A model generated the notes under the pieces. The model had not been told where the DNA came from and did no database searches. It saw only the letters and a list, made by a program, of their open reading frames with translations. A stretch of DNA of 27,199 bases, taken from the NCBI GenBank assembly GCA_002727515.1, contig PBXF01000010.1, forward strand, positions 9,316-36,514. Reading direction: 5' to 3'. The translations under genes and the position numbers were made by a program. Below, one piece after another: positions 1 to 27,199 of the stretch. This stretch comes from Methanobacteriota archaeon (GTDB lineage: Archaea > Thermoplasmatota > Poseidoniia > Poseidoniales > Poseidoniaceae). Positions within the stretch are counted from its first letter, which is position 1, and each line of letters opens with the position of its first letter.

Positions 1-68
1 AAGATTAGAGGCTTTGTTCGACTATTATTGACTGATGGAAGGCCAATAGTTGCCAATGAAGATCAAAA

Positions 69-1331
69 TTAATCGAACATCGAACCGAATCCTTCGAATT
101 CGTTTTCTTCTTCTTCCTCAGGTTGTATGATATCTTGTGGCTGAATTTGCTTTGGGTTATCATCAACGAATGAAAACGATTCAGAAGCAGAGTCAACAAT
201 GTCCATTCCACTACTGAACCCTTGTGGTGTTGCATTTGCAGCCGCAATAGCAGAGGTGCCTGCAGCTTGTGTTTTTGCTGCAATGCCTGAAGCGGCCACA
301 GCCGTCATTCCTACTCCAATACCTACAGCCGTTCCTGCAACAGTACCAACTGCTCTACCAGCAGTGACTATGATTCCCGGCTTTTCCTCATCAGGTGATT
401 TTATTTCTAATTCATCCCCAACTCTCATCCACTCAGGAGGTGTGCCAGAGCCTCCTCCCAAACATGCTAATGTTGTAAATGCAGCAAGAGGCATAACTGC
501 TAATGCCGTTAGCAGATCTAAAAATGAGGTATCAGGTACGCTTCCAATGTTGAGCATATCTTCCATTAATGATTGCTCTAATTGTAAATTATTTACGTCA
601 GCGCCTACCCATGAAAGAACAATAACACTCGCAATTCTCCCCATCAACCACAGAACCAAGACTGGAGCCAAGAAAGATAGTTTAGTCATAGAAACTAACC
701 ATCTGCGAGTGAATGCCGCAGTAGTGATGTGTTTCCTTGCAAATTTAGGAAACATTCGTAATACTGCAATCAAAATGACAAGATAGAAAGCCATTGCGAC
801 TTCAAGCCTTCTGTTTTCTCTTATCCATGCATCAGGGGTCATAATTATGAATGCTAGTGGGAGAATAACTAGAACTAGTTGGAATGGTATCGCAAGTAGA
901 ACCAATCCTCCATGGGTTGATAATAGCGAATGTTGTTTCTTTATCCTGTCGTTGACCATTACAGTCAATCTTGCGTGAGGTGTTCTCGAATGTACTCTTC
1001 TTGAGTTTCTTAACAACGCGGCATCGCGCTTTGACCTAGTTAGCCCCAGAGTAGATCTCCATCCACCCTTTTCGACAACAGATATTGGTGTAAATCCTCC
1101 AAAGAGTAACGCTAACAGAAGTGCCAACATACCGTAAGCTAGGGATGCTGCTACAATCCACGGTATCATTTCTGCTTGAAAAGACAGTGTGAAGTTCTCA
1201 GATCCGAATTCAAAATCTATCAGGTATGTAATCGAAAAAGCAGCCATAGGGGTCAAGAATATCTGACAAAATACCAACCCTGTTAGGAATAACCTTGCGG
1301 TTAGGGGTCCTTTGTCAGAGTAGGCACTCAC
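69..1331 (-). CDS. Multi-pass membrane protein of unknown function
   Basis: I do not recognise this family. The 420-residue product has about six hydrophobic segments: residues 12-38, 58-80, 141-164, 177-195, 218-243 and 270-293. Between the second and third lies a basic, Arg/Lys-rich loop (about 88-135), which by the positive-inside rule is probably cytoplasmic. Residues 322-365 are Gly/Ala-rich and could form a further weak membrane segment or a flexible hinge. The C-terminus (about 380-420) is disordered and ends in a Glu-rich acidic stretch. The start is GTG; upstream on the minus strand there is an AAAGGA that could serve as ribosome binding site. It diverges from the surface-protein gene at 1488, so the two share the 1332-1487 spacer. 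A membrane or transport-related role would be a guess; no catalytic motif is visible. Confidence 0.75.
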   Translation of the reverse strand: MSAYSDKGPLTARLFLTGLVFCQIFLTPMAAFSITYLIDFEFGSENFTLSFQAEMIPWIVAASLAYGMLALLLALLFGGFTPISVVEKGGWRSTLGLTRSKRDAALLRNSRRVHSRTPHARLTVMVNDRIKKQHSLLSTHGGLVLLAIPFQLVLVILPLAFIIMTPDAWIRENRRLEVAMAFYLVILIAVLRMFPKFARKHITTAAFTRRWLVSMTKLSFLAPVLVLWLMGRIASVIVLSWVGADVNNLQLEQSLMEDMLNIGSVPDTSFLDLLTALAVMPLAAFTTLACLGGGSGTPPEWMRVGDELEIKSPDEEKPGIIVTAGRAVGTVAGTAVGIGVGMTAVAASGIAAKTQAAGTSAIAAANATPQGFSSGMDIVDSASESFSFVDDNPKQIQPQDIIQPEEEEENEFEGFGSMFD

Positions 1332-1424
1332 AAAACCCCCCCAATCCTTTGCTTTCTCAAAGGTTGCCCTTCAATTTTGAATCAAATGCCGATTGCAAGA
1401 CAAAACTTTCACGGCCGAAATCTG

Positions 1425-1455
1425 TGTCCCCTACGGGGACATGGGAAGGGGACAT
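1425..1455. promoter_or_regulatory. GTCCCC/GGGGAC inverted and direct repeats in a divergent spacer
   Basis: The spacer between the two divergent genes holds a perfect 7-bp inverted repeat, TGTCCCC-TAC-GGGGACA (1425-1441). A second copy of GGGGACAT follows at 1448-1455, 13 bp downstream of the first (1435-1442). Three half-sites in 31 bp next to a gene start fit a transcription-factor operator; a small RNA hairpin is the alternative. A second, unrelated inverted repeat, CCTTTG-6-CAAAGG, lies at 1346-1363 close to the minus-strand gene's start. Function is inferred only from symmetry and position. Confidence 0.35.
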
Positions 1456-1487
1456 TCATATGCCATACTTATTTGGGTAGACTGTTG

Positions 1488-4400
1488 ATGACTATGAGAA
1501 AGTCGCTACCGTTTGCTTTGGTTGCCCTACTAGTATTCCAAACTGTAATGATAACAATTACAGAAAATGTGGAAGCAGCAGAAGGAAGAGGAGGTTCATC
1601 AGATGACTTCTTCGTTCAAGAAATAACTTACAATTCCTCTGGTATTGAGACATGGTATCAGCCTGATGGTTCAATGGTCATGTACGTTGCAAAAGGTGAC
1701 CTTGTGGACATCGATGTTACTGTAAAAAGAGGAGGCAGTGCTCTAACCGGCTCTAGCGCTACCGTTACTGTAGACATAGTCCATCCAGTTGGTTTCGTGA
1801 TGAATTCCAGTAATTGGACAACAACTCCTCTGCTAGGAAGTCAGTCATTCAAGGGAAGTTACACTTGGGAAGCAAGTATTGCTCATTCTTACCTGAATGT
1901 GTCCTCAAATGAACTCTCAGGAGGAGTTATAGTAAGGGCTACAGTAAACAACCCTGCTGATGACCGAAACGAAAACGATGTAATGGAATCAACACTTCCA
2001 ATCGCTGTAGCACAAGATGATATGGAAGCCGAAGGTGATCCAAGAGACGGAGCATTCGGCCCAGCATCTATTCCTACTTTCTATGGTGCTAACTTCCCAA
2101 TTGACGGTTCTGACGCCAACGGACTTGGTTCGTGGCAACAGGATAATTCAGCATCAACCAATGGAGATGCCCATTGGAGACATTCTAATTCAGGCTCAGA
2201 CTATCCTTCAAATTCCAGAAGTCGTCTTGTTTTTGCACACCGTGCAGGCTCATCAACTTGTGATTACGGAGCCCAACTTGATGGTGGAATGTCCAACACA
2301 TACCAGCAATGGATGTGCAAGATGCAACTAAATTCTGCAGGGCATATGTCAGCTCAAATGCACGTGAAGACCTACGGCACAATGGGAGCGGGAGATTTCG
2401 TAGCCCTTGAATTATGGAGAGGCAATGGTGCACCAGAGTCTACATTAAAACACGAATTCAAGAATGATTTGCCCAGCACTACAGCAGGAGTATGGAGCAA
2501 CATATCATGGGATCCAACTGAAGACCTAGGTGGCCATTCTTGGTCTTATGGTCTAATATTCCAATCCGATAGTTCAGGTGCAGCAAGCGGAATGCACGTC
2601 GATGATTTCGTAATGTTTGGAATTGAGAAGGTAGATGAATACACCTTAGATGTTGATTGTGACAACCCTTCAAGCGGATACACAACACCACCTAACAACA
2701 TTCTATCTCTTCATTGCATGGTGACAAATAACGGTTACAAAAATGCACAATTTAGAGTACAATCCAATGTTTCCAATGTGTCATGGATGAATCCTAGCCT
2801 CCCGATGATTAGAATAGACAGCGCAAACCCAACTCAGCACGGAACTACTGTACTAATTCCTCCAATTCCAGGAGGAAATGTGACAGAGATGTGGATAAAC
2901 CTCTCAATCCCTGCAGGTGCTGATGTTCAACAGCAAGTTTGGCAGGTTTGGTGGACAGATGCAGGTGGTACTCAACTCGGAGAACTTGGACGTATATCAT
3001 CGGACATAGCGGTGACGGAACAGTACGGTGTGCATCTATCATCACCAGTACCTCTTATTGCTGCTACAATGATGCCAGGGGAAACCACAGATATTCCTTT
3101 CAAACTACAAAATGCTGGCAATAGAGTTGCATCTTTCGCGGTAACAGCAAACTTCCAAGAAGATGACTGGAACTCATTTGTAACAGATTTGAATAACACA
3201 CCTGTTCAGATGCCGATACCTCTTAATAGAGGTCAAGAGATGAATCTGCTGCTAAATGTGACGGCTCCTGCACAAGCAACTCCTGGTGAAATGCCATTTT
3301 CACTCAGAGCTGTATGTCCGTCTTGTGGGCAATCACTATTTGGTAACGATGTAATCTCCAAGAAAATTGAAGTGCCAGTATTCAGGTCAGTAGAGATGTA
3401 TACAGAGGACACTCAAATTTCTGCCCAAGCTAACGGAGTTGCAAGAGTAGTTTACATTGATATTTTCAACAAAGGCAACTCAGATGAGTCGTATACTTTA
3501 GAACTCATGCAATCCAACTGGAGGCTAGAGGCATATCTTTCCAATTCAGAAACGCCGACTCTGGATGCTTGGTACGGAGATACAACCATTGCACTGAATT
3601 TACCAATGCCGGTTGGTCTATCTCCAAGCCCTTACACTGCTACAATTGTAGCAAAGAATACCGAAGATGATACCATCAGAGACCAGATAATCATCTATGT
3701 TGACGTCGAGGACACATCAGCAGTTTCGGTTTCAGATCAAAACGCTGACCAGTCCTATGTCCCTGGTGACATTTCCCAATCAATGAGATTTGAGGTATTC
3801 AATGACGGTAACCAAGCGGATAGATTTTCAATGGACATGAATATTCCTTCTGGAATGATGGCCAACTTTGAACAATTATCAGAAGGAAACCTAACGCCAA
3901 TGTTAGAGCCAGGTGAATCTTACAATGTAACTGTAAGATTTTCCTTTGCAGATGAAGCAAATGGCCAATTATTGCTAAACGTAATAGCAACAAGCGTAAA
4001 TGATCCTACAGTTTCAGATTCAGGTAGTTGCTTTTATCGCGTAGGTTCTCAAAATACAATGAATTTAGTATTCTATGATACAATAGTCATCAGCGAACCT
4101 GGTCGACATGAAATTCAAGTAGAGTTAAAGAACAGATTGAAAGAAGGTCAATCTGTATCGATGTCAATTGACCAAAATGGTACGAACCGTTGGTATGGCA
4201 CATCACTGGCATCGACAGACAGAGAGTTCTGGCTTGAATTAGAAGGAGAACGAGAAATTACAGTGATTTTCGAAATTCAAAGTTCAAGTTTGAAGAATCT
4301 AGAATCTGATTTCATAACAACAGAAATAACACTCTGGGCTGTTTCAAATACCTTAGAAGATGCTGAAGGGTTACCAATTATAGTGAATCTGCAGAAAACA

Positions 4401-4781
4401 AGTTCATCAACTGAAGATTCAGCATCATCTGGTGAAGACTTCGATTGGGTTGGAATTGGAATCTGGGTAGTAGGGGGAGGCGTCATTCTCGCCTTACTCA
4501 TGGTTTTACTTATAGTGATTAATTCCACAGATGAAGATGAAGAAGATTGGTCAGAGGGAGGGTACGAAGACAACCTTTCTGCAACCTATGGTTCCGTAGC
4601 AGCTGCACCTACAATACCAACTGCTGACTCACCAAGTTTGATTCCAAATGTTTCACCTCCGGCACCTTCGGCTCCTGCGCCGCAAACCGGACCACCTGTC
4701 CCCGCAGCAGGCCTTCCAGATGGTTGGAATATGGAGCAATGGCAACATTACGGACAACAATGGCTCGACAGCCAAAAATGA
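1488..4781 (+). CDS. Large secreted, C-terminally membrane-anchored surface protein
   Basis: The open frame extends upstream to a TTG at 1377. The ATG at 1488 (or the one two codons later) is preferred because it puts a classic signal peptide at the N-terminus: basic MRK, then a hydrophobic stretch to about residue 20, then an Ala-rich cleavage region near VEAAEG. The extracellular part is about 960 residues, rich in Asn-X-Ser/Thr sequons. It contains a Trp/Gly-rich beta-sandwich-like region (roughly residues 190-380, lectin- or MAM-like in feel). Several Ig-like/CARDB-style segments with VFNDGNQADRF-type motifs follow. A single membrane helix lies near residues 987-1011, then an acidic stretch, a Pro/Ala-rich linker and a conserved-looking end, LPDGWNMEQWQHYGQQWL. 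The architecture suggests a cell-surface adhesion or S-layer-associated protein; the ligand is unknown. About 1097 residues. Confidence 0.85.
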   Translation: MTMRKSLPFALVALLVFQTVMITITENVEAAEGRGGSSDDFFVQEITYNSSGIETWYQPDGSMVMYVAKGDLVDIDVTVKRGGSALTGSSATVTVDIVHPVGFVMNSSNWTTTPLLGSQSFKGSYTWEASIAHSYLNVSSNELSGGVIVRATVNNPADDRNENDVMESTLPIAVAQDDMEAEGDPRDGAFGPASIPTFYGANFPIDGSDANGLGSWQQDNSASTNGDAHWRHSNSGSDYPSNSRSRLVFAHRAGSSTCDYGAQLDGGMSNTYQQWMCKMQLNSAGHMSAQMHVKTYGTMGAGDFVALELWRGNGAPESTLKHEFKNDLPSTTAGVWSNISWDPTEDLGGHSWSYGLIFQSDSSGAASGMHVDDFVMFGIEKVDEYTLDVDCDNPSSGYTTPPNNILSLHCMVTNNGYKNAQFRVQSNVSNVSWMNPSLPMIRIDSANPTQHGTTVLIPPIPGGNVTEMWINLSIPAGADVQQQVWQVWWTDAGGTQLGELGRISSDIAVTEQYGVHLSSPVPLIAATMMPGETTDIPFKLQNAGNRVASFAVTANFQEDDWNSFVTDLNNTPVQMPIPLNRGQEMNLLLNVTAPAQATPGEMPFSLRAVCPSCGQSLFGNDVISKKIEVPVFRSVEMYTEDTQISAQANGVARVVYIDIFNKGNSDESYTLELMQSNWRLEAYLSNSETPTLDAWYGDTTIALNLPMPVGLSPSPYTATIVAKNTEDDTIRDQIIIYVDVEDTSAVSVSDQNADQSYVPGDISQSMRFEVFNDGNQADRFSMDMNIPSGMMANFEQLSEGNLTPMLEPGESYNVTVRFSFADEANGQLLLNVIATSVNDPTVSDSGSCFYRVGSQNTMNLVFYDTIVISEPGRHEIQVELKNRLKEGQSVSMSIDQNGTNRWYGTSLASTDREFWLELEGEREITVIFEIQSSSLKNLESDFITTEITLWAVSNTLEDAEGLPIIVNLQKTSSSTEDSASSGEDFDWVGIGIWVVGGGVILALLMVLLIVINSTDEDEEDWSEGGYEDNLSATYGSVAAAPTIPTADSPSLIPNVSPPAPSAPAPQTGPPVPAAGLPDGWNMEQWQHYGQQWLDSQK

Positions 4782-4782
4782 T

Positions 4783-4807
4783 TTTCTTCAACGATGGTTT
4801 GAAGAAA
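4783..4807 (+). terminator. Perfect 9-bp stem-loop just after a stop codon
   Basis: TTTCTTCAA (4783-4791) and TTGAAGAAA (4799-4807) pair perfectly around a 7-nt loop, starting two bases after the surface-protein stop codon. The position suits a 3'-end or RNA-processing structure. No oligo-T run follows, so it is not a typical archaeal terminator; mRNA stabilisation or a DNA dyad are alternatives. Confidence 0.35.
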
Positions 4808-4810
4808 TAC

Positions 4811-4822
4811 TGCGCTTGCGCA
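4811..4822. promoter_or_regulatory. TGCGCTTGCGCA palindrome upstream of the thermosome gene
   Basis: A perfect 5-bp inverted repeat with a 2-bp centre lies 14 bp before the thermosome ATG and just ahead of the TGAGGT ribosome binding site. Its position could suit an operator or an mRNA hairpin that influences translation of the chaperonin. Archaeal chaperonin genes are typically heat-regulated, but no known operator is recognised here. Confidence 0.3.
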
Positions 4823-4836
4823 TAACTTGCTGAGGT

Positions 4837-6465
4837 ATGAATATGTATGGAAACGGACAAGCACCAATTTTCATTTTGAAAGAGGGTGTACAAAGAACCA
4901 GAGGCCGAACCGCTCAATCTAACAACATTGCAGCCGCAAAGGCAGTAGCAGATGCAGTGAGAAGCACTCTTGGTCCAAAAGGCATGGACAAAATGCTTGT
5001 TGACAGTATGGGTGATGTGGTAATAACCAACGACGGTGCAACGATCCTGAAGGAAATGGATATCGAACATCCAGCTGCTAAAATGATTATTGAGGTCGCT
5101 AAGACCCAAGAGCAACATTGCTACGATGGTACAACTTCAGCGGTTGTTCTTGCTGGAGAACTTTTGAAAAAATCAGAAGATTTGATTGAACAAAACGTAC
5201 ACCCCACTCTAATTTGCGAAGGATTCAGACTTGCAGCAGAAAAAGCGGTTGGTTGCCTAGATGAGCATGGTATCTCAACCCAGGGCGATGACGATGTTCT
5301 GATGGAGGTTGCTAAGACTTCCTTAACTGGCAAATCTGCTGGTGCAGTAAAATCATTCCTTGCGGATATATGTGTAAGGGCTGTCAATGCAGTTGGTAGA
5401 GTTGAAGATGGAGAAAGGCTGGTTGACCTCTCAGATATTAAAGTCGAAAAGAGACAAGGTGGTTCAATCAAGGACAGTACTCTCGTGGACGGAATCATTC
5501 TTGACAAAGAAAGAGTTCATGCAGGGATGCCTAGATCAGTTTCAGATTGTAAAATAGCATTAATTAACAGCGCAATTGAAGTCAAGAAAACAGAGGTTGA
5601 CGCAAAAATACAGATAACTGACCCATCAATGCTAGCGTCTTTCTTGGAAGAAGAAGAAGGATACATCAAAGGACTAGTTGAAAAAATAAAATCCAGTGGC
5701 GCTAACGTAATTGTTTGTCAAAAAGGGATTGATGACCTAGCACAGCATTACATGGCAAAAGCAGGAATCTTCGCAATTAGAAGGGCTAAAAAGAGCGACA
5801 TGGAAGCATTATCAAAAGCAACAGGCGGAAAGATTGTTACCAATATTGACGATCTATCAGACTCAGATTTAGGTGTTGCTTCCAAAGTAGAAGAAAGAAA
5901 AATTGGCGAATCTGATATGACTTTCATAACAGGTTGCCCTGAAGCAAAATCTGTTTCAGTTCTACTTAGAGGTGGAACTGAGCATGTTGTTGATGAAATT
6001 CGACGTGCTTTCGACGATGCAGTTGGTGTTGTATCAGTTGCTTGGGAGGATGGCTTTGTTCTAACTGGAGGAGGAAGCGTACTTGCAGCCCTATCTCGTG
6101 ATTTGAGGTCTTTTGCAGAATCGATTGGCGGTAGAGAGCAAATGGCAATTGAGGCATTTGCAAGCGCCCTCGAAATTATACCTAGAACTCTTGCTGAAAA
6201 TGCAGGTCTAGACCCTGTTACAACCATTATCGAACTTAGAAAGTCTCATGCAGATGGTAATTCAACATCTGGAATCAATGTTGAGGATGGAGGGGTTATG
6301 AATATGAGAGAAGCTAATGTTTTAGAACCACAAAGAGTTGTTGAACAAGCAATTCAATCTGCGACTGAAACAGCAACAATGATTCTTCGTATCGATGATG
6401 TTATCTCATCCAAAGGTGTTTCTGGAGAGGGAATGATGGATGGAATGGATGATTTCCATATGTGA
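4837..6465 (+). CDS. thsA: Thermosome subunit (group II chaperonin)
   Basis: This is an ATP-driven cytoplasmic folding chamber subunit of the TCP-1/CCT family. The 542-residue product has usual thermosome length and the family's signatures: [14 protein letters not shown] near residues 43-56, [17 protein letters not shown] near 67-83, and the nucleotide loop DGTT at 97-100. A GGGS stretch at about 412-415 and a Gly/Met-rich tail ([10 protein letters not shown]) are also typical. In many archaeal homologues the nucleotide loop reads GDGTT; here Tyr96 replaces the Gly while Asp97, the expected Mg-ATP contact, is kept. The start ATG has TGAGGT upstream; an in-frame ATG two codons later is also possible. 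It stands alone with short spacers on both sides, so its own promoter is likely. The alpha/beta subunit type cannot be told from one copy. Confidence 0.97.
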
Positions 6466-6495
6466 TTTTTGACAAAGAAAAAATCTCATATTTTC

Positions 6496-6512
6496 CTATC
6501 CCTGAGGGATAG
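6496..6512. promoter_or_regulatory. 7-bp hairpin CTATCCC-TGA-GGGATAG
   Basis: A perfect inverted repeat sits 30 bp after the thermosome stop and 65 bp before the next start. It resembles the 1425-1441 hairpin in having a CCC/GGG stem and a 3-nt loop. It could be a 3' structure of the thermosome mRNA or an operator for the downstream redox pair. No long T-tract follows. Confidence 0.3.
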
Positions 6513-6577
6513 ACAACAAACCTTCAAAGGCTAAGTTCCTGTGGCTCTTATTGCGCAGCGTGAGCGTTGGTGATATC

Positions 6578-8545
6578 ATGGCTACAGTCGCAAAGGTTTG
6601 GATAGAAGAAGACTGTATCACTTGCGATGCATGTCAAGACATTTTACCGGAAGTTTTCGAGGTAACTGACGATACAAGTCAGATTAAAGCGGAAGTCAGA
6701 GAAGATGGTTCGTTTGATAGAAATACCGGATTGTCTGCTATCAAGGAAGAATTCAGAGCAGAATACTCAGAATTAATCGAGGAAGCAGCCGATGCATGTC
6801 CTGTTGAAATCATCAAATTCGAATATGCAGGCGGAGCAGTTGAAGCAGAAGCTCCTGTCGAAGCAGCTGCTGTAGAAACAGCGCCAGCAGTTGAGGCAGC
6901 AGTGGCACCTAGCGCAGATGATGGCGTTTTAGCAGACCTTCTATCTGGAGACCGTAGCCTAGCGGTTTTCTTTGGTTCTCAAACTGGAAACGCAGCAGGT
7001 CTCGCCGAAAAGACCGCAAAAAAAGCGGCATTGTATGGTTTGGATGCAAAGGTCTTGGATATGGACGGATATGATCCAGCCCAGTTTGCATCAAACAAGA
7101 GAGTGTTAATCATCACCTCAACATGGGGTGAAGGAGAAATGCCAGACAATGCAGATACTCTTTGGAATCAGACATTGGCTACAAAACCTTCATTGAGCGG
7201 AATTCATTATTCAGTTTGTGCTATTGGTGACACATCATACGACGAATTCTGTAAAGCAGGCACAGATTGGGATGACAAATTCTCAGAACTCGGTGCGAGT
7301 TCGATTCAAGAAATACAACTCTGTGATGTAGATTTCGAGCCGGCATGGGAAGTATGGGTCACCGCAGTATTGCCAAGAATTGCATGTGTAGATTCGTCAG
7401 GTACTTTCCAAGAAGAGTTGCTAGAAGCAATGATTGCTTATGGTTCAGGAGATGATGATGATGAGGCAGATATTGGAGATTTCACTCCAGGAATTATCGA
7501 GCAAGCAACAATGTCAATGAATCTAAAGATTTTCAGATACGATCCTTTGAAGGCTGAATCTGGATACGACACAGTTGCAGTTGTTCTACCAGGACATGCA
7601 ACTTTGGAGGATGCTTTAGTGGCAGTCAAGAGAGACGTTGATGGCTCGCTTGCATTTAGAAGCGGGAGCCTCTGTGGTACGAATCCTCTAACCGGAGTCA
7701 AAGCAAACGGTAGAATTCTTCCAGCGGATACTACCAGAGTCTGTGATTTGATTAGCGAAGGGGGAACTCTGACAATAGAACCTCTACCGGGTTACGAGGT
7801 TTTGAAAGACTTGATGGTATCTTATGACAGATATGAAATCGCAAGAGCCAAATCTAATCCATGGCTTGTTGCTGACCCAAGACAAGGAGAAAAATTACCG
7901 AATGGTGCTCCAATGGGAGTTATGAGTTCAGATGAAGCTACTCACCTTCACTCGCTAGCAGATGTTGGTTCTCTTCAATTAGTAAATTCAATGTCGGATA
8001 CATTTGACATCGATGATAACTACTGTGGTCCAGGTATCGCCCTTCAGAGATGGGTTCGAAGTCAGGATTCTCGTTCTGGACAAGCTCATGTTAAGCAAAT
8101 GTACGAACTAATGCAGAGAAAAGGTGGCGTTTGGGATGAAGCAGATATTTCATCGATTGCACGTCATGGTATTGATGGCTCACAAGCCGCAGACTCTCTC
8201 TTCGCAGCAAGGTCTCGTTTGCTTGCAGAATACAAATTCACAGGTAAGACTGGAAGACTTGTTAAGAATTATTCAAGATCTGTAAAGATGTCTGGGAACG
8301 TTAACGAAACAACGCTCTACCGTTCAGTTCTAGGTCCATTAGGTCTTGGTTCTAATTTATTGAACGGTGTCTCATTAAGAATGATGCTAGGTTTCACTAG
8401 AACAGGTGGTCCTATAATGAGAGGCTTCCAAGGTATGCTACTACCTCCTGCAGGAATTGGTAAAATCCCTGATATGTTCAATTCTAAGATTCACAACCAC
8501 CACGAGGTCGTAGCGATTTTCAACGAATTAGATAGCAGGTTCTAG
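6578..8545 (+). CDS. Ferredoxin-flavodoxin-SdhB-like fusion protein, cluster ligands lost in the SdhB part
   Basis: The ATG at 6578 follows GGTGAT and starts directly at the ferredoxin domain; a TTG further upstream (6551) adds nothing conserved. The 655-residue product has three parts. Residues 1-85 form a one-cluster ferredoxin with C13, C16, C19 and C74 (DACP). An Ala/Glu/Pro linker (86-125) leads to a flavodoxin fold (about 127-270) with the FMN phosphate loop GSQTGN at 133-138 and STWGEGEMPD at 181-190. After an acidic hinge, residues 314-560 follow the SdhB/FrdB layout (LKIFRYDP, the LAFRSG region, IEPLPG..VLKDLMV). The Cys-rich 2Fe-2S, 4Fe-4S and 3Fe-4S motifs are replaced; only C366, C389 and C483 remain there. 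About 95 further residues at the C-terminus are unassigned. It is followed after 8 bp by an HdrB-like gene, so the two probably form an electron-transfer complex. The substrate is unknown and no SdhA flavoprotein is nearby. Confidence 0.8.
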   Translation: MATVAKVWIEEDCITCDACQDILPEVFEVTDDTSQIKAEVREDGSFDRNTGLSAIKEEFRAEYSELIEEAADACPVEIIKFEYAGGAVEAEAPVEAAAVETAPAVEAAVAPSADDGVLADLLSGDRSLAVFFGSQTGNAAGLAEKTAKKAALYGLDAKVLDMDGYDPAQFASNKRVLIITSTWGEGEMPDNADTLWNQTLATKPSLSGIHYSVCAIGDTSYDEFCKAGTDWDDKFSELGASSIQEIQLCDVDFEPAWEVWVTAVLPRIACVDSSGTFQEELLEAMIAYGSGDDDDEADIGDFTPGIIEQATMSMNLKIFRYDPLKAESGYDTVAVVLPGHATLEDALVAVKRDVDGSLAFRSGSLCGTNPLTGVKANGRILPADTTRVCDLISEGGTLTIEPLPGYEVLKDLMVSYDRYEIARAKSNPWLVADPRQGEKLPNGAPMGVMSSDEATHLHSLADVGSLQLVNSMSDTFDIDDNYCGPGIALQRWVRSQDSRSGQAHVKQMYELMQRKGGVWDEADISSIARHGIDGSQAADSLFAARSRLLAEYKFTGKTGRLVKNYSRSVKMSGNVNETTLYRSVLGPLGLGSNLLNGVSLRMMLGFTRTGGPIMRGFQGMLLPPAGIGKIPDMFNSKIHNHHEVVAIFNELDSRF

Positions 8546-8553
8546 GTGTTCAC

Positions 8554-9414
8554 ATGGTAAAGTACTCGTATTACCCAGGAAATGTTGCTAGGCAATCCTC
8601 TCAAGAAGTAGAAGATACAATTCAACCCCTGTGTAAAACACTTGGAATTCAATTGATTGAAATGGTAGGTTACAACAGCGACGGAGGAAACATTATCCGC
8701 CAAGGAAATAGAGAATTACAACTAGCTTTGAATGCTAGAAACCTTGCCATTGCACAAGAAAATGGTCATGGAATTATGACTCCGTGTGCATCTGCTCAGG
8801 GCATATTGTATGAATCTTTGAAGACATTTAGAGAAGACCCGATTGCTTTAGCGAAAGCCAACACTGTACTTTCCAAAACATCAAACATGGTGCTAAACGC
8901 AGATGATGTCTCTACTAGCCATTTGCTACATGTACTGGTTGACGAAATAGGACTGGATAAGATCGAAGACGCTGTCGTTAACCCATTGGATATCGAAATC
9001 GCTTGCTATTATGGCCCTCACATGCAAAGAGAGGGCGCTTGTGGTGCGGATGACGCTTGGAATCCTACTTACATGGAACAGTTGATTACAGCACTTGGCG
9101 GTAGACCTGTGGAGTATGCATCCAAATGTGCTAGTGTTGGAAATCCCTCATTGTTGACTCTTGGTGATTCAGTAATGAAAATGACCGCTCGTGTTTTAAA
9201 TGATGCAAAGAAAGCAGGTGCGAAAATTATGGTTTCAGCATGCACTCTCTCACACTCTAACCTAGATTCCTACCAGAGTAAAGCCGGCCGAGTTGCAGGA
9301 AAAGATACTAACTTGCCTGTTGTTAACCTCACAGAGATAGTAGCATTTGCATTAGGTCACTTTACTGATAGATTTGCTCAGTTAAAAACAAGAGCAAGAA
9401 TCATTGGTTCATAG
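8554..9414 (+). CDS. HdrB/SdhE-like CCG-domain protein with eroded cysteine motifs
   Basis: The 286-residue product follows the two-repeat layout of the CCG-domain family (HdrB of heterodisulfide reductase, SdhE-type subunits, C-terminal half of thiol:fumarate reductase TfrB). It has YYPG at 6-9, the GIMTPC region at 73-78, CYYGPHM at 151-157, WNPTYMEQLITALGG at 169-183 and a SACTLSHSNLD segment at 228-238. In family members these places carry the Cys ligands of unusual 4Fe-4S clusters. Here position 10 is Asn, 42-43 are Ser-Asp, 81 is Ala, 155 is Pro, 193 is Ala and 233 is Ser; only C78, C192 and C230 remain at expected sites. The gene lies 8 bp after the SdhB-like fusion, indicating co-transcription. 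Its stop overlaps that of the convergent Hef gene. A structural or repurposed role in an Sdh/Hdr-like complex is inferred. Confidence 0.8.
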   Translation: MVKYSYYPGNVARQSSQEVEDTIQPLCKTLGIQLIEMVGYNSDGGNIIRQGNRELQLALNARNLAIAQENGHGIMTPCASAQGILYESLKTFREDPIALAKANTVLSKTSNMVLNADDVSTSHLLHVLVDEIGLDKIEDAVVNPLDIEIACYYGPHMQREGACGADDAWNPTYMEQLITALGGRPVEYASKCASVGNPSLLTLGDSVMKMTARVLNDAKKAGAKIMVSACTLSHSNLDSYQSKAGRVAGKDTNLPVVNLTEIVAFALGHFTDRFAQLKTRARIIGS

Positions 9415-12072
9415 ATTTCCATGTAGGAATTTGTACAGTTCATTAGCTTGTACTGAATTGACACCTTCAATATTAGTAAGTTGTTCCAGACTTAGCAGAC
9501 ATAGCCCCAATATATCTCCACATTCTGTAATAATTGAGTTCGCAGTTTTGGGCCCAATTCCTGGTAATCGTGCTAACATTTTTTCTCTTGAATTTAATAT
9601 TTCATTTTCCCATCTTTGGTATAATTGACCTGCTTTATTTGGTTTTGTAATCATTGAATTTATTTCATTAACAGCAGCATTTATTGCACTCAACTCTGGA
9701 TTTTTTGGTTTAGATGGTACCTTTCCAATAAGCAGCTCTAGAATTTTAGCCTCTCTCTTAGCAGCCACTGATACAAATCTTGCAGTTTCCTCAACATTTT
9801 TTGTCATTAATACGGGTAATCCTAAATCGAGGGTAATCCAAGCCATTGCACCCATCACGGCGTTCGGATGAATTCTATCTGTTTCCATCGTTTCTATAAT
9901 CAACAATGGTCTAACTGCAGACGAAAACAATTTTTTTGATTGTTTTACTATTCTTCCATCTATTATTGAGTCTATGAAATCTCTTGACGTCTTTCTTTCG
10001 ATCAATACACGGTCTGAGATTCTTATGTCTCCAACTCGTAAATGTTCAAATTGTACGTCATTACCATGCAATTTAATCAATGATGGTAGTGTTGAATTAC
10101 TTTCTCTGTGGTCGATTACTATTAACTCTCCACTGATTTCGGAATCATTCAAATCTTCTATCTCTTTCTCGGTGGCTGAGATTAAATCCAATTCTTTATT
10201 TCTGTCGTTTTTTTTTGACCCATCAAGTACGGGGTTCCACCAATCATTTTTTTCTTCTTTAACAGTTGTAAATTCAGTTAACGACTTTTGGTTTTGAGGC
10301 CGATTGGAAGGTACATAGGCTTCTTTTACCTCTTTGGTTACTTCAGTAGTCTCGGCAATTTTTTGTGTTGATTTAGGAATAATTAACCTCTTTTTCTCTT
10401 CTTCAATGAATTCTTCAGCACTAGTTTTTCCAACAGAAAAGTTCTCGAATACATCTTTTTTGATGTTAGTTCTTCTAGGTAATCTCGCTTGAGATTGTAA
10501 TTTATCTAATGTTTTGTACATTGCAATTTCCCGGTTCTTTGCAGCGTTCTGTACATACTCATCTCTGGTGTTTTGTGCGATTAAAACCTTAACAGAACCA
10601 TCAGTTTTCCTTGCAGTGCGTCCCCTTCTTTGTATAGCTCGAATGGCGCTAGGAACAGGTTCGTACAATATGACACAGTCAGCGGCTGGAACATCTAAAC
10701 CTTCTTCTCCTACACTAGTGGCGATTAAGACATTAATATCTCCGTTTCTAAATCGGTTTAATTGTTCAATTTGTTCAGATTGTTTCATCCCTATTTGGCT
10801 ACCTTTACTAGCCTGGCCAACAAACCTACCAGGTTTGATTTTATCACTACTAAGGGTATTCAGTAGATTATTCACAGTGTCTCTATATTCAGTGAAAATG
10901 ATAACTTTGCCACCCTTTTCTAGGCTTTCATTAACCAGTTTTTCCACTAGCGGAGGTTTTGGATGAATTTCATCCATTTCTTTACATTCTGAATAGAATT
11001 TTGCAACCTGAGGCAGAGAAAGGAACCGTTTTGTTTTCCTGTCTTTGTCTTCTCTTGCCCTTTCAAGATACATTATCGCACATCGCAGTCCCTGAGTTTC
11101 AAGCAAGTCGATAAGACGTGTTAATCTCCTAAGATCACTGATTCTTTTTGCTGCATCAAAACCTCTCACATCCCCACGGTTGATTGCTGCACTAACACGT
11201 CTCTGTGCTTCATCTAAAGCGGCGGCAGTAACTCTTCCTGTCCATATTAGAAAACCTGCTCTACGAAGAAATTCAACTTCTTCATTTAGTAATAATTTCA
11301 ACGGAATTATAAAATTAGTAAGATTTTCATTCAGGATTAATCTACTTTCATCTATTGACATTTCAGTTACATATGGTGTAACTATGTCATCATTTCTTTT
11401 TGTAACATGAAGTCTTTCAATTCCGAGTCTTTTTACAATTTCAAGAACACTTGCAGCTTTAACACCCGGCGATGCTGTTGCAGCCAGAACCTTTGCATTT
11501 CCCGATGCATTGAGGTACAAGTCACCAAGTTGTGCCATAGAATTTGAACCAGTTGCGTGATGAGCCTCATCGCAGATCAACAAGTCAATGTCAGATAACA
11601 GGATTTTCCCACTCATGGCATCATTCCTGATAACATGCGGAGTAGCCATAATTATCTTGGCATCTTTCCATAATTCCTCTCTTTTATTCGGCCTAATTTG
11701 TCCGGTAAGTGTGATAATTAAATCCTCATCAATATCAATGAAATCCTTCGCCATTGAGGCTTGTTGTGCTACCAATCCAGTTGTTGGTGCAACCAGAACA
11801 ATTTTGCCGTTTCCATCTAAATTTTCTGCCATTGCCATCCATTGTACTGCGGTCTTACCTAGCCCTGTTGGCATCACCAATAGTGTAGATCCACTCAGAC
11901 ATTCTTTTGCAGCGTCCAGTTGATATGCTCTAGCCTCGACTCCATCTTTGAGTCTTGGATGGCTAATCATGGGCTGCATGAATTCTAAGCCAAGTCGGGG
12001 GGTAAAGAGGATTTGCATTTTTCGCCTAGGTTGGATTAAATAATAATCAGTTATTTTTTGGGAATATCCCAT
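9409..12072 (-). CDS. hef: Hef-like SF2 helicase / XPF-family nuclease
   Basis: Hef processes stalled replication forks and branched DNA in euryarchaea and is related to FANCM and XPF. Numbering from one codon before the chosen ATG, the helicase half has Walker A PTGLGKT (69-75), DEAH (169-172), TAS (200-202) and motif VI QRRGRTAR (482-489). After a charged, probably disordered linker (about 535-650) comes the ERCC4 nuclease with D655, HRE 656-658 and the catalytic ERKTSRD (693-699), all intact, so nuclease activity is expected. Two helix-hairpin-helix motifs follow (LPGIGPKTA 837-845 and IEGVNSVQA 869-877). The length, about 887 residues, is slightly above common Hef sizes. The frame opens with TTG-ATG at 12075; the ATG at 12072 is preferred, with AAAGGA upstream. 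It is transcribed away from the ribosomal operon and shares the 12073-12312 spacer with it. Confidence 0.93.
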   Translation of the reverse strand: MGYSQKITDYYLIQPRRKMQILFTPRLGLEFMQPMISHPRLKDGVEARAYQLDAAKECLSGSTLLVMPTGLGKTAVQWMAMAENLDGNGKIVLVAPTTGLVAQQASMAKDFIDIDEDLIITLTGQIRPNKREELWKDAKIIMATPHVIRNDAMSGKILLSDIDLLICDEAHHATGSNSMAQLGDLYLNASGNAKVLAATASPGVKAASVLEIVKRLGIERLHVTKRNDDIVTPYVTEMSIDESRLILNENLTNFIIPLKLLLNEEVEFLRRAGFLIWTGRVTAAALDEAQRRVSAAINRGDVRGFDAAKRISDLRRLTRLIDLLETQGLRCAIMYLERAREDKDRKTKRFLSLPQVAKFYSECKEMDEIHPKPPLVEKLVNESLEKGGKVIIFTEYRDTVNNLLNTLSSDKIKPGRFVGQASKGSQIGMKQSEQIEQLNRFRNGDINVLIATSVGEEGLDVPAADCVILYEPVPSAIRAIQRRGRTARKTDGSVKVLIAQNTRDEYVQNAAKNREIAMYKTLDKLQSQARLPRRTNIKKDVFENFSVGKTSAEEFIEEEKKRLIIPKSTQKIAETTEVTKEVKEAYVPSNRPQNQKSLTEFTTVKEEKNDWWNPVLDGSKKNDRNKELDLISATEKEIEDLNDSEISGELIVIDHRESNSTLPSLIKLHGNDVQFEHLRVGDIRISDRVLIERKTSRDFIDSIIDGRIVKQSKKLFSSAVRPLLIIETMETDRIHPNAVMGAMAWITLDLGLPVLMTKNVEETARFVSVAAKREAKILELLIGKVPSKPKNPELSAINAAVNEINSMITKPNKAGQLYQRWENEILNSREKMLARLPGIGPKTANSIITECGDILGLCLLSLEQLTNIEGVNSVQANELYKFLHGNL

Positions 12073-12120
12073 CAAACATCGTCCTTTCTATACAGCGTTC
12101 TGAACCGAACCACTCATATA

Positions 12121-12300
12121 TGGGAGGTAAGTCGGCAACCTGCTCAGATGGTGAGCGGCCAGACACTGTGGGCAATGCACAGCACCCCATAACTCACGGT
12201 CACAATCGTGGACTGCGAGCCGGTGTCACGGCCACTCCATACCCAGAAGAGCCTCTGTAAGCCCCTTGTCGGGGGGCCAATGCGGAGTATGAAAACATAG
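12121..12300 (+). ncRNA. GC-rich structured segment, probable long leader of the ribosomal-protein operon
   Basis: No coding frame covers this spacer, yet it is clearly richer in G+C than the genes around it. By eye it folds well. A long-range helix pairs GAG/GGCC/GACAC (12153-12166) with GTGTC/GGCC/CTC (12223-12237), giving 12 pairs with two small internal loops. It encloses TGTG/CACA (around 12167-12181) and CACG/CGTG (12195-12198 with 12207-12210). GCTCA/TGAGC (12142-12156) competes with the long helix. An all-GC stem GCCCC/GGGGC (12261-12265 with 12273-12277) lies close to the uL3 ribosome binding site. A TATA-like CATATATG at about 12115-12122 could start a leader of about 165 nt. It may be a regulatory leader or a separate small RNA; no Rfam-type family was recognised. 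Confidence 0.4.
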
Positions 12301-12312
12301 GAGGCCGAAAAT

Positions 12313-13338
12313 ATGGCAAAGAGAAGTCACCCAAGACGTGGAAGTATGGCGTTCAGCCCGCGCAAGCGGTCAGCACGTCCTTTCGGACATGTAAAATCGT
12401 GGCCAGAGACCGATGCGAGCGAAGTCCGTGTACAAGGATTTGCAGGCTGGAAAGCCGGCATGACCCATGTAATGGCTCGTGATTTAAACCCAAAATCTAA
12501 CAGCGCTGGACAGGAGATTAGAATCCCTGTAACTGTAGTCGAAGTTCCAAAGATGAGAGTTCTTGGTGTCAGAGGATACAAGATGACTCCATATGGAAAA
12601 CAAGCTGTCGGCGAAGCATGGGTTTCTGCAGAACAAATTTCAGAAGCATTCCCTCAATTGTTTAGAAAACTACACAACAATTCACTTCAAGGGCACAGTT
12701 CAGACAAGCACTATGAAGCACTGAAGAGTGAGGATCTAGTTGAAGTTAGAGCAATTGTTGCAACTCAACCTCATTCTATCAGCGGTACACCCTCAAAAAC
12801 CCCAGAAGTAATGGAAATTGGTTTAGCCGGAGGAGACTCCTCTGCTAAATTAGAGTGGGCTAAGGAAAAGATGGGAGAAGAAATATCCATCGCTGATGTG
12901 TTTGACGAAGGAGTATTTGTCGATGCAGTTGGAGTAACCAAAGGATACGGCTGGCAAGGGGTTATCCGAAGATTTGGTGGAAAACTACAATCCCACAAGA
13001 ACTCAAAGAAAAGAAGACAACATGGTAACATGGGTGACTTCGGAACTGGGTATGTTCGTAAGACTATCAGACAAGGTGGTCAGACTGGTTATCACCAAAG
13101 AACTGAGTACAATAAAAGAATTCTATCAATTGCATCTGCTGAAGACAAATCAATCACACCAGCAGGCGGTTTCCTCCACTATGGTGAAGTGAATTCTGAT
13201 TACATTCTAATCAAAGGAAGTATTCCTGGACCGTCTAAGAGATTAGTAAGGTTCAGAGATGCAACAAGAGCCGGCAAAAAGGCTGCACACCCTTACGAAA
13301 TAACATACGTAAGCACCGCAAGCAAGCAGGGGGTATGA
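12313..13338 (+). CDS. rpl3: Large-subunit ribosomal protein uL3
   Basis: uL3 binds domain VI of 23S rRNA and helps form the peptidyl-transferase region. The 341-residue product has usual archaeal length, a basic N-terminus (AKRSHPRRGS, RKR), and the conserved central GKLQSHKNSKKRRQHGNMGD region and GYHQRTEYNKRI motif of archaeal/eukaryotic L3. The start ATG has ATAGGAGG about 8 bp upstream, a strong ribosome binding site. It is the first gene of the operon and its stop overlaps the uL4 start. A long GC-rich leader precedes it, which suggests control at the start of the operon transcript. Confidence 0.98.
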   Translation: MAKRSHPRRGSMAFSPRKRSARPFGHVKSWPETDASEVRVQGFAGWKAGMTHVMARDLNPKSNSAGQEIRIPVTVVEVPKMRVLGVRGYKMTPYGKQAVGEAWVSAEQISEAFPQLFRKLHNNSLQGHSSDKHYEALKSEDLVEVRAIVATQPHSISGTPSKTPEVMEIGLAGGDSSAKLEWAKEKMGEEISIADVFDEGVFVDAVGVTKGYGWQGVIRRFGGKLQSHKNSKKRRQHGNMGDFGTGYVRKTIRQGGQTGYHQRTEYNKRILSIASAEDKSITPAGGFLHYGEVNSDYILIKGSIPGPSKRLVRFRDATRAGKKAAHPYEITYVSTASKQGV

Positions 13339-14210
13339 TGATGAAGGTAGCAGTTCACAACATTAACAACAACATCGAACAAGATGAACTTGATGCAGGC
13401 AGACTACAAGAGTTCTATGATATCGAAGTCGAATTGGGTAAGAAAATTAGCCTTCCAGATTCATTTACTTCTGAGGTGAGAAAAGATCTGGTTAAACTCG
13501 CTGTTGCTAGTGCAAGAGCTAACAGAAGGCAGGCATATGGATCTAATCCACACGCAGGTAAAAAGAAGCCAATGAGTGGAATGAAACACTCTGTAGAATG
13601 GTGGGGTAAGGGAAGAGGTGTATCCCGTATTATGAGAAGAACCGGTCAAAGAAGAGCGGCTCAAAACCCACACACACTAGGTGGTAGAAGAGCACATGGA
13701 CCAAAAGTCGAGAAAGATTGGTCTAGAAAACTAAACCGAACTGAGAGGAGACTCGCAAGGAACTCAGCATTAACTGCAACAACTGATGTTGAAACAGTTT
13801 CAGCAAGAGGACACAGATTTGCAGAAGAAATTTCTTCTCTACCAATCATCCTAGGTGACTATTCAGAAAACGGTAAGAAAATCGATTTCGAAGAATTCAA
13901 CCTAAACGGTGGAACTAGAAAGGTAACAGCAATATTCGAAGCTCTAGGTCTTGGAGACGACCTAAGAAGAGCAAAATCTGGTAGGAAAATCAGAGCAGGT
14001 AAGGCAACAATGAGAGGTAGAGTACACAAAACTCCAAAGAGCATACTACTAGTTGTCGCTAACAAAGATGGTCTAGCAAAGGCTGCAAGAAATCTACCAG
14101 GTGTAGATGTTGTCGCTGCTAAAGACCTATCTGCAGAACACCTTGCTCCTGGTGGAGATCTAGGAAGATTGACTGTATTCACCAAACCAGCCGTGGAGGC
14201 TCTAAATTAA
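13335..14210 (+). CDS. rpl4: Large-subunit ribosomal protein uL4
   Basis: uL4 is an early assembly protein whose loop lines the peptide exit tunnel. The 291-residue product shows the archaeal L4 core: NRRQAYGSNPHAGKKKPMSG, then a Lys/Arg-rich tunnel loop (WWGKGRGVSRIMRRTGQRRA). The C-terminal part binds rRNA (NLPGVDVVAAKDLSAEHLAPGG). Three ATGs in a row overlap the uL3 stop (ATGATGATG). The first gives an ATGA overlap; the third, at 13341, has better spacing to the AGGGGG run, so the true start may be two codons later. It is translationally coupled to uL3. Confidence 0.97.
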   Translation: MMMKVAVHNINNNIEQDELDAGRLQEFYDIEVELGKKISLPDSFTSEVRKDLVKLAVASARANRRQAYGSNPHAGKKKPMSGMKHSVEWWGKGRGVSRIMRRTGQRRAAQNPHTLGGRRAHGPKVEKDWSRKLNRTERRLARNSALTATTDVETVSARGHRFAEEISSLPIILGDYSENGKKIDFEEFNLNGGTRKVTAIFEALGLGDDLRRAKSGRKIRAGKATMRGRVHKTPKSILLVVANKDGLAKAARNLPGVDVVAAKDLSAEHLAPGGDLGRLTVFTKPAVEALN

Positions 14211-14223
14211 GGAGGAATGAAGT

Positions 14224-14484
14224 ATGGTAAATCCCTATGATGTAATCATGATGCCTTGGATCACTGAAAAGGCAATGGAAGCACGTTCTGTAGATAACAG
14301 ACTCGAATTCATTGTTAGAAGATCTGCAACAAAGCAAGATATCGCAGCAGCTGTTGAAGCATTATTCGATGCTGAAGTGACTAAAGTAAATGTTCGAAAT
14401 ACAAAGAATGGCAAAGTGGCAAGCGTAAGGCTCGCTGAAGGATATGACGCAGATGAGGCTGCAATGCGACTTGGCGCATTCTGA
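14224..14484 (+). CDS. rpl23: Large-subunit ribosomal protein uL23
   Basis: uL23 sits at the tunnel exit and is a docking site for SRP and the translocon. The 86-residue product has the archaeal L23 pattern: PWITEKAMEARSVDNRLEFIV at the N-terminus, then the beta-hairpin region KVNVRNTKNGKVASVRL. Length is normal for archaea. AAGGAGG (14210-14216) lies 7 bp before the ATG. It is linked to uL2 by a 12-bp spacer that contains TGAGGTGAT. Confidence 0.98.
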   Translation: MVNPYDVIMMPWITEKAMEARSVDNRLEFIVRRSATKQDIAAAVEALFDAEVTKVNVRNTKNGKVASVRLAEGYDADEAAMRLGAF

Positions 14485-14496
14485 TGAGGTGATAAT

Positions 14497-15216
14497 ATGG
14501 GTAAGAGAATTCGTGCACAGCGTAAAGGAAGTTCGCCAAGATACCGTGTATCAAGCCACAGATTCCCTGGCGCTAACAGAATGCCAAGGGCTAGTGAAGT
14601 AGTTGGAGAAGTAACAGAACTTGTACACAGTCCAGTCCACACAGCACCATTGGCAAGAGTAAAGATGCCAGACGGACAAACAACTCTAGTTGTTGCTACA
14701 GAAGGAATTTCAATCGGATCATCCGTTGCTATCGGCGACAATGTTTCATTGAGGCCAGGTAATATTACCTCGATTACAAATATTCCAGAAGGAACTGCAA
14801 TCAACAATCTAGAACTAAGACCAGGTGATGGCGGAAAAGTCGCAAGAACAGCAGGTAACTCTGCTTTCGTAGAGGCACACTTGGACAATGGAAAAGTCAG
14901 AGTCAGACTACCATCAGGCACTACCAGAGATATGTCTGGAAAGTGCAGAGCAACAATCGGTGTACTAGCAGGTCACGGAAGAGGCGAGATGCCTCTAAGA
15001 ACTGCTGGTGCTGCACATTACAAGGCTAAGGCAAGAGGAAAATTGTATCCACACGTTAGTGGTGTTGCAATGAATCCTGTTGACCACCCACACGGTGGAG
15101 GTAACCACCAAGCTGTTCACGGACCAAACTCCGTAGCAAGAGGTACCTCACCTGGTGCAAAGGTAGGAAACATTGCACCAAGCCGAACTGGTAGAAGCAG
15201 AGGAAAGAAAATTTGA
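14497..15216 (+). CDS. rpl2: Large-subunit ribosomal protein uL2
   Basis: uL2 binds near the peptidyl-transferase centre and supports subunit joining. The 239-residue product has the archaeal L2 length and the universally conserved segment GVAMNPVDHPHGGGNHQ close to residues 189-205, with the functionally important His of DHPHGGG. A basic C-terminus (SRTGRSRGKKI) is also typical. Ribosome binding site GAGGTGAT lies 3 bp upstream of the ATG. Its TGA stop is itself part of the TGAGGTGA that serves the next gene, uS19. Confidence 0.98.
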   Translation: MGKRIRAQRKGSSPRYRVSSHRFPGANRMPRASEVVGEVTELVHSPVHTAPLARVKMPDGQTTLVVATEGISIGSSVAIGDNVSLRPGNITSITNIPEGTAINNLELRPGDGGKVARTAGNSAFVEAHLDNGKVRVRLPSGTTRDMSGKCRATIGVLAGHGRGEMPLRTAGAAHYKAKARGKLYPHVSGVAMNPVDHPHGGGNHQAVHGPNSVARGTSPGAKVGNIAPSRTGRSRGKKI

Positions 15217-15227
15217 GGTGAGATAAG

Positions 15228-15722
15228 ATGGCAAAGAAGAAGAAGTCATTCATGACACCAAAAGCAAGCAGAAGAAAAGCTCGTAAGAAGCGCTCAAGCG
15301 TAACTGGCCGTAAGAAGAAAGAATTCACTTACAGAGGATATGAAGTTGATGAACTCAAGGCAATGCCTATTATGCCTCCTGAAGAAGATCCATCGGTTCT
15401 ATCCATTGCTACTTTGGTTACAAGCAGAGCAAGAAGATCAATCGCAAGAGGTCTATCTCCAGAAAATGAGCACTTTATCTCTAGAGTTAGAAGATCTTCA
15501 AACAAGACTATTAGAACACACAGAAGAGACGTTCCTATTCTACCTGAATTTGTAGGAAAGAGAATCGCAGTCCACAACGGTCAGAATTTCGTTGAAATCG
15601 ATATCATACCAGAAATGATTGGTCATTATTTGGGAGAGTTCGCAACTACTAGGAGAGGAGTTACACACTCTGGTCCTGGTGTTGGTGCGACGCGCTCTTC
15701 GTCACACGTGGCATTGAAGTGA
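15228..15722 (+). CDS. rps19: Small-subunit ribosomal protein uS19
   Basis: uS19 binds the head of the small subunit close to the A-site finger. The 164-residue product has a very basic N-terminal extension (AKKKKSFMTPKASRRKARKK). The conserved core follows: RRDVPILPEFVGKRIAVHNGQ, then EMIGHYLGEFATTR and the VTHSGPGVGATRSS tail typical of archaeal/eukaryotic S19 (S15 of eukaryotes). It is slightly longer than many archaeal homologues because of the N-terminus. It shares TGAGGTGA modules with both neighbours. Confidence 0.98.
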   Translation: MAKKKKSFMTPKASRRKARKKRSSVTGRKKKEFTYRGYEVDELKAMPIMPPEEDPSVLSIATLVTSRARRSIARGLSPENEHFISRVRRSSNKTIRTHRRDVPILPEFVGKRIAVHNGQNFVEIDIIPEMIGHYLGEFATTRRGVTHSGPGVGATRSSSHVALK

Positions 15723-15732
15723 GGTGAGAAAT

Positions 15733-16332
15733 ATGGGTTGGAGAAAATCAGAAATGGATCGCAGGTCCAAAAAGAGAGAACTACCTCAAAAAGGATACAC
15801 TCAGTTGCTACAGGGAAGCAGACTTGCAACAGCAAGATCTGTTGGTGTTGACGTACACGTAAAGCACTGTTTTGAAATCGCTAGAGCAATCAAACACAGA
15901 ACCGCAGGAGAAGCTGTAGAGTTCCTAAACAATGTTCTGAAAATCGACAGTGACAGACCAGACATCAGGAAGAAAGCGACAGCAGTTCCTTTCAGACTAG
16001 GTTCTGGAAACAAGAAGAGAAAGCGCTCTGGTCCATCTATGGTTGGTCACAGAAAGGGCGGTGTTGGTCCAGGAAGATACCCTGTAAAGGCTAGTAGAGT
16101 TATGCTGAAACTTATTGAAAGTTGCATGGAAAATGCTAGGCACCAATACGAAGACATCGATCCAGAAGAGATGGTAATCACTCACTGCGCTGCACACCGC
16201 GGCCAAATTAAGAGAGGCTGGACTCCTCGTGCAAGAGGAAGAGCTTCTCCAAAGAACCACTACAGAGTGAACATGGAAATATTCCTTGAAGACTTTAACA
16301 GTGATGTAGATGAGTTGGAGGACGACTTCTGA
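15733..16332 (+). CDS. rpl22: Large-subunit ribosomal protein uL22
   Basis: uL22 lines the peptide exit tunnel together with uL4. The frame opens with GTG at 15724, but the ATG at 15733 is spaced correctly from GAGGTGA (15721-15727), so this start is used, giving 199 residues. Conserved segments are VKHCFEIARAIKHRTAGEAVEFL, then GPGRYPVKASRVMLKLIES, and the tunnel hairpin with HRGQIKRGWTPRARGRASPKN. The C-terminal tail is acidic (NSDVDELEDDF), a feature seen in several ribosomal proteins here. Confidence 0.97.
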   Translation: MGWRKSEMDRRSKKRELPQKGYTQLLQGSRLATARSVGVDVHVKHCFEIARAIKHRTAGEAVEFLNNVLKIDSDRPDIRKKATAVPFRLGSGNKKRKRSGPSMVGHRKGGVGPGRYPVKASRVMLKLIESCMENARHQYEDIDPEEMVITHCAAHRGQIKRGWTPRARGRASPKNHYRVNMEIFLEDFNSDVDELEDDF

Positions 16333-16342
16333 GGTGAACATC

Positions 16343-17014
16343 ATGAATGAGAATAGCAGTACACTAAGAAAGATAATCGACAGAAATGTTGAGAGACACC
16401 TTGTCAAAGAATTCTTGATGAATAACACAAAGAAAGCAGGTTTCGGTGGAATAGATATCAGAAGAACGCCAAACGGCACAGAAGTAACCGTCATGGCAGA
16501 AAGGCCTGGAATGGTAATCGGAAGAAAGGGTAAGATCATCAACGACTTGCAAAAACAACTTGATGAGAGATTCAGTATCGAAAACCCAAGACTAAAAGTC
16601 GATGAAGTAGAAAATCCGGCACTTAACGCTCAAGTTATGGCAGAAAAGATTGCATCTGCAATGGAAAGAGGATGGTACTACCGAAGGGCAGGTCACTCAG
16701 CAGCTCTAAACATCATGGAAGCAGGAGCAAGAGGAGTAATTATCACATTGGCTGGAAAGATTACAGGTGCTAGACACAGAACTCAAAAATTCATTAAAGG
16801 CCACGTAAAGTATTGTGGAGAAACTGCAATTGAGCACATGGATGTTGGATATGCAGTTTGTGTAAAGAAACTCGGTGTTATTGGAGTAACAGTCTCAATA
16901 ATGAAGAAAGGAACAAAACTACCTCACGAGATTTCTATCTTCTCTGATGAAGAACTAAAGATTCGTGCAGCAGAGAATGCTGAGCCAGTTGCTGAAGAGG
17001 AGGGTTCTGAGTGA
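16343..17014 (+). CDS. rps3: Small-subunit ribosomal protein uS3 (KH domain)
   Basis: uS3 forms part of the mRNA entry channel. An upstream in-frame ATG (16310) lies inside uL22; the ATG at 16343, 5 bp after TGAGGTGA, is the likely start, giving 223 residues. The KH domain shows the GXXG loop as VIGRKGKIINDLQ. The C-terminal domain has the family pattern ERGWYYRRAGHSAALNIMEAGARGVIITLAGKITGARHR. The tail is acidic (EPVAEEEGSE). It ends with a GTGA overlap with uL29. Confidence 0.98.
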   Translation: MNENSSTLRKIIDRNVERHLVKEFLMNNTKKAGFGGIDIRRTPNGTEVTVMAERPGMVIGRKGKIINDLQKQLDERFSIENPRLKVDEVENPALNAQVMAEKIASAMERGWYYRRAGHSAALNIMEAGARGVIITLAGKITGARHRTQKFIKGHVKYCGETAIEHMDVGYAVCVKKLGVIGVTVSIMKKGTKLPHEISIFSDEELKIRAAENAEPVAEEEGSE

Positions 17015-17211
17015 CACATGTATCAAGCAGAGAAATTTCCGCAATGAGCAACGAAAAGCTTGTAGAAAGACTTGCAGAATTGCAAGAAGAACTATTGCAA
17101 CTTAGAGCGGAACAATCTCTTGGTGGTAACCCATCTAACATGGGTGCATTCAAGGCTTGCAGAAGATCTATTGCAAGAATCAAAACAAAATTAAATTCAA
17201 TAAAGAACTGA
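17011..17211 (+). CDS. rpl29: Large-subunit ribosomal protein uL29
   Basis: uL29 is a small two-helix protein near the tunnel exit. The 66-residue product has the archaeal pattern SREISAMSNEKLVERLAELQEELLQLRAEQ, then GGNPSNMGAFKACRRSIARIKTKLN. The GTG start overlaps the uS3 stop (GTGA), with GAGGAGGG upstream. Starting instead at the internal ATG (17044) would remove the conserved SREI segment, so GTG is preferred. Confidence 0.96.
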   Translation: MTHVSSREISAMSNEKLVERLAELQEELLQLRAEQSLGGNPSNMGAFKACRRSIARIKTKLNSIKN

Positions 17212-17227
17212 ACTAGGAGGTGAAAAA

Positions 17228-17527
17228 ATGGCTGCTATGTGTAACGTTTGCGGATTACCTGACGAACTTTGTATTTGTCAGGAGATTGCAAAGGAACAGC
17301 AAAAAGCAACCATAAGCACCGACAGGCGCAGGTATGGTAAAATTGTGACCAAGGTCGAAGGAATTGAAGATTCTGCAATCGACATAAACCAACTTGCAAA
17401 GTTACTCAAGAATAGATGCGCTGCTGGCGGAACGGTCAAAGGTCGTGTAATCGAATTACAAGGAGACCACAAGAAGAAGGCAGCAGCAGTTCTGTCAAAT
17501 AACGGATTTAATGTGGAGGTGCGATAA
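17228..17527 (+). CDS. sui1: Translation initiation factor aIF1 (SUI1 family)
   Basis: aIF1 proofreads start-codon choice on the small subunit. The 99-residue product has an N-terminal Cys cluster, CNVC...CIC (C5, C8, C15, C17), likely a small zinc site, then the SUI1 fold with GKIVTKVEGIED, LKNRCAAGGTVKGRVIELQGDHKKK and a short C-terminal strand. The ribosome binding site is a full AGGAGGTGA (17215-17223), the strongest in the operon. This fits a factor needed in quantity. Its stop overlaps the Rpp29 start in TAATG. Confidence 0.97.
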   Translation: MAAMCNVCGLPDELCICQEIAKEQQKATISTDRRRYGKIVTKVEGIEDSAIDINQLAKLLKNRCAAGGTVKGRVIELQGDHKKKAAAVLSNNGFNVEVR

Positions 17528-17790
17528 TGAACAACTCAGTATTAAATCAATCATGGATTGGAAGAGAAGCAACAATTGTTTCATCTAATGATCCTACTCA
17601 CATTGGCAAATCCGGTATGATTTCCGATGAGACTCGTGAAACAATTACATTGTTAGAGGGCGAGAAACAAGTAGTTCTCGGAAAGAGTTCAATCAAATTC
17701 AAATTGGGTGACAGTGATGTTACCATCGTCGGTTCGTTGATGCGGCAACGTGCTGAGGACAGAATTTACCGCAACCACAGGAGTGAGTGA
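17527..17790 (+). CDS. rnp1: RNase P protein subunit Rpp29 (Pop4)
   Basis: Rpp29 is one of the archaeal RNase P proteins and supports the catalytic RNA in 5' processing of tRNA precursors. The 87-residue product has the Sm-like barrel pattern WIGREATIVSS, GKSGMISDETRETITLL, then KSSIKFKL and the closing MRQRAEDRI (RPEDRI in most homologues). Length is normal. The gene sits between aIF1 and uS17, its standard place in archaeal ribosomal operons, and overlaps both. The P-to-A change in the closing motif is minor. Confidence 0.94.
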   Translation: MNNSVLNQSWIGREATIVSSNDPTHIGKSGMISDETRETITLLEGEKQVVLGKSSIKFKLGDSDVTIVGSLMRQRAEDRIYRNHRSE

Positions 17791-18131
17791 TGACCATGCG
17801 TGACATCGGAGTAGATGTAAAACCACCAAAAGGTGATTGGGATGGAGACGAAAACTGCCCGTTCTACGGAACATTGCGCCTACGAGGCCAGGTTCTAGAA
17901 GGAACTGTAGCAAGTTTAGGAATGCAGAGAACTATTGTTATCGAAAGAAACAATGTACGATACATGAAGAAATATGAGCGATATGAGAAGAGAACAAGTG
18001 CTCTTTCAGCTCATTTGCCAAGTTGTATCGGCGATGTTGAAATCGGTGACAGAGTGAAAGTAATGGAATGCAGACCACTTTCTAAAACGGTTTCATTTTG
18101 TGTAATTGAAAATGCAGGAGGCGATGTTTAA
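17790..18131 (+). CDS. rps17: Small-subunit ribosomal protein uS17
   Basis: uS17 is a primary 16S-binding OB-fold protein. The product of about 113 residues shows the archaeal S17 motifs DENCPFYGTLRLRGQVLEGTVAS, MQRTIVIERNNVRYMKKYERYEKRTS, and IGDVEIGDRVKVMECRPLSKTVSF. The possible starts are GTG 17787, ATG 17790 and ATG 17796; ATG 17790 overlaps the Rpp29 stop and has AGGAG upstream. It ends in TAATG with uL14. Confidence 0.97.
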   Translation: MTMRDIGVDVKPPKGDWDGDENCPFYGTLRLRGQVLEGTVASLGMQRTIVIERNNVRYMKKYERYEKRTSALSAHLPSCIGDVEIGDRVKVMECRPLSKTVSFCVIENAGGDV

Positions 18132-18529
18132 TGCGTGGAATAGCAGGAAAGCAGACCCGTGGATTGCCAACAATGGCAAGATTACAGGTTGCTGACAACA
18201 CAGGAGCAAAGATTGTTCAACTAATCAACGTCAAAAAACTTGGAGGTACAATGAGAAGACTACCTGCTGCGGGAGTTGGGGATTTGATCAAAGTATCAGT
18301 AAAGAGAGGAACTCCTGATACTCGAAGACAAATGTACAATGCAGTTGTTATCAGGCAAAAGAGACCTTTCCGCAGAGTTGATGGGACATGGGTGCAATTT
18401 GAAGACAATGCTTGTGTTATTACAAACGAAAAAGGAGATGTTCAAGGTTCAGATATCAAAGGACCAGTTTCGAGAGAGGCCGCAGAAAGATGGCCTCGTA
18501 TCGCTGCAACGGCGAAACAGATTGTATGA
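18131..18529 (+). CDS. rpl14: Large-subunit ribosomal protein uL14
   Basis: uL14 forms inter-subunit bridges with 16S rRNA. The 132-residue product carries the L14 signature ARLQVADNTGAKIVQLINVKK, then PAAGVGDLIKVSVKRG, AVVIRQKRPFRR and a C-terminal GPVSREAAERWPRIAATAKQI. Length is typical. It starts inside the uS17 stop (TAATG). Its own TGA stop begins TGAGGTGAT, the uL24 ribosome binding site. Confidence 0.98.
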   Translation: MRGIAGKQTRGLPTMARLQVADNTGAKIVQLINVKKLGGTMRRLPAAGVGDLIKVSVKRGTPDTRRQMYNAVVIRQKRPFRRVDGTWVQFEDNACVITNEKGDVQGSDIKGPVSREAAERWPRIAATAKQIV

Positions 18530-18539
18530 GGTGATATGA

Positions 18540-18947
18540 ATGGTAAAGAGTAAGAAACCTGGCAAACAGCGTAAGGAACAAGCTAATGCCCCAGATCACG
18601 TAAAGAGGAAGAGAATGCGTGCTCGCCTACAACTTAAGAATCCAGACTCAAGACTGGATGGAGTTAGATCCGTTACAGTAAGAGTCGGAGACACAGTACG
18701 TGTAATTAGAGGAGATTTCGCTCACGGCGGAAAGAGAATTGGTGGAAAGAGAAACGCTAACCCTCTTGAAGGAAATGTAATCAATGTAGATTCAAACACT
18801 GGTCGATTGTTCATCGAAGGAGCAACCTCGACAAAGTCAGACAACAAGGAAGAAGCAGTGCCGGTCCACTGCTCAAATGTAGTTGTAGTTAAGTTGGATG
18901 AAACCGATAAACTACGAATGCAAAAATTGACCGCAGATAGGAGTTGA
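18540..18947 (+). CDS. rpl24: Large-subunit ribosomal protein uL24 (KOW domain)
   Basis: uL24 initiates large-subunit assembly. The 135-residue product has the archaeal N-terminus with KKPGKQRKEQANAPDHVKRKRM, then the KOW motif (VRVGDTVRVIRGDFAHGGK...GNVINVDSNTGRLFIEGA) and an HCSNVVVVKLDETD C-terminus. Ribosome binding site TGAGGTGAT overlaps the preceding stop. Its TGA lies just before the eS4 start. Confidence 0.97.
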   Translation: MVKSKKPGKQRKEQANAPDHVKRKRMRARLQLKNPDSRLDGVRSVTVRVGDTVRVIRGDFAHGGKRIGGKRNANPLEGNVINVDSNTGRLFIEGATSTKSDNKEEAVPVHCSNVVVVKLDETDKLRMQKLTADRS

Positions 18948-18952
18948 AAATA

Positions 18953-19654
18953 ATGGGAAGCAGCAGTCATCTAAAGCGATTGGCCATACCAAGAAGTTGG
19001 CCTCTTCCACGTAAGACCACAGTTTGGGTAACAAGACAAAGAGCAGGAGCTCATAGCCTTGAACGCTCAATGCCATTGAATATTATCATCAGAGATGTTA
19101 TTGGATTGGCTAAGTCTACAAGAGAAGTCAAGAGAATTTTGCATCTTGGTTTAGTCAAGGTTGATGGAAGAGTGGTAAAAGATACTCGAAGAGGAGTTGG
19201 GCTAATGGATGTTCTAACACTTGGAGAAGAAAACTTCCGATGTGTATTAGATACAAACGGTAGACTAAGATACAGAACAATCTCTGCAGATGAAGCAGGA
19301 TGGAAGGTTTGCCGAATCGAAGGAAAGTCTACCGTAAAGGGAGGAAAGACTCAGATTCACCTTCATGATGGAAGAAATATCCTAGTCGATGATGCTTCAG
19401 AGCACAAGACAGGTGATTCAGTAAAGATATCACTGCCTGAACAAAAGATTCTCGAACACATCAAATTCGGTGAAGGAACAAGATGTATGCTTGTTGGTGG
19501 AGTTCACGTTGGCAAATTATCAGATGTAACAAAATACATTGTCAAGCGTTCAAGTATGCCAAACGAAGTAGAATTCGACGGATTCGGTACAACATCTCCT
19601 AACGTTTTCTCAGTAGGCGACTGTAGTCTTCCAGGTCTGGAGGTGAGCCAATGA
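18953..19654 (+). CDS. rps4e: Small-subunit ribosomal protein eS4
   Basis: eS4 is an archaeal/eukaryotic small-subunit protein with S4-like and KOW segments. An in-frame TTG at 18944 overlaps the uL24 stop; the ATG at 18953 with TAGGAG upstream is preferred, giving 233 residues. Conserved parts are the N-terminal GSSSHLKRLAIPRSWPLPRK, then LGLVKVDGRVVKDTRRGVGLMDV (S4-like) and a KOW-like VGGVHVGKLSDV. It ends with an ATGA overlap with uL5. Confidence 0.97.
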   Translation: MGSSSHLKRLAIPRSWPLPRKTTVWVTRQRAGAHSLERSMPLNIIIRDVIGLAKSTREVKRILHLGLVKVDGRVVKDTRRGVGLMDVLTLGEENFRCVLDTNGRLRYRTISADEAGWKVCRIEGKSTVKGGKTQIHLHDGRNILVDDASEHKTGDSVKISLPEQKILEHIKFGEGTRCMLVGGVHVGKLSDVTKYIVKRSSMPNEVEFDGFGTTSPNVFSVGDCSLPGLEVSQ

Positions 19655-20178
19655 GCGAAACCGTAAATCCAATGGCTATGCCAAGAATTGCAAAAGTCGT
19701 AGTCAACATTGGCGTAGGAGAAGGTGGAGACCGCCTAACCAACGCTGAAAAGGTTTTGAAAATGGTTACAGGAGTATCTCCAATCAGAACTCTAGGTAAG
19801 CAACAAAACCGTGACCTGAAAGTTAGAGTTGGATTCCCAATCGGCTGTAAAGTCACAATGAGAGATTCAGAATCGATTAAGAAATTCCTGACCGATGCTT
19901 TTTGGGTCAGAGAAAACACAATCCCTGGATGGAATTTCGATAAATCCGGAAATCTTTCCTTCGGTATCAGTGATTACACTGATTTCCCAGAACAAAAATA
20001 TGATCCAGATATCGGAATTTATGGAATGGACATAAATGTCGTATTAGAGAGACCTGGTCACAGAGTTAGCAGAAGACGCCGACGAAGTGCAAAGGTTTCA
20101 CAAAGCCACCGAACCAATGCTGATGATGCCAGAGCATGGTTTGTTGAGAACTATGGTATCACAATCTTGGAGGAGTGA
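19651..20178 (+). CDS. rpl5: Large-subunit ribosomal protein uL5
   Basis: uL5 binds 5S rRNA and contacts P-site tRNA. The 175-residue product has the archaeal pattern [41 protein letters not shown], and [22 protein letters not shown]. The basic [16 protein letters not shown] segment follows. Length is normal. The ATG overlaps the eS4 stop (ATGA) with GGAGGTGA upstream. The uS14 gene begins 2 bp after the stop. Confidence 0.98.
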
Positions 20179-20180
20179 AA

Positions 20181-20333
20181 ATGGCACGAGACCATGGTGA
20201 AGAAATTGGTAGAACAAATGGATGCCGCAGATGTGGCAGAAGAAGAGGAATGATTCGAAGACACGGATTGAGACTATGCCGCCAATGTTTCAGAGACATC
20301 GCTCCGGAAATAGGATTTAAGAAAATGAATTGA
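20181..20333 (+). CDS. rps14: Small-subunit ribosomal protein uS14, zinc type
   Basis: uS14 is a zinc-binding protein of the small-subunit head. My translation gives only 50 residues, starting [20 protein letters not shown] and ending GFKKMN. The C15-X2-C18 and C33-X2-C36 pairs form the zinc site. This is the usual size for archaeal S14. The ribosome binding site is GGAGGAGTGA, which runs from the uL5 stop. Its TGA stop starts the TGAGGTGAT that serves uS8. Confidence 0.97.
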
Positions 20334-20344
20334 GGTGATTAAGA

Positions 20345-20734
20345 ATGCAATTTGACCCCCTTAATGACGCACTAGCCAAACTTTACAATGCTGAACAAGC
20401 TGGTAAGTTTGATGTTCAACTGACTCCGGCATCCAAGTTGCTTGGATCTGTTCTACAGATTATGCAATCCTCTGGATATGTCGGAGAAATTGAGAGAAAT
20501 GATAACGGAAGAGGTGGAAGTTTCAACGTTCAACTACGTGGAGCAATAAACCAATGTGGAGTAGTAAAGCCAAGATATTCCGTAAGAAGACAAGAATTCG
20601 ATAAGTGGGAAGGTAGATTCTTACCTGCGCAAGACTTTGGTTTGTTAATTTTGACAACTAACAGCGGAGTAATGCACCACAAAGACGCAAAGGAGAACCG
20701 AATTGGTGGCAAGCTCCTAGCATATGTGTACTGA
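20345..20734 (+). CDS. rps8: Small-subunit ribosomal protein uS8
   Basis: uS8 is a primary 16S binder of the central domain. The 129-residue product has the archaeal pattern DPLNDALAKLYNAEQAGK, LLGSVLQIMQSSGYVGEIE, INQCGVVKPRYSVRRQEFDKWE and ends LIGGKLLAYVY-like (here NRIGGKLLAYVY). The length is typical. Compound TGAGGTGA motifs lie on both sides. In some organisms S8 represses its own operon by binding mRNA; no such site was checked here. Confidence 0.98.
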   Translation: MQFDPLNDALAKLYNAEQAGKFDVQLTPASKLLGSVLQIMQSSGYVGEIERNDNGRGGSFNVQLRGAINQCGVVKPRYSVRRQEFDKWEGRFLPAQDFGLLILTTNSGVMHHKDAKENRIGGKLLAYVY

Positions 20735-20743
20735 GGTGATATG

Positions 20744-21283
20744 ATGGTAAAATTAGACAGAATTGAACACACAGTAGAAATTCCAGAAGGAGTTACTGCA
20801 ACACTAGATGGTGACATGGTCACAATCTCAGGTCCGAATGGTTCCATTTCAAGAGAATTCTCTAGTCCGAGACACGACATCTTCCAAGAAGGTGGAGCGC
20901 TTTTGGTCAGAGTTGATATGCCGAGAGTTAAGGAAAAGGCTCTGGCAGGAACTTGGAATGCACATCTAAAAAATATGGTAAAGGGAGTCACAGAGGGCTT
21001 CACTTACACTTTGAAAGTTCTATATTCTCACTTCCCTATGACTGTTGAAGTGAAAGGTAATGAGTTCATAGTAAACAATTACTTCGGGGAAAGAGTTCCT
21101 AGAAGAGCAGATATTCTAAACGGTGTTACTGTAAAGGTTGAGAAGAAAACAACAGTGATTGTAACTGGTGTTGACAAAGAAAATGTCGGACAAACAGCTG
21201 CAAACATTGAACGTTCAACCACCGTGAAAAATAGAGACAGGAGAGTATTCCAAGACGGAATATATCTCATCAGTAAAGTATGA
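20744..21283 (+). CDS. rpl6: Large-subunit ribosomal protein uL6
   Basis: uL6 lies near the factor-binding site of the large subunit. The product of about 179 residues has the two-domain L6 fold: VEIPEGVTATLDGDMVTISGPNG in the first part and the C-terminal QTAANIERSTTVKNRDRRVFQDGIYLISK typical of archaeal L9e-like L6. Two ATGs in a row (20741 and 20744) follow TGAGGTGAT; the second has better spacing. Ends 12 bp before eL32. Confidence 0.98.
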   Translation: MVKLDRIEHTVEIPEGVTATLDGDMVTISGPNGSISREFSSPRHDIFQEGGALLVRVDMPRVKEKALAGTWNAHLKNMVKGVTEGFTYTLKVLYSHFPMTVEVKGNEFIVNNYFGERVPRRADILNGVTVKVEKKTTVIVTGVDKENVGQTAANIERSTTVKNRDRRVFQDGIYLISKV

Positions 21284-21295
21284 GGGGGTCTTTGA

Positions 21296-21949
21296 ATGAG
21301 TGATTACGAAAATATGACAGTTGCACAACTCAAGGAATTGCTAAAGGAAGCTGGTTTGCCAGTTGCTGGCAAGAAAGCAGACTTGATTGCAAGATTGCAA
21401 GATAACGATGGCGGTGCAGATTCTGCATCTGAAGAAGTTGTTGAAGAAGCGACTCAAGAAGAACAAGAAGATTCCTACGAAGAAGACTACGAAGACGAAG
21501 ATTGGGATGACGATGATGATTATGTCGAAGAACATGTTGCTCGTCAAAAGCCAGTTTTGTCTGATGAAATCAAAGAGGCACTCGCATTAAGAGCAGCTCA
21601 AAAGAAGGCAACTCCTTCTTTCAGAAGAACAGAATGGTTCCGTTACAAGCGATTATCAAGATCCGGCTGGAGAAAGCCACACGGAATGGATAACAAGCAA
21701 AGGCGCAACTTCAAGTATCGTGGTTCTCTTGTTAGAATCGGTCATGGTAAAGTAAACGCAGCAAGCGGTTTACATCCATCTGGATTCCAAGAAGTAATGG
21801 TTCACAATACTGCAGACCTTGACCAAATCGACGCAGAGACACAAGCTGCAAGAGTTGGTTCAACAGTCGGTGGTCGAAAGAGAGAATTGATACATTCTCG
21901 TGCTGATGAATTAGGCATTAGAGTACTCAACAGAAGGAGGGAGCGTTGA
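21296..21949 (+). CDS. rpl32e: Ribosomal protein eL32 with N-terminal SAP domain
   Basis: The C-terminal part (about residues 108-217) is eL32, a large-subunit protein of archaea and eukaryotes, with FRRTEWFRYKRLSRSGWRKPHG and IRVLNRRRER. Ahead of it, residues 7-35 read as a SAP motif (MTVAQLKELLKEAGLPVAGKKADLIARLQ pattern), a small helix-extended-loop-helix unit known for DNA or RNA binding. An acidic, probably disordered linker (about 40-80) with runs of Glu and Asp joins the two. At 217 residues it is far longer than a bare eL32 of about 130. The frame is continuous and the gene stands in its usual place, so this is a real fusion. The role of SAP here is unknown. Confidence 0.95.
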   Translation: MSDYENMTVAQLKELLKEAGLPVAGKKADLIARLQDNDGGADSASEEVVEEATQEEQEDSYEEDYEDEDWDDDDDYVEEHVARQKPVLSDEIKEALALRAAQKKATPSFRRTEWFRYKRLSRSGWRKPHGMDNKQRRNFKYRGSLVRIGHGKVNAASGLHPSGFQEVMVHNTADLDQIDAETQAARVGSTVGGRKRELIHSRADELGIRVLNRRRER

Positions 21950-22407
21950 TGCAGATTACAAATCAAAAGAAAATGGCAGCTCAAATCTTGAAGTGTGGCG
22001 TTAACAGAGTTTGGATTAACCCATCCTACCTAGACCAGGTTGCTCAATCCGTACAAAAAGAAGACATCAGAGAAGCAATTGATAACGGGTGGATTAAGGC
22101 GAAAGCAATCCAAGGAACATCAAGAGTTCGTGCTAAGAAAATTAAGGAACAGAAAGCAAAGGGACGCAGAAAAGGCCAAGGTAAGAGGTCTGGTACTGCT
22201 AACGCAAGAAATCCTAGAAAGCAACAATGGATGTCTACTATCAGGGCACAGAGAAAAACACTCAAAGATTTGAGAGAGGATGGATCACTTGATAATACTC
22301 AATACAGACATTACTACCTAAAAGCAAAGGGCGGTTCTTACAGATCAGTTTCTCACATGAAAACCCAAATGGGAATAGATGGAATTAAAATCGGAGGTGA
22401 CCAATGA
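21949..22407 (+). CDS. rpl19e: Large-subunit ribosomal protein eL19
   Basis: eL19 is an archaeal/eukaryotic protein that makes inter-subunit bridges through a long helix. The product of about 152 residues shows the family pattern QKKMAAQILKCGVNRVWINP, IREAIDNGWIKAKAIQGTSRVRAKKIKEQKAKGRRKGQGKR and a C-terminal helix with YRHYYLKAKGG. The ATG overlaps the eL32 stop (TGATG, with GGAGG upstream); an in-frame TTG just before it is not needed. It ends in ATGATG with uL18. Confidence 0.97.
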   Translation: MQITNQKKMAAQILKCGVNRVWINPSYLDQVAQSVQKEDIREAIDNGWIKAKAIQGTSRVRAKKIKEQKAKGRRKGQGKRSGTANARNPRKQQWMSTIRAQRKTLKDLREDGSLDNTQYRHYYLKAKGGSYRSVSHMKTQMGIDGIKIGGDQ

Positions 22408-22919
22408 TGGCACGTGGTCCTAGACAGAGAAATCAATACAGAAGAAGAGTTTCTGGAGAAACAGATTACAGAAGGCGTCTGAAGCTACTAAAGAGTGGCC
22501 AACCACGTGCGGTTGTAAGAATCTCCAATACAAGAGCAGTATGTCAGATAGTTACTTGGGACAAGGATGGAGACAAAGTCTCTGTTTCAGCAACAGGCGA
22601 TGACCTAGTCACAAAGTATGGATGGCCTGAAGCGAACTCAAGAAAGAATATTCCTGCATCATACCTTACAGGTTTTGCTCTTGGAAAGTCTGCAATTTCA
22701 TCAGGTGTTGATGAAGCAGTTCTCGACATTGGTTTAGCAGCAAGTTCCTCTGGAAGCAGAGTATTTGCTGCCCTAAAAGGAATGGTTGATGCAGGCCTTG
22801 AAATTCCACATGGGGATGATGTTCTTCCACCAGAAGACAGAATCAACGGTGAACACATCGACGATTCTTACACCAAAGCAATCGAAGCAACCAAGAAAAA
22901 AATAGAGGGGGCGTTCTAA
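22404..22919 (+). CDS. rpl18: Large-subunit ribosomal protein uL18
   Basis: uL18 binds 5S rRNA with uL5. The 171-residue product has the archaeal pattern RGPRQRNQYRRRVSGETDYRRRLKLLKSGQPRAVVRISN, then ASYLTGFALGKSAI and LDIGLAASSSGSRVFAALKGMVDAGLEIPH. Ribosome binding site GGAGGTGA is 3 bp before the first of two consecutive ATGs, either of which may be used. The stop is followed directly by the uS5 start. Confidence 0.98.
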   Translation: MMARGPRQRNQYRRRVSGETDYRRRLKLLKSGQPRAVVRISNTRAVCQIVTWDKDGDKVSVSATGDDLVTKYGWPEANSRKNIPASYLTGFALGKSAISSGVDEAVLDIGLAASSSGSRVFAALKGMVDAGLEIPHGDDVLPPEDRINGEHIDDSYTKAIEATKKKIEGAF

Positions 22920-22920
22920 A

Positions 22921-23682
22921 ATGAGTGACGAAATACCAAACATGGCTCCAGGGCTAGTGCAAGCATTTGCTACACAAGAAGACGCACCTCGTGAGGGTGG
23001 TAGACGAAACTCATCAGCTGATGAATCAATTTCTGCACTTCGTTCTTGGACTCCAAAAACTCGTCTCGGGAGAGAAGTAATGGCTGGCAGAATCATTACC
23101 TACGAACAAGCAATGGCATCAGGACTTCCAATTAGAGAAGTCGAGATCGTCGATGCACTTATTCCAAATCTAGAAGATGAGATCATAAAAGTAAACATGG
23201 TCCAAAGAATGACTGACTCAGGTCGTCGTGTAAGATTCAATGTAATGGCTTGTGTTGGTAACAAAGACGGATACGTTGGACTTGCTATGGCAAAAGGGAA
23301 AGAAGTTTCACAAACTATCAGAAAAGCCCTTACTGCGGCTAAGTTGAATATTATCCAAGTCCAAAGAGGCAATGGTTCTTGGGAATCGAGCGTGGGGCCA
23401 GGTACATCTGTTCCATTCAAGGTTCAAGGACAAGCAGGTTCTACGAGAGTAACTTTGATGCCAGCACCAGCAGGTAAAGGATTAGTTATCGGTGAAACTG
23501 GAAAGAAAGTACTTGTTTTAGCAGGAGTTACAGACGTTCTATCAAGAACTAAAGGACAAACAAGAACTACAATTAACTATGCAGCAGCTACATTCAATGC
23601 TCTATCTCAAGTTAACAGTACAAGAGTGAGTGAAACACAAAGATCACAACTCTTCATCCACAAAGGGAGGTTGTTAGAATGA
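22921..23682 (+). CDS. rps5: Small-subunit ribosomal protein uS5
   Basis: uS5 helps set decoding accuracy and shapes the mRNA entry site. The 253-residue product has an N-terminal extension of about 40 low-complexity residues before the S5 N-domain (VQRMTDSGRRVRFNVMACVGNKDGYVGLAMAKGKEV). The C-domain follows, with VTLMPAPAGKGLVIGETGKKVL and the usual TKGQTRTTINYAAATFNAL. It is somewhat longer than average because of the N-terminus. Ribosome binding site is the GAGGGGG run before the start, and it ends with ATGA over uL30. Confidence 0.97.
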   Translation: MSDEIPNMAPGLVQAFATQEDAPREGGRRNSSADESISALRSWTPKTRLGREVMAGRIITYEQAMASGLPIREVEIVDALIPNLEDEIIKVNMVQRMTDSGRRVRFNVMACVGNKDGYVGLAMAKGKEVSQTIRKALTAAKLNIIQVQRGNGSWESSVGPGTSVPFKVQGQAGSTRVTLMPAPAGKGLVIGETGKKVLVLAGVTDVLSRTKGQTRTTINYAAATFNALSQVNSTRVSETQRSQLFIHKGRLLE

Positions 23683-24149
23683 GTTGGATTGTTGTAAGAG
23701 CACGTTCAGATGTAAAGGTTGAAAGATCCATTCGTGAAACAATGGGTATGCTTAATCTTACCAGAGTAAATCACGCAGTTATTATTCCAGAAAACCCACA
23801 ATACAAGGGAATGCTGCAGAAAGCCAAGGATTACATCACTTGGGGAGATGCAGATGCAGGATTAATTGAAAAGATGATTTCAGAAAGAGGCCGCCTAATC
23901 GGTGACAAACCAGTCACAGATGCAGATGTCAAAGAATCTACAGATTATGATAATATCAAGGATTTCGCAGCAGCGATTGCTTCGGGAGATGCAACTGTGA
24001 AAGATATGGCGAACCTAAAGAGAGTTTTCAGATTACATCCACCTCGTGGCCCAAAGGGCTGGGGTGGAATCAAGCGTACTTACGTTGTAGGTGGCGCTTT
24101 AGGTCCTCGTGGAGAAGATATCTCAGCACTTGTTGAGAGAATGATTTGA
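23679..24149 (+). CDS. rpl30: Large-subunit ribosomal protein uL30
   Basis: uL30 of the long archaeal type (156 residues against about 60 in bacteria) contacts 23S rRNA. Recognisable segments are WIVVRARSDVKVERSIRETMGMLNLTRVNHAVI, then MLQKAKDYITWGDAD and a C-terminal FRLHPPRGPKGWGGIKRTYVVGG. The ATG overlaps the uS5 stop and has GGGAGG upstream. Its TGA stop is the start of the TGAGGTGAT for uL15. Confidence 0.98.
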   Translation: MSWIVVRARSDVKVERSIRETMGMLNLTRVNHAVIIPENPQYKGMLQKAKDYITWGDADAGLIEKMISERGRLIGDKPVTDADVKESTDYDNIKDFAAAIASGDATVKDMANLKRVFRLHPPRGPKGWGGIKRTYVVGGALGPRGEDISALVERMI

Positions 24150-24158
24150 GGTGATAAA

Positions 24159-24569
24159 ATGAGCAAAGCAAACAAACATCGTGGAAGATGCAGAACTCAC
24201 GGAAGAGGTCACAAAGCCGGTCGTGGAGCAGGTAAGCGTGGTGGCCGTGGTAACGCAGGTATCAACAAGCACCGTGTAATGACTCGAATTAAATACATGC
24301 CAAACCATTGGGGTATGCATGGATTCAACAGAAATCCTGGACTAAGAACAGTACATGTTACTTGTAATGTCGGAGATTTGGAAACTATTGCAGATGGTAA
24401 AGATTCGGTTAATCTGACTGAAATGGGTATCGACAAATTACTAGGATCTGGGCAACTAAAGAAAGCACTAACAATCACCGTTGAAGAATGGTCAGCAAAG
24501 GCTGCAGAGAAAGTCGCAGCAGCAGGCGGTTCAATCGAAGGTGACGACGATGAAGAAGAGTGGGAGTGA
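24159..24569 (+). CDS. rpl15: Large-subunit ribosomal protein uL15
   Basis: uL15 is a late-assembly protein reaching deep into 23S rRNA. The 136-residue product begins with the very basic, Gly-rich RGRCRTHGRGHKAGRGAGKRGGRGNAG stretch of archaeal L15 (L27a-like). It continues with HWGMHGFNRNPGLRT and MGIDKLLGSGQLKKALTITVEEWSAKAAEKVAAAGG. An acidic tail (DDDEEEWE) ends it. It is the last ribosomal-protein gene before a 71-bp gap and secY. Confidence 0.98.
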   Translation: MSKANKHRGRCRTHGRGHKAGRGAGKRGGRGNAGINKHRVMTRIKYMPNHWGMHGFNRNPGLRTVHVTCNVGDLETIADGKDSVNLTEMGIDKLLGSGQLKKALTITVEEWSAKAAEKVAAAGGSIEGDDDEEEWE

Positions 24570-24581
24570 GAGATTTAGAGG

Positions 24582-24608
24582 ATTTTTTTCCGCTATCTTC
24601 TTTAGATA
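24582..24608 (+). terminator. Oligo-T run and small inverted repeat between uL15 and secY
   Basis: A T7 run (24583-24589) lies 14 bp after the uL15 stop, followed by TATCT-5-AGATA (24594-24608). Archaeal transcription ends mainly at oligo-T tracts, so partial termination here could lower secY expression compared with the ribosomal genes. The T-run is short, so read-through is likely. Confidence 0.35.
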
Positions 24609-24640
24609 ATCAAAACTAAAAATCAAATGAGGGATAAAAA

Positions 24641-26596
24641 ATGGGTAAGCAATCAATTCCATGGGCAGTTGGTTTAACTGGTATCCTATACTTTGGAATG
24701 CTAATTTATTGGGAATTCGAAGCATTCGAAGCAGCACTTGGCAGCGGGACTGCAACACAAAATGCAATTGACGGAGCCATTTTCGGTCTTGGTCTAGGTA
24801 TTGTATATGTTGCATACCTAATTTTATGTTTTACAAAAGACATGCCAGCAGGGCTGAAAGAAGTGCCGTTTATTGGTAGATATGGTAAGTTACTTGGATG
24901 GTTAGCATTCTTAGGAGTAGCGACATATTACTGTCGACCAAACGCATGGGGTGGTTCCCATGAGGAATTAGTCGGCTATCTGCTAGTGGGAGTTATTCTA
25001 CTTGGATTCGCAGCAGCAGCAGCATTGACTTGCTTCATGTTCAGCGGAGAACAGAACAGTAGATTGTATGCCCTTCACAGGTTCGTAGACACCTACCCAA
25101 CTATCACCAAACCAGATCGACACGTTAGATTCAATGAAAAATTATGGACTACTACTCTAGTTCTGATTATTTACTTCGCAATGACGAATGTCATGCTTTG
25201 GGGATTATCAGGACAAGCTCTGGATTTGTTCAGTGGATTCCGATCAATCATGGCGGGTGCCTCTGGTACAATCATGCACTTGGGAATTGGACCGATTGTT
25301 ACTGGTTCAATTATTATGCAGTTATTCGCAGGTGCTAAGATTATCAAGCTAGACCTTACTGACTCTAGAGACAAAGCCATGTATCAAGGTGTCCAGAAAT
25401 TACTTGTTTTGGTTATGATTCCTATCGAATCAATTCCACAGACATACGGTTTCCTAGACCCAACACAGGCACTGATTTCGGATTATGGTATGGGATGGGC
25501 TAACTTTGTAATCGTGGCACAATTATTCGCAGGTTCTTATCTTGTATTCCTACTTGATGAATTAGTATCCAAGTGGGGTATAGGATCTGGTATATCCCTG
25601 TTCATTGCTGCAGGTGTAGCACAATCAACATTCGTTGGAACTCTATCTCCTCTGCCTACAACCTCTGGTGTAGGATACAGCATACAAAACCCACCTTCTG
25701 GAACATTACCGATGATATTCTACATGTTTAGAGAATCAACTAATGGCCAGATGATATCGCAAAATGGTTTCGAAACAATATTGCTGACGCATGTAAATCC
25801 TGTTGCAGCATTATTCTCGTCAGTAGTAGTGTTCTTGGTTGTTGCATATGCTGAATCCAGTAAGTTGGAACTACCTTTGACACACGGTAAGGTAAGAGGT
25901 CACAGAGGAAAGTATCCAATTAGACTTGTATACGCTTCTAACATTCCAGTTATTTTGATGGCTGCACTGCTTGCAAACATCAACATGTTTACTCTACTAT
26001 TCTGGAATCATCCAACGCTTCAGAAGACTCCGATACTAGGAAAGGAAGGTTGGGGTAGTATGTCTGAATATATTGGCACTTACGAGCCTGGTTCTTCAAC
26101 GCCTAGTGGAGGGTTCGCGTGGTATTCATCAATGGTTAACGGTGTTAATGATTGGCTAATCCCGCTCTTGAATCAGCAAGGAGACATCTATGGACACTCA
26201 TTATGGCAGATAGGAGGGCACGTGATTTTCTATGTCACATTGATGACTGTAGGTTCAATGGTATTCGCTAAGTTCTGGATCGATACTACGAATATGGGTT
26301 CAAAGGACGTAGCTAAGCAAATTGAAAGAACAGGAATGCAAATTCCAGGTTTCAGAAAGAATCCACTTGTTCTAGAGAGAATCCTAGAGAGATATATTCC
26401 ACCAGTGACTTACTTCTCTGGTGCATTCGTAGGTTTACTGGCAGCAGGAGCGGACTTGCTTGGAACGGTTGGTAATGCTACGGGAACCGGTTTGCTATTA
26501 GCTGTAGGTATCATTTTGAGAACGTATGAGCAGATACAAAAAGAACAGGCCATGGAAATGCATCCAATGCTGCGGCAGTTCTTCGGCGCAGAGTGA
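24641..26596 (+). CDS. secY: Protein translocase subunit SecY with extra N-terminal membrane domain
   Basis: SecY forms the membrane pore for protein export and membrane insertion, with SecE and Sec-beta. The core begins near residue 146 and follows the archaeal/eukaryotic Sec61-alpha pattern: TKPDRHVRFNEKLWTTTLVLIIYFAMTN, MAGASGTIMHLGIGPIVTGSIIMQLFAGAKII, DKAMYQGVQKLL. The C-terminal ALLAAGADLLGTVG-like segment and GTGLLLAVGIILRTYEQI fit too. The first about 145 residues are additional, with four hydrophobic stretches (about 6-26, 42-64, 83-98 and 108-134). The whole protein is 651 residues, against roughly 430-490 in most archaea. Start ATG has GAGGGAT upstream. The gene closes the operon, its usual archaeal place, but adk does not follow; the next gene is 16S rRNA. 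Confidence 0.95.
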   Translation: MGKQSIPWAVGLTGILYFGMLIYWEFEAFEAALGSGTATQNAIDGAIFGLGLGIVYVAYLILCFTKDMPAGLKEVPFIGRYGKLLGWLAFLGVATYYCRPNAWGGSHEELVGYLLVGVILLGFAAAAALTCFMFSGEQNSRLYALHRFVDTYPTITKPDRHVRFNEKLWTTTLVLIIYFAMTNVMLWGLSGQALDLFSGFRSIMAGASGTIMHLGIGPIVTGSIIMQLFAGAKIIKLDLTDSRDKAMYQGVQKLLVLVMIPIESIPQTYGFLDPTQALISDYGMGWANFVIVAQLFAGSYLVFLLDELVSKWGIGSGISLFIAAGVAQSTFVGTLSPLPTTSGVGYSIQNPPSGTLPMIFYMFRESTNGQMISQNGFETILLTHVNPVAALFSSVVVFLVVAYAESSKLELPLTHGKVRGHRGKYPIRLVYASNIPVILMAALLANINMFTLLFWNHPTLQKTPILGKEGWGSMSEYIGTYEPGSSTPSGGFAWYSSMVNGVNDWLIPLLNQQGDIYGHSLWQIGGHVIFYVTLMTVGSMVFAKFWIDTTNMGSKDVAKQIERTGMQIPGFRKNPLVLERILERYIPPVTYFSGAFVGLLAAGADLLGTVGNATGTGLLLAVGIILRTYEQIQKEQAMEMHPMLRQFFGAE

Positions 26597-26603
26597 TTCG
26601 CTA

Positions 26604-26740
26604 TACTGCGAGTCCTTTATCTGATATTTTCTGTTGAAAATTCCAAAAACCGTTGGTATTTTTGCTGCAAAAATATAACAAAACTCAACTATTTTGTTAT
26701 GTAAATATGGCTCGCAGTAATTCGATTTGCAAAAATCGAA
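26604..26740. repeat. Cluster of perfect inverted repeats downstream of secY
   Basis: Four perfect inverted repeats occur in 137 bp. TACTGCGAG (26604-26612) pairs with CTCGCAGTA (26711-26719). Inside it lie the 19-bp palindrome TATTTTTGCTGCAAAAATA (26657-26675) and ATAACAAAA-8-TTTTGTTAT (26675-26700). Just outside is TTCGATTT-GCAA-AAATCGAA (26721-26740), a stem with a GNRA-type loop. TGCAAAAAT recurs at 26666 and 26728. ATTCG flanks the outer pair on both sides (26596-26600 and 26720-26724), a weak hint of a small transposable element. Alternatives are secY 3'-end structure or operators for the rRNA promoter, which should lie in this AT-rich stretch. Confidence 0.5.
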
Positions 26741-26759
26741 AACAGTCACCTTGATATAC

Positions 26760-26936
26760 GGGGGGGAGTTGGGCGAGATGCTTGCGTCGTAAGGGACGGC
26801 GTTGGCGGATGAGTCGGAAGACTGTGACACCCGCCATCTACCCAGATGCAAGCCGAAGCAAATTGCGGTCTCAAGAAACCACACCCTTCCCGGGGATATG
26901 TGCCAGCTTGAGGCCAGGTAGGTGATCAGTGTTCAC
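26760..26936 (+). ncRNA. GC-rich foldable segment in the 16S rRNA leader
   Basis: This stretch starts with a run of seven G and is GC-rich between AT-rich flanks. No gene is read here. By eye it forms a nested fold. GGGGAG (26763-26768) pairs with CTTCCC (26886-26891), and GAGAT (26775-26779) with GGTCTC (26867-26872 region). GCTTGCGTC (26780-26788) pairs with GATGCAAGC (26845-26853), 9 bp with one G-U. TGGCGG (26803-26808) pairs with CCGCCA (26831-26836), capped by AGTC-GGAA-GACT (26812-26823). It ends about 150 bp before the mature 16S. It may be an upstream part of the rRNA precursor or an independent small RNA. The SRP and RNase P RNA consensus motifs were not found in it. Confidence 0.45.
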
Positions 26937-26937
26937 G

Positions 26938-26956
26938 ACACAATATTGTATTGTGT
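26938..26956. repeat. Perfect inverted repeat ACACAATA-TTG-TATTGTGT
   Basis: An 8-bp perfect stem with a 3-nt centre sits directly after the GC-rich segment and about 130 bp before 16S. It could mark the 3' edge of the foldable element, an RNA-processing site or a protein binding site. No further support. Confidence 0.35.
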
Positions 26957-27086
26957 GCAAAATAAGAGCAACTCTAGTGCAACGTGAACCTGTCAATTCA
27001 ATATTTTAGGTCAGCAAAAAAAATAACACAAAAGCGACAAGTAGCCTAAGGATCGAGACAAGAGAGGTGCGAATCTAGCATCACGA

Positions 27087-27199
27087 AATCTGGTTGATCC
27101 TGCCAGAGGCGACCGCTATTGGAGTTCGATTAAGCCATGCGAGTAGAAAGAAATTAGATTCTTTGCATACTGCTCAGTAACACGTGGATAACCTGCCCT
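27087..27199 (+). rRNA. rrs: 16S ribosomal RNA, 5' part (cut by the window end)
   Basis: The archaeal 16S start is recognisable: TCTGGTTGATCCTGCCAGA (close to the 21F primer region), then CTATTGGAGTTCGATTAAGCCATGC and TACTGCTCAGTAACACGTGGATAACCTGCCCT. The mature 5' end is set at about 27087 by comparison with known archaeal genes and may be off by a few bases. About 113 nt are present. The gene lies directly downstream of secY with a 490-bp leader region between, on the same strand as the ribosomal-protein operon. Confidence 0.96.

Follow-up and report, generated by a model that had tools for sequence, protein, structure and literature searches.

SdhE and HdrB, the CCG subunits of SdhABE-type succinate:quinone oxidoreductases (SQR), of MFR and of heterodisulfide reductase, carry the cysteine motif CX31-39CCX35-36CXXC in two sets, for non-cubane clusters. 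In thiol:fumarate reductase B (TfrB) an SdhB and an HdrB part are fused in one chain, and in the CysJ-type system flavodoxin, FAD and NADP domains feed sulfite reductase. We analysed a stretch of 27,199 nucleotides from an archaeon of the order Poseidoniales (the window), in which two genes, ORF1 and ORF2, resemble parts of these systems (Table 1).

Table 1. Positions in the window of the ORF1-ORF2 pair, its domains and selected residues
Feature	Position	Strand	Remarks
Exchangeable cassette, ORF1 start with [4Fe-4S] ferredoxin	6535..6945	+	flavodoxin cassette instead in L001 (7785-8395)
ORF1, 655 aa, ferredoxin + flavodoxin + SdhB-like protein	6578..8545	+	profile matches in 138/145 genomes of the order
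Single-cluster ferredoxin domain, C13 C16 C19 C74	6578..6817	+	Fer4_13/Fer4_15
CysJ-type flavodoxin domain	6959..7336	+	Flavodoxin_1 7e-30; cysJ the best model; PDB 1ykg
SdhB-like part, ORF1 residues 311-653	7508..8536	+	Cys in 0/12 canonical ligand columns (three iron-sulfur clusters) in the window
ORF2, 286 aa, HdrB/SdhE-fold protein	8554..9414	+	2/10 cluster cysteines kept
N10 (C10 in canonical SdhE)	8581..8583	+	N 103/113, C 10/113
S42-D43 (canonical CC)	8677..8682	+	S/C/G and D/C across the order
C78	8785..8787	+	invariant, 113/113
C230	9241..9243	+	invariant, 113/113

Ancestry of the pair and loss of cluster ligands

ORF2 belongs to the HdrB/SdhE (CCG) family by its overall fold and sequence relationship. 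Residues 311-653 of ORF1 belong to the SdhB sequence family over both domains, and align end to end (98%) with the SdhB of SdhA-SdhB-SdhE gene sets of other Thermoplasmatota (L131 and L134). The SdhB and HdrB/SdhE ancestry read from the window in the original prediction is thus borne out, and the pair is almost certainly a repurposed SdhB and SdhE of an SdhA-SdhB-SdhE succinate:quinone oxidoreductase, a relic kept under selection. The same prediction likened the pair to a split TfrB. The order of the parts is indeed that of TfrB, and natural in-frame fusions of ORF1 and ORF2 (L047 and L140) share its layout behind their carriers; however, TfrB gave only a weak match (E 1.4e-4, 313-430), and the pair presumably lacks its clusters, has extra carriers and is divided between two genes in the window. 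We rejected a simple split TfrB as the source, because the nearest cluster-bearing relatives found are SdhE of SdhABE sets.

The SdhB-like part differs from the SdhB of L131 and L134 by its added N-terminal carrier domains and, in the window, by the absence of every ligand cysteine, while its framework and extended C-terminal part are strongly conserved. Across 112 rows, ligand-column cysteines number none in 107 and one in 5 (G133, G328, G205, G275 and G308). Eight of the ten cluster cysteines are replaced in the window's ORF2, and four of ten already in its least reduced relatives. Site 1 is complete in 10 of 113 sequences and site 2 in none, the latter being broken in all 113 with one cysteine of five left in each. 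The window's clade likewise retains one of five at site 1; C43 and C78 are both kept in 55 genomes, and S194 and S233 in 113 and 112 of the 113 sequences, respectively. The predicted ligand loss is therefore real and family-wide, loss of the cluster wire is supported and the substitutions are fixed across Poseidoniales. Homologues with full cysteine sets in sister genomes would have marked the window's pair as a decaying copy. None of the 113 sequences of the order has all ten cysteines; full sets turned up in the SdhE of other Thermoplasmatota, and within the order it is the cluster-poor form that has been conserved.

Loss in both partners at once, as originally proposed, did not hold. The loss was stepwise, because 10 genomes retain all five site-1 cysteines while their SdhB part has no ligand-column cysteine (one in two of these genomes). 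In a tree of 111 genomes plus the window (the fusion in G064 omitted), site 1 was lost twice, both times with C10N and C42S, and C78 and C230 remained unchanged through both losses. A single common loss was rejected (AU p 0.006); the group used in this test was defined by residues, although by then a first tree had already been inspected.

In all 78 loci having both genes, ORF2 lies 3' of ORF1 in the same orientation, at a spacing of -38 to +11 bases in 76 of them (one of the others is a fusion, and one has a spacing of 251); the in-frame fusions support a single working unit. Purifying selection is strong on both genes (omega 0.005-0.11), in line with the prediction. The window neighbours, a thermosome gene and a helicase-nuclease-like gene (the latter named by eye), have relatives in 71 and 77 of 80 loci; this neighbourhood, with a ribosomal operon, gave no functional lead, and no sdhA adjoins ORF1 in the window.

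An SdhA-like flavoprotein, unlinked to the pair, is encoded in 130/145 genomes, and the two such proteins scanned retain FAD_binding_2 and Succ_DH_flav_C. Every one of the 27 rows counted (26 different, out of 32 loci) has replacements of the FAD-linking His and of the following SdhA catalytic residues: His of QFHPT and of HYxMGG, Arg of RGEGG, HGANRLG and LLTRD, and Glu of RGEGG. In the SdhA tree its placement relative to the SdhA of SdhABE sets is an open fork with long branches. We tentatively suggest, at rather less than even confidence, that it belongs to a complex with ORF1-ORF2. An SdhA-like protein of ~530 aa (L317-L326) was dropped as a candidate second SdhA, since L318, the one scanned, scores as L-aspartate oxidase. 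A second, canonical SdhB is present in 137/145 genomes (E <= 1e-40); the one read, in G001, has the full cysteine set and lies beside SdhA. Replacement by the pair of the sole SdhB of the cell was rejected, as the canonical SdhB co-occurs with it; the pair is separate from respiration.

Carrier exchange in ORF1 and the unlinked reductase

The front of ORF1 is exchangeable. At L001 a flavodoxin cassette is found between flanks 93% and 91% identical to the window locus, and the N-terminal ferredoxin and a second, iron-free carrier, a flavodoxin, have taken each other's place on at least 10 occasions. ORF1 type was scored in 128 of the 138 matching genomes, ten partial, split or fused cases being omitted (G031, G064, G130, G291, G312, G322, G324, G347, G351 and G359). 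Without G249 and G266, in which contig ends truncate the front of ORF1, and G240, where the match begins inside the ferredoxin, the ferredoxin state changed 19 times on the tree (16 forced), giving 16 independent pairs; counting these three as ferredoxin-less gave 22 changes (19 forced) and 17 pairs, with the same outcome. G354, G308 and G360 were labelled one-flavodoxin in the scoring; G360 actually has two, and all three remain non-ferredoxin. Among 79 aligned ORF1 rows, 55 have C13/C16/C19, 21 are of the flavodoxin type and 3 are truncated, these last being omitted from the count of carrier architectures. C214, C225, C249 and C270, within or just after the constant flavodoxin domain, are invariant in 79/79 rows, and in 8 of 10 genomes this domain is the only Flavodoxin_1 of the genome. 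The structure model of ORF1 (pLDDT 62, pTM 0.34) fell short of the quality needed to search for related folds. Replacement between ferredoxin and flavodoxin when iron is limiting is described in PMC5322553, where isofunctional carriers are swapped, as in ORF1. In contrast to the replacement described there, the ORF1 swap concerns a domain cassette inside one gene and has happened many times; the exchange in ORF1 is new here.

Among 292 genomes, 79 bear the pair, and 78 of these encode a CysJ-type FAD/NADP reductase, unlinked to the pair. The reductase domain is present in 138/145 genomes of the order, with a single match in 134 of those. The ORF1 flavodoxin and this reductase each resemble one half of CysJ, but unlike CysJ the halves lie on two separate genes. 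We typed the reductase by open-frame length (>=600 aa taken as with flavodoxin; verified on 30 loci; G348 by eye). It is fused to a flavodoxin in 0/72 ferredoxin-type versus 26/47 non-ferredoxin genomes with uncut ORF1 fronts (26/49 with G249 and G266 counted as non-ferredoxin; G046, with a frame of intermediate length, was excluded from the Fisher test). Across 16 phylogenetically independent pairs, ~8 were concordant and 0 opposite (median p 0.008). At L200-L207, the eight loci read in which ORF1 lacks a ferredoxin and has a single flavodoxin, a second carrier motif ahead of that flavodoxin was absent in 8/8, and 8/8 genomes have the flavodoxin-reductase; one- versus two-flavodoxin ORF1 showed no significant relation to reductase type (6 pairs).

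The coupling is one-directional, because the reductase lacks flavodoxin in 21/47 non-ferredoxin genomes. Nor is the reductase exclusive to the pair, since it also occurs without a pair match in G285, a genome of the order, and in five small genomes of Thermoplasmatota. A sulfite reductase or P450, the customary clients of reductases of this kind, was rejected as its recipient: sulfite/nitrite reductase (PF01077) was found in 0/14 genomes (control genomes positive, 11/14), as was P450. Since a flavodoxin sits on the reductase only where ORF1 lacks a ferredoxin, the reductase is the probable electron donor of ORF1. The original prediction had foreseen the link to the attached carriers; it contained nothing on their exchange, on a partner reductase, on C78/C230 or on the SdhA-like protein.

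Possible functions of the pair

The best explanation overall, to which we give an even chance, is a flavin relay that draws on NADPH and is built on a scaffold derived from SDH, the iron-sulfur wire having presumably been replaced by the carriers fused to SdhB. Electrons would pass from NADPH to the unlinked reductase, then to a first carrier (ferredoxin or flavodoxin, attached either to ORF1 or to the reductase), to the FMN of the constant CysJ-type flavodoxin of ORF1 and on to the SdhE-like subunit, bound to its SdhB-like scaffold. The working site may lie at the former cluster pockets of that subunit. It is possible, though doubtful, that C78 and C230, one per pseudo-symmetric half, are the chemically active residues; they would probably act in a reductive thiol/disulfide step involving both cysteines, in the place of the two clusters of HdrB. 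The catalytically stripped SdhA-like flavoprotein might be a third subunit.

It is less likely that the pair merely holds ferredoxin or flavodoxin near a partner enzyme with no chemistry of its own, a form of the cluster-free scaffold raised in the original prediction. The loss of SdhB ligands within a conserved framework would fit this, as would a separate SdhA-like protein as partner, but the conservation of C78, C230, S194 and S233 at former ligand positions argues against it, and the recurrent C10N and C42S resemble a kept or new site rather than neutral filling. Also unlikely, and somewhat more so, is that site 1 still binds a cluster or a single metal through a mixed set of ligands (N10, S42, C/D43 and C78), as a pared-down version of the site with five cysteines; the replacing residues are polar and nearly fixed, and the genomes with five or two site-1 cysteines agree with it, but the single cysteine left at site 1 in the window's clade, and at site 2 throughout, does not.

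An iron-poor alternative complex II, acting with the SdhA-like protein on succinate, fumarate or a similar acid and exchanging electrons with flavodoxin in either direction, is improbable: homologues of A, B and E are all there, but the catalytic residues of SdhA are replaced and canonical SDH is also present. After HdrB, LutA, EtfD and a protein of H. pylori, the next structural neighbours of ORF2 are Asp/Glu racemases, which have two lobes and a catalytic Cys in each. A cofactor-free enzyme of that kind, working through the two remaining cysteines, is very improbable. A decaying paralogue or assembly artefact, which ligand loss as such might suggest, was rejected with near certainty because the pair is near-universal in the order and under strong purifying selection, and internal stops are rare among the ORF1-profile matches listed, with 301 and 1075 matching proteins in a large collection (best 120 of each listed).

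Significance for Marine Group II

In these common ocean archaea, the pair points to a redox system that saves iron and has so far gone unrecognised. If this is true, a cluster-rich respiratory module has been stripped of iron and rewired with flavins, with living intermediates in which site 1 has five, two or one cysteine, and with identical replacements arrived at twice. A near-universal Marine Group II gene pair, misannotated under the names 'succinate dehydrogenase cytochrome b subunit' and 'sulfite reductase flavoprotein' (PMC6741140), would gain a testable role and a named likely reductase, and the natural ferredoxin/flavodoxin cassette switch could be mapped onto ocean iron.

Cluster ligands and their loss in the pair

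The original prediction of a ligand-poor Sdh/Hdr-like pair, formed by ORF1 (ferredoxin, CysJ-type flavodoxin and SdhB-like part) and ORF2 (an HdrB/SdhE-fold protein), describes a real and order-wide property: the ORF1 profile was matched in 138/145 Poseidoniales genomes, with E < 1e-77 in 136 of those. Pairwise omega (Nei-Gojobori script; ten usable pairs, an eleventh being saturated and left out) ranged from 0.013 to 0.110 in the ORF1 core and from 0.005 to 0.081 in ORF2. Two natural in-frame ORF1-ORF2 fusions were found (L047, 943 aa; L140, 987 aa), one or other of which may stem from sequencing error.

In the SdhB-like part of the window, none of the 12 canonical SdhB cysteine positions holds cysteine; among 112 aligned ORF1 rows, 107 have none in these columns and five have one. 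By hhalign pairing, C366 of the window could be the counterpart of one canonical cysteine; it is not conserved.

A phylum-wide search returned 79 genomes with E <= 1e-78. After a gap, the next matches begin at 3e-50; they are SdhE-like proteins whose cysteine motifs are complete, and they are the nearest cluster-bearing relatives. Several of these belong to SdhA-SdhB-SdhE (SdhABE) gene sets of other Thermoplasmatota (L130-L136). The 27 SdhE proteins of this kind in the comparison set each have the full ten cysteines; eight of the ten are replaced in every one of the 45 ORF2 family members compared, C78 and C230 being kept. Across 81 ORF2 proteins, from the window and 80 named loci, six residues do not vary (N10, D43, C78, S194, V195 and C230), and S233 varies once.

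A wider ORF2 sample of the order had 113 rows, the window plus 112 genomes. Site 1, one of the two five-cysteine cluster sites of canonical SdhE, is complete in 10 rows, reads N-S-C-C-T in 55 and N-[SG]-D-C-[SA] in 48. No row of the 113 has an intact site 2; S194 and C230 stand in every row and S233 in 112. On the midpoint-rooted tree, the ten genomes with intact site 1 are early branches within each of the two halves, and exactly two intact/broken changes are required on a tree with the ligand columns masked. A single clade of all broken rows was rejected (log-likelihood 88.8 worse, AU p 0.006) on a quick tree, with the group set by residues, though after an earlier tree had been viewed. Since the canonical relatives are intact, we read these changes as two losses of site 1 within the order; C10N and C42S would, thus, each have arisen twice.

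Carrier exchange at the front of ORF1

Complete ORF1 fronts were available for the window and 75 loci (76 in all); 55 are ferredoxins and 21 are second flavodoxins. On a tree built from the remainder of the pair, the front label requires 12 changes, 10 of these being forced by well-supported branches; in the wider set, which excludes cut or unsure fronts, ferredoxin presence requires 19 changes, 16 forced. The clearest swap is at locus L001, whose DNA is 93.5% identical to the window upstream and 91% downstream, and whose flavodoxin stretch has 69% DNA identity to the window's own flavodoxin over 325 columns. Four cysteines within and just past the flavodoxin domain of ORF1 (C214, C225, C249 and C270) are invariant in 79/79 ORF1 rows.

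Coordinates of the features discussed
Feature	Location	Strand	Remark
ORF1	window 6578-8545	+	655 aa
ORF2	window 8554-9414	+	286 aa
Cassette swap, ferredoxin to flavodoxin stretch	window 6535-6945 vs L001:7785-8395		DNA comparison; nothing else replaced
Large open frame	window 1377-4781		signal-like start, transmembrane-like end; relative in 68/80 loci
Free-standing flavodoxin gene	L169:7206-7652
Stretch with reductase gene near canonical sdhA-sdhB	L316:10528-17688 (G001)
Stretch with reductase gene near canonical sdhA-sdhB	L165:6097-13833
SdhA-like flavoprotein	L327:1178-2806	+
SdhA-like flavoprotein	L328:875-2503	-
SdhA-like flavoprotein, further copies	L329-L358

A CysJ-type reductase as candidate electron donor

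The flavodoxin of ORF1 is the sole Flavodoxin_1 domain of the genome in 8/10 genomes. In the other two, ORF1 has two flavodoxins and one more lies elsewhere, on a CysJ-like FAD/NADP reductase in G252 and as a free-standing gene in G002. The genome holding L001 has a free-standing flavodoxin gene (see table).

The unlinked reductase domain is present in 138/145 genomes of the order, and both reductases scanned (n=2) correspond to the FAD/NADP half of CysJ. In the set of genomes where the two genes could each be scored, a flavodoxin-bearing reductase occurs in 0/72 with a ferredoxin-type ORF1, in contrast to 26/47 without ferredoxin (Fisher 1e-13), or 26/49 when two cut fronts are counted as well (3e-13). 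Because related genomes are not independent, we used pairs on separate branches; in 16 such pairs the two traits change together in about 8 and oppositely in none (median p 0.008, range 0.002-0.031). In eight loci (L200-L207), ORF1 opens with a single flavodoxin directly after the thermosome, with no ferredoxin or second flavodoxin motif ahead of it, and the reductase bears a flavodoxin in 8/8 of these genomes. This pattern suggests that the carrier has switched genes.

Among 292 genomes of the phylum, the reductase is found in 78/79 that bear the pair. Six genomes have it with no pair match, namely G285, within the order, and five small genomes (1.0-1.4 Mb); the reductase is therefore older than, or not limited to, the pair system. 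In four of the five small genomes (L311-L315, Thermoplasmatota), a 369-aa reductase lies downstream of a ribosomal-protein-like gene (named by eye). In two loci, L316 and L165, roughly 3 kb separate a reductase gene from canonical sdhA-sdhB, and the reductase gene adjoins a phytoene-desaturase-like gene (also named by eye). We consider the reductase a probable partner of the pair.

Proposed electron route and the SdhA-like flavoprotein

Beyond the parts, ancestry, losses and carrier-reductase coupling, which the data establish, electrons would pass from NADPH to FAD, then to ferredoxin or flavodoxin, to the flavodoxin FMN and to the SdhE-like subunit. Sulfite reductase and P450, two usual clients of CysJ-type chains, were not found in 14 genomes, so the SDH-derived scaffold is a likely end of the chain. 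According to PMC5861303, HdrB binds and reduces heterodisulfide between its two clusters. The invariant cysteines of ORF2 correspond to chain residues 78 and 231 of 5odc_B, and we prefer, with low confidence, a two-cysteine thiol step as the chemistry of ORF2. Less probable alternatives are that the pair is a passive scaffold or that it holds a mixed-ligand metal site.

Most genomes of the order (130/145 at E <= 1e-45) also have a gene for a ~540-aa protein in which FAD_binding_2 and Succ_DH_flav_C domains are present. It scores 298 bits with TIGR01812, against a cut-off of 567 and 752 for an SdhABE SdhA. The FAD-linking His, the QFHPT His, the RGEGG Arg and Glu, the HYxMGG His, the HGANRLG Arg and the LLTRD Arg are replaced in all 27 aligned rows (26 different), and all are kept in SdhABE and canonical SdhA rows; we take these residues to serve FAD linkage and catalysis. 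The L327 copy is nearer to SdhABE SdhA (E 4e-53) than to canonical SdhA (3e-25), and the L328 copy is equally near to both; the tree, which carries a long-branch warning, does not separate the two origins. The SdhA-like protein is a possible third subunit.

The pair is an SDH relic that has been stripped of its clusters and whose carriers are exchangeable, a finding of more interest than the original prediction supposed. If the SdhA-like protein is its partner, we infer that the A, B and E subunits of a single ancestral enzyme would survive, each stripped of its known chemistry.
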